From Thermodesulfovibrio sp. 3462-1 (GTDB taxonomy: Bacteria; Nitrospirota; Thermodesulfovibrionia; Thermodesulfovibrionales; Thermodesulfovibrionaceae), in NCBI RefSeq assembly GCF_040451425.1, contig NZ_CP144374.1, forward strand, positions 682,001 through 746,000: a DNA stretch of 64,000 nucleotides, in the 5' to 3' direction. Below, piece after piece: positions 1-64,000 of this stretch (position 1 is the first letter of the stretch; each line of letters opens with the position of its first letter). The position numbers and the translations under genes are program-made. The notes under the pieces are model-generated. The model had not been told where the DNA came from and made no database searches. It saw nothing but the letters and a program-made list of their open reading frames with translations.

Positions 1-536
1 CTTTTCTTGACCCCTGGGCTGATCCTCAGGGAAGTGGATTCCAGCTTGTTCAATCATTGATTGCACTTGGAAGCGGAGGTCTTACAGGCCAGGGACTTGG
101 AGAAGGAAAACAAAAGCTTGCCTTTTTACCTGAAATACATACTGATTTTATATTTGCTCATATTGGAGAAGAGATGGGATTTATAGGAGCAGCTACGGTG
201 GTTGTTTTATTTTTTTTGATATGTCTCAAAGGATTAAGCATTGCTATGAAACAGTCAGAGCCTTTTTATTACTTTCTTGCTTCAGGGATTACAATTATGA
301 TTTCTATTCAGGCATTGATAAACTTTGCTGTTGTAACAGGTATGGCACCAACAAAGGGACTTCCTCTGCCCTTTATAAGCTATGGTGGTTCTGCTCTGGT
401 TATTAATTTTATTGCTATTGGAGTTTTGCTTAATCTTTCAAGATTCAACTCGGATAAAGGCTTGACAGAGGTATTACCTCAGAGAAAAACAAAATTAAGA
501 ACATATAAATACTGGAGAGGTAAAAGATTTTCATGA
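1..536 (+). CDS. ftsW: FtsW, septal peptidoglycan glycosyltransferase (C-terminal part)
   Basis: The open frame runs in from the left edge (codons from base 3), so only about 177 C-terminal residues are present. They contain several hydrophobic membrane helices and the SEDS-family signature FISYGGSALV near residues 105-115 of the visible ORF. FtsW polymerises lipid II into glycan strands at the division septum. Its position directly before murG, overlapping it by 4 bp (TCATGA), is the usual dcw order and favours FtsW over RodA. The last 30 residues are basic and presumably cytoplasmic. Confidence 0.93.
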   Translation, partial: FLDPWADPQGSGFQLVQSLIALGSGGLTGQGLGEGKQKLAFLPEIHTDFIFAHIGEEMGFIGAATVVVLFFLICLKGLSIAMKQSEPFYYFLASGITIMISIQALINFAVVTGMAPTKGLPLPFISYGGSALVINFIAIGVLLNLSRFNSDKGLTEVLPQRKTKLRTYKYWRGKRFS

Positions 537-1642
537 AAGTTATCATAGCTGGTGGTGGAACAGGAGGACATCTTTTTCCTGGATTGGCTCTTGCAGAATG
601 TATTGATCAGAAATATCCTGAAGCAAAGATTGTTTTTGTAGGAACTCAAAGAGGATTGGAATCAAAGGTTATTCCTAAGACAAAATATGAATTAAAATTT
701 ATATCTATTCAAGGATTTGTTGGAAAGTCCGCTGGACAAAAACTAAAGAGTATTATAACTCTTTTTAAATCCATATCTGAATCAAAAAATATTTTAGAGG
801 CTTTTTCACCGGATGTTGTTTTTGGTGTAGGAGGGTATGCTTCTTTTCCTGTTGTTTTAACAGCTGCTTTAAAAAAAATCCCTACAATTATTCTTGAACA
901 AAATACTGTTCCAGGACTTGCAAATAAGATACTTGCAAGAGTTGCTTCAGCAGTTGCAGTAAGTTATCCTGAAACCATTGATTATTTTCCAAAACAAAAG
1001 GTTTATCTTACTGGAACGCCAATTAGAAAAAAAATCTTAGAAGGCGATTTAGAAAAAGCAAAACAACTTTTTAATATAAAAGAAGGAAAACTCACTATAC
1101 TGATTTTTGGAGGAAGTCTTGGTGCAAGAAAAATAAATAAAGCTATGACAGAAGCTCTTCCATATTTGCTTCCTTTAAAGGATAGGATTCAGATAATTCA
1201 TCAAACAGGACAGAACGATTTAAACTGGGTTTCTGCTGAATATAAAAATCTTTCATTCAAAGCCACTGTTTTACCCTTTATATATGATATGGCAGAGGCT
1301 TACAATGTAGCAGATTTAGTAATTTCAAGGGCAGGAGCCTCTACTGTAGCAGAGATTACAGCTATTGGCAAAGCGTCAATTCTGATTCCATATCCCTATG
1401 CTGCATATAATCATCAAGAGATGAATGCTCGAAGGCTTTTTAGTCGTGGTGCCTGTGAACTTATTCTTGATAGAGATTTAAATGGACAGAACCTTGCAAA
1501 AAAGATTAACGAGATTTTAAATAGTCCAGAAGTCATAAAAGAGATGCAGAGAGCAAGTCTTGCCTTTGGGAAACCAAAAGCAGGAGAAAAAATTATAGAG
1601 ATTGCTGAAACCCTGATAAGGAGGAGAAATGTATCATTATAA
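533..1642 (+). CDS. murG: UDP-GlcNAc:lipid I N-acetylglucosaminyltransferase MurG
   Basis: MurG adds GlcNAc to lipid I to make lipid II on the inner face of the membrane. The 369-residue protein has the usual family length. The glycine-rich GGGTGGH loop is at residues 7-13, GVGGYASFP lies near residue 100, and the C-terminal UDP-GlcNAc-binding stretch SRAGASTVAE is near residue 264. The ATG overlaps the ftsW stop by 4 bp, so translation is probably coupled, and its 3' end overlaps murC by 14 bp. Confidence 0.97.
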   Translation: MKVIIAGGGTGGHLFPGLALAECIDQKYPEAKIVFVGTQRGLESKVIPKTKYELKFISIQGFVGKSAGQKLKSIITLFKSISESKNILEAFSPDVVFGVGGYASFPVVLTAALKKIPTIILEQNTVPGLANKILARVASAVAVSYPETIDYFPKQKVYLTGTPIRKKILEGDLEKAKQLFNIKEGKLTILIFGGSLGARKINKAMTEALPYLLPLKDRIQIIHQTGQNDLNWVSAEYKNLSFKATVLPFIYDMAEAYNVADLVISRAGASTVAEITAIGKASILIPYPYAAYNHQEMNARRLFSRGACELILDRDLNGQNLAKKINEILNSPEVIKEMQRASLAFGKPKAGEKIIEIAETLIRRRNVSL

Positions 1643-2999
1643 AAAAATTCATTTTGTTGGTATTGGTGGAATTGGGATGAGTGGTATTGCTGAGGTTCTT
1701 CATAATATGGGTTATATTGTAACAGGCTCTGACATAAAAGAGTCTGATACTGTTAAAAGATTAAGAAATTTTGGAATAAAAGTATTCATCGGGCATAGCA
1801 AAGACAACATTGATGAAACAGATGTGGTCGTATTTTCTTCAGCAGTAAAGCCTGATAATCCTGAAATTGTCAAAGCAAAGGAGTTTGGAATTCCTGTTAT
1901 TCCAAGAGCTGAAATGCTTGCTGAACTCTGCAGACTGAAATATTCAATTCTGGTTGCTGGTGCCCACGGAAAAACAACAACCACTTCCTTAATTGCCACT
2001 GTTTTGACTGATGCTGGATTTGATCCCACAGTGATTGTAGGAGGAAAGCTCAAGTCAATTGGAAGCAATGCAAAGCTTGGTCAGGGTGAGTTTCTTATAG
2101 CTGAGGCTGATGAAAGTGATGGGAGTTTTTTAAAGCTTACTCCAGCTATTTCTGTGATAACAAACATTGATAGAGAACATCTTGATTATTTTAAAAATCT
2201 CAGAAGAATTAAAAAGGCTTTTGTTGAATTTGCAAATAAAGTTCCCTTTTATGGTCTTTCAATTCTCTGTGGAGAGTGCAGGCATATAAGGGATTTAATT
2301 CCTCATTTAACAAGAAGATATGTGACATATGGATTTGATAAAGCCTTTGATTTTTATGCAAAAAATATTGAGTATTCACCACCAAAGGTTTCCTTTAATG
2401 CCTTTTTCAAAGAGAAATCTCTTGGAAGATTTACTATTACTGTTTTAGGAAAACACAATGTTTTGAATGCTCTGGCAACAATAATTGTGGCAAAGGAGCT
2501 TTCAGTGCCTATGCAAAAAGTGAAAGAATCTTTTGAGAGTTTTAAAGGAATTGGCAGAAGATTTGAGTTTAAAGGAGAAAAAAAGGGTATAAAATTTTAT
2601 GATGACTATGGACATCATCCAACAGAAATAAAGGCTGTAATAAAAACTGCTTTATGGTTGAAACCAGAAAGACTCTGCGTGATCTTTCAACCTCACAGAT
2701 ACACAAGAACAAGGGATTTAATGGAAGAGTTTATTAAGGTATTTAAAAGCACATTGCGGAAGACTGATGTTTTATTCCTTATGGATATATATCCTGCCAG
2801 TGAACCTCCTATTGAAGGAGTGAGTGGTGAAATTTTATACGAAAAACTGAAAAATGCTGGTGTAAATGTTAGATTTAATCCAGACAAAGAAAAGATTAAG
2901 GATGATATTTTAAAAGAAATAAAGGAAGGAGATGTTGTTTTTACCATTGGAGCAGGAGATGTTTATAAAATTGGTGAAGCTTTGCTGGAAAGGCTATGA
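1629..2999 (+). CDS. murC: UDP-N-acetylmuramate--L-alanine ligase MurC
   Basis: MurC is the first Mur ligase; it attaches L-Ala to UDP-MurNAc using ATP in the cytoplasm. The 456-residue length fits the family. Visible motifs are an N-terminal Rossmann GIGGIGMSG (residues 10-18), the ATP loop GAHGKTTTT (about 111-119) and the C-terminal DDYGHHPTE motif (about 325). The start overlaps the murG end by 14 bp, with a GGAGG-type ribosome site just upstream. The stop overlaps murB by 4 bp. Confidence 0.97.
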   Translation: MYHYKKIHFVGIGGIGMSGIAEVLHNMGYIVTGSDIKESDTVKRLRNFGIKVFIGHSKDNIDETDVVVFSSAVKPDNPEIVKAKEFGIPVIPRAEMLAELCRLKYSILVAGAHGKTTTTSLIATVLTDAGFDPTVIVGGKLKSIGSNAKLGQGEFLIAEADESDGSFLKLTPAISVITNIDREHLDYFKNLRRIKKAFVEFANKVPFYGLSILCGECRHIRDLIPHLTRRYVTYGFDKAFDFYAKNIEYSPPKVSFNAFFKEKSLGRFTITVLGKHNVLNALATIIVAKELSVPMQKVKESFESFKGIGRRFEFKGEKKGIKFYDDYGHHPTEIKAVIKTALWLKPERLCVIFQPHRYTRTRDLMEEFIKVFKSTLRKTDVLFLMDIYPASEPPIEGVSGEILYEKLKNAGVNVRFNPDKEKIKDDILKEIKEGDVVFTIGAGDVYKIGEALLERL

Positions 3000-3883
3000 A
3001 AAATATTGAAATTTTCTGTAAAGAAAAGGGATTGATTTATAAAAAATATGAGCCTCTATCTGAATATACCACTTTGAAAATTGGAGGGCAGGCGGATTTA
3101 ATAGCATTTTCAGAGGAAGACAGTATTGTGGATTTGATTGAAGTAATAAAAAACGAGGGATTAGCCTATTATGTTATAGGAGGAGGTAGTAACTTACTCA
3201 TAAGTGATAGTGGATTCAGAGGAGTGATAATCAATACAAAAAGAATGAACAGAATAGATATTGAAGAATTTAAAATCAGGGCTTCAGCTGGAGTAAAGCT
3301 TCAAAGGCTTGCTGCCTTTGTTTTGAAAAGAAATCTTTCAGGTATGGAAGGACTTGTTGGTATCCCGGGAACAGTTGGAGGTGCTGTAAAAGGCAATGCA
3401 GGCTCTTTTGGATATGAAATAAAGGACAGTCTTGAGGAAGTGGAAGTTATTACTGATCAGCTGGAGATAAAGGTTTTAAAAAAGCAGAATATGAATTTTA
3501 AATACAGGAGTTCAGGGCTGCCTGAATCTTGGATTATTAAATCTGCCAGATTCAGCTTAAAAAGTGGTGAGCCTTTTAAAAAAATGAAGGAATTTCTTAA
3601 GAAAAAAATAGAAACACAACCTTTAAGAGATAGATCTGCTGGTTGTGTATTTAAAAATCCCGAGGGGCATTCAGCAGGTGCCTTAATAGATAAAGCAGGA
3701 TTAAAGGGAATGAGAATCGGAGATATAGTTGTAAGTCCTGTTCATGCTAACTACTTTATAAATACCGGCAGAGGTAAGGCAAGTGATTTTCTTAGATTAA
3801 TGGATATTGTTAGAGAAAAAGTATTCAAACTTTTTTCTATTGAATTAGAACCTGAAATAAAAATTTTAGGAGGACAGTTATGA
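2996..3883 (+). CDS. murB: UDP-N-acetylenolpyruvoylglucosamine reductase MurB
   Basis: MurB is an FAD enzyme that reduces UDP-GlcNAc-enolpyruvate to UDP-MurNAc with NADPH. The 295-residue form has an N-terminal FAD-binding PCMH fold with GGGSNLLI near residue 62, followed by the [14 protein letters not shown] segment. The C-terminal domain carries the active-site stretch SAGCVFKNP (about 215-223). The short length, without the extra C-terminal insertion of the E. coli type, suggests a type II MurB. It overlaps murC and ddl by 4 bp at each end. Confidence 0.96.
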
Positions 3884-4791
3884 GAGTTGGTGTAATAGCA
3901 GGAGGAATATCATCTGAAAGGGAGGTTTCTCTTAAAAGTGGGCAGGCAGTTTTTAATGCTTTAAGGGAACTTGGATTTAATACAGTTTTTATAGATGCAG
4001 GCACTGACCTCTGTGAGAAAATAAAACAGGAAAAAATTGATGTAGCCTTTCTGGTTCTTCATGGAGGATGGGGAGAAAATGGCGGAGTTCAAGGAATGCT
4101 TGAAGTTATGGGAATTCCATACACTGGTTCAGGAGTTCTTGCTTCAGCTCTGGCAATGGACAAAGAGGCAACAAAGAAAATATTTCTATATCATAGCATC
4201 CCTGTGCCTCCATTTAAAACAGTTTATAAAAGTGATTATCTTTCTTCAGCTTTTAGCCTTCAGTCTCTCAGTTTTCCTCTTGTTGTAAAACCAGCACATG
4301 AAGGCTCTTCAGTAGGAGTAAATATTGTTCGAAGCGAAAAAGAACTTGATGAAGCTCTTAAAGAAGCCTTTAAATATGGCAACAGGGCAATTTTAGAAAA
4401 ATATATTGAAGGTAAAGAAATTCACATTGGTGTTCTTGGCAATAGAGCTCTTGGAGGAGTTGAAGTTCGACCTAAAAAGGAGTTTTACAGTTATGAAGCA
4501 AAATATACAAAGGGGCTCACTGATTATATACTTCCTCCAGAGATAGATGCTTCTGTTTATGAAAAACTTAAAGAGCTTGGGCTTAAAGCTCATCAGGCAT
4601 TGGGCTGTAAAGGTGCTACAAGAGTTGATATGCTCGTTGATGAGAAGAATAATGTCTATGTTCTTGAGGTAAATACAATTCCTGGAATGACAGAGACTTC
4701 GCTTTTACCCAAAATAGCGTCTCTTTCAGGCTATGATTTTAAAAGTCTTGTTAAAGAAATTCTTGAGCTTGCACTGAAAGATGAAGAATAA
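3880..4791 (+). CDS. ddl: D-alanine--D-alanine ligase
   Basis: Ddl is an ATP-grasp enzyme making the D-Ala-D-Ala dipeptide for peptidoglycan precursors. At 303 residues it matches the DdlB subfamily. The N-terminus has [14 protein letters not shown] (8-21) and the [12 protein letters not shown] stretch (about 60-71). The ATP-grasp domain has [10 protein letters not shown] and the metal-binding end [24 protein letters not shown] coupling to murB and an 11-bp overlap with ftsQ place it within one dcw transcript. Confidence 0.96.
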
Positions 4792-5506
4792 AAAATGGAT
4801 AATTCTCGTGGGAGTTTTTTTCATTTTAATGGCAGTATTTTTATATTCTGAAGGACTTACTGTAAGGCATATTGTCATTATTGGCAATAAACATCTTAAT
4901 GAAAAAGAAATCAGGTCAATCATAGGCATAAAGGAGGGAAGTTCTATAATTTATCCATCATCTAAGAGCTTATATGAAAGACTAAAAAAAACGCCTTGGA
5001 TAAAGGATGCGATAATAAGAAAAGATTTAAATGGTACAATAACGATTTATATAAAAGAATCCAGTCCAGTTGCTGTTGCCATGTTTAATGAAAAAGCCTA
5101 TTTAATTGATTATGAAGCTCAGATTCTTGAGGATTTTACTCAAGAGATTCAGGCATCAGCAAACCATAAGCCTTTATTATTGCCAGTTATAAAAAATATT
5201 GATCCCTTTAAAAACAGGGAAACTTTTGAGGAAGCTGTGAAATTACTGAATTTTATTAGCAATAAAGGCTTTATAAAAACTGAAGATGAAATAACCATAA
5301 CAGGCAATAATCCAGATACTCTTACTCTTTACATAAATGATTTTCCAATTATTGTAGGTAAAGGAGACTTTGAGATAAAGTTTGCCAAGTATCTCATTGT
5401 TAATGCTGAAATTCAAAAAAGAGGACTAAATGTGCAATACATTGATTTAAGATTTCCTGATAGAGTAATAGTAAAACCAGTTCAGCAGGATTTGAAAGAT
5501 GAGTGA
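4781..5506 (+). CDS. ftsQ: Cell division protein FtsQ
   Basis: FtsQ is a bitopic inner-membrane protein linking early and late divisome components. The 241-residue protein has a short basic cytoplasmic tail (MKNKK), one transmembrane helix at residues 6-24 and a POTRA domain around residues 27-95 ([18 protein letters not shown]). A periplasmic beta domain follows. Sequence is weakly conserved in this family; the call rests on this architecture plus the position between ddl and ftsA. It overlaps both neighbours (11 and 8 bp). Confidence 0.92.
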
Positions 5507-6773
5507 GATTGCAGTAATAGATATTGGAACAACAAAAATAGCTTTTGCTTCAGCAAAAATTGAGAATTCAAGAGTAAAGATCAATTTTATGAGAAGTTAT
5601 CCTTCTGCTGGTTTAAAGAAAGGTAAAATAGTTGACATGGAAGCAATGAGCACTTCTATTAAAAGAGCTTTACAGGAGATAGAAACCACTACAGGATTAA
5701 AGATGAAAAAAGCTTATGTCTGTGCCTCAGGAAATGATATCAAAGGTATTTACAGTAATGCAGCAGTCAAGGTAAGAAAAAAAGAAGTGACAGAGCAAGA
5801 TGTTGATTTAGCAATTGAAGCAGCAACTGCCATGAGAATTCCTTCTGACAGACAAGCGGTTCATATTTTGCCTGTTGAGTTTATTGTAGATGGAGTAAAT
5901 GGAATAAAAGACCCTGTTGGCATGAAGGCATTAAGGCTTGAAGCAAGGGTTTATATTATAACTGCTTCATCATCTCACATTCAGAATATTGTTACTTGCT
6001 GTAATAAAGCAGGAATTGAAGTTGAAGAAATTGTGCTGCAGAGTATAGCATCCGCTGAAGCTACTCTTACAGAACATGACAGAGAAATGGGAACTGTGGT
6101 TGTTGATATTGGTGGAGGAAGTACAGACATTGCTGTATTTCAAGATGGTTATTTAAAGCATGTGGCAACATATGGCGTTGGAGGTAATCACATTACAAAT
6201 GATCTGGCAATAGGGTTAAAGATACCATTCAGAGAAGCAGAAAGAATAAAAACCCAGTTTGCAGTGGCAATGCCTGATATTAGCTTCGGAGATTTGAAGT
6301 TTGAAAAAGATAAGGATGAAATAGAAATTGTCGGGATTGATAAGCATTCTATAAAAATTCCCATGACTGTAATAAAAGAAATAGTTTATGCAAGATGTGA
6401 GGAAATTCTTGAAATCATTAAAAAGGAGCTTGACTCAATTCCTCTTGATTCAATATCTTCAGCAGTATTTACTGGTGGAACTTCTCTTTTGCAGGGTTTT
6501 GTTTCTCTGGCTGAAGGATTTCTATCAATTCCTGCAAGAATAGGAAAACCTGATGCAGGACTTATGGAAATGGCTTATGAACTTGGGTTAGATGAGACTC
6601 CTTTTAATGAGGAAGAAATAGAAGGAATTTACAATCCTGAGTTTTCTTCAACCGTAGGCACTTTTATTTATGTATTAAAAACAGGACACTATAATGAATC
6701 AAATTCAGGCTTTGAAGGAGTTTTTAATAAAATTCTAACATGGTTTGAAAAGGGATTGAAAAAATTTGTATAA
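5499..6773 (+). CDS. ftsA: Cell division protein FtsA
   Basis: FtsA is an actin-like ATPase that tethers FtsZ to the membrane. Visible features are the N-terminal phosphate-1 loop (IDIGTTKIAFA, residues 7-17), the phosphate-2 motif VVVDIGGGSTDIAVF (near residue 203) and the adenosine-binding FTGGTSLLQG near residue 325. The C-terminus FNKILTWFEKGLKKFV has the pattern of the amphipathic membrane-targeting helix. The 424-residue length is typical. Only 21 bp separate it from ftsZ. Confidence 0.96.
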   Translation: MSEIAVIDIGTTKIAFASAKIENSRVKINFMRSYPSAGLKKGKIVDMEAMSTSIKRALQEIETTTGLKMKKAYVCASGNDIKGIYSNAAVKVRKKEVTEQDVDLAIEAATAMRIPSDRQAVHILPVEFIVDGVNGIKDPVGMKALRLEARVYIITASSSHIQNIVTCCNKAGIEVEEIVLQSIASAEATLTEHDREMGTVVVDIGGGSTDIAVFQDGYLKHVATYGVGGNHITNDLAIGLKIPFREAERIKTQFAVAMPDISFGDLKFEKDKDEIEIVGIDKHSIKIPMTVIKEIVYARCEEILEIIKKELDSIPLDSISSAVFTGGTSLLQGFVSLAEGFLSIPARIGKPDAGLMEMAYELGLDETPFNEEEIEGIYNPEFSSTVGTFIYVLKTGHYNESNSGFEGVFNKILTWFEKGLKKFV

Positions 6774-6794
6774 AACCAAAGAAGGAGGGACAAG

Positions 6795-8129
6795 ATGTTT
6801 GAAATTGAAGAAGTGGAAAGACCTGTAGCAAAGATAAAAGTTATAGGAGTTGGAGGAGCCGGGACAAATGCTGTAAATACAATGATTTCTTCAGGGGTTT
6901 ATGGAGTTGAGTTTATAGCAGTCAATACTGACATACAGCACCTTGAAATATCCCTGGCTCCTGTAAAGGTTCAGATTGGAAAGGAGCTTACAAAAGGTCT
7001 TGGAGCAGGCTCTGACCCTGAACTTGGTAAGAAGTCAGCGCTGGAAGACAAAGACACTCTTCTTTCCTGTATTGAAGGCTCAGATTTAATTTTTATAACA
7101 GCAGGGATGGGGGGAGGAACAGGAACAGGCGCAGCGCCTGTGATCGCTTCTTTAGCAAAAGAACTGGGAATACTGACAGTAGCAGTTGTCACAAAGCCAT
7201 TTTATTTTGAAGGCAAAAAAAGGCTTCAAAATGCTGTTGTGGGAATAAAAGAGTTGAAAAAATATGTGGATACAATCATTATTATTCCCAATGACAGAAT
7301 TCACATGGTTGTTGAAAAAGGAACTCCTCTTGTAAAATCTTTTGCAATTGCCAATGACATTTTAAGACAGGCTGTTCAGGGAATTTCAGACCTCATTTTA
7401 AGTCCTGGCTTTATAAATAGAGACTTTGCAGATGTAAGGACTATTATTGAAAACTCTGGTAAGGCAGTAATTGGGCTTGGAACATGCACAAAACAGGAAG
7501 GTGCAGCTGAGGCCGCTCGCCGTGCAATTAATAATCCACTGCTTGAAGAAACATCAATAGAGGGAGCAAAAAGAATATTGATAAACATTACAGGAGGATT
7601 TGATCTTACTCTTGATGAAGTACAGGAAATTGCAGGAGCAATTTACGATGTTGCCCATGAAGAGGCAAACATAATATTTGGAACTGTAATAAAGTCTGAA
7701 ATAGAAAACGAGATATATGTTACAGTTATTGCAACAGGATTTGAAGACAAAACTGAGGAGATAAATTTAAGCTCCACTGAGAAGTGGATGCCAAAAGGTA
7801 GTAGTATTTCTTTAAAACAAACAAAGAGAATCATCTCAAAAGATATTCAATCTCTTTCTTCGTTAAATCTTCATTCAATAAATGAAAAAGTGGAAAATCC
7901 ACCAAATTCAGAAAAACATTTATCTACTTCCTCTGAAAATAAGGAAGTTGATATCTCTTGTGAGACGGAATCAAATTCCCCAGAAGAAAAATTAAAAATA
8001 CAGTCCTCTGAAGACTCTATAATTTTAAAGGAACCCTCAAAAGAGATTCCTACAGATATTGAAGATGAGATTGATATACCAGCTTATTTGAGAAAGAAAT
8101 ATAAAATTCTGAATGAGAAAAATATTTAA
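6795..8129 (+). CDS. ftsZ: Cell division GTPase FtsZ
   Basis: FtsZ is the tubulin-like GTPase forming the division ring. The start is fixed by a strong GGAGGG site 9 bp upstream. GTP-binding residues are seen in GVGGAGTNAVNTM (about 18-30) and the tubulin signature GMGGGTGTGAAP (about 104-115); the catalytic T7 loop contains NRDFADVRTI. After the core (about residue 320) comes an acidic, Ser/Glu-rich variable linker of about 100 residues, then the conserved C-terminal peptide IDIPAYLRKK that binds FtsA. The tail overlaps the next gene by 17 bp. Confidence 0.98.
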   Translation: MFEIEEVERPVAKIKVIGVGGAGTNAVNTMISSGVYGVEFIAVNTDIQHLEISLAPVKVQIGKELTKGLGAGSDPELGKKSALEDKDTLLSCIEGSDLIFITAGMGGGTGTGAAPVIASLAKELGILTVAVVTKPFYFEGKKRLQNAVVGIKELKKYVDTIIIIPNDRIHMVVEKGTPLVKSFAIANDILRQAVQGISDLILSPGFINRDFADVRTIIENSGKAVIGLGTCTKQEGAAEAARRAINNPLLEETSIEGAKRILINITGGFDLTLDEVQEIAGAIYDVAHEEANIIFGTVIKSEIENEIYVTVIATGFEDKTEEINLSSTEKWMPKGSSISLKQTKRIISKDIQSLSSLNLHSINEKVENPPNSEKHLSTSSENKEVDISCETESNSPEEKLKIQSSEDSIILKEPSKEIPTDIEDEIDIPAYLRKKYKILNEKNI

Positions 8130-9753
8130 CAGAATTGATGCTCTTCTGAAAAAAGAAAAGGGTACGATTTTTAAGGAGCATGGTGGCAGAATAAAGATAT
8201 GTCTCATATATCCAAATCTATACCAGGTTGGCATATCAAACTTGGGGTTTCAAGCTGTTTACAGGCTTTTTAATCAAAGAAAGGATGTTGTCTGTGAAAG
8301 AGCTTTTCTTCCCGAGAAAGAGCAGGATTTTATAAATCATCCCCTTGTGTCATTTGAATCAAAAACACCGCTTTATGAGTTTGATATAGTGGCTTTCAGT
8401 CTTTGTTTTGAAAATGACTATCCAAATATTCTAAAAGTATTAAAACTTGGCAGAATTCCTCATTATACTTCAGAGAGAGACTTTAATCATCCCCTTGTTG
8501 TTGCAGGTGGAGTTGGAGCTTTCAGCAATCCTGAACCTGTTGCAGAAATTTTTGATGCTTTATTTATCGGTGAGGCTGAAGAAGTTATTGATAAATTCAT
8601 AGAAGTTTACAGAACTATTAAGGAAGGTTGCTATCTGGAAGATTTTAAGGAGAATTTAAAAAAAGAGCTTATGAACCTTGATGGTTTTTATGTTCCTGAA
8701 GCATACGAAGAAGTATATTTTCAGGGAAAATTAAAAGGAAGGAGAATTTTGTGGAAAAATGCTCCAGAAAAAATTAAGAAGGTTTACTGTAAAGATTTTG
8801 CAGAAAAATTCAATTTTTCCCAGATAATTACTGAAGAGGCTGTATTTTCCAACATGTTTCTTTTAGAAAGTATGCGTGGATGCCCTTTCAGTTGCAGATT
8901 CTGTCTTGTGGGATATGTTTATAAGCCTGTAAGGAAAGCTTCTTTTGAAAAATTAAGAGAAATAATTGAAAATCTAAAACCCATTAAAGCAGGAATAATA
9001 GCTCCTTCTCTGACAGCTTACAGTGAGCTAAAAGAATTACTCAAAATTCAAGGCGTTGAATTATCTTTTACTTCCCTGAGGGCAGATAAAACAACCATTG
9101 AAATCCTAAAAAATCTTGTATCACAGAAAACCGTTACTCTTGCTCCAGAAGCAGGTTCTCAGAGATTAAGAAAAATAATAAAAAAAGAAATCAGTGAAGA
9201 AGATCTTCTCACCATAGCAGACAAACTTAAACAAACCAGTGTAGAAACTCTGAAGCTTTATTTTATGATAGGCCTTCCTTTTGAAAAAGATGAAGAGATT
9301 GATGAAATAGTTAAACTCATTAAAAAAATCAGAGATGTTTTCCCTCGCAGGACAGTAGCAAGTGTAAGCATATTTGTTCCAAAGCCTTTTACTCCCTTTC
9401 AATGGCACAGGATGGAGGAGTATGAGAAAGTTAAAGAGAAATTGAAAAAATTGAAAAGAGATACATTGCAGATTAAGGGATTCAAGCTTGTTCATGAAGT
9501 TCCAAAATACTCTTACATGGAGGGATACTTTGCAAGAGCATCAAGAAAGGCAATTTCAGTGATTGAGAGGATTTCAGAGGGAGAAAACTTCGGGAAAATC
9601 TTTGATGAAGTCAAGGACAGCCTCTATGAAATTAAATCTTTTAGAGATTATCTACCATGGGATTTCATTGAACATGAAGGATTAACTAAAGAGGCTTTAT
9701 GGAAGGAATATGAAAGGGCTAAGGATTTAGCCTGCCAAACTGGTAACATTTAA
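8113..9753 (+). CDS. Radical SAM protein with N-terminal B12-binding-like domain (TIGR03960-like)
   Basis: Its N-terminal 200 residues (KICLIYPNLYQVGISNLGFQ) resemble the cobalamin-binding-like domain of a widespread radical SAM family. The radical SAM core follows with the iron-sulfur motif CPFSCRFC near residue 257 (CxxxCxxC). The family is often fused or adjacent to a DUF2344 domain; none is seen here, where the protein ends after about 546 residues. Substrate is unknown to me. The start lies inside the ftsZ 3' end (17-bp overlap), suggesting co-translation with the dcw operon. Its 3' end overlaps the convergent SPASM gene by 35 bp. Confidence 0.85.
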   Translation: MRKIFNRIDALLKKEKGTIFKEHGGRIKICLIYPNLYQVGISNLGFQAVYRLFNQRKDVVCERAFLPEKEQDFINHPLVSFESKTPLYEFDIVAFSLCFENDYPNILKVLKLGRIPHYTSERDFNHPLVVAGGVGAFSNPEPVAEIFDALFIGEAEEVIDKFIEVYRTIKEGCYLEDFKENLKKELMNLDGFYVPEAYEEVYFQGKLKGRRILWKNAPEKIKKVYCKDFAEKFNFSQIITEEAVFSNMFLLESMRGCPFSCRFCLVGYVYKPVRKASFEKLREIIENLKPIKAGIIAPSLTAYSELKELLKIQGVELSFTSLRADKTTIEILKNLVSQKTVTLAPEAGSQRLRKIIKKEISEEDLLTIADKLKQTSVETLKLYFMIGLPFEKDEEIDEIVKLIKKIRDVFPRRTVASVSIFVPKPFTPFQWHRMEEYEKVKEKLKKLKRDTLQIKGFKLVHEVPKYSYMEGYFARASRKAISVIERISEGENFGKIFDEVKDSLYEIKSFRDYLPWDFIEHEGLTKEALWKEYERAKDLACQTGNI

Positions 9754-10888
9754 AAAAATCTGGCGCATTTTTTCTGCCAGTTAAAGCCATTGCTCTGAAT
9801 CTGCAACCACCTCTGCATTCCTGAAGAAAGGGACATTTGATTTTTGCACATTCAAGCTCACTTAATATAATCTGTTTTTTCTTTTTCCATAGATTCTCCA
9901 ATCCTTCATCAATGCTACCTATTGGTTCCTCTTCATAGAAAGAGCAAAAGGCTACAAGACCGCTTGAAAGCACAGTAAGCAAATGACTACCACACCCGTA
10001 TTCTTCTGCTCTTGGATGGTCTTCCATAGAGAATCCGTATCTTTGCATGATTTTATATGCCTCTTCTGGAGGTACCCACAGTTCCTGATGAAGCCTTAAA
10101 TTCCCTGTTATTGTGAGGGCATCCACTGTCCATTCCCTTATTTCTAAGGTTTTAATAAGGTTTTCCAGCTCCTTAAAATCTGTAAGATTGCCTTTATGAA
10201 TTACTGTTGCCACGGATACCTGAAATCCGTATTCAATTGCCCTTTTTATTGCCTGCAGAGTTTTATCAAATGTTCCTTTTCCTCTTAAAATTTCATGTCC
10301 CTTTTTCATTCCGTCAAGGCTTATTTGGATTTCTTCAACATTCAGATTTTTCAATACATCATCAGTAAGCAAAACTCCATTGGTAAAAAGAATTTTTCTT
10401 ATGGCAAGGTTTGTTATAAAATCATTGATTTTTTCAAATTCAGGATGTAGCAGAGGCTCTCCACCTGTAATTAGAACTCTCAATCCCTGCATCTGTTCAA
10501 ATTCTTTGAGAATTTTTTTAATTTTTTCAAAAGACAGACTTTGCGGTTTATCTCTCTCAACGAAACAGTGTTTGCATCTGAGATTACATTGATTTGTAAT
10601 CTGTAACTCAAGATATCTAAGTGAGGGAATTGGTGATTGTTTAATTACAGTTTTAATTCTTTTTTGAGGCTTTTCAGTAAGGATTCCTTCGTTTATGCAG
10701 TATGTTATGAATTCTTTTTCATCTTTTCCGTTGATATTTAAGAGGTTGCCGGTTTCAATACTTTTAAGTATTTTTAATGCCTTTTCATCAATGCTGTAAA
10801 GCTCGTCTGTTTTTATGTTATAAAGTGCTGGAAATTCAATAAGTTTTATAAAGAAATTTTCATTGATGAAGTATCTGTTAAATTTCAT
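9719..10888 (-). CDS. SPASM-domain radical SAM protein with PqqD-like N-terminal region
   Basis: Residues 1-90 look like a PqqD/RRE-type winged helix (LIEFPALYNIKTDELYSIDE). The radical SAM motif CNLRCKHC is at about 104-111, followed by a GGEPLLHPEF segment. The C-terminus is cysteine-rich (CGS, FCSF, CAKIKCPFLQECRGGC, KCYQF), as expected for a SPASM domain binding auxiliary iron-sulfur clusters. This layout is that of PqqE-like peptide-modifying enzymes, but no precursor peptide gene is visible nearby. The ATG overlaps the upstream ribonuclease gene by 11 bp. A non-RiPP role is equally possible. Confidence 0.8.
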   Translation of the reverse strand: MKFNRYFINENFFIKLIEFPALYNIKTDELYSIDEKALKILKSIETGNLLNINGKDEKEFITYCINEGILTEKPQKRIKTVIKQSPIPSLRYLELQITNQCNLRCKHCFVERDKPQSLSFEKIKKILKEFEQMQGLRVLITGGEPLLHPEFEKINDFITNLAIRKILFTNGVLLTDDVLKNLNVEEIQISLDGMKKGHEILRGKGTFDKTLQAIKRAIEYGFQVSVATVIHKGNLTDFKELENLIKTLEIREWTVDALTITGNLRLHQELWVPPEEAYKIMQRYGFSMEDHPRAEEYGCGSHLLTVLSSGLVAFCSFYEEEPIGSIDEGLENLWKKKKQIILSELECAKIKCPFLQECRGGCRFRAMALTGRKNAPDFFKCYQFGRLNP

Positions 10889-12203
10889 AAACGGAGAGTC
10901 TTTCTGGAATCCTGCATGGAAATCCGAATTTTTCTTCTATGGAGTTTTTGAAAGCTTCAATAACTTCTGCTTCACCGTGGACGAGAAAGATTTCCGGTTT
11001 TGTTTTTATTGACTGAAGCCACTTGAGAAGTTCATCCCTGTCAGCATGGGCTGAGAAACCACCAATTGTGTAAACCTTTGCTCTTACAGGTAGCATTTTA
11101 CCGAGAATTGAAACTTCTTTTTCTCCATCAACAATTTTTCTCCCAAGAGTTCCTTTAGCCTGAAATCCTGCAAAAATGATACTACATTCCTCTCTATCAA
11201 TGTTATGATAAAGATGATATACAATTCTTCCACCCTGACACATTCCACTTCCAGCAATAATAACAGCATTTGATTTGATTGAGTTTAGCTTTTTTGATTC
11301 TTCCACAGTTTTTACAAAGTGAAGTTTTATAGATAAACGATTGGAGTTTTTCATTTCTCTTAAAGCTTCATCATCAAAAAGCTCTGGATGGGAGAGATAT
11401 ATTTTAGTTGCTTCTTCAGCAAGAGGGCTGTCAAGATAGACATTTACAGGCTGAAGAAGTCCCTGTCTTACGGTTTTGTTAAGAATGTAAAGCAAATCCT
11501 GAGTTCTTCCTACAGCAAAGGCTGGAATTATTACATTTCCACCTTTTTGAAAAGTATCCTTTATTGCCTGAACAAGCTCGTTAATGCTTTCATCAAGACT
11601 TTTATGAACTCTGTTTCCATAGGTGGATTCTAAAACAAGCCAATCTGCTTCCTCAGGAGTTTCGGGATCTCGTAAAATAGGATAACTACTTCTTCCAATG
11701 TCTCCTGAAAATACAACTTTTTTACCATTAATATTTAACTGAACAGTAGCTGCTCCAAGAATATGTCCTGCATCAAAGAGGGTTATCTGTATTTCGTTGA
11801 ATTTTAAAGTTCTTTGATAAGGCAGTGTTTCTATTTGTTTTAATGCCTTGTATATGTTTTCTTCATCGTAAAGGGGCTTTTTGTAGTTTTCATTTTTTTG
11901 TACCTTTAATGCATCAAAGAGCATTATTTCAAGAAGGTCCTTTGTAGCAGGAGTTGTTATAATTTTGCATCTCAAGCCCTCTCTTACAAGTTTTGGGATA
12001 AGGGCAGAATGGTCCAGATGGGCATGAGTAAGAATCATCAGGTCTATTTTCTTTGGATTGAAGGTGAAGGGTTCGTAGTTTAAATACTCTTTTTCATCTT
12101 CTTGAAACAGTCCGCAATCAATGAGGATGCTATGGTTTTCAGCTTTAAGAAGAAAGCAGGAACCAGTAACAGTCTTTGTTGCTCCGAAAAATTGAATTTT
12201 CAT
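10878..12203 (-). CDS. Metallo-beta-lactamase/beta-CASP ribonuclease
   Basis: The protein starts MKIQFFGATKTVTGSC, typical of bacterial beta-CASP RNA exonucleases of the YSH1/CPSF73-like group. The zinc-binding motif THAHLDHS is near residue 58, and further ligands include GAGHILGA-like AGHILGAA (about 146) and SGDIG. The beta-CASP part contains ESTYGNRVH and AFAVGRTQDLL, and the end has GGFSAHAD and VHGE. It likely processes RNA in the cytoplasm. At 441 residues it has the usual length. No Shine-Dalgarno site is present before the ATG; a promoter -10 box sits there instead. Confidence 0.92.
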   Translation of the reverse strand: MKIQFFGATKTVTGSCFLLKAENHSILIDCGLFQEDEKEYLNYEPFTFNPKKIDLMILTHAHLDHSALIPKLVREGLRCKIITTPATKDLLEIMLFDALKVQKNENYKKPLYDEENIYKALKQIETLPYQRTLKFNEIQITLFDAGHILGAATVQLNINGKKVVFSGDIGRSSYPILRDPETPEEADWLVLESTYGNRVHKSLDESINELVQAIKDTFQKGGNVIIPAFAVGRTQDLLYILNKTVRQGLLQPVNVYLDSPLAEEATKIYLSHPELFDDEALREMKNSNRLSIKLHFVKTVEESKKLNSIKSNAVIIAGSGMCQGGRIVYHLYHNIDREECSIIFAGFQAKGTLGRKIVDGEKEVSILGKMLPVRAKVYTIGGFSAHADRDELLKWLQSIKTKPEIFLVHGEAEVIEAFKNSIEEKFGFPCRIPERLSVYEI

Positions 12204-12210
12204 AATATAA

Positions 12211-12219
12211 ATAATAACA
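12211..12219 (-). promoter_or_regulatory. Extended -10 promoter giving a leaderless start for the beta-CASP ribonuclease gene
   Basis: Read on the minus strand, TGTTATTAT ends 7 bp before the ATG at 12203-12201. This is a near-consensus extended -10 (TGn plus TATTAT). Transcription would begin at or next to the A of the start codon. No purine-rich ribosome site is present between recN and this gene. No good -35 was found. Confidence 0.55.
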
Positions 12220-12265
12220 TAAATTTAATGATTTATCTTGACTACAGTGCAACAACTAACTTATT

Positions 12266-13900
12266 TCAATCCTGAAGCAGTTCTTCAGCGTGAAAAAGGG
12301 AACTTTCTGTGATTCGTCCACTCAGCATTCGGGCAATTTCCTCTTTTCTCTTTGCCTTATTTAGCAATTCAACCTTTACAACTGTTTTTTCATCCGATAT
12401 AACTTTCTCTACCTTTAGATGATGCTGAGCCTTTGCTGCAATCTGCGGAAGATGAGTTACGCAAAGCACCTGATAATACCTTGCAAGCTCACTAAGTCTC
12501 TTCCCAACATTTTCTGCCACACTTCCTCCAATTCCAGCATCAATTTCATCAAATATCAAAGTCATTGATTTTATATCCTTTTTTGCTTCCTTAAGCTCAA
12601 CACATTTAAGAGCGAGCATTAAACGAGACAGTTCTCCTCCTGATGCGACCTTGCTTAAAGGTTTTGGAGGTTCTCCTGGATTTGCCGAAAAATAAAACTC
12701 CACATCATCCTTGCCTTTTGATGAAATCTCTTTTTCGCTGATTCTTATTTCAAATTGAGGATTACTGAATCCAACCTCTTTAAGCTCTTCATTGACCTGG
12801 GCTTCAATTCTTTTTGCCAGATTTTTTCTCTTTTGTGAAAGTTCCTCTGCTCGTTTATGCATCTCTGCTTGAGCAGTGTTAAGTTCTTCTTGCAGTTTTT
12901 TAATTTCTTCCTCTGAAATACTGACAATACTGAGTTCTTTCTCAGTGTTTTTTGCGTATTCAAGGATTTCTCTTATTGAGCCTCCATATTTTGACTTAAG
13001 TTTGTTCAGTAGTGTAAGTCTTTCCTCTATCTTTTCAAGAGTAAATGGGTCTGGCTCATAGCTTTCTTTAAGTTTTCTTAAGGAGTAAATAGCTTCATCA
13101 ATCTGGGCAAGAGCTGATTCTACGAGATTTTTTATCTCCTCTGCTTTTGAGTCAAAACGAGCAAGCTCTTTAAGAGTTGTTAGCGTTTGAGAAAGATTTT
13201 CATGAACCGAGTTTTTTTCATCATAAAGAAGACTGAAGGCGTTTTCAGCAAGCTCTTTAAGCTTTAAAACATTTTTAAGTATCTTTCTCTGTTCATTTAG
13301 TTCTTCTTCCTCTCCTTCTTTAAGTTGAGCAGATTCAATCTCTTTCAGTTGAAACTCCATAAGCTCCTTTTTCTGCCTTTTTGTTATGAGTTCCTTCTTA
13401 AGTAGCTCAATTTTTTCTCTTATTGTAAGAACTTTTTCATAAATTTCAGCAAAGGCATTTACTTCTTCATTTAATCCTGCAATTGTGTCAAAAAAATCAA
13501 TGTGATTTTCCTTTTTTAAAAGATAGGTATGTTCATGCTGTCCATGAATGTTTATAAGCTGAGAAGCAATTTTTACAAATCCCTGAGATGTGTAAATTGA
13601 ATCATTTATGTATGACTTTGTCTTTCCATGAACTGGAAGAACTCTTCTAAGAATTACAAGATTATCCTCTGACTCTGCAATCTTTACATCACTGAGTGCC
13701 ACTTCTATGACAGCCTCATTTTTACCGTGTTTCACAAAATCAGAGGCTGATACTTTTTCCTTAAGCAAAACTCCTATAGCATCAACAATTATAGATTTTC
13801 CAGCTCCTGTCTCACCTGTAAGGACATTAAATCCCTCTGCCAGCGGAATTGAAAGACTGTCAATAATTGCAAAGTTTTTAATTATAAGCTCTTCAATCAT
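12266..13900 (-). CDS. recN: DNA repair protein RecN
   Basis: RecN is an SMC-like ATPase acting in double-strand break repair. The Walker A GETGAGKS is at about residues 30-37. Two long Glu/Lys-rich coiled-coil arms flank the centre (about 155-370), and the ABC signature SGGELSRL and Walker B LIFDEIDAGIGG lie in the C-terminal 150 residues. The 544-residue length fits. The start overlaps the dapA stop by 4 bp, so it is probably translated together with dapA. Confidence 0.96.
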   Translation of the reverse strand: MIEELIIKNFAIIDSLSIPLAEGFNVLTGETGAGKSIIVDAIGVLLKEKVSASDFVKHGKNEAVIEVALSDVKIAESEDNLVILRRVLPVHGKTKSYINDSIYTSQGFVKIASQLINIHGQHEHTYLLKKENHIDFFDTIAGLNEEVNAFAEIYEKVLTIREKIELLKKELITKRQKKELMEFQLKEIESAQLKEGEEEELNEQRKILKNVLKLKELAENAFSLLYDEKNSVHENLSQTLTTLKELARFDSKAEEIKNLVESALAQIDEAIYSLRKLKESYEPDPFTLEKIEERLTLLNKLKSKYGGSIREILEYAKNTEKELSIVSISEEEIKKLQEELNTAQAEMHKRAEELSQKRKNLAKRIEAQVNEELKEVGFSNPQFEIRISEKEISSKGKDDVEFYFSANPGEPPKPLSKVASGGELSRLMLALKCVELKEAKKDIKSMTLIFDEIDAGIGGSVAENVGKRLSELARYYQVLCVTHLPQIAAKAQHHLKVEKVISDEKTVVKVELLNKAKRKEEIARMLSGRITESSLFHAEELLQD

Positions 13901-14772
13901 TTAATAAGACCAGCGCTACGCAAAACCTCCGCAAGTTTTTGTTTGTTCGCTTCCGACATCTCACATAGAGGAAGCCTGAATTCCTCTTTTATTTTACCCA
14001 TCATTGCAAGGGCTGTTTTAACTGGAATGGGATTTGTTTCGATGAACATTGCTTTGTTAAGAGGCTCCAGTTTGTAATGTAATTGTCTCGCAAGATTAAT
14101 GTCTCCTCTTTCCCATGCATTAAATAGCTCTGCCATGTCTCTTGGGCAGATGTTTGCAGTTACTGATATAAAGCCTTTTCCACCAAGCGACAGGAGAGGC
14201 AGATTTGTAAAATCATCTCCTGAAATAACAGCAAACTCAGCTCCACAGAGTCTTATAAGTTCGCTTACTTGCTTCATATCTCCTGTAGCCTCTTTAATTC
14301 CAACAATTCTCGGATGCTCAGCAAGGCGAGCCACTGTCTGCGGTAACATATTCACTGAAGTTCTTCCAGGAACATTGTAGAGAATCATCGGCAGTCCTGT
14401 TTTGTCTGCGATTTCTTTAAAATGTCTATACAGTCCTTCCTGAGTAGGTTTATTATAATATGGAGTTACTGAAAGACAAGCGTCTGCGCCGAGTTTTTCT
14501 GCTTTGCGGGCAATCACTATTGCCTCTTCTGTTGAGTTTGAGCCTGTTCCTGCAATAACAGGAATTCGTTTGTTTACGACTTTTACAGTAATTTCAATAA
14601 CTCTGTAATGCTCTTCATAATCAAGAGTTGATGCCTCACCAGTTGTGCCACATGGAACAATAGCATGAGTTCCTTCCTTTATATGCCATTCTATAAGCTC
14701 TTCAAGAGCCTTTTCATCCACTTTGCCTTTCTTAAAAGGTGTTACTATTGCAACCATTGAACCTTTAAACAT
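13897..14772 (-). CDS. dapA: 4-hydroxy-tetrahydrodipicolinate synthase
   Basis: DapA condenses pyruvate with aspartate semialdehyde in lysine and meso-diaminopimelate synthesis. Family motifs are GTTGEASTL (about 43-51), the tyrosine-bearing VTPYYNKPTQEG (about 102-113) and the Schiff-base lysine in IVGIKEATGD (about 155-164). The 291 residues are standard. A strong AGGAGGG precedes the ATG. It starts a minus-strand unit with recN, and supplies the cell-wall diamino acid for the dcw pathway encoded upstream in the window. Confidence 0.97.
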   Translation of the reverse strand: MFKGSMVAIVTPFKKGKVDEKALEELIEWHIKEGTHAIVPCGTTGEASTLDYEEHYRVIEITVKVVNKRIPVIAGTGSNSTEEAIVIARKAEKLGADACLSVTPYYNKPTQEGLYRHFKEIADKTGLPMILYNVPGRTSVNMLPQTVARLAEHPRIVGIKEATGDMKQVSELIRLCGAEFAVISGDDFTNLPLLSLGGKGFISVTANICPRDMAELFNAWERGDINLARQLHYKLEPLNKAMFIETNPIPVKTALAMMGKIKEEFRLPLCEMSEANKQKLAEVLRSAGLIK

Positions 14773-14806
14773 CTTTTCCCTCCTTACTTAGTTTTGTTTT
14801 TGTCTA

Positions 14807-14836
14807 ATTCTTTTATATCTGACCCGACTTTGTCAA
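14807..14836 (-). promoter_or_regulatory. Candidate sigma-70 promoter of dapA-recN
   Basis: On the minus strand a perfect TTGACA (14836-14831) is followed after 18 bp by AAGAAT (14812-14807), about 34 bp before the dapA ATG. The -10 match is only moderate (4 of 6). An A/T-rich stretch fills the spacer end. Confidence 0.4.
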
Positions 14837-15043
14837 GTGAAATCTTTTCATGACACTGAGTTTTCTTTCTCTATATTTCCAACAGTAGTAGCAAAGGATA
14901 ATCTCTTCTGTTGAACGCTCTGCTACTCGAGATTTATAACCCAAAAACGCTACAGTCATTCCAATAGATTATTTTCTATCAGTAACATTAGGTATTGATT
15001 ATTACTTGAGTTTTAGATTAATATAAAACTTGAAAAAAATTTT

Positions 15044-15058
15044 AGGAGGTTGAGCATA
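15044..15058 (+). promoter_or_regulatory. Ribosome binding site and AUA start codon of thrS
   Basis: A full AGGAGG (15044-15049) lies 6 bases before an in-frame ATA (15056-15058). The only other near-start codon, TTG at 15050, directly abuts the AGGAGG with no spacer, which would not let a ribosome start efficiently. No ATG or GTG lies in frame before residue 70. A TATAAA at 15022-15027 could be a -10 box, but no well-spaced -35 was found. The rest of the 14773-15043 gap shows no other clear signal apart from the dapA promoter. Confidence 0.65.
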
Positions 15059-16945
15059 AAAGTAAAAGTTAACGACAGTATTTTTGAGTTAGAGCCTGAG
15101 CAATTAGAGAAACTTTTTAAGGAAAAGCAGGCAATAGCAATCAAAATTAATGGACAGCTTAAAGATTTATCTTCATTATTTTCTCTCAATAGAGAGGAAG
15201 AAATTGAATTAATCACATCTGAAAGCAAGGAAGGGCTTGAAATCCTCAGGCACAGCACTGCCCACATAATGGCTCATGCTGTAAAAGATTTATTTCCTGA
15301 GGTAAAAGTTACAATAGGACCTGCCATTGAAGATGGATTTTACTATGATTTTGACAAAGATGAACCTTTTACAGAAGAAGACCTTAACAAAATAGAAAAA
15401 AGAATGCAGGAGATTATAAAAGCAAAAAACCCCTTTATCAGAAAGGAAATCTCAAAACAGGAAGCAATTAAAATTTTTGAAAGCCTTGGTGAATCCTATA
15501 AAGTTGAGATTCTTAATGAAATAGAAGATGACCGGGTATCAGTATATGAAGAAGGCGGATTTATTGATCTATGCAGAGGACCTCATATACCTCATACTGG
15601 AATGGTCAAGGCTTTTAAACTTCTTAGTGTTGCTGGAGCTTACTGGCGTGGCGATGAAAAAAATAAGATGTTACAGCGAATATATGGAACAGCTTTTCAA
15701 ACAAAACAGGAACTTGATGAGTATCTTAAATTTCTTGAAGAAGTTAAAAAGAGAGACCACAGAAGACTTGGTAGGCAACTCAAACTTTTTGAAATAAGCG
15801 AAGAAGTAGGTCCTGGACTTATAATATGGCTTCCCAATGGAGCAATTGTCAGAAAAATCATAGAGGATTTCTGGAAAGATGAACATTTAAAAGCAGGATA
15901 TCAACTTCTTTATACGCCTCATATTGCAAAACTTGAGCTATGGAGTAAAAGCGGGCATCTTGATTTTTACAGAGAAAATATGTTTTCTCCCATGCATATT
16001 GATGAAATTGCCTACCAGCTTAAACCAATGAACTGTCCTTTCCATATTCAGGTATATAAATCTGAACTTCGCAGTTATAGAGATCTTCCATTAAGATTTG
16101 CAGAACTTGGAACAGTTTACAGATACGAAAGATCTGGAGTCTTACACGGACTGCTCCGGGTGAGGGGATTTACTCAGGATGATGCTCATATATTCTGCAC
16201 AGAAGAACAGCTTGAGGAAGAGATTCAAAAAGTTCTTGATTTTACAATATTTATTTTATCGACCTTTGGATTTGACAATTATGAAATATACATTTCTACA
16301 AGACCGGAAAAATATGTTGGAAGCCTTGAAAACTGGGAAAAAGCAACAGAAGCTCTGGAACTGGCACTTAAAAAAAGAAGTCTCCCCTATCAGATTGATC
16401 CTGGAGAAGGAGTTTTTTATGGACCAAAGATTGATATCAAAATAAAAGATGTATTAAACAGAGCATGGCAGTGTAGCACAATTCAAGTTGATTTTAATAT
16501 ACCAGAAAGATTTGATATCACATATAGAGGAAAAGATGGTAAAGAACATAGACCTATTATGATTCATAGAGCTTTAATGGGTTCTCTTGAGAGATTTATG
16601 GGAGTGTTGATTGAGCATTATGCTGGTGCCTTTCCATTATGGCTTGCTCCTGTACAGGTTGAGGTTATGTCTATTTCTGAAAAACATGTGGACTACGCAA
16701 CACAGGTTTATGAAAAGCTTATGGAAAAAGGTTTTAGAGTAAAACTCAATACTGAAAATGAAAAAATAGGTTATAAAATAAGGCAGGCAATTTTGAATAA
16801 AGTGCCCTATATGGTAATAGTTGGTGATAAGGAAATAGAAAGTGGTAAAATTACAGTAAGATTGACAGAAGGAAAGAATCTTGAACTTATAACAATTGAT
16901 GAGTTTTCACAGCAGCTTTTTGAAAGAATACAGCAGAGAAAATAA
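15056..16945 (+). CDS. thrS: Threonyl-tRNA synthetase
   Basis: ThrS charges tRNA-Thr. Domains in order are: TGS (about 1-62), the N2 editing domain with [11 protein letters not shown] (about 72-82) and [10 protein letters not shown], the class II catalytic core with zinc cysteine in MNCPFHI and motif 2 [16 protein letters not shown], and an anticodon-binding C-terminus. With the AUA start the protein is 629 residues, about the usual length, and the TGS domain is complete. It heads a thrS-infC-rpmI group as in many bacteria. An AUA start would make it sensitive to IF3. Confidence 0.93.
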
Positions 16946-16949
16946 ATTG

Positions 16950-16965
16950 AGGAGGTGAGAAGATA
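16950..16965 (+). promoter_or_regulatory. Ribosome binding site and AUA start codon of infC
   Basis: AGGAGG at 16950-16955 is followed 7 bases later by ATA at 16963-16965, which opens the reading frame coding for the conserved IF3 N-terminus. No ATG, GTG or TTG is suitably placed: the next usable ones (around 17010-17017) would remove about 18 conserved residues. Non-AUG starts (AUU, AUC, AUA) in infC are known from other bacteria and allow autoregulation by IF3. Confidence 0.8.
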
Positions 16966-17469
16966 GCAACAAAGGAAATTAGAGTAAATGAAGCTATTAA
17001 GGCAAAGGAAGTAAGATTGGTTGATGAAAATGGTAAACAGATTGGAGTGATAAGCACCAGAGAGGCTATTCAGATAGCAAGGGAAAGAGGTTACGATCTT
17101 GTAGAAGTAGCACCAAATGCAAATCCACCAGTTTGTAGAATAATGGACTATGGAAAATATAAGTATCAACTTGACAAAAAGAGCTCATCAAAGAAGACTC
17201 CTACAGTAAAAGAAATAAAGATAAGGCCACAGATTTCAGACCATGACCTTCAACTAAAAGTAAAACATATTAAAAGATTTCTTGAAGACGGAGATAAAGC
17301 AAGAGTAACACTTTTTTTCAGAGGAAGAGAAATTGTTCATCCTGAACTGGGGATTAAAGTTTTTGATAAAATAAAGGCTCTTCTTATAGGTTTTGCTCAT
17401 AGAATTGAGCAGGAACCCCGCCTTGAAGGTAATAACATGAGCATGATTATAGCTCCTGGAAAAGATTGA
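16963..17469 (+). CDS. infC: Translation initiation factor IF-3
   Basis: IF3 binds the 30S subunit and rejects wrong start codons and tRNAs. From the AUA start it has 168 residues, the normal bacterial length, beginning ATKEIRVNEAIKAKEVR. The conserved N-domain signature AREGY-like ARERGYDLVEVAPNA and CRIMDYGKYK are clear. The C-domain holds KVKHIKRFLEDGDKARVTLFF-type residues and ends with SMIIAPGKD. It lies 17 bp after thrS. The unusual start codon is the expected target of IF3 autocontrol. Confidence 0.95.
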   Translation: MATKEIRVNEAIKAKEVRLVDENGKQIGVISTREAIQIARERGYDLVEVAPNANPPVCRIMDYGKYKYQLDKKSSSKKTPTVKEIKIRPQISDHDLQLKVKHIKRFLEDGDKARVTLFFRGREIVHPELGIKVFDKIKALLIGFAHRIEQEPRLEGNNMSMIIAPGKD

Positions 17470-17528
17470 TAATTTCATTAAAATTTTATTAAAATATCCA
17501 TCTAAACTCAGTTAGGAGGAGATTATTT

Positions 17529-17729
17529 ATGCCAAAACTCAAAACACACAGAGGAGCGGCAAAAAGATTTAAAGTTACAGCAACCGGCAAGATTATGCGC
17601 AGGAGAGCTAACAAGAGCCACTTACTTACAGGCAAACCTTCAAAGAGGACAAGACATTTAAGGCATCCAGCTCAGGTTGACGAAACTCAATATAAGGCTA
17701 TAAGAACTCTTATTCCTTACAAATTTTAA
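17529..17729 (+). CDS. rpmI: 50S ribosomal protein L35
   Basis: The 66-residue basic protein begins [15 protein letters not shown] and contains [10 protein letters not shown], both standard for L35. An AGGAGGAG site precedes the ATG. It follows infC by 59 bp as usual, but the gene normally next in this group (rplT, L20) is not here; L34 follows instead, 15 bp on. Confidence 0.97.
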
Positions 17730-17744
17730 AAGGGAGGTTAAAAA

Positions 17745-17885
17745 TTGGGAGCCTATACAACCTATCATCCCCATAAGCTTAAAAAGAAAAGAACTCACGG
17801 TTTTCTTAAAAGGATGAGCACTCCGGGTGGAAGAAGAGTAATAAAAAGAAGAAGAGCGAAAGGTAGATGGAGATTAACTCCTTAA
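17745..17885 (+). CDS. rpmH: 50S ribosomal protein L34
   Basis: A 46-residue basic protein read from a TTG (17745), with GGGAGG seven bases upstream. The core [28 protein letters not shown] and end RLTP are diagnostic of L34. The N-terminus ([10 protein letters not shown]) replaces the usual KRTYQPS-type start. Normally rpmH is followed by rnpA. Here its last 19 bases overlap the yidD start, leaving no room for rnpA. Confidence 0.95.
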
Positions 17886-18091
17886 TATCCAGAGTTTCTT
17901 TATTTTTAATAAGATTTTACAGGAGGTTTATATCACCACTTATGCCTCCTGCATGTAGATTTTATCCAACTTGTTCAGAATATGCTGAACAGGCTATAAA
18001 AAAATATGGAGTAAAGGGGATTTTACTCGCAATTAAAAGAATACTTAAATGTCATCCATTTCATAGAGGAGGATATGATCCATTAAGGTGA
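17867..18091 (+). CDS. yidD: Membrane protein insertion efficiency factor YidD
   Basis: YidD is a small membrane-associated protein that aids YidC-dependent insertion. The 74 residues include [28 protein letters not shown] and the end [12 protein letters not shown], all hallmarks of the family. The start overlaps rpmH by 19 bp and the stop is 4 bp before yidC, so rpmH-yidD-yidC-mnmE look like one transcript. Confidence 0.95.
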
Positions 18092-18095
18092 GGAC

Positions 18096-19640
18096 ATGGA
18101 AAAAACAGGATTAAGAGCATTTTTAGCAGTAATTTTAAGTATGGTTATACTTTTTGGTAGCCAGTATTTATACACAAAGTATTATAAGCCACAAAATCAG
18201 CCAGTTCAGCAAAAGGAAGAAGTTAAAAAAGAGGAAAAACCTGTTACTTCACAAATCCTTCATTTTCCTTCTGACAAAAAAGAAGAAACAAAACCAATAG
18301 TCAAAGATGTAAAGTATAAGGAAGTGGTTGTAGAAAATGAAGTCTTCAAAGTGGTTCTTTCAAATGAAGGTGCAACTATTAAATCAGTGGAATTGAAAAA
18401 ATATAAAGATTCAAATGGTAATCCTATTAAACTTTCTTCTGGTCAAATTCCAGCAATTTCAATAATTAAGGACGGTAAAGTTGATTATGCAAAGATTATT
18501 TTCAATGTAGACGATTCAAAGGCAACATTTAAGAATTCCACGGAAGCAGTGGTTGTATTTAACTGGAGCGATGGTAGCATTTCAATTAAAAGAAGTTTTA
18601 TTTTTAATAAAGCTGATTATTCAATGGATGTAAAAGAAGAAGTAAGTGGTATAGGTTCTTATTATGTAACACTGGGAGAGGATTTTGGAATTTTTGATAA
18701 AACAAATGCACCTCACTGGGGTCCTGTAATTTTAAAAGAAGCTCAGAGAATTGAGCTCAATCCCTCAAAAATAAAAGAACCTGTTACATACAAAGAAGGT
18801 GTAAAATGGATTGCTCAAGAGGATAAATACTTTTTTTCAGCCATTGTACCTGTCAGTAAAGCTCAACAATTCGTTGTTTTACCTTATAATGGAAATACTC
18901 TCATAGCAGCAGAGTTTCAGGATGGAATAAATCAGTATAAAGTATTCACTGCACCGAAAGACTATGATTATCTCAAAAAATTCAATGTCGGGCTTGAGCA
19001 CATTGTTGACTTTGGATTTTTCTCAATTATAGCCCGTCCTCTTTTCTGGTTTTTAAAGCTTCTTTATAGTTTTGTTGGAAATTACGGAATAGCCATAATA
19101 ATTCTCACAATACTTGTAAGAATTCCCTTTATTCCCATAGTTAACCGCGGGCAGAAGTCAATGCAAAAGCTTAGTGAGCTTCAACCCAAGTTACTGCAAT
19201 TGAAAGAACAATACAAGAATGATCCTCAGAGACTTCAAAAGGAGATGATGGAACTTTATAGAAAATACAAAATCAATCCAATGAGTGGATGTCTTCCAAT
19301 ACTTCTTCAGATTCCTGTATTTTTTGCTCTCTATAAGATCCTTACAATAGCAATTGAGCTCAGGCAGGCTCCATTTATGTTATGGATTCATGATCTTTCA
19401 GCAAAGGATCCCTATTATATTCTGCCCATTTTAATGGGTGCTACAATGCTGATTCAACAAAAGATGACACCTTCTACTGCAGATCCAACTCAGCAAAAAA
19501 TAATGCTGATTATGCCAGTAGTTTTTACATTTGTATTCTTGAGTTTCCCTTCAGGGCTTGTTCTTTACTGGCTTGTAAACAACATATTTGGAATAGCCCA
19601 ACAATTTTATATTAACCAGAAGATAAAAAAAGCTAAGTGA
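18096..19640 (+). CDS. yidC: Membrane protein insertase YidC
   Basis: YidC inserts and folds inner-membrane proteins. The 514-residue protein has the Gram-negative layout: an N-terminal signal-anchor helix (about 7-25), a large periplasmic beta domain (about 60-310) and a C-terminal five-helix insertase core. The core has the basic cytoplasmic loop (RGQKSMQKLSELQPK) and the helix MSGCLPILLQIPVFFALYK. It ends IKKAK. The gene overlaps mnmE by 4 bp (GTGA). The RNA-binding gene jag often found after yidC is absent. Confidence 0.96.
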   Translation: MEKTGLRAFLAVILSMVILFGSQYLYTKYYKPQNQPVQQKEEVKKEEKPVTSQILHFPSDKKEETKPIVKDVKYKEVVVENEVFKVVLSNEGATIKSVELKKYKDSNGNPIKLSSGQIPAISIIKDGKVDYAKIIFNVDDSKATFKNSTEAVVVFNWSDGSISIKRSFIFNKADYSMDVKEEVSGIGSYYVTLGEDFGIFDKTNAPHWGPVILKEAQRIELNPSKIKEPVTYKEGVKWIAQEDKYFFSAIVPVSKAQQFVVLPYNGNTLIAAEFQDGINQYKVFTAPKDYDYLKKFNVGLEHIVDFGFFSIIARPLFWFLKLLYSFVGNYGIAIIILTILVRIPFIPIVNRGQKSMQKLSELQPKLLQLKEQYKNDPQRLQKEMMELYRKYKINPMSGCLPILLQIPVFFALYKILTIAIELRQAPFMLWIHDLSAKDPYYILPILMGATMLIQQKMTPSTADPTQQKIMLIMPVVFTFVFLSFPSGLVLYWLVNNIFGIAQQFYINQKIKKAK

Positions 19641-21019
19641 TTTCTTCAGAGTTTGACACAATTGCTGCCATAAGCACGCCCTTAGGAGAAGGTGGTATTG
19701 GAATAATCCGTATAAGCGGGAAAGAGGCAATTTCTATTGCAAACAGAATATTTCAGAGCTCAAAGGGAGTGAATCTCTTGGTGGTAAAAACTCATACTAT
19801 TCACTATGGTTTTATAATTGATCCTGAAACAGGGCAAAAGATTGATGAAGTACTGGTAACTGTTATGCGAGCTCCAAATACTTATACACGAGAAGATGTA
19901 GTTGAAATAAACTGTCATGGTGGATATGTAACTTTAAAAAGAATTCTTGATTTGGTTATTTCGCAGGGTGCTCGTCTTGCTGAACCAGGTGAGTTTACAA
20001 AAAGGGCATTTTTAAGAGGAAGAATTGACCTGAGTCAGGCTGAATCAGTAATAGACCTTATCAGAGCTAAAACTGAACAGGCTCAAAAAATTGCTTTAGA
20101 GCATTTAAGTGGAAGGCTTTCAAAAAAAATCAATGAATTGAGAGATTCTTTGATGAGAGTCTGTGCTCATGTGGAAGCTTATATAGATTTTCCTGAAGAA
20201 GATATAGATGGATTAACACAGGAGGAGATTCAAACTGAAATAAATCGTATAAAAGAGGAAATTAACAAACTCATTGAAGGATATGAAGAAGGAAAAATTT
20301 ACATGGAAGGCCTTAGAGCTGCAATTGTTGGGAAACCAAATGTGGGTAAGTCATCTCTGCTGAATGCTCTTTTAATGAAAGACAGAGCTATTGTTACAGA
20401 AATTCCAGGTACTACGAGAGATATTATTGAAGAGTATGTAAATATTAAGGGCATGCCTCTTAAAATAGTTGATACTGCTGGTATTCGTGAAGCCCATGAC
20501 CTTGTAGAAGCAGAAGGAATAAAGAGAACTCTCAGAGCTGTTGAGCTTGCTCAGCTTGTTCTTCTTGTTCTTGACAGCAGCAGACCCATTGATAGTCTTG
20601 ATGAAGAAATAATAAACAGGGTAATTCATAAAAAAATTATTGTTGTAATAAATAAAAAAGACATAAAAAGTAAGGAATTTTGTTTGCCGGAGGTTTTAAA
20701 AGATAAGCCACGAGTTGAGATTTCAGCCTTAAAAGGAGAAGGTATAGAAGAGTTAAAGGAGCTTATTTTCAATACGACGATTTCAGGTAAATATGAACAG
20801 GAAGGTGTAGTTATAACAAAAATGAGGCATAAAATAGCACTTGAGAATGCACTGCAGGCATTGAATAATGCCCTTCAAAGTTTTAAAGAAAAAGAGCCTC
20901 TTGAGATAACTGCCATGTTTCTCAGAGAGGCTCTAAGTTTTCTTGGTCAGATTGTAGGTGTTGTTACTACTGAAGATATATTAAATTTAATTTTTAGTGA
21001 ATTCTGCATTGGTAAATAA
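19637..21019 (+). CDS. mnmE: tRNA modification GTPase MnmE
   Basis: MnmE works with MnmG to modify wobble uridine 34 of certain tRNAs. It starts at GTG in a GTGA overlap with yidC. The N-terminal folate-binding domain (TIAAISTPLGEGGIGIIRIS) is followed by helical and G domains with the P-loop GKPNVGKSS (about 230), EIPGTTRD and DTAGIR. The C-terminal FCIGK motif with its essential cysteine is intact. The 460 residues are standard. Its stop abuts the stop of the convergent isomerase gene with no gap. Confidence 0.96.
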   Translation: MISSEFDTIAAISTPLGEGGIGIIRISGKEAISIANRIFQSSKGVNLLVVKTHTIHYGFIIDPETGQKIDEVLVTVMRAPNTYTREDVVEINCHGGYVTLKRILDLVISQGARLAEPGEFTKRAFLRGRIDLSQAESVIDLIRAKTEQAQKIALEHLSGRLSKKINELRDSLMRVCAHVEAYIDFPEEDIDGLTQEEIQTEINRIKEEINKLIEGYEEGKIYMEGLRAAIVGKPNVGKSSLLNALLMKDRAIVTEIPGTTRDIIEEYVNIKGMPLKIVDTAGIREAHDLVEAEGIKRTLRAVELAQLVLLVLDSSRPIDSLDEEIINRVIHKKIIVVINKKDIKSKEFCLPEVLKDKPRVEISALKGEGIEELKELIFNTTISGKYEQEGVVITKMRHKIALENALQALNNALQSFKEKEPLEITAMFLREALSFLGQIVGVVTTEDILNLIFSEFCIGK

Positions 21020-21892
21020 TTATTTAGCCTGTTGTTCAGGTTTGCCTCCAATCAAAGCTTGATTTAGTATTTCCTGTAAAGCCTTTTCATTTACTTCTAC
21101 TTTATATTTTTTCTTTAGTTCTTCAATGTAACTCTGAAACCACTCTTGCTGTTTTTTTGCCTTAAGCTGCTCCATTAATTGTGGTTTAATCTGTTCAAAA
21201 TCAATTGGAACCCCTTTTACATCAGTAACTTTGAATATGTAAAGTTGTCCCTTTAAATTCAGTGGCATACTTACCTGTCCTTTTTTTAAGCTGAAGGCAA
21301 CATTTTCAATTTGTGGATTTAGTTGACCTTTTTTAAAAAATCCTATATCTCCTCCAATGGATTTTGTTTTTTCATCCCTTGACAGCTCATTGGCTATTTT
21401 GGCAAAATCTTCACCTTTGTCTATTTTTTCATAGACTTTTTTAGCCTCTTGTTCATTTTTTACAACTATTTGGCTTAATCTCACCTCTACTGGTTTAATA
21501 AACTGGTCCTTGTTTTTTTCATAATAATCTTTTGCATCCTTTTCAGTCACCTGAGGTAAATTTTTCAATTCCTGTTCAAGCAACATATTAATAAGTGTAA
21601 TTTTTTTAAATTCTTCAACTCGTCTTTTAAAGTCCTCTGATTTTGCCAGGTCTTTTTTCTTTGCTTCTTCATATAAAACTTCTCTTTTAATTAATTCATC
21701 CTTGAGACGATTTATACCTTCTTGAGTGGCAAGAAAGGCTTTTGTTTGGGGAGGAAGGCTTTTAAGGTCTTCCTGAAGCTCTTTTTTTGTTAGCTTTGAT
21801 GAGCCAGCTTTTACAACCACTTCATCGCTTTTACTGCAGGAAAAAACCATTAAAGAGATTGTTAAAAAAATAAAGAATTTTAAATATTTCAT
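21020..21892 (-). CDS. Parvulin-type peptidyl-prolyl isomerase lipoprotein (SurA/PrsA-like)
   Basis: A 290-residue exported folding factor. The N-terminus is a lipoprotein signal with lipobox MVFSC (cysteine at about residue 19). A helical SurA-N-like region (KKELQEDLKSLP and the Lys/Glu-rich helices after it) precedes the parvulin domain (about 130-225) with VRLSQIVV, GGDIGFFKKGQL and FSLKKGQVS. A C-terminal helix (residues 230-275) returns to the chaperone module. It probably helps fold outer-membrane or periplasmic proteins. Stop to stop with mnmE; no terminator fits between them. Confidence 0.9.
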   Translation of the reverse strand: MKYLKFFIFLTISLMVFSCSKSDEVVVKAGSSKLTKKELQEDLKSLPPQTKAFLATQEGINRLKDELIKREVLYEEAKKKDLAKSEDFKRRVEEFKKITLINMLLEQELKNLPQVTEKDAKDYYEKNKDQFIKPVEVRLSQIVVKNEQEAKKVYEKIDKGEDFAKIANELSRDEKTKSIGGDIGFFKKGQLNPQIENVAFSLKKGQVSMPLNLKGQLYIFKVTDVKGVPIDFEQIKPQLMEQLKAKKQQEWFQSYIEELKKKYKVEVNEKALQEILNQALIGGKPEQQAK

Positions 21893-21954
21893 TGGACATC
21901 TCCTTTTTTAAAAATTTTTTTACTTTAACATTAAATTAGAATTTTAAGCAAATA

Positions 21955-21982
21955 TTGACAAAAAAAGACCAAAATATATATT
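21955..21982 (+). promoter_or_regulatory. Sigma-70 promoter of the mla operon
   Basis: Consensus TTGACA (21955-21960), 16-bp spacer, TATATT (21977-21982). The expected transcription start is 4 to 5 bp before the mlaE ATG at 21994. The TTG within the -35 box is also an in-frame start codon for a longer ORF, but it has no ribosome site and would lie upstream of the RNA start. Confidence 0.7.
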
Positions 21983-21993
21983 TTAAAAATTCA

Positions 21994-22764
21994 ATGACAA
22001 AATTTATAAAATTTCTCGGTAAATACGCAATAGAGCTTTTTATATTTCTTGGAAGAATGTTTATTTTTCTTGTTGATTCAATTTATTACATTTTTACCCC
22101 TCCATTTAAATTTAAAAATTTTCTCAGACAGGTAAGGTTTTTTGGAAATAAATCAATGATTGTTGTGATTTTTACAGGTGCTTTCAGTGGAATGGTTTTG
22201 GCTCTTCAAGGATTTTACGCATTAAATAAATTTGGTGCAGATGCTTTACTCGGTCCTGTTGTTGCTCTTTCTCTTATAAGAGAGCTTGGTCCTGTTTTAT
22301 GTGCATTGATGGTTACAGGAAGAGCTGGTTCTGCAGTAACAGCTGAAATTGGAATTATGAGAATCACTGAACAGATTGATGCTCTGACTGTTATGGCTGT
22401 AAATCCCATGAAATATGTGGTTGTTCCAAATATTCTTGCAGGGATAGTTACCTTTCCTCTTTTAACAGCAATTTTTGATGTTGTTGGAATTTATGGTGGC
22501 TATGTGGTTTCTGTTCATGCTCTTGGACTCAGTGAAGGCACCTATTTTTCTCAGATGGAGTTGTATGTGGATATGGAAGATATAAGAATTGGCTTATACA
22601 AATCACTGAGTTTTGGTTTACTTGTTACATGGATATGCACATTTATGGGTTATTATGCTGGTTATGGAGCAAGAGGAGTAAGCAGGGCAACAACAAATGC
22701 TGTTGTTCTTTCTTCTGTTGTTATACTTATATGGGATTATATGCTTGGAGCCTTTTTATTGTGA
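21994..22764 (+). CDS. mlaE: MlaE-family phospholipid ABC transporter permease
   Basis: MlaE is the inner-membrane permease of the Mla/Ttg2 lipid transport system. The 256-residue protein has about five hydrophobic segments and the MlaE signature around LIRELGPVLCALMVTGRAGS and AEIGIMRITEQIDAL. I chose the ATG at 21994 because the longer in-frame TTG start falls inside the promoter. It ends in a GTGA overlap with mlaF. The mRNA should have almost no 5' leader. Confidence 0.93.
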   Translation: MTKFIKFLGKYAIELFIFLGRMFIFLVDSIYYIFTPPFKFKNFLRQVRFFGNKSMIVVIFTGAFSGMVLALQGFYALNKFGADALLGPVVALSLIRELGPVLCALMVTGRAGSAVTAEIGIMRITEQIDALTVMAVNPMKYVVVPNILAGIVTFPLLTAIFDVVGIYGGYVVSVHALGLSEGTYFSQMELYVDMEDIRIGLYKSLSFGLLVTWICTFMGYYAGYGARGVSRATTNAVVLSSVVILIWDYMLGAFLL

Positions 22765-23516
22765 TTGAAATAAAAGAGCTTTACAAATCATTTGGAAAAC
22801 AACAGGTTTTAAAGGGTGTTAATTTAATTATAAATGAAGGTGAAGTAACTGCTATAATTGGAAGAAGTGGGGGTGGTAAATCTGTTCTTCTTAAGCATAT
22901 TGTGGGATTATTAAAGCCAGACAAAGGAAGTGTTTTTATAAAAGGCATGGACATAACAAAGCTTAAAGGCAGCCAACTCGATGAAATAAGAGCAGACATT
23001 GGAGTTGTTTTCCAGGGAGGAGCTCTCTTTGATTCAATGACTGTGTATGATAATGTTGCCTTTCCTCTTACAGAGAAAACAAAATTGAATAAAAAAGAGA
23101 TTAACGACAGAGTTATGAAAGCTTTAAGTGATGTAGGACTTCAGGGCATGGAATACAAATATCCCGCTGAGCTTAGTGGAGGAATGCGTAAAAGAGTTGC
23201 TCTTGCAAGGGCTTTAATAGCTCATCCAAAGATAATTCTTTTTGATGAACCAACAACAGGACTTGATCCAATTCTGGTTCGCTCAATTCATAAGCTTATA
23301 AGAGACACTCAAAGACAGTATGGATTTACTGGATTAATAATAAGTCATGAAATTCCAGAGATTTTTGAGATTTCAGACAGAGTTGCTATGCTTCATGATG
23401 GAAAAATTGTTGAAATTGGAACTCCAGAAGAAATTCAAAAAAGTGAAAACATTGTTGTAAAAAATTTTATAATGGGAATAGAAAACGGAGGAAGCAATGA
23501 AAAGGGAAAATCTTGA
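22761..23516 (+). CDS. mlaF: MlaF-family phospholipid ABC transporter ATP-binding protein
   Basis: The ATPase that powers MlaE. Walker A GRSGGGKS (about 34-41), signature LSGGMRKRVALARAL and Walker B IILFDEPTTGLDP are all present, with H-loop ISHE. The start is the GTG overlapping the mlaE stop (VIEIKELYKSFGKQQVLKGV); an open frame runs further upstream but only inside mlaE. The 251-residue length is typical. It overlaps mlaD by 20 bp. Confidence 0.95.
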   Translation: MIEIKELYKSFGKQQVLKGVNLIINEGEVTAIIGRSGGGKSVLLKHIVGLLKPDKGSVFIKGMDITKLKGSQLDEIRADIGVVFQGGALFDSMTVYDNVAFPLTEKTKLNKKEINDRVMKALSDVGLQGMEYKYPAELSGGMRKRVALARALIAHPKIILFDEPTTGLDPILVRSIHKLIRDTQRQYGFTGLIISHEIPEIFEISDRVAMLHDGKIVEIGTPEEIQKSENIVVKNFIMGIENGGSNEKGKS

Positions 23517-23940
23517 AATAATAGTTGGAGTATTTGTTTTGATCGGCATTCTTGCACTTGGCTGGCTTTCTTTCAGACTTGGTAAGATTGATATGTTTCA
23601 GAGTGGTTATTACACTGTTTATGCAGAGTTTGACAAAGTAGGAGGAATTAAAAAAGGCTCTGTTGTCGAGATTGCAGGAGTTCCTGTTGGTTCTGTTGAG
23701 AAGGTTACTCTTAACAATAGATACCAGGCAGTGGTAGAGCTTAAAATACTAAATTCAATCAAACTTCCCGAGGATTCTATTGCTTCTGTAAGAACAAAAG
23801 GATTAATTGGCGAAAAATATATTCAGATTACACCTGGTGGTTCTGAGCAATATATTGCACACAATGGTAAAATTAGAGAGACAGAGTCATCTATAGATAT
23901 AGAGGAGGTATTATCAAAATATGTGTTCGGGAAAATTTAA
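23497..23940 (+). CDS. mlaD: MCE-domain lipid-binding protein MlaD
   Basis: MlaD forms the periplasmic hexameric ring that carries lipid between MlaFE and the periplasmic shuttle. One N-terminal helix (residues 8-26, VGVFVLIGILALGWLSFRLG) anchors it. The MCE domain (about 35-120) contains the typical VGGIKKGSVVEIAGVPVG and LIGEKYIQITPG. The 147 residues are normal for a single-MCE protein. Overlaps both mlaF and the TolC-like gene by 20 bp. Confidence 0.94.
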   Translation: MKRENLEIIVGVFVLIGILALGWLSFRLGKIDMFQSGYYTVYAEFDKVGGIKKGSVVEIAGVPVGSVEKVTLNNRYQAVVELKILNSIKLPEDSIASVRTKGLIGEKYIQITPGGSEQYIAHNGKIRETESSIDIEEVLSKYVFGKI

Positions 23941-25282
23941 AATTTTAATTATTTTTACTGTAGTTCTGCTTTCTTCAGTTTGTTTTGCAGAAGACAAAGT
24001 TATTGTTGACCTTAAAGGGTGCATTGAAAGAGCTGTTAAATTTCATCCAGAGCTTGGTGAATACAAACAGGACATTGAAATCTATAAAGCAAAACTTAGT
24101 GAGGCTCAGGCTGCAGTATTTCCACAGATTGAGCTTATGGCTTTAGCAGGTCCATCTCCTGAGGCACGCAAAGAAGCAATATCTCCAGAGATAAGAACTG
24201 ATGTTAAATCAACCACAATTAATGGTGTTTTTGGCATGATTACAATGCAGCTGCTTCAGCCAATTTATACCTTTGGAAAGATTTCAGGATACAAGAAAGC
24301 AGCCCAAGGAGGGATAAAGGTTTCAGAGGCAGAGCTTGAAAAAAAACGTTCAGAAATTATTTTAAAGACAAAGGAACTTTACTGGAGCCTTTCTATGATA
24401 AGGGATTTGAGGATACTTGCCAATGAGATAAAGGATGAACTTGAAAAGGCAATAAAAAGAACTGAAGAGGATTTAAAAAAAGATATTCCCTCTACTGATG
24501 AACTCACTCTTTACAAACTTAAAACTTATTTAGGTGAAGTTAAAAGAAATTTAAATGAAATTGACAAAAATGAAGCAATAATAATAGAAGCTTTGAAATT
24601 CATGACAGGAACTCCACAGAATACAAAGCTTGAGATAATTACAGAACCTTTAAAATATGAAGAAGCATACATCAGACCGGATGAGTTAATTGCAAAGGCT
24701 TTTCAGCTAAGACCTGAAATGATACAGATCAAAGAAGGACTTAAAGCAAAACAGGCTCTGGTTGATGTTGAAAAGAGCAACTTTTATCCTCAGATATTTT
24801 TCCTTATTAAAGGCTCTCTCGCAGGTGCTACAAACCGAGACAGAATACATAATCCCTACATTTCTGATCCTCTTAATGACTCAATGCTGGCTGCAGTAGT
24901 TGGTATGAAACTTAACATTGATTTTGGAATAACAAAGGGAAAAGTAAGAGAGGCTCGGATTGAGTATCAAAAAATTCTTGAAAAGAAAAAACTTGCTGAA
25001 CAGGGAATTCCAGTTCAGATTATGAAAGCCTATTATGAACTCGAGGAAGCAACAAAATCTGCCAGGGATATGGAGGATGCTTATCAAAATGCGAAAAAAT
25101 GGCTTATAACTGCTCAGGCAAATCTTGATATGGGATTGGGAGAAACAAAGGATTTAGCTGATGCTGTGCTTGCATATGCCACTACAAGAGTAAATCACTT
25201 AAAAGCACTTTATAATCAAAAAATGGCTATTGCAAATTTGCTTCAGGCATCTGGACTTGACAGAGAAAGGGAGGTTAAATAA
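23921..25282 (+). CDS. TolC-family outer membrane channel protein
   Basis: A signal peptide (ILIIFTVVLLSSVCFA) precedes a 430-residue region made of long amphipathic helices with the two-fold repeat of outer membrane efflux proteins (CIERAVKFHPELGEYK in the first half; RPEMIQIKEGLKAKQALVDV in the second). It lies inside the mla operon, between mlaD and mlaC and overlapping both. A TolC-type tunnel could connect the lipid transporter to the outer membrane, in place of MlaA. That role is inference from position. Confidence 0.87.
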   Translation: MCSGKFKILIIFTVVLLSSVCFAEDKVIVDLKGCIERAVKFHPELGEYKQDIEIYKAKLSEAQAAVFPQIELMALAGPSPEARKEAISPEIRTDVKSTTINGVFGMITMQLLQPIYTFGKISGYKKAAQGGIKVSEAELEKKRSEIILKTKELYWSLSMIRDLRILANEIKDELEKAIKRTEEDLKKDIPSTDELTLYKLKTYLGEVKRNLNEIDKNEAIIIEALKFMTGTPQNTKLEIITEPLKYEEAYIRPDELIAKAFQLRPEMIQIKEGLKAKQALVDVEKSNFYPQIFFLIKGSLAGATNRDRIHNPYISDPLNDSMLAAVVGMKLNIDFGITKGKVREARIEYQKILEKKKLAEQGIPVQIMKAYYELEEATKSARDMEDAYQNAKKWLITAQANLDMGLGETKDLADAVLAYATTRVNHLKALYNQKMAIANLLQASGLDREREVK

Positions 25283-25887
25283 TGAAAAAATCTTTAATAA
25301 TTTTGTTAATTTTAATTTTTACCATATCCGTTGCTTTTGCTATTGTTTCGCCAAAGGAACAGATTAAAAAAACTGTGGATAAGGTAATAAGCATTCTCAA
25401 AGACCCTAAGTACAAGGGAGAAAAGAGGCAGCAGAGAAGAGCTGCATTGAGAGCAGAAATCAGTAAAGTTTTTGATTTTGATGAAATGGCAAAACGTTCT
25501 CTTGGTATTTACTGGAGAGACAGAACACCTCAGGAGAAAAAAGAGTTTGTTGAACTTTACAAGGACCTTCTTGAAAGGTCTTACAGTGGAAAAATTGAGT
25601 CTTACACTACTGAGGAAGTAGTTTATACCGATGAAAGAATTGAAAATGGTAAGTATGCTGAAGTAAAAACAAAGATAATTACAAAAGACAAAAAAGAGAT
25701 TCCAATTGACTACAGACTTTATTTCAATGGAAAAGAATGGAAGGTCTATGATGTGGTTATTGAAGGAGTCAGCCTTGTAAGTAACTATCGCAGCCAGTTT
25801 AACAAGATAATTCGCACTCATTCATATCAGGAACTTGTAAAAAGGATGAAAACAAAACAAGCAGAAGAATTGATGAGGGAGAAGTGA
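25282..25887 (+). CDS. mlaC: MlaC-family periplasmic phospholipid-binding protein
   Basis: MlaC-type (Ttg2D) proteins shuttle phospholipid across the periplasm. After a signal peptide (residues 1-20, ending SVAFA), the protein shows the family pattern: VDKVISILKD, RRAALRAEISKVFDFDEMAKRSLG-type region, DRTPQEKKEFVELYKDLL, and the C-terminal WKVYDVVIEGVSLVSNYRSQF. It has 201 residues. The start overlaps the TolC-like stop by 1 base (TAATGA). Confidence 0.94.
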   Translation: MKKSLIILLILIFTISVAFAIVSPKEQIKKTVDKVISILKDPKYKGEKRQQRRAALRAEISKVFDFDEMAKRSLGIYWRDRTPQEKKEFVELYKDLLERSYSGKIESYTTEEVVYTDERIENGKYAEVKTKIITKDKKEIPIDYRLYFNGKEWKVYDVVIEGVSLVSNYRSQFNKIIRTHSYQELVKRMKTKQAEELMREK

Positions 25888-25888
25888 T

Positions 25889-26365
25889 ATGTATAAAATT
25901 TTTTTATTGGAAAAATTACCCTTTTTGTCGGATTATTTAGGCAGTTTAAAGGAGGATAATTTTTCAATTATAACCTTTTCAGAGACTGATAAAGCTTTGC
26001 AGAGCATTGAAGAGCTCAGTCCTCAGTTAATAGTTTTAGGTGTTGATGTAAAAGAGTCAGATTTAATAAACTTTCTTCAAAAAATCAGAGAAAAATACTC
26101 TCTTTTATTACCTGTTCTGGCAGTTCTGAATTTTTACTCTTCCATAAATTTTGAGCAATTAAGAAACCTGGGAGTTGATTTCATTGTTAAACCATTTACT
26201 TTAGAAGAATTTAAGCAAAAAATACAATCTCTACTGGGCATAAAACAACAGTGTTTTGTTGGGGAAAAAGAAGATGAATTAATTAATAAGCTCAGACCTT
26301 ATATAAGCAGGGAAGTTAAAAGAGAAATGCAAAATATTTTCAAGAAAATTCTGGAGGTTCTGTAG
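25889..26365 (+). CDS. Degenerate response-regulator receiver-like protein
   Basis: The 158-residue protein has the length and beta/alpha pattern of a receiver domain (about 1-115) followed by a Lys/Glu-rich helical tail. The conserved lysine region DFIVKPFTLEEFKQKI is present. The acidic pair near the N-terminus is replaced (KIFLLEKL), and at the phosphoacceptor position the stretch PQLIVLGVDV has Gly where Asp is expected, with an Asp two residues later. It therefore may not be phosphorylated. It sits 1 bp after mlaC and 4 bp before valS, with no partner kinase adjacent. Confidence 0.65.
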   Translation: MYKIFLLEKLPFLSDYLGSLKEDNFSIITFSETDKALQSIEELSPQLIVLGVDVKESDLINFLQKIREKYSLLLPVLAVLNFYSSINFEQLRNLGVDFIVKPFTLEEFKQKIQSLLGIKQQCFVGEKEDELINKLRPYISREVKREMQNIFKKILEVL

Positions 26366-26369
26366 CAGC

Positions 26370-29195
26370 ATGCTTAACAAAGAACTCATTAGTGAAACCT
26401 ATCAGCCTCAAGAAGTTGAAACAAAGCTTTATGAATTTTGGGAAGAAAATGGTTTTTTTAAACCCGATCCTGATCCCAAGAAAACGCCTTACTGCATTGT
26501 AATTCCGCCTCCAAATGTAACAGGCAGTCTTCATATGGGACATGCTTTAAACGCCACGCTTCAGGATATATTAATCCGGTGGAAAAGAATGCTCGGATAT
26601 GCTGCTTTATGGGTTCCAGGCACAGACCATGCTGGAATTGCCACTCAAAATGTTGTGGAAAGAGAACTTTTAAAGGAGGGACTGGATAGGTATCAACTTG
26701 GTAGAACCGCTTTTCTTCAGAGAGTATGGAATTGGAAGGAATCCTGCGGTGGAAGAATTATAGACCAACTTAAAAGAATAGGTGCATCCTGTGACTGGTC
26801 CCGTCTTCGCTTTACAATGGATGAAGGACTTTCAAGAGCTGTTAAAGAAGTTTTCTTAAGACTTTTTGAAGAAGGCTTGATATACAGAGACTTAAGACTC
26901 ATAAACTGGTGTCCAAGATGTCATACGGCTCTTTCTGACCTTGAAGTAGAACATGAAGAAATTGAAGGAAAGCTTTACTATATAAAGTATCCTTTAAAAG
27001 ATGATCCTGAGCAATTCATTACAGTTGCAACAACTCGTCCAGAGACCATGCTTGGTGATACAGCTGTTGCTGTTAATCCTGAAGACAAAAGATATAAAAA
27101 TTTGATTGGTAAAATTCTCATTCTTCCTCTTATGAACAGGGAGATTCCTTTAATTGCAGACAGTGCTGTTGATATGGAGTTTGGAACAGGTGCTGTAAAA
27201 GTTACTCCATCCCATGATTTCAATGATGCTGAGATTGCTCAGAGACACAATCTTCCCTACTTATGTGTAATTGATGAAGAAGGAAAAATGACAGAGGAAG
27301 CTGGTAAGTATAAGGGACTTGATAGATATGAGGCGAGAAAGCGAATAATTGAAGACCTTGCACAACTTGGACTTCTTGAAAAAATAGAAAAGCACAAACA
27401 TGCTGTTGGACATTGCTACAGATGTAAAACAGTTATTGAACCATTTCAAACAGTTCAGTGGTATGTGAAAATAAAACCTTTAGCTGAGGAAGCAGTAAGG
27501 GTTGTAGAGGAGGATAAAATAAGATTTATTCCTGAAGGATGGGTTAACAACTACTATGCCTGGATGCGTGATATAAAGGATTGGTGCATTTCAAGGCAGC
27601 TTTGGTGGGGGCATAGAATTCCTGTATGGTATTGTGCAAAATGCAAAACAGAAAAAGGCGTTGAACATGGCGATCTGATAGAAATTTTATTCTATAAACC
27701 CTTTATCTTTAATGGAAGACAAATATGGAGCGGTACCTACAATGAATTAAGAAGACTTGGCATTACTAAAGAAGACATTGAACAGACAGCAAAGATGATC
27801 AAAATTCCAAAGGAAATTTCTCATTTTGCAAGCAGAACCGAACCCCGGGTTTGTCCAAAATGTGGCAGTGAAGAATTGATACAGGATCCTGATGTCTTAG
27901 ATACATGGTTTTCGTCAGCACTATGGCCTTTTTCTACACTTGGATGGCCTGAGGAAACAGAAGATTTAAAAAGATTTTATCCTACAAGTGTTCTTGTTAC
28001 TGGTTTTGACATAATATTTTTCTGGGTTGCAAGAATGATAATGATGGGAATTAAGTTCATGAAGGATGTTCCATTTAGAGATGTTTACATTCATGCCCTT
28101 GTTAGGGATTCAAAGGGACAAAAGATGAGCAAATCAAAGGGTAATGTAATAGACCCTCTTGTGATGATTGAAAAATATGGAGCAGATGCATTTAGATTCA
28201 CCCTTGCAGCCTTTGCAGCACAGGGCAGAGATATAAAATTTTCAGAGGATAGAGTAGAAGGATACAGGCATTTTATAAACAAAATATGGAATGCCATGAA
28301 GTTTATAATGAGCTTTGCTCATCTAAGAACAAAGGAAAAAGTTACACTGCAAGAGCTAAGTCTCAAAAACAGATGGATTCTGTCAAAACTTTCAGAAACC
28401 ATAGAAAAAACTAATCAAGCTTTACATGCATATAGATTTAATGATGCAGCAAACTCAGTTTATCAATTCCTGTGGCATGAATTCTGTGACTGGTACATAG
28501 AGCTAAGCAAGGTTGTATTGTACTCTGAATCTGAAAACAAGGAAGAAACTGTTAATTGTTTATTTTATGTTTTTGAAAGTGTTTTAAAACTTTTGCACCC
28601 CTTTATGCCTTATGTAACAGAATACATATGGCTTAATGTATTAAAGAAAGAACAATCAATCATGATTTCTTCTTATCCATCTATTGAGTCAGTAACCACA
28701 GATGAAGAAGCCATTAAAAAAATGGACTACATAATAGAGGCAATCTCTGGAGTAAGAAGCATTCGTGGAGAATTGAATATATCTCCATCAGTAAATCTAG
28801 AAGTATTTATCAAGCCAATATCTGCAGAGGCTGAGCAGGTTTTAAATGAGGGATATCAATTTATTTTAAAACTTGCCAGAGCAAAAACATTAAAAATCAG
28901 CAAGGACATTGTCAGGCAAAAAGGCTCAGCAGTTTCAGTAAAAAAAGAGTTTGAAATTTATATTCCTGTAAAAGAAATGATAAACATAGACGAGGAAAAA
29001 AAGAGGCTTTTAAAGGAACTTCAGAAGACTGAAGCAGACATAAAATTTCTTAACAAAAAATTGATGAATGAAGATTTTATAAAAAATGCACCTAAAGAAG
29101 TAGTTGAGAAAGATAGAGAAAAATATGAGGAGCTTTTGGTTAAAAGTGATAAAATAAAAGAGAATCTCAAGGTTCTTGAAGAATTATCAGATTAG
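26370..29195 (+). CDS. valS: Valyl-tRNA synthetase
   Basis: ValS charges tRNA-Val and edits mischarged threonine. The 941-residue class Ia enzyme has the HIGH-type motif PNVTGSLHMGHALN (about 50-63), the CP1 editing insert (TTRPETMLGDTAV near 225), the zinc cysteines CPRCH and CPKCG, and the KMSKS loop (QKMSKSKGNVIDP near 585). The C-terminal arm (about 870-940) is a coiled coil of Lys/Glu heptads. The ATG lies 4 bp after the preceding gene. Confidence 0.97.
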   Translation: MLNKELISETYQPQEVETKLYEFWEENGFFKPDPDPKKTPYCIVIPPPNVTGSLHMGHALNATLQDILIRWKRMLGYAALWVPGTDHAGIATQNVVERELLKEGLDRYQLGRTAFLQRVWNWKESCGGRIIDQLKRIGASCDWSRLRFTMDEGLSRAVKEVFLRLFEEGLIYRDLRLINWCPRCHTALSDLEVEHEEIEGKLYYIKYPLKDDPEQFITVATTRPETMLGDTAVAVNPEDKRYKNLIGKILILPLMNREIPLIADSAVDMEFGTGAVKVTPSHDFNDAEIAQRHNLPYLCVIDEEGKMTEEAGKYKGLDRYEARKRIIEDLAQLGLLEKIEKHKHAVGHCYRCKTVIEPFQTVQWYVKIKPLAEEAVRVVEEDKIRFIPEGWVNNYYAWMRDIKDWCISRQLWWGHRIPVWYCAKCKTEKGVEHGDLIEILFYKPFIFNGRQIWSGTYNELRRLGITKEDIEQTAKMIKIPKEISHFASRTEPRVCPKCGSEELIQDPDVLDTWFSSALWPFSTLGWPEETEDLKRFYPTSVLVTGFDIIFFWVARMIMMGIKFMKDVPFRDVYIHALVRDSKGQKMSKSKGNVIDPLVMIEKYGADAFRFTLAAFAAQGRDIKFSEDRVEGYRHFINKIWNAMKFIMSFAHLRTKEKVTLQELSLKNRWILSKLSETIEKTNQALHAYRFNDAANSVYQFLWHEFCDWYIELSKVVLYSESENKEETVNCLFYVFESVLKLLHPFMPYVTEYIWLNVLKKEQSIMISSYPSIESVTTDEEAIKKMDYIIEAISGVRSIRGELNISPSVNLEVFIKPISAEAEQVLNEGYQFILKLARAKTLKISKDIVRQKGSAVSVKKEFEIYIPVKEMINIDEEKKRLLKELQKTEADIKFLNKKLMNEDFIKNAPKEVVEKDREKYEELLVKSDKIKENLKVLEELSD

Positions 29196-29204
29196 GAGGA
29201 AAAG

Positions 29205-29684
29205 ATGGAAGAAAAAATAGAAATTGAAGGACAGAGTATGGATATAGTTGAAGCAGAGTTTCTCACTATAAAACAAAGTACAGCAAGGGCTGTTGAAGCA
29301 GGCAATGCAGAAATGCAGCAAGTTTGTGCATTAAGTATTGATTCAGAAAAAGCGGAAATTACGCAAGGAGCAATAGGATTTGTAAGAGCTAATGAATTGA
29401 GTATGAATCAGTGCATAAGTGGAGTTTCAATGGCAGAGAAAACTGATGTTAACTTTTCTCTCTGTCCTGTGGCTATTGGTAGAGATGAAGCTGAAGTGAA
29501 AAGATCAGCAGCAGGCATAATTATAGGAAGTAATGTTGAGGTTAAAAATTCAGCCAGTGTTATTTTAATAGGTAAAAACATTCAGGGAAATGTTACCACG
29601 CTTTTTGACTGGAAGAGCGCTCTTGCAATTACAGCAGTTGCAGGAGGAATTTATGGATTTTTAAGACTTCTTTTAAAAAGATAA
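29205..29684 (+). CDS. Unknown protein with beta-helix-like repeats and a C-terminal membrane helix
   Basis: I do not recognise this 159-residue protein. Residues 20-130 are an irregular series of short segments alternating small and hydrophobic residues (ITQGAIGFVRANELSMNQC, VKRSAAGIIIGSNVEV, VKNSASVILIGKNIQGNV), the pattern of a beta-helix or solenoid. A hydrophobic segment (about 138-156, ALAITAVAGGIYGFLRLL) followed by KR looks like a C-terminal membrane anchor. No signal peptide is seen, so the solenoid would face the cytoplasm. A GGAGG site precedes the ATG and the gene directly abuts nadC. Confidence 0.75.
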   Translation: MEEKIEIEGQSMDIVEAEFLTIKQSTARAVEAGNAEMQQVCALSIDSEKAEITQGAIGFVRANELSMNQCISGVSMAEKTDVNFSLCPVAIGRDEAEVKRSAAGIIIGSNVEVKNSASVILIGKNIQGNVTTLFDWKSALAITAVAGGIYGFLRLLLKR

Positions 29685-30542
29685 ATGTATACTTCACTGA
29701 TTGATGAAGTTTTCAGAATAGCCATCTTAGAGGATATTGGAAAAGGTGATATAACTTCAGAAGTAATTGTCCCTGAACAGTGTAATGCTGTTGCTCAGAT
29801 AATATGTAAAGAAAATTTGATTCTTGCAGGAATGCCTTTTGTAAAAAGATTTTTCAGTATACTGTCTTCAGCCTTCGGTCTTCAGCCTGACAACTTATGC
29901 TTTGAGGAATACTACAGAGATGGTGATTTTATTGAAAAAGGCAATGCAATTGCCACACTTAAAGGCAATGCAAGATTGCTTCTTGCAGGAGAAAGAACAG
30001 CCTTAAATCTTTTACAGAGACTTTCAGGGATTGCCACTTTAACAGGAGAATTTGTTAAAAAAATCAAAGACATTCCGGTAAAAATTCTTGACACAAGAAA
30101 AACAACTCCTGGATTAAGATTTATGGAGAAATATGCTGTAAGAATTGCAGGAGCACACAATCATCGTTTTGCTCTTTACGATGCAGTTTTAATAAAGGAC
30201 AATCACATTAAAATCGCAGGCTCTGTAAGAGAGGCAGTGTTTAAAGCTAAAAAATCATGTATTTATCAAAAAATTGAAATTGAAGTAAAAAGTATTGAAG
30301 AGCTTGAGGAAGCAATTGATGCAGGAGCAGACATTGTGATGCTTGACAATATGAATATTGAAACAATGAAAAAGGCTGTAGCAATTGCAAAAGGCAGAGT
30401 CTTACTTGAAGCCTCAGGTGGTGTTAATCTTGAAAATGTAAGAGACATTGCTTTAACAGGTGTGGATTTTATTTCTGCTGGAGCCTTAACTCATTCTGCC
30501 AGAGCTGTTGATATAAGTATGAAAATTAAGGAGGTTTTATGA
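29685..30542 (+). CDS. nadC: Nicotinate-nucleotide pyrophosphorylase (carboxylating)
   Basis: NadC converts quinolinate and PRPP to nicotinate mononucleotide in NAD synthesis. The 285-residue protein shows EDIGKGDITSE (about 15-25), ERTALNLLQRLSGIATLT, LDTRKTTPGLR with the substrate-binding arginine and lysine, and the C-terminal barrel segment DIVMLDNM and LEASGGVNL. It begins at the base after the preceding stop and overlaps purM by 4 bp. Confidence 0.96.
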   Translation: MYTSLIDEVFRIAILEDIGKGDITSEVIVPEQCNAVAQIICKENLILAGMPFVKRFFSILSSAFGLQPDNLCFEEYYRDGDFIEKGNAIATLKGNARLLLAGERTALNLLQRLSGIATLTGEFVKKIKDIPVKILDTRKTTPGLRFMEKYAVRIAGAHNHRFALYDAVLIKDNHIKIAGSVREAVFKAKKSCIYQKIEIEVKSIEELEEAIDAGADIVMLDNMNIETMKKAVAIAKGRVLLEASGGVNLENVRDIALTGVDFISAGALTHSARAVDISMKIKEVL

Positions 30543-31567
30543 GCATTACATATAAACAGGCTGGTGTTGATATTAATGAAGCAGACAAATTTATAAAAAT
30601 GATTTCTCCTCTGGTGAAGACAACTTTCCGGAAAGAGGTTCTTACTGATATAGGGCTTTTTGCAGGATTATTTAGGCTGGACATGAAAAAATACAGACAA
30701 CCAGTGCTTGTCAGTGGCACAGATGGAGTTGGGACAAAGCTTAAAATTGCCTTTGAAGCAAACAGACATGATACAGTTGGAATAGACCTTGTTGCCATGT
30801 GTGTGAATGATATTTTAACATTAGGTGCAGAGCCTTTATTTTTTCTTGATTATTTTGCTGTAGGTAAGCTTAATGCTGAAAGAGCAACTCAGGTCATAAA
30901 AGGCATTGTTGAAGGATGCAGACAGGCAGGTTGTGCTCTCATAGGAGGAGAGACAGCTGAGATGCCAGGATTTTATAAAAAAAATGAATATGATCTCTCA
31001 GGTTTTGCTGTTGGAGTAGTGAATAAAGGTGAAATTATTGATGGAACAGAAATAAAAGAGGGAGATTCAATAATAGGTGTTGCTTCTTCAGGACTTCACA
31101 GCAATGGCTTTTCTCTTGTAAGAAAAGTTCTTTTTGATAGAGCAAAAATGAAAATTGATCAATATGTTGCAGAGCTGGGTTGCAGTCTTGCTGATGAATT
31201 ACTGAAGCCAACAAAAATTTATGTTAAAGCCTATTTTGCTCTTAAGGGAAGGGTTAAAGTTAAAGGCATGGCACATATAACAGGTGGTGGAATTCCTGGA
31301 AATCTGCCAAGAATTTTTCCTGAAAATAAAACTGCTGTGATATATAAAAATCAATGGCATATTCATCCAGTATTTCAGCTTATTCAGACAGCAGGAAAAG
31401 TTAAAGAATCAGAGATGTTTAAAGTTTTCAATATGGGAATAGGCTATGTTTTTATCATTGACAGTAAAGATGTGAAAAAGGCATTGAATATTTTAAATAA
31501 AAAAGGATACAGAGCTTATTTAATCGGTGAAGTAATCAAAGGTAAAGGAAAAATCAAAATAGAATGA
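30539..31567 (+). CDS. purM: Phosphoribosylformylglycinamidine cyclo-ligase
   Basis: PurM makes aminoimidazole ribotide, step five of purine synthesis. The 342-residue ATP-dependent enzyme has YKQAGVDINEAD at its start, VSGTDGVGTKLKIAFE, the signature CVNDILTLGAEPLFFLDYFA and GGETAEMPGFY, and in the C-terminal half MAHITGGGIPGNLPR. ATGA overlap with nadC and a 4-bp overlap with the kinase gene indicate translational coupling. Confidence 0.97.
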   Translation: MSITYKQAGVDINEADKFIKMISPLVKTTFRKEVLTDIGLFAGLFRLDMKKYRQPVLVSGTDGVGTKLKIAFEANRHDTVGIDLVAMCVNDILTLGAEPLFFLDYFAVGKLNAERATQVIKGIVEGCRQAGCALIGGETAEMPGFYKKNEYDLSGFAVGVVNKGEIIDGTEIKEGDSIIGVASSGLHSNGFSLVRKVLFDRAKMKIDQYVAELGCSLADELLKPTKIYVKAYFALKGRVKVKGMAHITGGGIPGNLPRIFPENKTAVIYKNQWHIHPVFQLIQTAGKVKESEMFKVFNMGIGYVFIIDSKDVKKALNILNKKGYRAYLIGEVIKGKGKIKIE

Positions 31568-32727
31568 AGATATTTCATAGAGAAATCCAATTAAGAGAAG
31601 TTTTTTTTAAATTTATAGATTCCTATTCAGAGCCGTTAGTTCTCTTTGATCCTGAAAGAATAGATATAATCTACCTGAATCAGTCTGCAAGAGATTTTTT
31701 AGGTGAACATTCAGATTTGTCGGAATTTTTTGAAGAACAGGAGTATAGAAATTTTATAAAATTAATTCATGATTGCCATAGAATAGAAGAGCAAAGGGTT
31801 ATAAGTTATAGAAAACATGATGGCAGTAAAGGAGTTTTGCTTTTCAGTTTATATCCAGTGATGTGGGAGGACCAGAGGGTTGTGTTTTTTAAATTTAATG
31901 ACATAACGGCAAAGATAAAGAAAAAGGAAGCAAAGAAAAGAAGAAATGCTCAATTGATACTGAAGGATAAACTAAAATCAATTGATTTGGTTACCTCAAG
32001 CATATCACACGAAATAAACAACATATGTAATTTTATGGTTAATAATCTCAGAATTACATTGCATACTTGGCATGATGTTTTTAAGCTTATTAAAGAATAT
32101 GAGAGCGAAAATGGTGAATTTTTATTGGGAGGAATTTCTTCTAAGGAAGTTGATAAAATTGTTCCAAGACTTATGCTGTCAATTATGGAAGGTATAACAA
32201 GAATTTCAGATACAATTGATGACTTCAGAAAATACATTAAAGAAGGTTTAAAATCTGAATATTCAATTATTGATGTAAATGAAGTGATAAAGAGAGTAGT
32301 AACAATACTCAATCATCATATTTTTATGCATACTGAAAATTTTAATCTTAATCTCCACGAAGAATTGCCAAAAATAAGAGGTAATACGCAAAAGCTTGAG
32401 CAGGTTATAATAAATCTGTTAATGAATGCCTTACAGGCATTGCCAGATAGAGGAAGAGGAATTTTCCTATCCACAGGGATAAAAGGAGACAAGATATATA
32501 TTGAAATCAGAGATGAAGGTATTGGAATTTCTAAGGATATAATGCCTTATATTTTTGAACCATTTTTTTCAACAAAATATGCATCAGGTGGCTCTGGGCT
32601 TGGACTTTATCTTTCAAAGTCTATTATAGAAGAGCTTGGCGGAGAAATCACCATCAAATCAGAAGAAAGCAAAGGTACGCAAATAATTATTTATCTGCCT
32701 TGTTATGACAGAGATGGAAAATTTTAA
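31564..32727 (+). CDS. Soluble PAS-domain sensor histidine kinase
   Basis: No membrane helix is visible, so the sensor is cytoplasmic. Residues 15-120 resemble a PAS domain (DSYSEPLVLFDPERIDIIYL). The HisKA box carries the phosphorylated histidine in SSISHEINNICNF (about 142-154). The ATPase domain has the N box (LLMNALQALP), G1 (RDEGIGIS), F box (IFEPFFSTK) and G2 (GSGLGLYLSK). It overlaps the response regulator by 23 bp, and the two likely form an NtrB/NtrC-like pair. The formate dehydrogenase genes just downstream are the natural target, by inference. Confidence 0.9.
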   Translation: MKIFHREIQLREVFFKFIDSYSEPLVLFDPERIDIIYLNQSARDFLGEHSDLSEFFEEQEYRNFIKLIHDCHRIEEQRVISYRKHDGSKGVLLFSLYPVMWEDQRVVFFKFNDITAKIKKKEAKKRRNAQLILKDKLKSIDLVTSSISHEINNICNFMVNNLRITLHTWHDVFKLIKEYESENGEFLLGGISSKEVDKIVPRLMLSIMEGITRISDTIDDFRKYIKEGLKSEYSIIDVNEVIKRVVTILNHHIFMHTENFNLNLHEELPKIRGNTQKLEQVIINLLMNALQALPDRGRGIFLSTGIKGDKIYIEIRDEGIGISKDIMPYIFEPFFSTKYASGGSGLGLYLSKSIIEELGGEITIKSEESKGTQIIIYLPCYDRDGKF

Positions 32728-34123
32728 TTATTCTGTTGCAATAATAGATGATGAAAGGGAGTCTTTATATACCTATTCGTTAATTCTGAAACAGTCGGGA
32801 ATTAATGATGTTGTTTTGATTGAGGATCCACGGGAACTTCCTGTTGTTCTAAAAGAAAGATCATTCTCTATTTTACTCCTTGACCTTTCAATGCCCCATA
32901 TCTCAGGTTTTGAACTTTTAAAATACTTATCACTGGAATATCCAGAAATTCCTGTAATTATATTAACAGCAATAAAAGACATAGAAACAGCTGTTGAGTG
33001 CATAAAAATAGGTGCTTCAGATTATCTGGTAAAGCCTGTTGAAAAAAATAAGCTGATTTCATCAATAAAAAAAGCACTGGAAATGAATCGTCTGAAAGAG
33101 GAAATTTTAGGATTAAAACACCGATTAATAGAAGATAAACTTGAATATGAAGAGGCTTTTTCAGAAATTATTACTGTAAATCAGAAAATGAGAGGTATTT
33201 TTAAATACATAGAAGTAATATCCAAAACAGAGCAACCTGTTTTAATAACAGGTGAAACAGGTACAGGAAAGGAACTTGTAGCAAGGGCAATTCATAAAAT
33301 AAGTGGCAGGAAAGGTGAGTTTGTGGCAGTAAATGTTGCAGGGCTTGATGATACAATGTTTTCTGATACTTTGTTCGGTCATAGGAAAGGAGCATTCACA
33401 GGAGCAATATCCAACAGAGAAGGAATGATTTCAAGGGCAAGAGGTGGAACTCTTTTTCTTGATGAGATTGGAGATTTGTCTGAAGCCTCTCAACTCAAGC
33501 TTTTAAGAGTTATTCAGGAAAGAGTTTATTATCCTCTTGGTTCCGATATTGCAAAAAGCACTGATGCAAGAATTATAGTTGCAACAAATCAGGATATACA
33601 TGATATGGTTAACAAAGGAGCCTTCCGAAAGGATCTATTTTACCGACTCAAAGCACATCATGTTCATCTTCCTCCTTTAAGAGAGAGAAAGGATGACATA
33701 CCTGTTTTGCTTGACCATTTTATTGAAGAATCTGCAAAGGAACTGGGAAAGAAACCACCTAAATATCCAGAAGAATTAATAATTCTTTTAACAAATTACT
33801 CTTTTCCAGGCAATATAAGAGAGCTTAAAATGATAGTCTATGATGCAGTTGCTCGGTGTAAATCCTCTATTTTATCATTGGAAGTCTTCAAAGAGATGAT
33901 AGACATAAGCAATTCCATTGATAAAGAGCTTAAAAATGAGATAGTAAAATTTTATATACAAATGAGATTTCCCGATAAACTTCCCACATTAAAGGAGATG
34001 GAAGAACTACTTATCAATGAAGCATTAAGAAGAGCCAAAGGAAATCAGGGAATTGCAGCTTCAATGCTTGGTATAACAAGGCAGGCATTGAATAAAAGAT
34101 TGAATAAATTGCATAAAAAATAA
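32705..34123 (+). CDS. NtrC-family sigma-54-dependent response regulator
   Basis: A 472-residue activator in three parts. The receiver (about 8-120) has the phosphoacceptor Asp in LLLDLSMPHISGF and lysine in LVKPVEKN. The AAA+ domain (about 155-390) has Walker A GETGTGKE, the sigma-54-contacting GAFTGA loop and Walker B GGTLFLDEIGDL. The Fis-type helix-turn-helix is at the end (GNQGIAASMLGITRQALNKR). A second start, nine bases later (ATG at 32714), is possible. The intact GAFTGA implies it activates sigma-54 promoters; one candidate lies 93 bp downstream. Confidence 0.94.
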   Translation: MTEMENFNYSVAIIDDERESLYTYSLILKQSGINDVVLIEDPRELPVVLKERSFSILLLDLSMPHISGFELLKYLSLEYPEIPVIILTAIKDIETAVECIKIGASDYLVKPVEKNKLISSIKKALEMNRLKEEILGLKHRLIEDKLEYEEAFSEIITVNQKMRGIFKYIEVISKTEQPVLITGETGTGKELVARAIHKISGRKGEFVAVNVAGLDDTMFSDTLFGHRKGAFTGAISNREGMISRARGGTLFLDEIGDLSEASQLKLLRVIQERVYYPLGSDIAKSTDARIIVATNQDIHDMVNKGAFRKDLFYRLKAHHVHLPPLRERKDDIPVLLDHFIEESAKELGKKPPKYPEELIILLTNYSFPGNIRELKMIVYDAVARCKSSILSLEVFKEMIDISNSIDKELKNEIVKFYIQMRFPDKLPTLKEMEELLINEALRRAKGNQGIAASMLGITRQALNKRLNKLHKK

Positions 34124-34158
34124 CCCCCTGAAAAAATTTTTTATAAATCATCTTTTTA

Positions 34159-34172
34159 GCAACTATAGTTGC
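34159..34172. promoter_or_regulatory. Perfect 14-bp palindrome, possible activator site or weak terminator
   Basis: GCAACTATAGTTGC is a perfect palindrome located 36 bp after the response-regulator stop and about 44 bp upstream of the candidate sigma-54 promoter. It could be a binding site for the adjacent NtrC-like protein. Alternatively, its five-base-pair stem followed by ACCCTTTTTATTT could be a weak terminator for the valS-to-regulator operon. The sequence cannot decide. Confidence 0.4.
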
Positions 34173-34215
34173 ACCCTTTTTATTTAAAAGTCTCTGAATT
34201 ATTTAGAAATTTTAT

Positions 34216-34232
34216 TTGGCATATAGATTGTT
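34216..34232 (+). promoter_or_regulatory. Candidate sigma-54 (-24/-12) promoter of formate dehydrogenase
   Basis: TTGGCA (34216-34221), six bases, then TTGTT (34228-34232) matches the YTGGCACGrNNNTTGCW consensus except at three positions (C to T, G to A and the C of the -12 GC). The -24 GG is intact. Transcription would start near 34242, leaving a leader of about 128 bases. A sigma-54 activator gene lies immediately upstream, which strengthens the call. Confidence 0.5.
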
Positions 34233-34250
34233 AATAAAGTAATTAGATGA

Positions 34251-34336
34251 ACCGATTAACTTTTCCATACAGCCCCCTGATAAGTTTAATCGGTGGACAG
34301 GAGAAGTACTTGAGGTATGAAAACTCAAGGCTTCTC
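34251..34336 (+). ncRNA. Structured 5' leader of formate dehydrogenase mRNA
   Basis: Two long hairpins in tandem. The first pairs 34251-34262 with 34282-34294 (12 bp with one bulged base) around a 19-base loop containing CAGCCCCCTG. The second pairs GAGAAG (34301-34306) plus CTTGAG (34309-34314) with CTCAAG (34324-34329) plus CTTCTC (34331-34336), and is followed by a moderately U-rich stretch. CCTG in the first loop can pair with CAGG at 34298-34301, which would tie the two together. It could be a metal, cofactor or selenium-responsive leader or an attenuator. I do not recognise its class. Confidence 0.5.
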
Positions 34337-34370
34337 TCTTTATTATTAAAAAAATTAAGGAGGAGGTTAT

Positions 34371-37300
34371 ATGGAACTTACCAGACGAAGTTTTCTGAAA
34401 ATCTCCACAGGTGCCCTGCTTCTTAGCTCACTGGGGCTTAATCTTGAGCCTGCAAAAGCCTATGCAGCAGAGCTAAGAACAAAGGGCGCAAAGGAGATAA
34501 CCCACATTTGTCCTTACTGTGGTTTTGGCTGCGGAGTAATTGCTTATGTAAAAGAAGGTAAGGTTCAGAGCATAGCAGGTGATCCTGATAATCCTCAAAA
34601 TGAAGGTTCTCTTTGTCCAAAAGGTGCAGCACTTTATAAACTTGTGAATAATCCTAATAGAATAACCGAGCCAATGTATCGTGCACCTGGAGCAACAGAG
34701 TGGAAAAAAATCAGTTGGGAAGAGGCGTTAAACAGAATAGCACGGCTTGTGAAAAAAACAAGAGATAAGTATTTCATTACAAAAAATTCAAAGGGCCAGG
34801 TAGTAAACAGAGTTGATGCAATTGCTCATGTTGGCTCAGCAGCCTTAGAAAATGAAGAATGCTATCTTCTTCAAAAATTAATGCGTTCATGGGGGCTTGT
34901 CTATATCGAACATCAAGCGCGTATATGACACTCCCCTACTGTAGCGGCTCTGGCAGAGTCGTTTGGTAGAGGGGCAATGACAAATCATTGGATTGATTTC
35001 AGAAATGCAGATGTAATACTTAACATGGGTGGTAACACTGCTGAATGCCATCCAATGTCAATGAAGTGGATAATGAAGGCAAAGGAACAAAGAGGAGCTA
35101 AGCTTATTGTTGTTGATCCTCGTTTTACGAGAACAGCCTCAAAGGCAGACCTTTATGTTCCAATTCGTCCAGGAACAGACATAGTATTTATTGGTGGATT
35201 AATAAAATACATAATTGATAACAATCTTTACTTCAAGGATTATGTAATAAACTACACTGATGCATCATTCCTTGTTGATCCTAACTTTAAGACTGCTGAA
35301 GACCTTGATGGAGTATTTTCAGGATATGATGAGAAAAAGAGAGCCTATGATAAATCAACATGGAAATATCAGCTTGATGAAAATGGAATTCCAAAGAAAG
35401 ACCCAACACTTCAGGATCCTCATTGTGTATTTCAACTACTTAAAAAACAATACTCAAGATACACTATAGATACAGTATCAAATATTACGGGAGCACCAAA
35501 GGATAAAATTGAAGAAGCTTATAAAATTATTGGTTCAACAGGAAAGCCTGATAAAACATGTGTTTCCTCTTATGCAATGGGATGGACTCAACATACAATT
35601 GGCACTCAAAACATTAGAGCTTTTTCAATTGTTCAGCTACTTCTTGGAAATATAGGAGTAGCTGGCGGAGGAATTAATGCACAAAGAGGTGAACCCAATG
35701 TTCAAGGTTCTACTGACCATGCTCTTCTTTTCCATATACTGCCTGGTTATAATCCTACACCTGTTGCCTCTGATGTTGATTTAAAGACATACATTGAAAA
35801 ATACACACCAAAGACAAAGGAGCCAAAGAGTGTTAATTGGTGGTCAAACAGACCAAAATATATTATCAGCTATCTTAAAGAGCTTTATGGAGAAAGAGCA
35901 ACTAAAGACAATGATTTTTGTTATAGCTACCTGCCAAAGAGAGATGATAATCAAAACTGCTCATGGTTAGTGCTATTTGACGAAATGTATAAGGGAAACA
36001 TTAAAGGATTCTTTGCATGGGGGCAGAATCCTGCATGCGGATCTGCAAATGCAGGAAAAGTAAGAGAGGCTCTTGGAAAGCTTGAATGGCTTGTATGTGT
36101 AAATCTATGGGATACTGAGACTTCATCATTCTGGCGCGGTCCTGGAATGGATCCAAAGAAAATTAAAACAGAAGTATTTTTACTACCTGCAGCATCATCC
36201 CTTGAAAAAGAAGGAAGCAGAACCAATTCAAGTAGACTTGCTCAGTGGCTGTATCAAGCAGTAAAACCAATTGGTAAATGCAAACCAGATGAGGAGATAA
36301 TAAATGAACTTTACTGGAGAGTAAAGAAACTTTACGAAAAAGAAAAAGGAGCCTTCCCTGATCCAATAATTTATCTTACATGGGATTATGGAGAAAAAGA
36401 CAAAAGCGGCAAAGTAAAACATATTGATATTCATAAAGTTGCAAAGGCAATAAATGGATACTTTACAGAAGATGTGCCAGAGCATCCAATAGACAAAAAA
36501 TCATATAAAAAAGGTCAGCAAGTTCCGTCATTTGTATATTTGCTTGCTGATGGTAGGACTGCTTGTGGTAACTGGATATACTCGGGTAGTTACACAGATG
36601 CTGGCAACATGATGGCAAGAAGAGGGAAAGAAGATCCAACAGGACTGGGGCTTTATCCAAATTGGGCATGGTGCTGGCCTGTAAACAGAAGAATACTTTA
36701 CAATCGTGCAAGTGTTGATCCACAGGGTAATCCATGGGATCCAAAGAGAGCAGTTATAAAATGGGATCCTGTTAACAAGAAATGGATAGGCGATGTTCCT
36801 GATGGACCGGCACCACCACTTGCAATGGAAGGAGGAAAACTTCCATTCATAATGAAGCCATCAGGAGTTGGAACAATATTTGGGGCAGGACTTGCAGATG
36901 GACCATTCCCGACACATTATGAGCCTTTAGAGTGTCCATTTATGGAGAATCCTCTTTATAAAAAGACAAGAATCAATCCTACGATAAAAATATTTGGAAC
37001 AAAAGCTGATGTTTTTGTTTATTGTGATTCAAGATATCCCTATGTCGGAACAACCTATAGAGTAACAGAGCATTGGCAGACTGGAGCAATGACAAGACAT
37101 CAAGACTGGTTAATGGAACTTGAACCCCAGATATTTGCAGAAATAGATCCTGTGCTTGCTAAAGAAAAAGGAATAAAAAGTGGAGACAAAGTAATAGTTT
37201 CATCTCCAAGAGGAAAAATCTGGGCAATCGCGATTGTTACTCCAAGACTTCAACCATTTAAGGTGATGGGTCAGACTATTCATATTGTAGGAATTCCATG

Positions 37301-37433
37301 GCATTATGGATGGAGATTTCCAAAAGATGGTTCTGGTGGTGATAGTGCAAATCTTCTTACTCCAACAGTAGGTGATGCAAATACCATGATACCTGAGACA
37401 AAGGCATTCATGGTAAACATAGAAAAGGCATAG
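34371..37433 (+). CDS. fdhA: Selenocysteine-containing formate dehydrogenase, catalytic subunit (exported)
   Basis: The gene is one frame of 1020 residues interrupted by an in-frame TGA at 34926-34928, read as selenocysteine (QARI-U-HSPTV) as in FdnG-type enzymes. The N-terminal twin-arginine signal RRSFLK (residues 5-10) directs folded export. The [4Fe-4S] motif CPYCGFGC and CPKG come next, then the molybdopterin-binding domains and a C-terminal guanine-dinucleotide domain (about 880-1010). It oxidises formate with a Mo or W bis-pterin cofactor. An AGGAGGAGG site precedes the ATG. The beta subunit follows; no cytochrome b subunit is present. Confidence 0.96.
34926..34974 (+). other. Selenocysteine UGA codon and bacterial SECIS hairpin
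   Basis: The recoded TGA (34926-34928) is followed by CCCCTAC (34933-34939) pairing with GTAGAGGGG (34966-34974, two bases bulged). An inner CTCT/AGAG stem holds a small G-rich apical loop near 34950. The distance from UGA to the apical loop, about 22 to 25 bases, fits a bacterial SECIS element recognised by SelB. The coding meaning downstream continues the FdnG-like sequence without a break. Confidence 0.88.
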
Positions 37434-37443
37434 GAGGTTGAAC

Positions 37444-38187
37444 ATGGCACGCAAAGCATTATTAATAACACCTGATATATGCATAGGATGTAGAGCCTGT
37501 CAGATTGCATGTAAGGACTGGAATCAACTTCCTGCAACAAAGACAAAAAATAGAGGAACCCATGAAAACCCACCTGATCTTGATGAAAATAATTTCAATA
37601 GAATTCGTTTTATTGAGAATACTGATTCAAAGACAGTTCGCTGGCTCTTTGTAAGCCAGCGGTGTATGCATTGTGGTGAGCCTGCCTGTGTTCAGATATG
37701 TCCGGTGGGTGCACTTCAGAAAGACAAAGAAACAGGCATTGTTTACTATGACAAAAACAAATGCATAGCCTGTCATGCCTGTCGTTCAGCCTGTCCTTTT
37801 GATATTCCAAGATATGATCAAGGTGGAAAAGGCAAAATTGCAAAGTGTCACATGTGTATTGATAGAGTTCGTGCTGGACTTACACCTGCATGTGCAAGAA
37901 CCTGCCCAACAGGAGCAATAAAATTTGGAGACAGAGATGCATTGATTAAAGAAGCAAAGTCAAAGGGATTCAAACTCTATGGAGAGACAGATCTTGGAGG
38001 ATTAGGAGTTGTGTATGCACTTAAGGATTCACCAAAGGTTTACAGGCTTGCTGAAAATCCTCGTATATCCGAGTCTGTCGCATTCTGGGGCTCTGTGTTA
38101 AGAACACTTGTTGGAAGAAGTGGTTCAACAACTTCATCCTTCATAAGATATCTCACTCAGAAAACTAAAGAAGAAGTGAAGAAATAA
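37444..38187 (+). CDS. fdhB: Formate dehydrogenase iron-sulfur (beta) subunit
   Basis: A ferredoxin-like electron-transfer subunit with four [4Fe-4S] motifs: CIGCRACQIACKDWN (about 14-28), CMHCGEPACVQICP, CIACHACRSACP and CHMC...CARTCP. The ATG at 37444 is chosen because the in-frame TTG six bases earlier touches the AGGAGG directly. No C-terminal membrane helix like that of E. coli FdnH is visible, so it is probably a soluble periplasmic subunit exported together with the Tat-signal-bearing catalytic subunit. Electrons would then pass to a periplasmic cytochrome c. It is 248 residues long at most and ends before a terminator. Confidence 0.95.
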   Translation: MARKALLITPDICIGCRACQIACKDWNQLPATKTKNRGTHENPPDLDENNFNRIRFIENTDSKTVRWLFVSQRCMHCGEPACVQICPVGALQKDKETGIVYYDKNKCIACHACRSACPFDIPRYDQGGKGKIAKCHMCIDRVRAGLTPACARTCPTGAIKFGDRDALIKEAKSKGFKLYGETDLGGLGVVYALKDSPKVYRLAENPRISESVAFWGSVLRTLVGRSGSTTSSFIRYLTQKTKEEVKK

Positions 38188-38194
38188 TTTTGAC

Positions 38195-38223
38195 TGAGGG
38201 GAGGTTATTAAGTCCTCCCCTCA
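38195..38223. terminator. Bidirectional terminator between fdhB and the convergent radical SAM gene
   Basis: A perfect 10-bp stem, TGAGGGGAGG with CCTCCCCTCA, encloses a 9-base loop. It lies 8 bp after the fdhB stop and ends 3 bp before the stop of the minus-strand gene. Flanking A/T-rich sequence on both sides gives short U tracts in either direction. Confidence 0.8.
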
Positions 38224-38225
38224 AT

Positions 38226-39200
38226 TTATAATTCTAATATCCTGTGTTTTGGACAATTATTGCATGGCAAAGTGGAATTATTCGAAATAAATTTTTTCCT
38301 GAAATCCTTTGAGTTTTTCAAAATAGATGGTAGAGTTTTTTCAGTTATATTACCAAAATAAAGATTATTAAATCCTTCTGCAGGAATTCCTGTGAAAACA
38401 CAGGCAGAAACATATCCAAGAGAGTTTATAAAAATTGCTTTCAATGGGTTTTCAGAACAGCTTTCTCCCTTTTTAAATGGATGTGGAATATTAAAAGATA
38501 TTGATAAATTAAGTTTTTTACCTTCTTTTATAACATTGACTGCTTTGTTTTTTAAAGTATTGAATTCTTCCTCTGTTTCAGGAATAAGGGATTCATTTTT
38601 AAGAGAAGAATCAGGAATGAAATCAAGAAGGCTAACTACAACATGATCAATTCCTATTTTACTGAAAATCTCAGGAATTTGTTCCAATTCATCAAGATTT
38701 GACCTTAGAAGCATGTAGGCAATGTGAATTTTTGGCTTTGAGATTCTATTTTTTCTTTTTCTTTCATTTAATTGTTCAATTACTTTAAAGACTTTGTCAA
38801 TTTTTGTTCCTGTACGTAATATGTCGTTTTTTTCTATCCCTGTGAGAGAAAAGGCTATTATATCCATCTCAAGCTCAATTATTTTGTCTATGTGGGAGTT
38901 TTCAATTAACATTCCGTTTGTTGTTGTTCCAATCATGCATCCTGATTTTTTTGCAATCTCTACAAATTTAAAGAAATTGGGATTACAAAAAGGTTCACCC
39001 CATCCTTGAAGATAAAGAAGTTTGACTTTTTTAAGATAAGGCACAATTTTTAAAAATTCATCTATAGTTAAATTTCTGCCTTTCCATGATTTTCTGTGTG
39101 TTGTATGGGGACAGTAAAAACATGAAGCATTACAAAGTCCTGAAACTTCAATTTGAATCCAGTCAAGATGAGGCATTAGGATTTTGTCAATGAGTTTCAT
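38226..39200 (-). CDS. Radical SAM protein with SPASM-like C-terminal cysteines
   Basis: The 324-residue protein has the CxxxCxxC motif CNASCFYC at about 23-30 and the segment YLQGWGEPFCNP in the place of the usual GGEP. C-terminal cysteines (CSENP, SACVFTG, LPCNNCPKH) suggest one auxiliary cluster. Substrate is unknown. It is divergent from hemW with only 17 bp between the start codons and has no Shine-Dalgarno site. Its length and cysteine pattern resemble the SPASM/twitch group. Confidence 0.78.
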   Translation of the reverse strand: MKLIDKILMPHLDWIQIEVSGLCNASCFYCPHTTHRKSWKGRNLTIDEFLKIVPYLKKVKLLYLQGWGEPFCNPNFFKFVEIAKKSGCMIGTTTNGMLIENSHIDKIIELEMDIIAFSLTGIEKNDILRTGTKIDKVFKVIEQLNERKRKNRISKPKIHIAYMLLRSNLDELEQIPEIFSKIGIDHVVVSLLDFIPDSSLKNESLIPETEEEFNTLKNKAVNVIKEGKKLNLSISFNIPHPFKKGESCSENPLKAIFINSLGYVSACVFTGIPAEGFNNLYFGNITEKTLPSILKNSKDFRKKFISNNSTLPCNNCPKHRILEL

Positions 39201-39213
39201 CTAAGTTATTATA
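39184..39213. promoter_or_regulatory. Overlapping divergent promoters for the radical SAM gene and hemW
   Basis: Rightward: TTGTCA (39184-39189), 17 bp, TATTAT (39207-39212), putting the RNA start at or beside the hemW ATG (39218). Leftward: TATAAT read on the minus strand (39213-39208) puts the RNA start at the radical SAM ATG (39200). The two -10 boxes share the near-palindrome TTATTATAA. The leftward -35 is poor. Both mRNAs would be leaderless. Confidence 0.6.
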
Positions 39214-39217
39214 AACT

Positions 39218-40357
39218 ATGGCTGCATTTTTTTCATCTCTTTATGTGCATGTTCCTTTTTGCATTAAAAACTGTAAATACTGCAGTTTCTATTCATTGCG
39301 CCATAATGAAGATTTAGAAAAGCTCTATATTAAGGCAATTTTGAAAGAAATGGAAATAACAAAACAGATTCCCCATTTTCTTAAAACAATATACATAGGC
39401 GGAGGAACACCTTCCTGTTTGAGCATTTATAGCTTAAACAGTCTTCTTTCAGATTTGACAAAAAATTTTAAAACAGCCCGAGATGTGGAGTTTTCAGTGG
39501 AGATAAATCCTAAAACAATTGATAAGGAAAAAATTGGTTTAATGAAAGCCTGTGGAGTTAATAGATTAAGCATAGGAGTTCAGTCATTTAATGATAAAGA
39601 GCTTTTATTTTTAGGAAGGATTCATAATTCAGATGAAGCAGCTCGAACAGTGGAAGTTGTTTACAAGGAAGGCTTTGAAAACATTTCAATTGATTTAATC
39701 TATGGTATTCCTGGACAGACACTAAAAAGTTGGCAGGAAACTCTTAAGCAAGCAGTGAGTCTTCCTGTTAAGCACGTTTCAGTGTATGAATTGTCATTGG
39801 AAGAAAATACTTTACTTGGAAAAGAGCTTAATGCTGGAAAAATTTCACTTCCTTTACAGGATGATGTTGCGTTTATGTATGAATTTGCTTCAGATTTTCT
39901 CAAAGAAAATGGCTTTAAAAAATATGAAATATCAAACTTTGCCCGAAGAGGATTTGAATGCAAACACAATATTTCATACTGGTTAAGAAAACCATATCTT
40001 GGGCTTGGTCCTTCAGCTCATTCATTTTTTGATAAAAAAAGGTTTCACAATCCTCCGGATTTATTTATTTATGCCAGTTTTTTTATTGATGGTAAAGCAG
40101 GATGGGTATTTGATTATTCTGTTGATAAGGTGGAAGAATTAAAAGAAAAGATTTTTCTCGGGCTGAGAATGACAAAAGGCATTACTATCAAAAAAAAATG
40201 TTTGCTTGAGTTTTTTAAGGATTTTGAAAAGGAAAAACTGCTTACCATTTCAGGCAACAGAGTGAAACTTACACTCAATGGAATGCTTCTTTCTAATGAG
40301 ATTTTTGCGCAGGTATTATTACATATTGAAAACTGTCCTGTCTGTAAACAAGAATAA
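39218..40357 (+). CDS. hemW: HemW-like radical SAM heme chaperone
   Basis: The protein starts SLYVHVPFCIKNCKYCSFYS: the CxxxCxxC cluster motif after an HVPF block is characteristic of the HemN/HemW superfamily. GGGTPS follows near residue 68. Motifs of HemW rather than HemN include LSIGVQSFNDKELLFLGRIH, DLIYGIPGQT and HNISYWLRKPYLGLGPSAHSF. It likely carries heme to respiratory proteins rather than oxidising coproporphyrinogen. The 379-residue length fits. The last 65 bp overlap the convergent PDZ protein gene. Confidence 0.9.
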   Translation: MAAFFSSLYVHVPFCIKNCKYCSFYSLRHNEDLEKLYIKAILKEMEITKQIPHFLKTIYIGGGTPSCLSIYSLNSLLSDLTKNFKTARDVEFSVEINPKTIDKEKIGLMKACGVNRLSIGVQSFNDKELLFLGRIHNSDEAARTVEVVYKEGFENISIDLIYGIPGQTLKSWQETLKQAVSLPVKHVSVYELSLEENTLLGKELNAGKISLPLQDDVAFMYEFASDFLKENGFKKYEISNFARRGFECKHNISYWLRKPYLGLGPSAHSFFDKKRFHNPPDLFIYASFFIDGKAGWVFDYSVDKVEELKEKIFLGLRMTKGITIKKKCLLEFFKDFEKEKLLTISGNRVKLTLNGMLLSNEIFAQVLLHIENCPVCKQE

Positions 40358-41462
40358 GAAGGTCAGATCCAGCTAACTTTGAAATAATCTCATTGAAATC
40401 TTCAATATTATTTACAGGTTTTTTATTTATTTCCATAATTATATCTTCCTCTTTCAGTATTCCTAAGGCAGGGCTGTCTTCACTCAATTTTTTAACATAT
40501 ACACCCTTTATAGATTTTTTTAAATTTGCCTTTATTTTTTCAGGAATTTCTGTAATTTCAACACCTTTTATCCGGGATGTATAAGATGATTTTGTTTGAA
40601 GCAATGCCTCTGGAGGTTCTTCAAGAATTATGGAAAAAAATTTTTGAATTCCATCTCTTAAAATTTTTAAATTTATAATATCTCCGGCAAATTTTGTTGA
40701 CATAATATTTTGCAAATCCTTTAATTCTTTGATTTTGAAATTATCTGCTTCAACAATTACATCTCCTCTTTTTAATCCTGCTCTGTCAGAGGGACCGCCT
40801 TCATAAATATTTGTAATTACAACTCCCTGAGAAGTAAGCAGTATTTTCCCAAGCTCAGCAGTAACTGTCTGTCCTTGAAGCCCTAACCAGCCAGGTGTTC
40901 TTTTTATTAATTTGTTGATCTCTGAATAAACTGGTTTAATTAACAAAACTTCTGAAACATTGCCACTTTCAGTTACAACTCCAAGAGGCACTAAATCAAG
41001 AGAAACAACAAGAGAGCCTGGAATTTGTTTGCCCTGAATCTGGATTTTATTGTCTTTTACGATTCCTTTTACAATTAGTAAAGACGGTTCTTCAAAAACC
41101 GTTACGAGAAAAAATATTTCATCTTTTGTTGAAGGCAGAGCAAAATTTACTGGATTGAAATCTCTATCGAGTTTTATTACTGCTATATTTAATTTTGAAT
41201 CTACAGCCACTACAGGATTTTTTACTTTTTCAACAATTGTAGCAGGAAGTATGGCATAGTTCTTATCTATTGCAACAGCCACTGCTTCCTGAAGAGGAAT
41301 AAGAGAATTTGAAAATTTTTGATAGATTGTATCAAATTTATTTTTTATTGATGTTGAGAAATTTTCTTCACAATGAACACAATCAGTTGAAAATGAAATA
41401 ACAGCAACTATAATGATGAAAATTTTAGTTACAACTTTGGTAAGATTTTTATCTGTAAGCAT
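40293..41462 (-). CDS. DegP/HtrA-like protein with degenerate protease domain and two PDZ domains
   Basis: The 389-residue protein has an N-terminal signal-like helix (about 9-27). Residues 40-190 align in style with a trypsin-like fold (AVAVAIDKNYAILPATIVEK, LNIAVIKLDRDF), but the catalytic triad seems lost: no His where the HtrA histidine sits, Asn at the Asp site and PGSLVVSLDLVPLGVV where GNSGGPL would be. Two PDZ domains follow (about 195-285, WLGLQGQTV; and 300-385, GVEITEIPEKIK). It may be a periplasmic binding or chaperone protein. It overlaps tilS by 34 bp and hemW by 65 bp. Confidence 0.72.
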   Translation of the reverse strand: MLTDKNLTKVVTKIFIIIVAVISFSTDCVHCEENFSTSIKNKFDTIYQKFSNSLIPLQEAVAVAIDKNYAILPATIVEKVKNPVVAVDSKLNIAVIKLDRDFNPVNFALPSTKDEIFFLVTVFEEPSLLIVKGIVKDNKIQIQGKQIPGSLVVSLDLVPLGVVTESGNVSEVLLIKPVYSEINKLIKRTPGWLGLQGQTVTAELGKILLTSQGVVITNIYEGGPSDRAGLKRGDVIVEADNFKIKELKDLQNIMSTKFAGDIINLKILRDGIQKFFSIILEEPPEALLQTKSSYTSRIKGVEITEIPEKIKANLKKSIKGVYVKKLSEDSPALGILKEEDIIMEINKKPVNNIEDFNEIISKLAGSDLLILVYRQDSFQYVIIPAQKSH

Positions 41463-42811
41463 CTTTTTGTATTATCATCAATTTTAAATCTGTCGTCAAG
41501 TCTGTAGCCTGCAATGCAAACAATTGCTCCATTGCTTTCAATTATTGGAACAGCATCTCTTTCATCTCTTGGAATCTTTTCATCAACAAAGAAATCCTGA
41601 AGTTTTTTCCTTTTACCAAAACCAAAAGGATAGAAGTAATCTCCTGCTTTTCTTGCTCGGACAATTAATGGAAATTTAACTTTGTCCATATCAGCATAAA
41701 TTGTATGTTTTCCATCGCCAAAATCTTTAACTTCCTCTTTTTTTATTTCTTTTAAACTAACAACAACATTGGTTTCTTTAAGATACACATCCTCGGGTTC
41801 AGCTATTTCATAGGTAGACAGTTTTTTTGGAGCCTCTGCAGTGATTGTTAAAGTTGAATATCCCTTTATAGCTCTAATTCCTTTTGGAAGATAAATTCTG
41901 TCTCCTGGTTTGCCAGTTTTTATAAGTTTTATTATTTCTTCTATGTGATCAAAACTCAATCCTTTTAAATCTCTCACGCTATCAATGGCAACTCTTAAAG
42001 CTCTTCTTAATATAACTATATTAAGCACTTCCATGGGATTACAGAAAAGTTCAACTGTTTTATCTGTTTTTCTGCTCATAAGCCGCATTAAAGCCTTTGT
42101 TACTGCTATATTTATGTAATCGTTTTCTTCTCTTAAAATATCAGCTGTTCTTGAAATGATTTTTGTCGCCTGCGGAGAGATTGATTTTATGACAGGCATT
42201 AAAGTTTTTCTTATTTTATTTCTTAAGTATTTTAAGCTTTCATTTGAAGCATCAGTAATATAGGAAATGTTTCTTTCAGAGAGAAATTTTTCAATCTCAC
42301 TTCTTTCAATTTCTATAAGAGGCCTTATTATTTTTTTTCTTACAGGTGGAATTCCGCTCAGTCCAGCAGGCCCTGCTCCTCTGAGAAGTCTCATTATAAC
42401 AGTTTCAGCCTGATCATCAGCATTGTGTGCTACTGCAATTTTGTGTGCCTTAATGTTGAGGCTTATTTGTTCTAATGCTGCATATCTCAAGATTCTTGCT
42501 GCTTCCTGGATATTCATTTTTTCATTTTTTGCAAAGTTTTTGACATCTATTGATTGAGTATAAAAAGGGATATTGAGGGATTCGCACAAATGCTTACAAA
42601 ATTCAATTTCTTCTGGAACATCCTCAGGCCTTAATCCATGATCTATGTAGGCTGCTGAGATTTTTAGTCTGTATTCAGGTTTAAGCATGTTTAAAATATA
42701 AAGAAGGCAAACAGAATCAGGACCTCCTGAAAGACCAACAAGAACATGATCTCCTATTGAAAGCATGTTATATTTTTCAATTGTCTGTTTGACTTTTTTG
42801 ATGATGTCCAT
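41429..42811 (-). CDS. tilS: tRNA(Ile)-lysidine synthase
   Basis: TilS converts C34 of tRNA-Ile(CAU) to lysidine so that it reads AUA codons. The PP-loop GLSGGPDS is at residues 27-34, followed by HNADDQAET and LRGAGPAGLSGIPP. The C-terminal substrate domains include RKAGDYFYPFGFGKRKKLQDFF. The 460 residues are typical. No ribosome site is seen before the ATG; an extended -10 box ends 6 bp before it. It overlaps the PDZ gene downstream. Confidence 0.95.
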   Translation of the reverse strand: MDIIKKVKQTIEKYNMLSIGDHVLVGLSGGPDSVCLLYILNMLKPEYRLKISAAYIDHGLRPEDVPEEIEFCKHLCESLNIPFYTQSIDVKNFAKNEKMNIQEAARILRYAALEQISLNIKAHKIAVAHNADDQAETVIMRLLRGAGPAGLSGIPPVRKKIIRPLIEIERSEIEKFLSERNISYITDASNESLKYLRNKIRKTLMPVIKSISPQATKIISRTADILREENDYINIAVTKALMRLMSRKTDKTVELFCNPMEVLNIVILRRALRVAIDSVRDLKGLSFDHIEEIIKLIKTGKPGDRIYLPKGIRAIKGYSTLTITAEAPKKLSTYEIAEPEDVYLKETNVVVSLKEIKKEEVKDFGDGKHTIYADMDKVKFPLIVRARKAGDYFYPFGFGKRKKLQDFFVDEKIPRDERDAVPIIESNGAIVCIAGYRLDDRFKIDDNTKRCLQIKILPKL

Positions 42812-42817
42812 CTATCA

Positions 42818-42826
42818 ATTTTAACA
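42818..42826 (-). promoter_or_regulatory. Extended -10 promoter giving a leaderless tilS start
   Basis: On the minus strand TGTTAAAAT ends six bases before the tilS ATG (42811), so transcription should begin at the A of the start codon. No Shine-Dalgarno sequence is present and no good -35 was found at 16 to 18 bp. Confidence 0.5.
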
Positions 42827-42889
42827 AATCTGTCTTGATTTTTTTGAAACATTTGTTTTTAAACTAATTAAAATAACAAAGGAAATGAG

Positions 42890-43627
42890 ATGAGAAAAGC
42901 AGGATTTTTTTTAATGTTTTTGTTTTTAATTTTTACACTTTCATCTTGTAATCTATCCACTAATCCTTGTTCAAACATTAAAGAAAAAAATTTAAAGGAC
43001 GCATTAAAGATTGATTTTGACAGAATTATTGAAAAAAATGAGATTAAAGGAACAAATCTCTGCCAGATTGTAATTCAAAGAGGTGGTGGATTAAATATTT
43101 TTTATGCATATCCTGATGGTAAAACTTTTATATTTGGAGATATTTACAAAGATGGTGTATTTTTAAGTAAAGCAACCTTAGAAAGAATTCAGGAAAAGAG
43201 TTTTAAAAATTTTCAGTCAGAAATTGAAAAAATTGTCGCTTTTTCCTACAAACCAGAAGGTGCGAATAAATATGTTTACATGATTACTGATCCAGATTGC
43301 CCCTTTTGTGAAAGAGCAAAAAACTCAATTAAGCAATGGGCAGATTCAAGAAAAGTGGAAGTGAAAGTTATATTTTTCCCTCTTGAAAGACTTCATCCTC
43401 AGGCAAAAGACAAGGCTGTCCGAGCAGTCTGTTCAGGAATGCAGTTCAATGATTATCTTAATTCAAAATGGACAGGACAGCAATGCTCTCAGGGAGTTAA
43501 AAAGATAGAAGAGTCAATTGCTCTTATGAATAAAATTAATATAAATGGTACGCCTTCTTTTATTTCCTTTAATGGAAAACGCATAATAGGTTTTTCACCT
43601 GAAGGACTTGACAGTATTATAAACTGA
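42890..43627 (+). CDS. DsbC/DsbG-like thiol:disulfide lipoprotein
   Basis: The N-terminus is a lipoprotein signal (FFLMFLFLIFTLSSC, lipid cysteine at about 20). The thioredoxin-fold part (about 120-245) carries the redox motif CPFC in TDPDCPFCERAKNSIKQW and a later cis-Pro stretch NGTPSFISFNGKRIIG. An N-terminal dimerisation-like region (about 30-115) fits the DsbC layout. It may isomerise or reduce disulfides, or supply reductant to cytochrome c maturation. The SD AAGGAAATGAG precedes the ATG, and a TAAAAT at 42869 is a possible -10. The 3' end overlaps the LysR gene by 11 bp. Confidence 0.82.
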   Translation: MRKAGFFLMFLFLIFTLSSCNLSTNPCSNIKEKNLKDALKIDFDRIIEKNEIKGTNLCQIVIQRGGGLNIFYAYPDGKTFIFGDIYKDGVFLSKATLERIQEKSFKNFQSEIEKIVAFSYKPEGANKYVYMITDPDCPFCERAKNSIKQWADSRKVEVKVIFFPLERLHPQAKDKAVRAVCSGMQFNDYLNSKWTGQQCSQGVKKIEESIALMNKININGTPSFISFNGKRIIGFSPEGLDSIIN

Positions 43628-44507
43628 AGGCTTTTTCCTGCAAAAATTCGTAAAAAAGCCTGTATATGTAAGATAGAGTTCTTTTTGCATGGGTAGCTAT
43701 GTAAAATGTTCTACTCATTGTATAATTCTTTATTCTTACAATTTTAAGTGTTCCATATTCTGTTTCATCCTTAATTGAATGGATTGAAAGGATTGAGATG
43801 CCTATGCCATTTTTAATTGCCTCTTTTACAGCATCTGTACTACTCAGAGTACATGCTACATTGAGCTTTTCAATATCAATTCCCATTTCATTAAGCCATC
43901 TTTCCATTTCTTTTCTTGTTCCAGAGCCTTCTTCTCTCATTATAAATGGATATTTCAGAATCTCATGGGGCTCAATAAAGGATTCTTCAATAAACTGAGG
44001 ACTGACAATTACAAGTTCGTCATTCATGAAGGGAAGATAATCAATTTTTGATTTATGGAGTTTTGTTCCTACAATTCCTAATGTAACCTTTCCTGAAAGT
44101 AAGCTTTCTATAACAGTTTTTGAATCTGAAATATCAATTTGAATTGAAATTTCAGGATAAATTTTTCTAAAAGATGATATTAACCTGGTTAAAATATAAG
44201 TTCCAGGAATACTGCTTGCTGCAATATGGAGATTGCCTGAGGGTGCGGATTTTATTTTTTGCAAAACCTCTTTTAAATTTTCTAACTTTTCCACCACTGC
44301 ACATGCATGTTCATAAAGTATTTCTGCTTCTTTTGTTGGGATAATGAGTTTGCCGAATCTGTCGAACAACACGCAATTTAATTCTTCCTCAAGGGTTTTT
44401 ATATGTTCACTTATTGTTGGCTGTGTGAGGAAAAGTTCTCTGGCAGCTTTTGAAAAACTTTTATTTTTGAATACGGAAATAAAAATTCTTAGTTGATGAA
44501 TATCCAT
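43617..44507 (-). CDS. LysR-family transcriptional regulator
   Basis: Residues 1-60 form the LysR helix-turn-helix (MDIHQLRIFISVFKNKSFSKAAR...LFLTQPTISEHIKTLE). The remaining 235 residues are the two-lobed effector-binding domain (GNLHIAASSIPGTYIL). The closest relatives I can suggest are the CysB/CbbR/YeiE-like regulators; the effector is unknown. It diverges from the outer-membrane protein gene across 66 bp. No SD is present; an extended -10 ends 5 bp before the ATG. Confidence 0.92.
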   Translation of the reverse strand: MDIHQLRIFISVFKNKSFSKAARELFLTQPTISEHIKTLEEELNCVLFDRFGKLIIPTKEAEILYEHACAVVEKLENLKEVLQKIKSAPSGNLHIAASSIPGTYILTRLISSFRKIYPEISIQIDISDSKTVIESLLSGKVTLGIVGTKLHKSKIDYLPFMNDELVIVSPQFIEESFIEPHEILKYPFIMREEGSGTRKEMERWLNEMGIDIEKLNVACTLSSTDAVKEAIKNGIGISILSIHSIKDETEYGTLKIVRIKNYTMSRTFYIATHAKRTLSYIYRLFYEFLQEKAFSL

Positions 44508-44512
44508 AAAAA

Positions 44513-44521
44513 ATTTTAACA
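44513..44521 (-). promoter_or_regulatory. Extended -10 promoter giving a leaderless LysR gene start
   Basis: On the minus strand TGTTAAAAT ends five bases before the ATG (44507). The same nonamer precedes tilS. The opposing promoter's -35 begins 16 bp further upstream, so the two divergent promoters would compete for RNA polymerase. Confidence 0.5.
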
Positions 44522-44536
44522 GAATTAATAATTAAT

Positions 44537-44565
44537 TTGACAGATTTTGCTTTTTTTGATATTCT
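44537..44565 (+). promoter_or_regulatory. Sigma-70 promoter giving a leaderless outer-membrane protein gene start
   Basis: Perfect TTGACA (44537-44542), 17-bp spacer, TATTCT (44560-44565). The ATG at 44574 begins 8 bp after the -10, so the RNA would start 0 to 2 bases before it. No ribosome site is present. Confidence 0.7.
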
Positions 44566-44573
44566 TTCTTTAA

Positions 44574-45365
44574 ATGAAACGATTGGTCATTTTGTCAATT
44601 TTTATTTTGCTGTTAACTCCCTGTGCCTATGCCTTTGACAGAAAAGGATTTTCACCCACTGCTCCCTTTTCAGTAATCTCTACTTTTTCTGCAGACTCCC
44701 CAAAACAGAATCAGGTAGCCATTGATTTAGGTTTTGAACTTACAAATGATCCTGATATAAAAAGAATAAATTTAAACATATCCTATGGATTAACCAATAA
44801 TGTTGAAATTATTGCTAATCTTCCCTATAACCTTTCATACCATAATTCTTTGAATGGCAATGGTCCAGAGGATATTAATCTTGGTTTTAAACATAGAATA
44901 ATTGATGAGACAACATATTTGCCAGCTTTTGCATATATGCTTTATGTTTCAGGTGATTTTGGAAATGAGGAGTTTTCAACAGAAGGTGGAATTGGTGGAG
45001 GCTTTATTGTTACAAAGAAGGTAGGACCTGTGAAGGCTCATGGAAATATAATTTATTTTCGTCCAGAAAAACAGGGATTAAAAGAGACATGGAACATGAA
45101 TTTTGGTTCAGAGCTTAAGGTAAGTTATAACTCAAGCATTCTTTTTGAAATTATAGGAAGAAAAGCCATTGATAAAAATAAAATAGACCTTGTAGAATGG
45201 AGGCTTGGCTACAGAGTAAAAGTAACAGATTTTTCCTACACAACTGTGAGCACAGGTTTTGATATAAAAAACAGAACTCCTGATATTAGATTTATGTTTG
45301 GCATAAGTGTTGTGCTACCTGGAGAAAAAAATAAAATAAAAAGAATTGTAGAATATGTTGAATAG
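44574..45365 (+). CDS. Predicted outer-membrane beta-barrel protein
   Basis: A signal peptide (residues 1-20, ending CAYA) precedes a 240-residue region of alternating polar and apolar strands with aromatic girdles (RINLNISYGLTNNVEIIANL, INLGFKHRIID, AFAYMLYVSGDFG). This resembles the MetA/phenol-degradation-type barrel family, but I cannot name a function. The last residues (EKNKIKRIVEYVE) do not end in the usual Phe. It is divergent from a LysR regulator, which may control it, and is 15 bp upstream of tatA. Confidence 0.72.
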   Translation: MKRLVILSIFILLLTPCAYAFDRKGFSPTAPFSVISTFSADSPKQNQVAIDLGFELTNDPDIKRINLNISYGLTNNVEIIANLPYNLSYHNSLNGNGPEDINLGFKHRIIDETTYLPAFAYMLYVSGDFGNEEFSTEGGIGGGFIVTKKVGPVKAHGNIIYFRPEKQGLKETWNMNFGSELKVSYNSSILFEIIGRKAIDKNKIDLVEWRLGYRVKVTDFSYTTVSTGFDIKNRTPDIRFMFGISVVLPGEKNKIKRIVEYVE

Positions 45366-45374
45366 TGTTATAAT
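45366..45374 (+). promoter_or_regulatory. Extended -10 promoter giving a leaderless tatA start
   Basis: TGTTATAAT (45366-45374), a perfect TATAAT with the TGn extension, ends six bases before the tatA ATG (45381). A partial -35 TTGTAG lies 17 bp upstream (45346-45351). No SD is present. The RNA should start on the A of the ATG. Confidence 0.6.
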
Positions 45375-45380
45375 AATTTT

Positions 45381-45701
45381 ATGTTTGATTTAGGATTTCA
45401 GGAACTCATTGTAATATTTATCGTTGCTTTGCTTGTATTTGGTCCAAAAAGACTCCCTGAGCTTGGATATACTCTTGGTAAAACAATTAATGAAATAAGA
45501 AAGGCTTTTCAGGGTGCAAAATCCGAGATGGAAAAAGAGCTTCAGGAAGTTAAAGAGACTGTTGAAGAAGCCAAAAAGGACATAAAAGACCCACTTCAGT
45601 TAAAAGAAGAAGTTTTTAAAGATTTGCCTTCTATTTCTGATTTAAGAATAGACAAACACATTGAAAACATTGCCAGAAAAGAGATTGAAAAAAAGGAGTA
45701 A
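45381..45701 (+). CDS. tatA: Twin-arginine translocase subunit TatA/TatB
   Basis: The 106-residue protein has the TatA/B plan: a short N-terminal membrane helix (LIVIFIVALLVFGPKRLPEL), the FGPKRLPEL hinge, then an amphipathic helix (GKTINEIRKAFQGAKSEME) and a charged tail. The Glu at residue 8 and the length lean towards TatB, but with a single gene it may serve both roles. It precedes tatC by 6 bp. Its substrates would include the formate dehydrogenase in this window. Confidence 0.92.
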   Translation: MFDLGFQELIVIFIVALLVFGPKRLPELGYTLGKTINEIRKAFQGAKSEMEKELQEVKETVEEAKKDIKDPLQLKEEVFKDLPSISDLRIDKHIENIARKEIEKKE

Positions 45702-45707
45702 TAATGA

Positions 45708-46499
45708 ATGGAAGAGCAAAAGATGTCTTTAATAGAACATCTTTCAGAGCTCAGAAAGAGAATTATTATATGCCTTGTAGCTTTGGTTATAGCTTTTATA
45801 TTTACATTTAGCTATTCTGAGTATATTTTTAAGCTTTTGCTTTTCCCTCTTCAGTTTACTCCCCAAATTTCATTAAAAGAAGGATTGGTTTTTGTTCCTG
45901 ATCAAAAGCTTCATAATACAAAGCTTGTATTTTTAGGTCCTGCTGAAGCTTTTTGGATGAATATGAAGATTGCTCTTGTATCAGGATTTGTTCTCACGAT
46001 TCCAATAATTTTCTATCAACTCTGGAGATTTGTCTCTCCAGGGCTTTATTCCCATGAAAAAAAATATGTCATGCCCTTTGTTTTAAGTGCAACAGGTCTT
46101 TTTTTAACTGGTGTTGCTTTCTGTTATCTGATTGTTCTTCCCTTTGCAATGGGATTTTTACTTAATTACAAAGTTGGAGATTTTTTAATGCCCATGCTTT
46201 CTGTGGGACTTTATGTAGATTTTTTGTTGAAGTTTCTTCTTGCCTTTGGATTGGTTTTTGAATTACCAATTTTGATTGTAATTACAACAAGAATGGGATT
46301 GATAACTCCTCAAACACTGAAAAAATACCGACGTCTTGCAATAGTTCTTGCTTTTGTGGTTGCGGCGATAATAACACCAACTCCTGATGCTTTCAATCAG
46401 ACACTTATGGCAGTTCCCATGATTATACTTTATGAACTTGGAATTTGGGTTTCAATACTACTGAATAAAAAAGGTAAAAACAATGGAGGGCAGAAGTAA
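45708..46499 (+). CDS. tatC: Twin-arginine translocase subunit TatC
   Basis: TatC is the receptor for twin-arginine signal peptides. The 263-residue protein has six hydrophobic segments and the signature regions MSLIEHLSELRKRIIICL (N-terminus), LWRFVSPGLYSHEKKY (first periplasmic loop end) and AAIITPTPDAFNQTLMAVPM. An insert (about 45-75) lies in the first periplasmic loop. Its last 17 bases overlap the next small gene. Confidence 0.95.
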   Translation: MEEQKMSLIEHLSELRKRIIICLVALVIAFIFTFSYSEYIFKLLLFPLQFTPQISLKEGLVFVPDQKLHNTKLVFLGPAEAFWMNMKIALVSGFVLTIPIIFYQLWRFVSPGLYSHEKKYVMPFVLSATGLFLTGVAFCYLIVLPFAMGFLLNYKVGDFLMPMLSVGLYVDFLLKFLLAFGLVFELPILIVITTRMGLITPQTLKKYRRLAIVLAFVVAAIITPTPDAFNQTLMAVPMIILYELGIWVSILLNKKGKNNGGQK

Positions 46500-46746
46500 A
46501 TCACTTTCAGCTATTGCTTCTGATATTGCAGAAGGATTTATCACAGTAAATCCTCTGTTTTTGAAAAAATTTTCAGAAAAAGATTTAAAGGAGCTTCATG
46601 ATGTGATAATTAAAAAAGAGCGGCAGATAAGAGCAGAGCCTTTCCCTTTTAATGAGCCTCTGCAAATAAGAAAAAGAAATATGAAGCTTCAGAGACTTTA
46701 TCAAGCCATGGTAGTTATCAAAAACTTTATGGAAGGAAGAATATGA
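46483..46746 (+). CDS. Small conserved-looking protein of unknown function
   Basis: An 87-residue, mostly helical, charged protein starting inside the tatC 3' end and overlapping the GTPase gene by 4 bp. It has no membrane segment, signal or cysteine. Segments such as KDLKELHDVIIKKERQIRAE and NMKLQRLYQAMVVIKNFME look like two amphipathic helices joined by a Pro/Phe-rich turn (EPFPFNEP). The tight coupling on both sides supports a real gene. Function unknown. Confidence 0.7.
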   Translation: MEGRSKSLSAIASDIAEGFITVNPLFLKKFSEKDLKELHDVIIKKERQIRAEPFPFNEPLQIRKRNMKLQRLYQAMVVIKNFMEGRI

Positions 46747-47792
46747 AGATTGCTTTAACAGGTTTTTTTAATTCAGGTAAGACCACGATTTTTAATGCAC
46801 TTACCACACAAAAGATTGAAACTTCTTCATATCCAACACCTGCTGATATTTTTCACAGAGGAGTTCTCCATGTTGATGATCCGAGATTAAGGAAAGTAAG
46901 CGAAATTGTAAATCCTAAGAAGACAACCTTTGCTCAGGTCGAATGCATTGATGTAGCAGGATTAATAAAGGACAATCCAACGCATAATTCAAAAGTTATA
47001 AAACAGCTAATGGATGCTGATGCATTAATATATATTTTGCGTGGGTTTGACAATCTTTCAGTACCCTATCAATTTGATAAAATTGATCCTTTAAGGGATT
47101 TAACCGAACTTGAATATGAATTGATTATGCTTGATTTAGATCTTGTAATTAAAAGAATTGAAAGAATGGTCGAAAATAAAAAGAAAGGACAGAAGATAAA
47201 CGAGGCTGAAATGGAGATTCTGGAGATTTTAAAAAATCACCTGGAGAATGGACAGTCTTTAAGAACAATAAAAATTACAGATGAAGAGCTTAAACAGATA
47301 AGACATTTAAATTTTTTAACTTTAAAGCCTGCTTTCGCTGTTATAAACGCAGATGAGAAGTCTTTTAATGAAAGAAGATTTAAAGATGCAGATTTTTTAA
47401 CAATATGTGGTTCTCTGGAAAGTGAAATCATTCAACTACCTCAGGATGAAATCTCAAATTTTCTTGATGCTATGGGAATAGATGAGCCTGTAAGTAAAAA
47501 AATAGTGAGAAAAGCCTATGAAATTCTTGATTACATATCTTTTTTTACAGCAGGTCCGCAGGAAGTAAGAGCCTGGAGTATTAAAAAAGGAACTAAGGCT
47601 GTTGATGCAGCAGGGAAAATTCATTCTGATATTCAAAGAGGATTTATTCGGGCAGAGGTAATATCTTACAATGATTTTGTCTGTGTTAACGGAGATTTAA
47701 ATTTAGCCAGACAAAAAGGACTCTTAAGACTTGAAGGAAAGGAATATGAAGTAAAAGATGGAGACATAATAACTTTTAGATTTAAAGTATAA
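46743..47792 (+). CDS. YchF/Obg-family GTPase with C-terminal TGS domain
   Basis: The P-loop GFFNSGKTT is at residues 7-15, switch II DVAGLI near 72-77, and the nucleotide-specificity motif is VINADE rather than NKxD, as in the ATP-preferring YchF group. A helical hairpin insert (about 135-185) follows the family pattern. The last 85 residues form a TGS domain ([29 protein letters not shown]). At 349 residues it is slightly shorter than usual YchF, and the P-loop differs from the common NVGKST form, so it may be a paralogue. Possible role in ribosome-linked signalling. Confidence 0.85.
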
Positions 47793-47795
47793 TTT

Positions 47796-47808
47796 GGGGG
47801 TGGGGGGG
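47796..47808 (+). promoter_or_regulatory. G-tract in place of a ribosome site before the chemoreceptor gene
   Basis: GGGGGTGGGGGGG directly precedes the ATG, in an otherwise A/T-rich sequence. Its 3' end could pair weakly with the anti-Shine-Dalgarno CCUCC. Homopolymeric G runs of this size can vary in length by slippage. Confidence 0.4.
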
Positions 47809-49443
47809 ATGAAAAAATTTTTAAGTGAGCTTGACAGAAAGGTAAAATTACGCTGGAAAATGGTTATTCCTCTGGGTTTTGCTATTGCTTTTGGAGTTAT
47901 TGCAACGGTTATTGTGACTGGCTATGGTGCTTACAAAATTGCTTATGATGCGGCAATTCATTTTGGTGCTAAAGAAGTTCCTAAGGAAATAATGAATGAA
48001 GTAAGAACTCTTCAAATTATTTTTGCTGTGCTTGGTTTTTTGGGTATTATTTCAGCTTCAGCAATAGTTTATGTAACTTACTTAGTTACTCACAGACCTG
48101 TTAATCTTCTTGCTCAAACATTACAAAAAATAGCTGATGGAGATTTAACTGTGGATGTTGGTTTTAAAGACAGGGTTGATATTGTAGGAAGGCTCGCAAC
48201 AAGTATTGACAAGGTTTTACAAACCTTTATAAATCTTACTGACAAATCTTTTGAGTACTCACAAAAGCTTGCTGAAAATGTAGACCGATGTAACAGAGTA
48301 ATTGATGAGACCATAGAGGGTGCAAAAAAGCAGTCCCAGCAGGCAAGCCAAATTGCAACAGCAGCTGAAGAGATGACGCAGACAATAACTGATATAGCAA
48401 ACAATGCATCAAAAGCTTCTGAAACAGCAACGGAAACAATGGAAATTGCCAAAAAAGGACAGAGTATAGCTCATGATGCTGTGAAAAAGGTAGAGGTTGT
48501 TTATCAGACAACGAACGAACTTGGCGCTATGGTGGAAAAACTTAACAGTTCTGCCTCTGAAATAGGAGAAATTGTAACAGTTATCAAAGATATTGCTGAT
48601 CAGACAAATCTTCTTGCCCTCAATGCAGCAATAGAGGCAGCCAGGGCAGGTGAACAGGGTCGCGGATTTGCCGTTGTTGCTGACGAAGTTCGTAAGCTTG
48701 CAGAAAGAACAATAAGAGCTACTGATGAAATTGCTCAGAAAATCAATATGATTCAAAGAGAAACTTCAGATACTGCTCAATCAATGAAAAAAGAGCTTAC
48801 AGAGGTTACTGAAGTCACAGAATCAGTTAAAAGCATAGGAAATGCTCTGGGAGAGATTGTATCTGCTGTTACAAAGCTTAAAGATCAGATAACTCAGATT
48901 GCTACTGCAGTGGAGGAGCAGTCTGCAGCAAGTGAGGAAGTAACCAGAAATATTGAAGACTCTGCAAAGATAGCCTCACAAATAGAGCGACTCGCAGAGA
49001 CAATAGTTAAGGATTCCTATGAAATTTTGCATGTCTCATCTGATTTAAGACATACAGCATCTCGAGTAAAAACGAAGACAACACAGGAGATGCTTTTCGA
49101 CATATTTAAAGGAGATCATGAACGCCTTATGATAAGAGTTCATGCTCATATAAAAGGTATTGACAGACTTGATCCAGACCGTCTTGCAGATTATCGCTCC
49201 TGTGCAGTGGGTAAGTGGTATTATAGTGAAGAAGCCCAGAGATTTAGGGACCTGCCAGGTTTTATGGAGCTTGAGGATGTTCACAGAGCCTGTCACAGTC
49301 TTGCTAAAGACATAGTTTTAGCCCATAATGCAGGAGACCATGAAAAAGTAAAGAAACTTCTTGATGAAGCCAAGAGAAACTTTGAAAGATTAAACAGGCT
49401 CTTAGATCAGCTTAAGAATGGCTATCTTGCAAGATTGAGATAA
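47809..49443 (+). CDS. Methyl-accepting chemotaxis protein with C-terminal CZB zinc-sensing domain
   Basis: From the ATG at 47809 the protein has 544 residues. Two membrane helices (about 14-40 and 60-85) enclose only about 20 to 25 periplasmic residues. A HAMP domain ([19 protein letters not shown]) leads into the methyl-accepting coiled coil with the conserved hairpin tip ([20 protein letters not shown]). The last 120 residues are a chemoreceptor zinc-binding (CZB) domain with [16 protein letters not shown] and HRACHSL, the expected His/Cys ligands. Sensing is thus probably cytoplasmic. In-frame TTG (47794) and GTG (47800) lie upstream within the G-tract. Confidence 0.93.
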
Positions 49444-49456
49444 ACAGTGTTATTAT
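49427..49456 (+). promoter_or_regulatory. Promoter of tRNA-Ser
   Basis: TTGCAA (49427-49432), 18-bp spacer and extended -10 TGTTATTAT (49448-49456). The RNA start would be about 5 bp upstream of the mature tRNA 5' end. The -35 lies in the final codons of the chemoreceptor gene. Confidence 0.6.
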
Positions 49457-49467
49457 TAAAAAGACTT

Positions 49468-49559
49468 GGAGAGGTGGCCGAGTCAGGTCGAAGGCAGCCG
49501 CCTGCTAAGCGGTTGTGGGGCCAAAAGCTCCACCCAGGGTTCAAATCCCTGCCTCTCCG
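49468..49559 (+). tRNA. serV: tRNA-Ser (anticodon GCU)
   Basis: The acceptor stem GGAGAGG (49468-49474) pairs with CCTCTCC (49552-49558), with discriminator G at 49559. The anticodon loop CTGCTAA (49502-49508) gives GCU, reading AGC and AGU serine codons. A long variable arm (about 49514-49534) is typical of serine tRNAs. The T-arm is CAGGG-TTCAAAT-CCCTG. CCA is not encoded. Confidence 0.95.
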
Positions 49560-49570
49560 CTCTTTATAAC

Positions 49571-50185
49571 ATGATGGATTCTTATTCAATTATAGAGCAA
49601 TTTTCTTATCCAGGTTTATTTTTTCTCTTAATTCTCGGCGGATTAGGAGTTCCTTTCTTTCCTGAAGATTTAATTCTAATTGCCTGTGGGGTAATGATTT
49701 CAATGGGAATCATCAAACCTGTTCCTGCAGTCTTGATTTCTTACACAGGTCTTATTTTTTCTGATTTTATGCTTTACTTAGCTGGAAGGAAGTTTGGAAG
49801 AAAGATAGTAACAAATAGGAGATTTGAAAAAATTCTGTCACCTTCCAAATTTTTTTTAATTGAAAAAAAGTTTCGACGACATAGCACTCTTATAATGTTG
49901 CTTGGTAGACTTCTTGTTGGTTTCAGAGCTCAGGTTTTTTTACTTTCAGGAATTACAAAGGTTTCTATGGCAAAATTTCTTATCATTGATTCTGTCGGTT
50001 CTGCAGTTGTACTTTCAATTATGGTTACTGCAGGATATCTTGGAGGAAAATTTTTAGAAAGTGTGCAAAAAGGTATGTTGTATATAGAATACATTATTGG
50101 CTTTTTAGTTGTCATTGCTGTTATTTTGATGATAATTTATCTTTCCTATAAATACCTTACAAAATCAAATAATAAAATACAGTAA
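49571..50185 (+). CDS. DedA-family membrane protein
   Basis: DedA proteins are polytopic inner-membrane proteins, some acting as undecaprenyl-phosphate or lipid flippases. This 204-residue protein shows PFFPEDLILIACG-type N-terminal helix, GRKFGRKIV and the conserved GRLLVGFRAQVFLLSGI loop. I start it at the ATG pair 49571/49574. The frame is open further upstream only because it runs through the tRNA. There is no SD, and only 11 bases separate it from the tRNA 3' end. Confidence 0.88.
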   Translation: MMDSYSIIEQFSYPGLFFLLILGGLGVPFFPEDLILIACGVMISMGIIKPVPAVLISYTGLIFSDFMLYLAGRKFGRKIVTNRRFEKILSPSKFFLIEKKFRRHSTLIMLLGRLLVGFRAQVFLLSGITKVSMAKFLIIDSVGSAVVLSIMVTAGYLGGKFLESVQKGMLYIEYIIGFLVVIAVILMIIYLSYKYLTKSNNKIQ

Positions 50186-50197
50186 AAAGTGATTTTT

Positions 50198-50206
50198 TGT
50201 TATAAT
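50198..50206 (+). promoter_or_regulatory. Extended -10 promoter of the por operon
   Basis: TGTTATAAT (50198-50206) lies 30 bp before the porG ATG; RNA would start near 50213. In contrast to the leaderless promoters, this leader keeps a GAGAGG ribosome site. No clear -35. Confidence 0.6.
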
Positions 50207-50236
50207 ATTTAAAAACTCTTTTTTGAGAGGTGTTTT

Positions 50237-50809
50237 ATGGAAAAGATGGAGATAAGATGGCATGGAAGAGGAGGGCAGGGGACTGTTACTGCAGCAAAAG
50301 TTTTTGCAGATGCATGTCTTAGTGGAGGTAGATATGTTCAGGCATTTCCAGAGTATGGGCCGGAAAGAGCAGGAGCTCCTTTACGGGCATACAATAGAAT
50401 AAGCTCAAAAGAGTTAAGAATGCATTGTCCTGTTACACATCCAGATGTGGTTGTAATTGTTGATCCCACATTAATAGAAAGCATTGATATTACTGAGGGA
50501 GCAAAAGATGATGCTAAATTTATAATTAATACTTCTAAGGACCCTGCTGAATTGAGAAAAAAACTTAACCTTAAACCAACTCAAAAGCTTTACACAGTAG
50601 ATGCTACAAAAATTGCCATTGAATGTTTTGGAAGGCCAATGCCAAACTCTCCAATGGTTGGCGCTCTAAACAGAGTCACAGGCTTGGTAGATTTAGAAAC
50701 ACTTCTTGAAGATGTGAAGAAAAGTTTTGGGAAAAAATTTTCACAGAAAATAATCGATGGTAACCTTCTTGCTGTAAAGAGAGGTTACGAGGAGGTGAAA
50801 GAAGGATGA
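50237..50809 (+). CDS. porG: Pyruvate:ferredoxin oxidoreductase gamma subunit
   Basis: The gamma subunit of four-subunit 2-oxoacid oxidoreductases, which binds part of the CoA/TPP domain. The 190-residue protein begins with the family block IRWHGRGGQGTVTAAKVFAD and contains AFPEYGPERAGAPLRAYNRI. It leads porGDAB and overlaps porD by 4 bp. The complex oxidises pyruvate to acetyl-CoA, CO2 and reduced ferredoxin in the cytoplasm. Confidence 0.94.
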   Translation: MEKMEIRWHGRGGQGTVTAAKVFADACLSGGRYVQAFPEYGPERAGAPLRAYNRISSKELRMHCPVTHPDVVVIVDPTLIESIDITEGAKDDAKFIINTSKDPAELRKKLNLKPTQKLYTVDATKIAIECFGRPMPNSPMVGALNRVTGLVDLETLLEDVKKSFGKKFSQKIIDGNLLAVKRGYEEVKEG

Positions 50810-51093
50810 TGGGATGGAAAAGCATACCACCAGGAATGGTAATACTTGAGCCAGGAAGTGCTCTTAAGTTTAAAACAGGGTCGTGGAGAGCATTTAAACC
50901 CCGCTGGATAGAAGAAAATTGTATTCAATGTTTACTTTGTTGGCTTTACTGCCCAGACAATGCAGTTAAAGTTAAAGACGGAAAAAGAATGGATTTTGAC
51001 TATGACTACTGCAAAGGCTGTGGTATATGCGCTCGGGAATGTCCGGGGAAAAAAGGTAACAAAGCAATTGTGATGGAAGAGGAGGTAAAATAA
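50806..51093 (+). CDS. porD: Pyruvate:ferredoxin oxidoreductase delta (ferredoxin) subunit
   Basis: The 95-residue electron-transfer subunit has two [4Fe-4S] motifs, CIQCLLCWLYCP (about 39-50) and CKGCGICARECP (about 67-78). The N-terminal stretch TGSWRAFKPRW is typical of PorD. ATGATG at the start overlaps porG, and the stop overlaps porA by 1 base. Confidence 0.94.
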   Translation: MMGWKSIPPGMVILEPGSALKFKTGSWRAFKPRWIEENCIQCLLCWLYCPDNAVKVKDGKRMDFDYDYCKGCGICARECPGKKGNKAIVMEEEVK

Positions 51094-52274
51094 TGACGAA
51101 GGTTGTGGCAGTAACAGGAAATGAAGCAGTTGCAAATGCCTTTCGTCAGGTAGAACCTGATGTATGTGCAGCCTATCCAATAACTCCCCAAACAGAGCTT
51201 ATGCAGAGATTTGCAGCATTTGTATCAAATGGACAGGTAAAGACTGAGATGATTCTTGTTGAAAGTGAACATTCTGCTTTGAGTGCCTGTGTTGGTGCTG
51301 CTGCAGCAGGTGGAAGAGTAGTAACAGCTACATCTTCACAGGGTCTTGCTTTAATGTGGGAGATTTTATTTATTGCTTCTGGATTAAGACTTCCAATTAT
51401 TATGCCTGTTGTAAATAGAGCTCTTTCTGCACCAATAAACATTCATTGTGATCATTCTGATGCAATGGGTGCAAGAGACAGCGGATGGATTCAGCTTTGG
51501 AGTGAAAATGCTCAGGAAGCCTATGACAATACAATTCAGGCATTTAGAATTGCTGAGCATATGGATATAAGGCTTCCTGTAATGGTCTGTTATGATGGTT
51601 TTATAATAAGTCATTCAATAGAAAGAATTGAATATCTTGATGATGAAGTTGTAAAAAATTTTGTTGGACAATATAAGCCTCTTTATCCACTTTTAGATGT
51701 TGACAATCCAAAAAGCTATGGTCCGTTGATTCTCACTGATCTGTATCATGAGGTAAGAAAAGCTCATGCAGAGGTTTACAAAAAAGTACCAGAGGTTGTC
51801 TTAGAAGTTGCAAAAGAATTTGAAAAAATATCAGGAAGAAGCTATGGACTTTTTGAATCCTACAGACTTGAAGATGCTGAGATAGGAATTGTAATTTTAA
51901 ACTCTGCAGCTGGAACAACAAAAGATGTGATAGATGAATATAGAGATAAAGGAGTTAAAATCGGATTACTTAAACCAAGACTTTTTAGACCTTTTCCTTA
52001 TGAAGAGATTGGAAATGCCCTTAAACATCTGAAAGCAGTTTGCGTTCTTGACAGAGCAGATGCCTTTGGAGGTTCATTTGGTCCCCTTTACCTTGATATA
52101 GCTGCAAGTTTGTGTAATTTTAAAGAAAAACCTGTTTTAATTAACAGAATATACGGACTTGGTGGAAGAGACTACATGCCAGAGCATGCTGCACAGGTAA
52201 TTGATGAATTAATTGAAATTACAAAAACAGGAAAACTAAAAATTCTTAAAGAATACATTGGAGTGAGGGAATAA
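51093..52274 (+). CDS. porA: Pyruvate:ferredoxin oxidoreductase alpha subunit
   Basis: Alpha subunit, 393 residues. The N-terminal pyrimidine-binding TPP domain shows the YPITPQTELMQRF motif (residues 29-41) and ESEHSALSACVGAAAAG. The transketolase C-like domain follows with VLDRADAFGGSFGPLY near residue 315. The MNTGIQRSGATP-type partner motif is in PorB. The order gamma-delta-alpha-beta is that of pyruvate, not 2-oxoglutarate, enzymes. Confidence 0.95.
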   Translation: MTKVVAVTGNEAVANAFRQVEPDVCAAYPITPQTELMQRFAAFVSNGQVKTEMILVESEHSALSACVGAAAAGGRVVTATSSQGLALMWEILFIASGLRLPIIMPVVNRALSAPINIHCDHSDAMGARDSGWIQLWSENAQEAYDNTIQAFRIAEHMDIRLPVMVCYDGFIISHSIERIEYLDDEVVKNFVGQYKPLYPLLDVDNPKSYGPLILTDLYHEVRKAHAEVYKKVPEVVLEVAKEFEKISGRSYGLFESYRLEDAEIGIVILNSAAGTTKDVIDEYRDKGVKIGLLKPRLFRPFPYEEIGNALKHLKAVCVLDRADAFGGSFGPLYLDIAASLCNFKEKPVLINRIYGLGGRDYMPEHAAQVIDELIEITKTGKLKILKEYIGVRE

Positions 52275-52275
52275 A

Positions 52276-53232
52276 ATGGCTACACCATTAAATTTAAAAG
52301 AACTTTCAAAACATGAATTAAGATTCACAGCAGGACATCGTCTTTGTGCAGGATGTGCAGCACCGACTGTGGTTAAAATGATTCTTCTTGCAGCCTGTGA
52401 TTGGTCTGTTGTTGTAGCATCTTCTACAGGATGTCTTGAAGTCTCATCCTGCATATCTACATATACTGCATGGAAGGTGCCATGGATACATAATGCTTTT
52501 GAAAATGCTGCAGCCACTCTTAGTGGTGTTGAAACAATGTACAGAGCATTAAAAAAACAGGGAAAGATTGACAAAGACATTAAATTTATTGCTATTTGCG
52601 GAGATGGTGGAACCTATGATATAGGATTTCAGAGTCTTTCAGGAGCAATGGAACGATGGCATAACATGCTTTATGTATGTTATGATAATGAAGCATACAT
52701 GAATACAGGAATTCAGCGCTCTGGCGCAACACCAACATATGCTGATACTACTACATGTCCTGCAGGCTCAGTTATACCGGGAAAGCCTCAGCAGAGAAAG
52801 GATTTAACAAGGATTATGGCTGCTCATGGAATTCCATATGTTGCCCAAGCCAGTCCAAGTCACTGGGCTGATTTAATGAAAAAGGTTAGAAAAGCCCTTG
52901 AAATTGAAGGACCAAAATTTATAAATGTTTTTACTCCATGTAATCGTGGATGGAGAACAAGAACAGATGATGCCATACTTTTAAGTAGACTTGCAGTGGA
53001 AACCTGCTTCTGGCCTCTTTATGAAGTTGAAAATGGAGTTACAAGAGTTACTTTTAAACCAAGAGAGAAAAAGCCAGTTTTAGAATTCCTTAAAGCACAG
53101 GGAAGATTTAAACATCTTTTTGAACCTGGAAGAGAAAAAATGGTTGCTGAGATTCAGGAAATGGTTGATAAAAACTGGGAGAGACTTTTAAAAGAAGAAG
53201 AAATGTTTATTTCAAAACAAGACAGTCAATAA
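52276..53232 (+). CDS. porB: Pyruvate:ferredoxin oxidoreductase beta subunit
   Basis: Beta subunit, 318 residues, carrying thiamine diphosphate and the proximal cluster. CAGCAAP (about 23-29) and later cysteines are cluster ligands. The TPP motif is GDGGTYDIGFQSLSGAMER (about 112-130) followed by YDNEAYMNTGIQRSGATP. It lies 1 bp after porA and is followed by a strong terminator. Confidence 0.95.
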   Translation: MATPLNLKELSKHELRFTAGHRLCAGCAAPTVVKMILLAACDWSVVVASSTGCLEVSSCISTYTAWKVPWIHNAFENAAATLSGVETMYRALKKQGKIDKDIKFIAICGDGGTYDIGFQSLSGAMERWHNMLYVCYDNEAYMNTGIQRSGATPTYADTTTCPAGSVIPGKPQQRKDLTRIMAAHGIPYVAQASPSHWADLMKKVRKALEIEGPKFINVFTPCNRGWRTRTDDAILLSRLAVETCFWPLYEVENGVTRVTFKPREKKPVLEFLKAQGRFKHLFEPGREKMVAEIQEMVDKNWERLLKEEEMFISKQDSQ

Positions 53233-53241
53233 AACTTATCA

Positions 53242-53280
53242 GCTCTCTGTGAGAACATTGCAGAGAGCCCTTCTTTTTTT
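53242..53280 (+). terminator. Rho-independent terminator of porGDAB
   Basis: GCTCTCTG (53242-53249) pairs with CAGAGAGC (53261-53268) around an 11-base loop, and is followed by CCTTC and a run of nine T. It separates por from the nuo operon. Confidence 0.88.
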
Positions 53281-53292
53281 TTAAGCATTTTT

Positions 53293-53301
53293 TGTTATAA
53301 T
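53293..53301 (+). promoter_or_regulatory. Extended -10 promoter of the nuo operon
   Basis: TGTTATAAT (53293-53301), identical to the boxes before porG and tatA. RNA would start near 53308, giving a 20-base leader with a GAAGGA ribosome site before the nuoA ATG. No good -35. Confidence 0.6.
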
Positions 53302-53329
53302 GTTTAGTACTATTTTTGAAGGATGGTAA

Positions 53330-53707
53330 ATGGGCTTGGAGGCTTTAACGCAAAGATATTTACCTGTTCTGATAGTGATAATTATTTCAATTGTTATTGG
53401 ACTGTCCATGCTTTTAATTAGCAGTTTACTGCGTCCAAAAAGAGCTTATACCCTGAAACTCACTCCTTATGAATGTGGAATTCCTTCCATAGAAGATACA
53501 TGGGAAAGATTTAATGTTAAATTTTATATTGTTGCCCTTGTTTTTGTTATTTTTGATGTGGAAACTGTTTTTCTTTATCCCTGGGCATTAGTTTATAAAA
53601 AAATCGGTTTTTATGCATTGATAGAGATGTATCTTTTTATTTTTATTCTTTTAATTGGGTATTTTTACGCTATTGGTAAAAAAGTTTTTAACTGGAGCAA
53701 AGAATGA
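53330..53707 (+). CDS. nuoA: NADH-quinone oxidoreductase-type complex I subunit A
   Basis: A 125-residue membrane subunit with three helices. The loop [23 protein letters not shown] is the conserved NuoA block near the quinone site, and [12 protein letters not shown] follows. First gene of the nuo operon; it overlaps nuoB by 4 bp. Confidence 0.95.
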
Positions 53708-54303
53708 TTCAGGTTGTTGACACAATTACAGAGCCTGTAGAGGTAGAGGAAGGCATTAAAGTTATTCCAGCAGCTAATACAATTATCACAACACTGGATA
53801 AAATAGCAAGCTGGGGTAGGCGTTCTTCTCTCTGGCCTCTTACATTTGGACTTGCCTGCTGCGCTATAGAAATGATGGCAACAGGTGCATCACATTATGA
53901 TCTTGATAGATTCGGAATAATTTTTAGAGCTACACCGAGGCAGGCAGATGTAATGATTATTGCGGGAACAGTAACAAAAAAAATGGCACCAATAATAGTT
54001 AATCTATATCATCAGATGGCTGAACCAAGATATGTTATTGCAATGGGAAGTTGTGCTTGCAGTGGTGGAATTTTTAATACCTATAGCACTGTTCAGGGTG
54101 TTGATGAAATTCTACCAGTGGATGTTTATATTCCAGGCTGTCCACCAAGACCTGAAGCTTTAATTGAGGGATTATTGAAATTGCAGGAGAAAATAAAAAA
54201 TGAATCCCATAAAAAAAGAGGTTGCATTTCAGGTGTTTGTTTAATTGATAAATCTCAGAGAAGGTGCAGTTATGAATCCTGCCGAAATAGTGAAAAAGAT
54301 TAA
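53704..54303 (+). CDS. nuoB: Complex I subunit B (N2 cluster) with a cysteine-rich tail
   Basis: NuoB holds the terminal cluster N2 that reduces quinone. The ligands are present in LACCAIEMM (about 58-66), [10 protein letters not shown] and [10 protein letters not shown]. The core ends near residue 160. A further 35 residues contain four cysteines ([15 protein letters not shown]) not expected in the family. The 199-residue gene overlaps the nuoC start by 32 bp. Confidence 0.94.
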
Positions 54304-54811
54304 AAAGCAATTTCCTGAAAATATTTTATGGTTTGTATGCTTCGGAGATGAATGTTCAATTACAGTAGAAAAAGAAAAAATAAAAGAAATCCTTGCTTAC
54401 TTAAAAAATACTCCAGGATTGGATTTTAACTATCTCATAGACATTACAGCAGTTGATTATCTTGGTTTCAGAGAGCCTCGTTTTGATGTAGTTTATCATC
54501 TGATGTCCATTAAACACGGACATAGAATAAGAATAAAGGCACAGGTGCCAGAGCAAGGATGTTGTATAGATTCTGTTACAGATCTCTGGGCAACTGCAAA
54601 CTGGTTTGAAAGAGAATGTTTTGATATGTTTGGCATACAATTTACAGGACATCCAGACCTTAGACGAATTCTTATGCCTGAGGACTGGAATGGATTTCCT
54701 CTAAGAAAAGACTATCCTATAAGAAGTGATCTGGGAGATAAAGAATGGGAAGTCTATAAAGAATTAAAAGAAGCTGCAAAGGCTTGGAAGGAAAATGCAG
54801 AACAGAGTTAA
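54272..54811 (+). CDS. nuoC: Complex I subunit C
   Basis: A hydrophilic subunit of the quinone-reducing module. The C-terminal signature [20 protein letters not shown] and GFPLRKDYP are typical. I take the ATG at 54272 ([16 protein letters not shown]), which has a GAGAAGG site; an in-frame TTG 27 bp earlier is less likely. It is separate from nuoD, unlike the fused form of E. coli. Overlaps nuoD by 17 bp. Confidence 0.93.
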
Positions 54812-55988
54812 AACAGTAAAAGAACTTGTAGTAAATATGGGACCGCAGCATCCTGCAACTCATGGAGTTTTACGGCTTGTCCTTGAACTTGAAGGAGAGG
54901 TAATCAAAAAATGTACTCCCTATATTGGTTATTTACATAGAGGAGTTGAAAAACTCTCTGAAGATTTAACTTATGTTCAGTCTCTTCCACTTACTGACAG
55001 GCTGGATTATCTTTCAAGTATGGTAAACAATGTAGGTTTTTGTATTGCTGTTGAAAAACTTGTTGGTATTAATGTTCCTGAAAGAGCAAAGTTTATAAGA
55101 ACAATGATGTCTGAGATGGCAAGAATATGCAGCCACCTTGTCTGGATTGCTACCCATGCTCTTGACATTGGAGCAATGACAGTATTTTTATATGCCATGC
55201 GTGACAGAGAATCACTCCTTGAATTATTTGAAATGGTAACAGGTGCAAGACTGACTGTAAGTTATCCAAGAGTTGGTGGCGTAAGATGTGATGTGGACAA
55301 TGAATTTCTTGATAAACTTTATAAATTTACAGAGGAATTTCCAGGAAAAGTTGAAGAGTATGAAACATTAATTGACCGTAACAGAGTGTGGTTAAAAAGA
55401 ACAAAAGGAGTTGGAGTAATTACTGCAGAAGAAGCTATAAACTGGGGACTTACAGGTCCAACTCTTAGAGGTTCAGGTGTTTACTATGATGTTCGTAAAT
55501 TTTTCCCCTATGATGCTTATGATAAAGTGGACTTTGAAGTTCCTATTGGTAAAAATGGTGATATATATGACAGGTATCGTTGTAGAATGCTTGAGTTCAG
55601 ACAATCCGCAAAAATCATAAAACAGTGCATTCAAAAACTTCCAGAAGGTCCTATTCTTGCTGAAAATGCTTTAAGAATAAGGATGCCGGAATCTCCTCTT
55701 AAGATTGATAAAAAAGATATTCTTTTTGAAATATACACTGAAGACAAACAAATTCAGGAGTTTATTCAAAAATTTACAGAAGTTTATGCCTCGGTAGAGT
55801 CTCCCCGTGGAGAGCTTGGATTTTACATTGTTTGTGATAGCTCTTCAAAGCCTTATAGAATGAGAGTTCGTGCACCTTCTTTTGTTCATGCAGGTGTTTT
55901 ACCAAAATTATGTGAAGGCTCCCTGGTAGCAGATGTTATAGCAAACATAGGTTCAGTAGATATAGTTTTAGGAGAGTGTGATAGATAA
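54795..55988 (+). CDS. nuoD: Complex I subunit D (49-kDa subunit)
   Basis: NuoD, related to the large subunit of NiFe hydrogenases, forms the quinone pocket with NuoB. The 397 residues include [15 protein letters not shown] (14-28), the quinone-site His in this block, [12 protein letters not shown], and the C-terminal [20 protein letters not shown] and DIVLGECDR. Stop and nuoH start overlap by 1 base. Confidence 0.96.
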
Positions 55989-56989
55989 TGAAAACACTTT
56001 ATATTATCCTGGTAGCGACTCTTAAAACATTAATTTATTTTGGAATTCTTATGCTTCATGTTGCCTATGCTACATATGCAGAGAGAAAGGTGATAGGACA
56101 TATTCAATTGAGACTTGGACCAATGGTTGTTGGTCCCCATGGACTACTTCAGCCAATTGCAGATGTTGTTAAACTCATATTCAAAGAGGATATTATTCCG
56201 ATAAAAGTAGATAAAGCAATTTTCAGAATAGCGCCTCTCATAAGTCTGTCTGCAGCTTTGAGCACCTTTGCTGTGATCCCTGTTAATAAAAATTGGGTTA
56301 TTGCAGATATAAATGTGGGTTTACTTTATGTGATTGGTATAGCAGGGATTGGAACATATGGAATAATTTTTTCAGGATGGTCATCAAACTCAAAGTATGC
56401 TTTCTTAGGTAGTCTTCGTTCAGCAGCGCAGATGATAAGCTATGAAGTCGCTCTTGGTTTAAGTCTTGTTGGTGTTATTTTAATGGCAGAGTCCTTTAAT
56501 CTGACAGAGATAGTTAATAAACAAGGTGAATACTGGTATGGAATGTTTTTATTTCCACAGATTATTGGATACTTTGTTTTTGTTGTTGCTATGCTTGCAG
56601 AAACCAACAGACTTCCCTTTGACTTACCAGAAGCAGAAACAGAACTTGTTGCAGGATATTTTGTTGAATACTCTGGAATAAGATTTTCACTATTTTATCT
56701 TGCTGAATACCTCGCAATGTTTTGTATGTCTGCCCTTGCCACAATATGCTTCTGGGGAGGATGGACAATTCCTCCAGTTTTAATAAAAGCTTTACCAGTT
56801 CTTGGATTTGTTCCGGGCATTGTGTGGTTTCTCTTGAAGGTCTATTTTCACATATTTCTGTTTTTATGGTTGAGAGGCACTTTACCAAGATACAGATATG
56901 ACCAGCTAATGGCGATTGGATGGAAGGTTTTGATCCCTTTGGCTTTGTTTAACATTGTAATTACTTCAATTTTCAAGTATTATTTGTGA
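55988..56989 (+). CDS. nuoH: Complex I subunit H
   Basis: NuoH is the membrane subunit joining the peripheral arm to the proton-pumping arm, with about eight helices. Family signatures are AERKVIGHIQLRLGP, VGPHGLLQPIADVVKLIFKE and ETNRLPFDLPEAETELVAGY. The 333-residue length is standard. Confidence 0.96.
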   Translation: MKTLYIILVATLKTLIYFGILMLHVAYATYAERKVIGHIQLRLGPMVVGPHGLLQPIADVVKLIFKEDIIPIKVDKAIFRIAPLISLSAALSTFAVIPVNKNWVIADINVGLLYVIGIAGIGTYGIIFSGWSSNSKYAFLGSLRSAAQMISYEVALGLSLVGVILMAESFNLTEIVNKQGEYWYGMFLFPQIIGYFVFVVAMLAETNRLPFDLPEAETELVAGYFVEYSGIRFSLFYLAEYLAMFCMSALATICFWGGWTIPPVLIKALPVLGFVPGIVWFLLKVYFHIFLFLWLRGTLPRYRYDQLMAIGWKVLIPLALFNIVITSIFKYYL

Positions 56990-56990
56990 G

Positions 56991-57593
56991 ATGCCTATGA
57001 AACTGAGAGAAATTATAAATAAGATTTTTCTGATTGAAATATTTAAGGGACTTTTTCTCACATTAAGGATGCTTTTCAGTAAACCTGTAACTATTCAATA
57101 TCCTTTCCAGAGAAGAAAAATTTATCCTGGATTTAGAGGCAGACATGCTCTTGTGAGAGACCCATTTACAGGAGATGGAAAATGTATTGGTTGTATGAGA
57201 TGCACCACAGTATGTCCATCAAGATGTATTTACATTAAAAGAGAAAAAACAGAAAATAAAATGATTGTAACAGACTATGTTATTGATGCTTCAAGATGTA
57301 TATTTTGTGCCTATTGCGTTGAAGCCTGTCCAGTATGTGCTCTGGTGCTGACAGAGGATTTTGAATATTCTGACTATATGAGAAAAAACCTCATTTTTAA
57401 CAAAGAACAACTCCTTAAAAATTGGGATGAATTTGCAAGTAAATGGCCCCATGATGTTTATTTTAATAAGTTCTGGCAACCTCCAGGAATAGACCCATCA
57501 AGATGGCCCAAGACTAAGAGAGAACAAAAACCTATTCCAATTAAAAGGTTTATTGAGATAAAGAAGGAGGAATCGGATGAATCCAGCCGTTGA
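56991..57593 (+). CDS. nuoI: Complex I subunit I (two [4Fe-4S] clusters)
   Basis: NuoI carries clusters N6a and N6b. Two motifs are CIGCMRCTTVCPSRC (about 63-77) and CIFCAYCVEACPVCA (about 102-116). The N-terminal part RRKIYPGFRGRHALVRDP is conserved. In the absence of NuoEFG, this subunit and any ferredoxin docking on it would be the electron entry. The 200-residue protein has a basic, proline-rich tail. It overlaps nuoJ by 17 bp. Confidence 0.95.
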   Translation: MPMKLREIINKIFLIEIFKGLFLTLRMLFSKPVTIQYPFQRRKIYPGFRGRHALVRDPFTGDGKCIGCMRCTTVCPSRCIYIKREKTENKMIVTDYVIDASRCIFCAYCVEACPVCALVLTEDFEYSDYMRKNLIFNKEQLLKNWDEFASKWPHDVYFNKFWQPPGIDPSRWPKTKREQKPIPIKRFIEIKKEESDESSR

Positions 57594-58089
57594 GCATGCT
57601 TTTTTCATATATTTTTTTGTAAGCCTTTGTATTTTAAGTATCGCTGTAATTGCCTCTAAAAATATCATTCACAGTGCTTTTTATTTATTGATTTTTCTTT
57701 TTCATGTGGCAGCAGTATTTCTTTTCTTAAATGCTGAGTTTTTAATGGTTATTCAAATTATTGTTTATGCAGGAGGAGTTCTTGCTTTATTTATTTTTGC
57801 TATAATGGTAATGAATATCAAGGAAGAGCTAAAACATAAAAGATTTGTAAAATTTTCTACTGCTGGATTAGCTGCAGTTATCATATTTTTTATAAGTCTT
57901 TATATTTTCTTAAGCCATGTAAAATCCTATGAAAATGTTTTAATTGAGTCTAATACAACCTTACTTGGTAAACTTTTATTTTCTTATTATCTTTTGCCAT
58001 TTGAAATACTTTCTTTAGTTTTACTTGTTGCTCTTATAGGTGGAATTATTATTGCAAAAAAGACTCCTGTTGATAGGGAGGGCAGATGA
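57577..58089 (+). CDS. nuoJ: Complex I subunit J
   Basis: A 170-residue membrane subunit with five helices. The conserved third helix region YAGGVLALFIFAIMVMNI contains the pi-bulge helix typical of NuoJ. Overlaps nuoK by 4 bp. Confidence 0.93.
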   Translation: MNPAVEHAFFIYFFVSLCILSIAVIASKNIIHSAFYLLIFLFHVAAVFLFLNAEFLMVIQIIVYAGGVLALFIFAIMVMNIKEELKHKRFVKFSTAGLAAVIIFFISLYIFLSHVKSYENVLIESNTTLLGKLLFSYYLLPFEILSLVLLVALIGGIIIAKKTPVDREGR

Positions 58090-58388
58090 CGCCTCTTAGC
58101 TGGTATTTAATTCTGAGTGCTACGGTTTTCAGTATAGGTTTGATAGGTTTTATCATAAGGAGAGACTTGATTGTAATGCTTATGTGCCTTGAAATTATGT
58201 TTAATGCCGTAAATATTGCTTTTGCCTCATTCAGTTATTATAATGCAAATCTTACAGGTCAAATTTTTGTTTTATTTTCAATAGCTATTGCTGCATGTGA
58301 GGCTGTTATTGGCCTTGCTATTGTTCTTGCTGTTGTGAGAAATACAGGAATAAATCATTCTGATGAAATTAATAAAATGAGAGGTTAA
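58086..58388 (+). CDS. nuoK: Complex I subunit K
   Basis: A 100-residue membrane subunit with three helices. The conserved glutamates are visible in MLMCLEIMFNAVNIAF and IAACEAVIGLAIVLAV, both part of the proton channel. It is followed by nuoL after 1 bp. Confidence 0.95.
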   Translation: MTPLSWYLILSATVFSIGLIGFIIRRDLIVMLMCLEIMFNAVNIAFASFSYYNANLTGQIFVLFSIAIAACEAVIGLAIVLAVVRNTGINHSDEINKMRG

Positions 58389-58389
58389 G

Positions 58390-60291
58390 ATGAAAGAATA
58401 CTATGTTTTGATTCTTCTTTTTCCTCTTGTTGGATTTCTTTTTAATATTATAGTTGGCAGATTTGTAAACTCAAAATGGGTAAGCTGGGTGGGGACTTTT
58501 TCAATACTTGGGTCTTTAATTATTTCACTTTTTGCAATTTCAGAGGTAATACATGGTAAAACCATTGAATACAATTTATATACATGGATACTTTCAGATG
58601 ATTTAAAAATCAGCTTTGGATATCTTATAGATCAACTTACAGCTGTAATGCTTTTTGTTGTATGTTTTGTTGGCTGGCTTATTCATGTTTACTCTGTTGG
58701 ATACATGCATGGTGATCCAGGATATGCAAGATATTTTGCCTATTTAAATCTTTTTGTGTTTTCAATGCTTATGCTTGTTATGGGAAATAATCTTGTTATG
58801 CTTTACTTTGGATGGGAAGCAGTGGGATTGTGTTCATACTTTTTAATTGGTTTCTGGTATGAGAAAAAATCAGCAGCTGATGCAGGCAAAAAAGCATTTA
58901 TTGTTAACAGAATAGGTGACTTTGGCTTTGCTCTTGGAATATTTCTTCTGTTTATCAATGTTTATGCTTTGAATTATAATGAAGTTTTTTCAAAAATCCC
59001 GGGGCTTCAGGGTTATACAGTGAATTTACTTGGATGGAATATTGATTTAATTACTCTTATTGCCTTACTTCTTTTCTGCGGTGCCATTGGGAAATCAGCT
59101 CAGATTCCACTGTATGTATGGCTTCCTGATGCAATGGAAGGTCCCACTCCAGTGAGTGCCCTCATTCATGCTGCCACAATGGTTACTGCTGGAGTTTTTA
59201 TGGTAAGCAGACTCAGTCCTTTATACAATCTCTCTGAAACTGCTCTAACAGTTGTAGCAATTATAGGCGCTGTAACAGCCTTTTATTCAGCGACTATAGG
59301 AGTTGTTCAAAGAGATATGAAGCGTATTATTGCCTACTCAACAATTAGCCAGATTGGATACATGTTTGCTGCCTGTGGAGTTGCTGCGTATGGTGCTGGT
59401 GTCTTTCATCTTTATACCCATGCTTTCTTTAAAGCTCTGTTGTTTCTTGGAGCAGGAAGTGTAATGCATGCAATGGCTGGTGAGCTTGATATATATAAAA
59501 TGGGTGGATTAAAAAAGAAAATGCCCATTACCTATATCACTTTTTTAATTGCTGCTTTAACTATTTCTGGGATTCCCGGGCTTTCTGGCTTTTTCAGTAA
59601 AGATGAAATTCTCTGGTATGCCTTTGCCTCTGCAAAACCTTACGGAAAATTTGTCTGGATTCTTTTGACAATTACAGCTGCTCTTACAGCTTTTTATACT
59701 TTTAGAATTGTTTTTGTGGCTTTTCATTGCAAATTTAGAGGTTCTGATGAGGAATTCAGACATGTTCATGAATCACCTGCAATAATGACTATTCCTCTGA
59801 TAGTTCTTGCAATTGGCTCAATCATTGTTGGATACTTTTCAGTTCCTCACTTTCTTGAACCTCTGGTTAGCGAGCCAGGGATTGCAGTGCCTCATGCATA
59901 TGAAAAAATCGTAATGGCAATTTCAATTATTGCAGGTTTGCTGGGAATTGGTATTGCCTGGTACATGTATATTTTAAAACCTGATGTTCCAAAAAAGCTG
60001 ACAGAGTCTTTCAAAGGAGTATATAACATCCTGTGGAATAAATATTATGTTGATGAACTTTACAGCTTCCTGTTTGTAAAACCAACCTTATGGATTTCCG
60101 ATAAATTCATTGAAAGATTTACAGATATAAAAATCATTGAAGGCATAGTCAATGGAATTCCGAATCTTATCTATAGATTTGGTTCATGGATAAGACCAAT
60201 TCAAACAGGACAGCTTCAGCAATACGCAATATTTATGATTGCTGGAGTGGTTGTTTTTGTTTTAATAATTCTGTATCTTGGAAAATTTTAA
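58390..60291 (+). CDS. nuoL: Complex I antiporter-like subunit L
   Basis: The distal proton-pumping subunit, 633 residues and about sixteen helices. Family blocks include YFGWEAVGLCSYFLIGFWY, the channel Lys region PLYVWLPDAMEGPTPVSALIH and HLYTHAFFKALLFLGAGS. The C-terminal lateral helix and final membrane anchor (YAIFMIAGVVVFVLIILYLG) are present. Confidence 0.96.
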   Translation: MKEYYVLILLFPLVGFLFNIIVGRFVNSKWVSWVGTFSILGSLIISLFAISEVIHGKTIEYNLYTWILSDDLKISFGYLIDQLTAVMLFVVCFVGWLIHVYSVGYMHGDPGYARYFAYLNLFVFSMLMLVMGNNLVMLYFGWEAVGLCSYFLIGFWYEKKSAADAGKKAFIVNRIGDFGFALGIFLLFINVYALNYNEVFSKIPGLQGYTVNLLGWNIDLITLIALLLFCGAIGKSAQIPLYVWLPDAMEGPTPVSALIHAATMVTAGVFMVSRLSPLYNLSETALTVVAIIGAVTAFYSATIGVVQRDMKRIIAYSTISQIGYMFAACGVAAYGAGVFHLYTHAFFKALLFLGAGSVMHAMAGELDIYKMGGLKKKMPITYITFLIAALTISGIPGLSGFFSKDEILWYAFASAKPYGKFVWILLTITAALTAFYTFRIVFVAFHCKFRGSDEEFRHVHESPAIMTIPLIVLAIGSIIVGYFSVPHFLEPLVSEPGIAVPHAYEKIVMAISIIAGLLGIGIAWYMYILKPDVPKKLTESFKGVYNILWNKYYVDELYSFLFVKPTLWISDKFIERFTDIKIIEGIVNGIPNLIYRFGSWIRPIQTGQLQQYAIFMIAGVVVFVLIILYLGKF

Positions 60292-60315
60292 ACATGGAAT
60301 AAACGAGGTTAAAAA

Positions 60316-61929
60316 ATGCATGAAGAATTAGCCCTTAAAAATAACAGTAATATGGAACTAAGAAAACATCTTTTAATCTCTCTTGTGCTTATTATAATTG
60401 TTGGTGGAGTTAGTTTATTTTTTGCAATTGCGGTTAAAAATTTTGAGTTTCCAATACTTTCAACTCTTATATTCTTTCCTGTTGCTGGTGCAGCTCTGCT
60501 CACTATAATTCCAAGAGAAAGAGAAGAACTTATAAAGTTTTCAGCACTTATGATTTCAATTGCTGAGTTTATTTTTAGCATTCCTTTGTATATCTCATTT
60601 AACAGAACCACTCATGCGATGCAATTCAGAGAGGAGCATTTATGGATTCCTCAATGGGGAATCAAGTATTCTCTGGGAGTTGATGGAATCAGTGTTTTAT
60701 TTATTCTTCTCAGCAGTCTTCTTACAATTCTCTGTGTAACAGTTTCCTGGAAAGAAATTGATAAAAAAATAAAGGAGTTTTATGCTGCTTTACTTCTTAC
60801 TCATGCAGCCATGATTGGTGTTTTCATGAGTCTTGATATTTTCCTTTTTTATATTTTCTGGGAAGCAATGCTTATTCCAATGTATTTGATTATTGGAGTA
60901 TGGGGTGGTCCAAGAAGAATTTACTCAGCAATAAAGTTCTTTTTGTATACCTTTGTTGGAAGTGTACTTATGCTTGTTGGAATTCTTGTTTTATATTTCC
61001 ATACTGGAACTTCAGATATTCTTACATTAATGAAAATACCGTATCCTTATAAGATGCAGCTTTGGCTGTTCTGGGCTTTTTTTGCAGCCTTTGCAGTAAA
61101 AGTTCCAATGTGGCCAGTGCATACATGGCTACCGGATGCCCATACAGAAGCACCTACTGCAGGAAGCGTGATCCTTGCTGGAATTCTTATTAAAATGGGA
61201 GCATACGGTTTTTTAAGATTTAATCTTCCAATGTTTCCAGAAGCTACACTGGCAATGAAGCCTTTTATGATGATTCTTTCAGTTATTGCAATAATATACG
61301 GTGCTTTAATATGTCTTGTCCAAAAAGATTTAAAACGACTTATTGCTTACAGTTCTGTAAGTCACATGGGATTTGTAACACTTGGAATTTTTGCTCTCAA
61401 TCAGCAAGGAATTCAAGGTGGAATCCTTCAGATGCTCAATCATGGAATTGTTACAGGAGCTTTGTTTTTATGCGTAGGAATTGTTTATCAAAGAACCCAT
61501 ACGCGTCAGATAGCTCATTATGGAGGAGTTGCCACAGTAATGCCTGCTTATTCAGCATTTTTTATGGCCTTTACTCTTGCTTCAATTGGACTTCCAGGAA
61601 CAAATGGATTTATTGGTGAATTTTTGATCCTTCTTGGAGCATTTAAAGCATGGAAATTAATGTGTGTTTTTGCAGCAACTGCATTAATAATAGGTGCAGC
61701 TTATATGCTCTGGCTTTACCAGAGAGTTTTCTTTGAAAAAACAAATCCAGAGTTTCTCCATCACATCCAGGGCTATGGAGATTTAAATGCAAGAGAAATA
61801 ATCACACTTTTTCCCCTTCTGGTAGCAGTGTTATGGATAGGGTTCTATCCAAATGCTTTGTTAAGCTTTATGGATCAATCAGTTAAAGAACTTATTAATC
61901 ATGTAATTCAAGCGGGGGCGATAAAATGA
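60316..61929 (+). CDS. nuoM: Complex I antiporter-like subunit M, with extra N-terminal helix
   Basis: A proton-pumping subunit of 537 residues. Conserved blocks are FYIFWEAMLIPMYLIIGVWG, PVHTWLPDAHTEAPTAGSVILAG and LIAYSSVSHMGFV. Compared with the usual length of about 510, there is an N-terminal extension with a polar stretch and one additional hydrophobic helix (about 18-42). It starts 24 bp after nuoL and overlaps nuoN by 4 bp. Confidence 0.95.
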   Translation: MHEELALKNNSNMELRKHLLISLVLIIIVGGVSLFFAIAVKNFEFPILSTLIFFPVAGAALLTIIPREREELIKFSALMISIAEFIFSIPLYISFNRTTHAMQFREEHLWIPQWGIKYSLGVDGISVLFILLSSLLTILCVTVSWKEIDKKIKEFYAALLLTHAAMIGVFMSLDIFLFYIFWEAMLIPMYLIIGVWGGPRRIYSAIKFFLYTFVGSVLMLVGILVLYFHTGTSDILTLMKIPYPYKMQLWLFWAFFAAFAVKVPMWPVHTWLPDAHTEAPTAGSVILAGILIKMGAYGFLRFNLPMFPEATLAMKPFMMILSVIAIIYGALICLVQKDLKRLIAYSSVSHMGFVTLGIFALNQQGIQGGILQMLNHGIVTGALFLCVGIVYQRTHTRQIAHYGGVATVMPAYSAFFMAFTLASIGLPGTNGFIGEFLILLGAFKAWKLMCVFAATALIIGAAYMLWLYQRVFFEKTNPEFLHHIQGYGDLNAREIITLFPLLVAVLWIGFYPNALLSFMDQSVKELINHVIQAGAIK

Positions 61930-63302
61930 ATATACCTCAGATTCCTTTAAATTTTGATGCCTTAATTCCTGAAATTGCTCTTACAGGTTTTGCTTCATTA
62001 ATTTTACTTGTTGGTTTATTAAAAATTAGAAATGAAATTTTAATATGGAGCTCTGTAATATTTTTACTGTTTCTTGCTCTGGTTGTTCCATACTTTGAAG
62101 GAGAAGCATTTGGAGAAATGTTTTTAAATGATTTCCTCGCAGTATACTTAAAGCTGATAATAATTTTTGGAGCCATAATTTCTCTGCTTGTGCTTGCTTC
62201 TTATTTAAAAGAAAAACTTATTTTGCTTAATGAAAGTATAGCCCTTGTTCTTTTTTCAGCAATTGGCATGATGCTTCTTGTATCTGCAAGAGAACTGATA
62301 AGCTTTTTCGTTTCTTTTGAACTTATGTCTCTGAGCATATATATTCTCGTTGGTATAAAAAAATATGATTCAAGGTCAAATGAAGCTGCGGTTAAATATT
62401 TCATGCTTGGCGGGCTTTCTTCAGCAATTATGCTTTTTGGAATAGCTTTTCTCTATGGAGCAACAAATACAACAGATTTTTCAGTTATGATAAAAGCTCT
62501 TTCAAATCATGTTGCTCTGGCTTATACAGGTCTTGGACTTTTCCTGATCGGACTTTGTTTTAAAATAGCACTTGTTCCATTTCATATGTGGGCACCAGAT
62601 GTATATGAAGGGGCTCCAACTCCTGTTACTGCTTTTATATCAACTTTACCGAAAGTTGCTATTCTTGGTGCCTTTGGTAGAGTTTTAGTTGAAATTTTCA
62701 AAGGCTACTACATTGACTGGAGCAACTTTCTTATTGTGCTTTCAATTGCTACAATGGCAGTGGGAAATCTTTTTGCTCTTGTTCAGAAAAACATAAAAAG
62801 AATGCTTGCCTACTCCAGCATTGCCCATGCAGGTTATATAACAATTGGGTTAATTGTTGGAACATATGCAGGATTTAATGCAGTGGTTGTTTACATGCTG
62901 ATTTATACATTTATGAACATTGGTGCCTTTGCGATGGTAGAAGCTTTTAATGAAGAAAATATAGAAAATTATAAAGGACTTCACAAATTTCATCCTGCCC
63001 TTGCCCTGGCAATGTTGATATTTATGTTTTCACTTACAGGAGTGCCTCCAACAGCGGGATTTATAGTAAAATTTAATATTTTTCTTCAGGCAGTAAAAGC
63101 AGGATTTACATGGCTTGTGGTGATTGCCGTTCTTTTTACAGTTGTTTCAGCTTATTACTATTTGAGAATTGTGATGTATATGTATATGAAAGAGCCCGTG
63201 AAATCACCTGCCCCAATTTATTCAAAAGACCTTGAGATAGCAGTTGTTGTCTGTGCAACAGGTGTGATATTACTTGGTATTCTGCCGATATTTTTAATAT
63301 AA
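61926..63302 (+). CDS. nuoN: Complex I antiporter-like subunit N
   Basis: The third antiporter-like subunit, 458 residues with about fourteen helices. Conserved blocks are FEFMSLSIYILVG-type FELMSLSIYILVG, VPFHMWAPDVYEGAPTPVTAF and MLAYSSIAHAGYI. It is the last gene of the operon. No nuoE, nuoF or nuoG is present, so the complex is the eleven-subunit form. Confidence 0.96.
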   Translation: MNIPQIPLNFDALIPEIALTGFASLILLVGLLKIRNEILIWSSVIFLLFLALVVPYFEGEAFGEMFLNDFLAVYLKLIIIFGAIISLLVLASYLKEKLILLNESIALVLFSAIGMMLLVSARELISFFVSFELMSLSIYILVGIKKYDSRSNEAAVKYFMLGGLSSAIMLFGIAFLYGATNTTDFSVMIKALSNHVALAYTGLGLFLIGLCFKIALVPFHMWAPDVYEGAPTPVTAFISTLPKVAILGAFGRVLVEIFKGYYIDWSNFLIVLSIATMAVGNLFALVQKNIKRMLAYSSIAHAGYITIGLIVGTYAGFNAVVVYMLIYTFMNIGAFAMVEAFNEENIENYKGLHKFHPALALAMLIFMFSLTGVPPTAGFIVKFNIFLQAVKAGFTWLVVIAVLFTVVSAYYYLRIVMYMYMKEPVKSPAPIYSKDLEIAVVVCATGVILLGILPIFLI

Positions 63303-63333
63303 TCAATCTTTTATTCAATAATTGGCTGGAAAT

Positions 63334-63750
63334 CTATCTTACAACGAGAACAGGACATGGTGCTTGATTTATAATTTTAGTTATCAGGTCTTTACCAAAT
63401 AACTTTTTGATTGGATTGGTTTTTTCTGCCTGTAAAATTATTAAATCAACATTTTCCTCAACTGCGGCTTCCAGAATTTTTTCCTCAATATCACCTTCTT
63501 GTACTTTTATTTTTACTAAAGCTCTTTCAGATTCAGCAATATCTTTTACTTCATTAAAAAAAATCTTTATATTGCTATTTATTATATCAGCAACATTTTT
63601 AATTCCTGTTAAATGTAAATCTCCATCATAAGGTGGAATTATTTTTAAAATAGTTACCCAGCATCCTTCGTCTTTTGCCAGTTTTATTCCGTATTTTAAA
63701 ACATCATTTGAACCATTTACTGCAATTAATAATTTTCTGTAACCTTTCAT
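63334..63750 (-). CDS. Universal stress protein family member, ATP motif missing
   Basis: A 138-residue UspA-fold protein (YRKLLIAVNGSNDVLKYGIKLAK at the start, PCPVLVVR at the end). The usual ATP-binding pattern GxxGx9GS is not present; the corresponding part reads QAEKTNPIKKLFGKDLITK. It probably belongs to the non-ATP-binding group. Its ATG overlaps the stop of the second Usp gene (ATGA), so they are translated together. It converges on nuoN with 31 bp between stops and no visible terminator. Confidence 0.85.
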   Translation of the reverse strand: MKGYRKLLIAVNGSNDVLKYGIKLAKDEGCWVTILKIIPPYDGDLHLTGIKNVADIINSNIKIFFNEVKDIAESERALVKIKVQEGDIEEKILEAAVEENVDLIILQAEKTNPIKKLFGKDLITKIINQAPCPVLVVR

Positions 63751-64000
63751 TTTACAATTATTACAGGTACAGATGAATTAATAATAACTCTTTCTACATT
63801 GCTACCCATGATTGCCTTGTCAACACCTTTCCATCCATATGTTCCCATAATGATTAAATCGCAAAGCATTAAATTAGCTATTTGAACGATTTTTTCCGAT
63901 ATTGAACCTTCATGAACAATCTTTTTTACAGGAACATTAAATTTTAAAGCAATTTGCTCAGCTTCTGAAAGAATTTTTTTTGCCTCCTCAATTAAAGCAT
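63747..64000 (-). CDS. Universal stress protein, ATP-binding type (C-terminal part)
   Basis: The gene enters from the right edge; about 84 C-terminal residues are present. It has the full Usp ATP motif GTYGWKGVDKAIMGS followed by NVERVIINSSVPVIIVK. The first visible part, EEAKKILSEAEQIALKF, is the long helix before the third strand. It is the upstream member of a two-gene unit. Confidence 0.88.
   Translation of the reverse strand, partial: ALIEEAKKILSEAEQIALKFNVPVKKIVHEGSISEKIVQIANLMLCDLIIMGTYGWKGVDKAIMGSNVERVIINSSVPVIIVK

Follow-up and report, generated by a model that had tools for sequence, protein, structure and literature searches.

The 5′ leader of the selenoprotein formate dehydrogenase operon fdhAB in Thermodesulfovibrio appears, with moderate confidence, to be a cis-acting conditional terminator specific to this genus. 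A conserved sigma-54 promoter is followed by a conserved hairpin (H1) and then by a covarying terminator hairpin (H2), the H1 loop is complementary to sites farther downstream, and the arrangement is linked to fdhA genes for the selenocysteine (Sec) enzyme. The window that we analyzed is a stretch of 64,000 nucleotides, bases 682001 to 746000 of a complete 1.82-Mb Thermodesulfovibrio genome; coordinates given here are positions in that window unless another record is named, and the genes and leader parts lie on the + strand.

The fdhA gene (34371 to 37433), encoding the formate dehydrogenase alpha subunit, matched TIGR01553 at 1428 bits, above the cutoff, and its product has a Tat-type N terminus. 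An in-frame UGA (Sec) codon is found at 34926 to 34928 (codon 186), and UGA186 was present in all 13 orthologues examined; the source genome also carries tRNA-Sec. A SECIS-like hairpin at the UGA (34923 to 34981) scored 31.8 bits with the Rfam SECIS_3 model, below the gathering score of 63; because this is half of the cutoff, SECIS elements of this group may escape current models. The next gene, fdhB (37438 to 38187), encodes the 4Fe-4S beta subunit (Fer4_11, 1.9e-31; the top NCBIfam match, FDH-beta, was below its cutoff) and, judged from the ORF layout, is the final gene of the operon, being followed by a convergent gene. Thermodesulfovibrio sp. N1, which is among the 14 strains that bear the leader element, has a single periplasmic FdhAB and grows slowly on formate plus acetate (PMC5165239).

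The element was found in 14 of 16 congeners, including 11/11 near-complete genomes and every genome that yielded the gene, always as a single copy directly upstream of Sec-fdhA; the two congeners without it are represented by assemblies that are 66% and 72% complete. Outside the genus, the full covariance model gave nothing convincing in 396 genomes of the phylum, where a lone 26-bit match covered the terminator half only. A model of H1 likewise gave no convincing copy in 177 genomes of the order, its weak matches lying inside coding sequence or comprising a partial motif. A pattern scan for H1 across 84,980 species returned 94 stretches; those that scored as the element were all from Thermodesulfovibrio-type records. 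The large sets were screened with fast filters, which could have missed diverged copies. One Nitrospirales metagenome-assembled genome carries a palindromic repeat (CCGATTAAAAAT..CCCCC..TTAATCGGGGGTCGGG; L105, 6203 to 6238; L120, 3293 to 3327; L164, 6091 to 6135) that looks like a miniature mobile repeat mimicking H1. In Pseudomonas genomes, the intergenic region that separates an acetyl-CoA synthetase-like gene from a gene for a small secreted protein contains a conserved hairpin whose loop is C5-6 (CGATTAAC...GCCCCC...GTTAATCG; L093, 6798 to 6839; also L078, L082, L094, L095, L118, and L129), followed by a GC-rich hairpin; it is structured but probably unrelated to the fdhA leader. One congener (G009) encodes, in addition to the Sec enzyme, an intact paralogue in which ARICHSS replaces ARI-Sec-HS (L168, from 3024; G009:C40), possibly a selenium-independent backup. 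The region upstream of this Cys paralogue is unrelated and lacks the element, but it is the sole intact paralogue seen, too few for a rule; in G013, the Cys paralogue persists only as a remnant (start of L169).

A two-component pair is encoded immediately upstream of the leader. Its first gene (31564 to 32727) encodes a PAS-domain histidine kinase (Pfam HATPase_c, 1.3e-24; PAS_9, 6e-6, just under the cutoff), and the second (32705 to 34123) encodes an NtrC-type response regulator with the Pfam domains Response_reg, Sigma54_activat, and HTH_8 (Fis HTH). An orthologue of the regulator lies immediately upstream in 13/13 loci tested, with 79 to 93% identity in 12 relatives, and it is the probable activator of the fdh promoter. 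That promoter, a −24/−12 element (TGGCATATAGATTGTT, 34217 to 34232), has the form GG-N10-TTG with fixed spacing in 14/14 genomes and stands 15 to 20 nt (mostly 16) upstream of an invariant AUGA (34247 to 34250, 14/14) that immediately precedes H1; GGYA-N6-TTG occurs in 0.75% of random 60-bp windows. The source genome encodes an RpoN DNA-binding domain. An inverted repeat, GCAA-N5/6-TTGCAYCC (34159 to 34176), is located 41 to 44 bp upstream of the −24 element in all 14 genomes, with T for G in three, and is probably the activator-binding site. Directly 3′ of the regulator gene, CCCTGAAA-AATTTTTT (34124 to 34148) is kept in most congeners; it may be a weak terminator or another site for the activator.

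With a transcription start predicted 12 nt after the −12 base, the fdhA mRNA would have a 128-nt leader (34243 to 34370), in agreement with the length that an earlier sequence-only reading of this DNA derived from a sigma-54 start. That reading also described a structured leader with two hairpins and named covariation in orthologous leaders as a check; the sigma-54 promoter, the structured leader, and the covariation were all borne out. Folded as one RNA, the 131-nt leader of the source copy was moderately more stable than shuffled sequences (z = −1.9). This single-copy signal is suggestive, so conservation was tested, and it is the comparative evidence that establishes a structured leader: each hairpin is kept in 14 congeners, RNAalifold recovered the same two hairpins with no structure supplied, and covariation was found, mainly in H2.

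H1 (34251 to 34294), the near-invariant candidate sensor domain, pairs 34251 to 34262 with 34282 to 34294. Its position and its 12 bp with one bulge, a U (34285), fit the earlier description, and its folding energy of −11.4 kcal/mol was equaled by 0/300 dinucleotide shuffles. Mean pairwise identity over 34246 to 34294 is 0.88, compared with 0.48 at fourfold sites of fdhA; it is 0.58 in the spacer upstream of the promoter and 0.55 from the −12 element to the start. Pairing is kept in 97% of H1 pair cells, and compensatory changes occur at one pair, H1 being too invariant to yield much covariation. The loop (UUCCAUACAGCCCCCU, 34263 to 34278) has the consensus UUYCAUACAGCCCCCU, in which CCCCC is invariant. 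The invariant AUGA contains an AUG (34247), and the frame that begins there meets no stop for at least 33 codons in 14/14 genomes, so the region could be read as encoding a leader peptide on which ribosome stalling chooses between H1 and H2. Conservation by codon position is 0.91 at position 3, 0.91 at position 1, and 0.81 at position 2, a pattern opposite to that of fdhA (0.58 at position 3); moreover, 79% of single-base codon differences alter the residue, a run of control codons is absent, and the predicted 5′ end is only ~4 nt away from the AUG, which leaves no room for a Shine-Dalgarno sequence. We found no coding-like conservation, and since third positions vary no more than the other two, we rejected ribosome-mediated attenuation as very improbable.

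H2 (34301 to 34336), the intrinsic terminator stem, has 7 + 6 bp, a single bulged A (34308), and a loop of 9 nt in the source copy, close to the 6 + 6 bp described earlier but with the bulged A in place of a small internal loop. Its energy of −18.1 kcal/mol was equaled by 0/300 shuffles. Across the genomes, 7 of 14 pairs show compensatory changes and 95% of pair cells are kept. The covariation score was 0.248, versus 0.148 for shuffles, with 0/500 shuffles reaching 0.248; the alignment was fitted to the structure, and an unfitted alignment gave a nearly equal result. When the H2 partners were slid out of register, pairing fell from 96% to no more than 60%. H2 is followed by a U-rich tract (UCUUUAUUAUU, 34337 to 34348) that is interrupted in the source copy and is U4 to U7 in most relatives. 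Using the d-score for intrinsic terminators, we obtained positive values for H2 plus U-tract in 12/14 genomes and negative values in G008 and in the source copy, whose score (−23) is the lowest of the 14 because its U-tract is broken. The suggestion of an attenuator-like second hairpin with a U-rich tail is thus supported by the family, although the tail of the copy in which it was made is poor. A simpler account is that H2 merely terminates the upstream regulator operon, with H1 a DNA-level or mRNA stability element and no alternative folding. H2 does lie ~180 bp past the stop of the regulator gene, and H1 is an inverted repeat. However, a conserved promoter sits between the regulator and H2, which places H2 inside the fdh leader as a terminator hairpin with a U-tract between promoter and gene, and a dimer binding site fails to explain the invariant H1 loop. 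We regard this account as improbable.

The conditional-terminator reading draws on two alternative partners of the H1 loop. The first is a G-run at the 5′ foot of H2 (CAGGAG, 34298 to 34303; CAGGGG in several relatives), the proposed partner in a pseudoknot. The loop C5 and the downstream G-run are complementary in all 14 genomes, with 4 bp in the source copy and 5 to 8 bp in most relatives. Loop CCTG (34276 to 34279) and CAGG (34298 to 34301), which had been noted as possible partners with CAGG just before the second hairpin, both exist, but the last base of CAGG already belongs to H2. Their pairing is possible but not clearly stronger than in controls whose linkers were shuffled with composition kept: the loop:G-run mean was −11.2 kcal/mol, versus −8.9 kcal/mol with shuffled linkers, 22% of controls did at least as well, and no compensatory change was seen. 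Engaging the G-run in a pseudoknot would cost the H2 fold 9 to 17 kcal/mol, which makes the pseudoknot and H2 mutually exclusive. The second partner, overlooked in the sequence-only reading, is the translation start of fdhA, where the Shine-Dalgarno sequence AAGGAGGAGG, the start codon, and codon 2 occupy 34357 to 34376. Between the H1 loop and 34361 to 34376, 14 bp can form, interrupted by C-A mismatches at two positions; pairing with UAUGGAR gives 7 contiguous pairs in 14/14 genomes (G-U allowed), and the total reaches 14 bp in many. Compared with helices formed by shuffled loops, this one showed a mild advantage (mean z = −1.8, with none in G007; single-sequence fractions, 0.01 to 0.4). The two loop pairings exclude each other. 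Neither convincingly beats its composition controls, and we therefore keep the pseudoknot and the covering of the Shine-Dalgarno sequence as inferred steps.

A model that joins these features would run as follows. The NtrC-type regulator would activate sigma-54 polymerase, and transcription would begin just 5′ of H1. By default, H2 would form and transcription would stop ahead of fdhA. A signal that stabilizes H1 would allow the CCCCC loop to grip GGGG at the foot of H2 in an H-type pseudoknot, which would stop H2 from closing beside the U-tract and so permit read-through into fdhA. In a transcript that escapes with the G-run locked in H2, the freed loop may cover the Shine-Dalgarno sequence and start codon, a putative second brake at the level of translation. 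The polarity of the switch, like the antitermination role of the pseudoknot, is as the model would have it.

H1 may be read by a small molecule or a protein, and selenium, the Mo/W cofactor, and formate are candidate triggers. A conserved aptamer-like domain, the near-invariant H1 and its loop, does stand before the expression platform H2. An Rfam scan of the leader, at the gathering score and at E values up to 10, gave zero matches, in keeping with the earlier reading, in which the leader could be assigned to no known riboswitch class. No SECIS model matched 34243 to 34370, SECIS_3 matching solely at the UGA inside fdhA, and the Moco and SECIS readings of the leader were dropped for want of a model match. 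The leader is best read as a candidate for an orphan riboswitch or a protein-binding element, and its signal is not readable from sequence. The more specific proposal, a new Thermodesulfovibrio riboswitch class that senses selenium status, Mo/W cofactor, or formate and uses its C-rich loop alternately as antiterminator and anti-Shine-Dalgarno sequence to gate a selenoprotein operon, is speculative and rather unlikely. Within the conditional-terminator reading, as a subcase and not an addition to it, H1 could instead be bound by a protein, either an antiterminator or a regulator of translation, with no direct binding of a small molecule. An invariant loop and AUGA with scant covariation suit protein recognition, as do a single site per genome and confinement to the genus, but no candidate RNA-binding regulator is encoded beside fdh, and sequence does not distinguish a protein from a ligand; we hold this version as possible but doubtful.

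In the main rival reading, the stretch that runs from the sigma-54 start through H2 encodes a small RNA (~95 nt) that acts in trans. The NtrC-type regulator would drive its synthesis, its C-rich H1 loop would serve as a seed against ribosome-binding sites, and fdhA would be reached through read-through or a separate promoter. Qrr small RNAs, which are driven by sigma-54 and LuxO, offer a likeness: an NtrC-type regulator beside a sigma-54 promoter, an RNA of ~95 nt, and a Rho-independent terminator. Here too, a sigma-54 promoter and a terminator, strong in most genomes, enclose a compact RNA with an invariant stem-loop, the H1 loop is anti-Shine-Dalgarno-like, and the regulator gene adjoins. 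Unlike Qrr, the fdhA leader has no Rfam match, keeps fdhA as its constant downstream partner, and gave only generic matches resembling ribosome-binding sites as possible targets. The element always lies directly 5′ of fdhA and never elsewhere, and a second promoter at fdhA is not evident, with only chance-level sites. The seed complement is enriched in the genomes, but this is expected for any anti-ribosome-binding-site sequence; no specific shared target emerged in 5 genomes (gene context was read for part of the matches), and the sole perfect extra seed match (G012) falls inside a transporter gene. We consider a small RNA unlikely.

Fluoride and preQ1-I riboswitches are H-type pseudoknots that compete with a terminator, and SAM-II is of the pseudoknot type. 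The fdhA leader resembles these in having a hairpin loop able to pair just downstream, overlapping the expression platform; it differs in having no Rfam match, an unrelated sequence, a pseudoknot that is only proposed, and one operon in one genus. Confinement to one operon per genome and to one genus also sets it apart from most riboswitch classes. It shares with the Moco riboswitch (Rfam Moco_RNA_motif) a place in the 5′ leader and an association with Mo/W enzymes, but it is far smaller and has no match at gathering or at E values up to 10. SECIS elements and the SECIS-like hairpin of the Escherichia coli selAB leader also link a hairpin to selenoprotein expression, whereas in fdhA a separate SECIS-like hairpin sits at the UGA codon itself and neither H1 nor H2 matches a SECIS model. 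In the literature, we found no RNA switch gating a selenoprotein formate dehydrogenase, no formate dehydrogenase riboswitch, and no such Thermodesulfovibrio leader.

Throughout the genus, then, a sigma-54 promoter and a selenoprotein gene are separated by a small element that occurs once per genome, is highly conserved, and can be tested by mutation and probing. The element bears on how sulfate reducers match a costly Mo/W-Se enzyme to supply. If a ligand binds the element, it would represent a new sensor class; if a protein or small RNA acts instead, an RNA layer would be added atop the two-component system.
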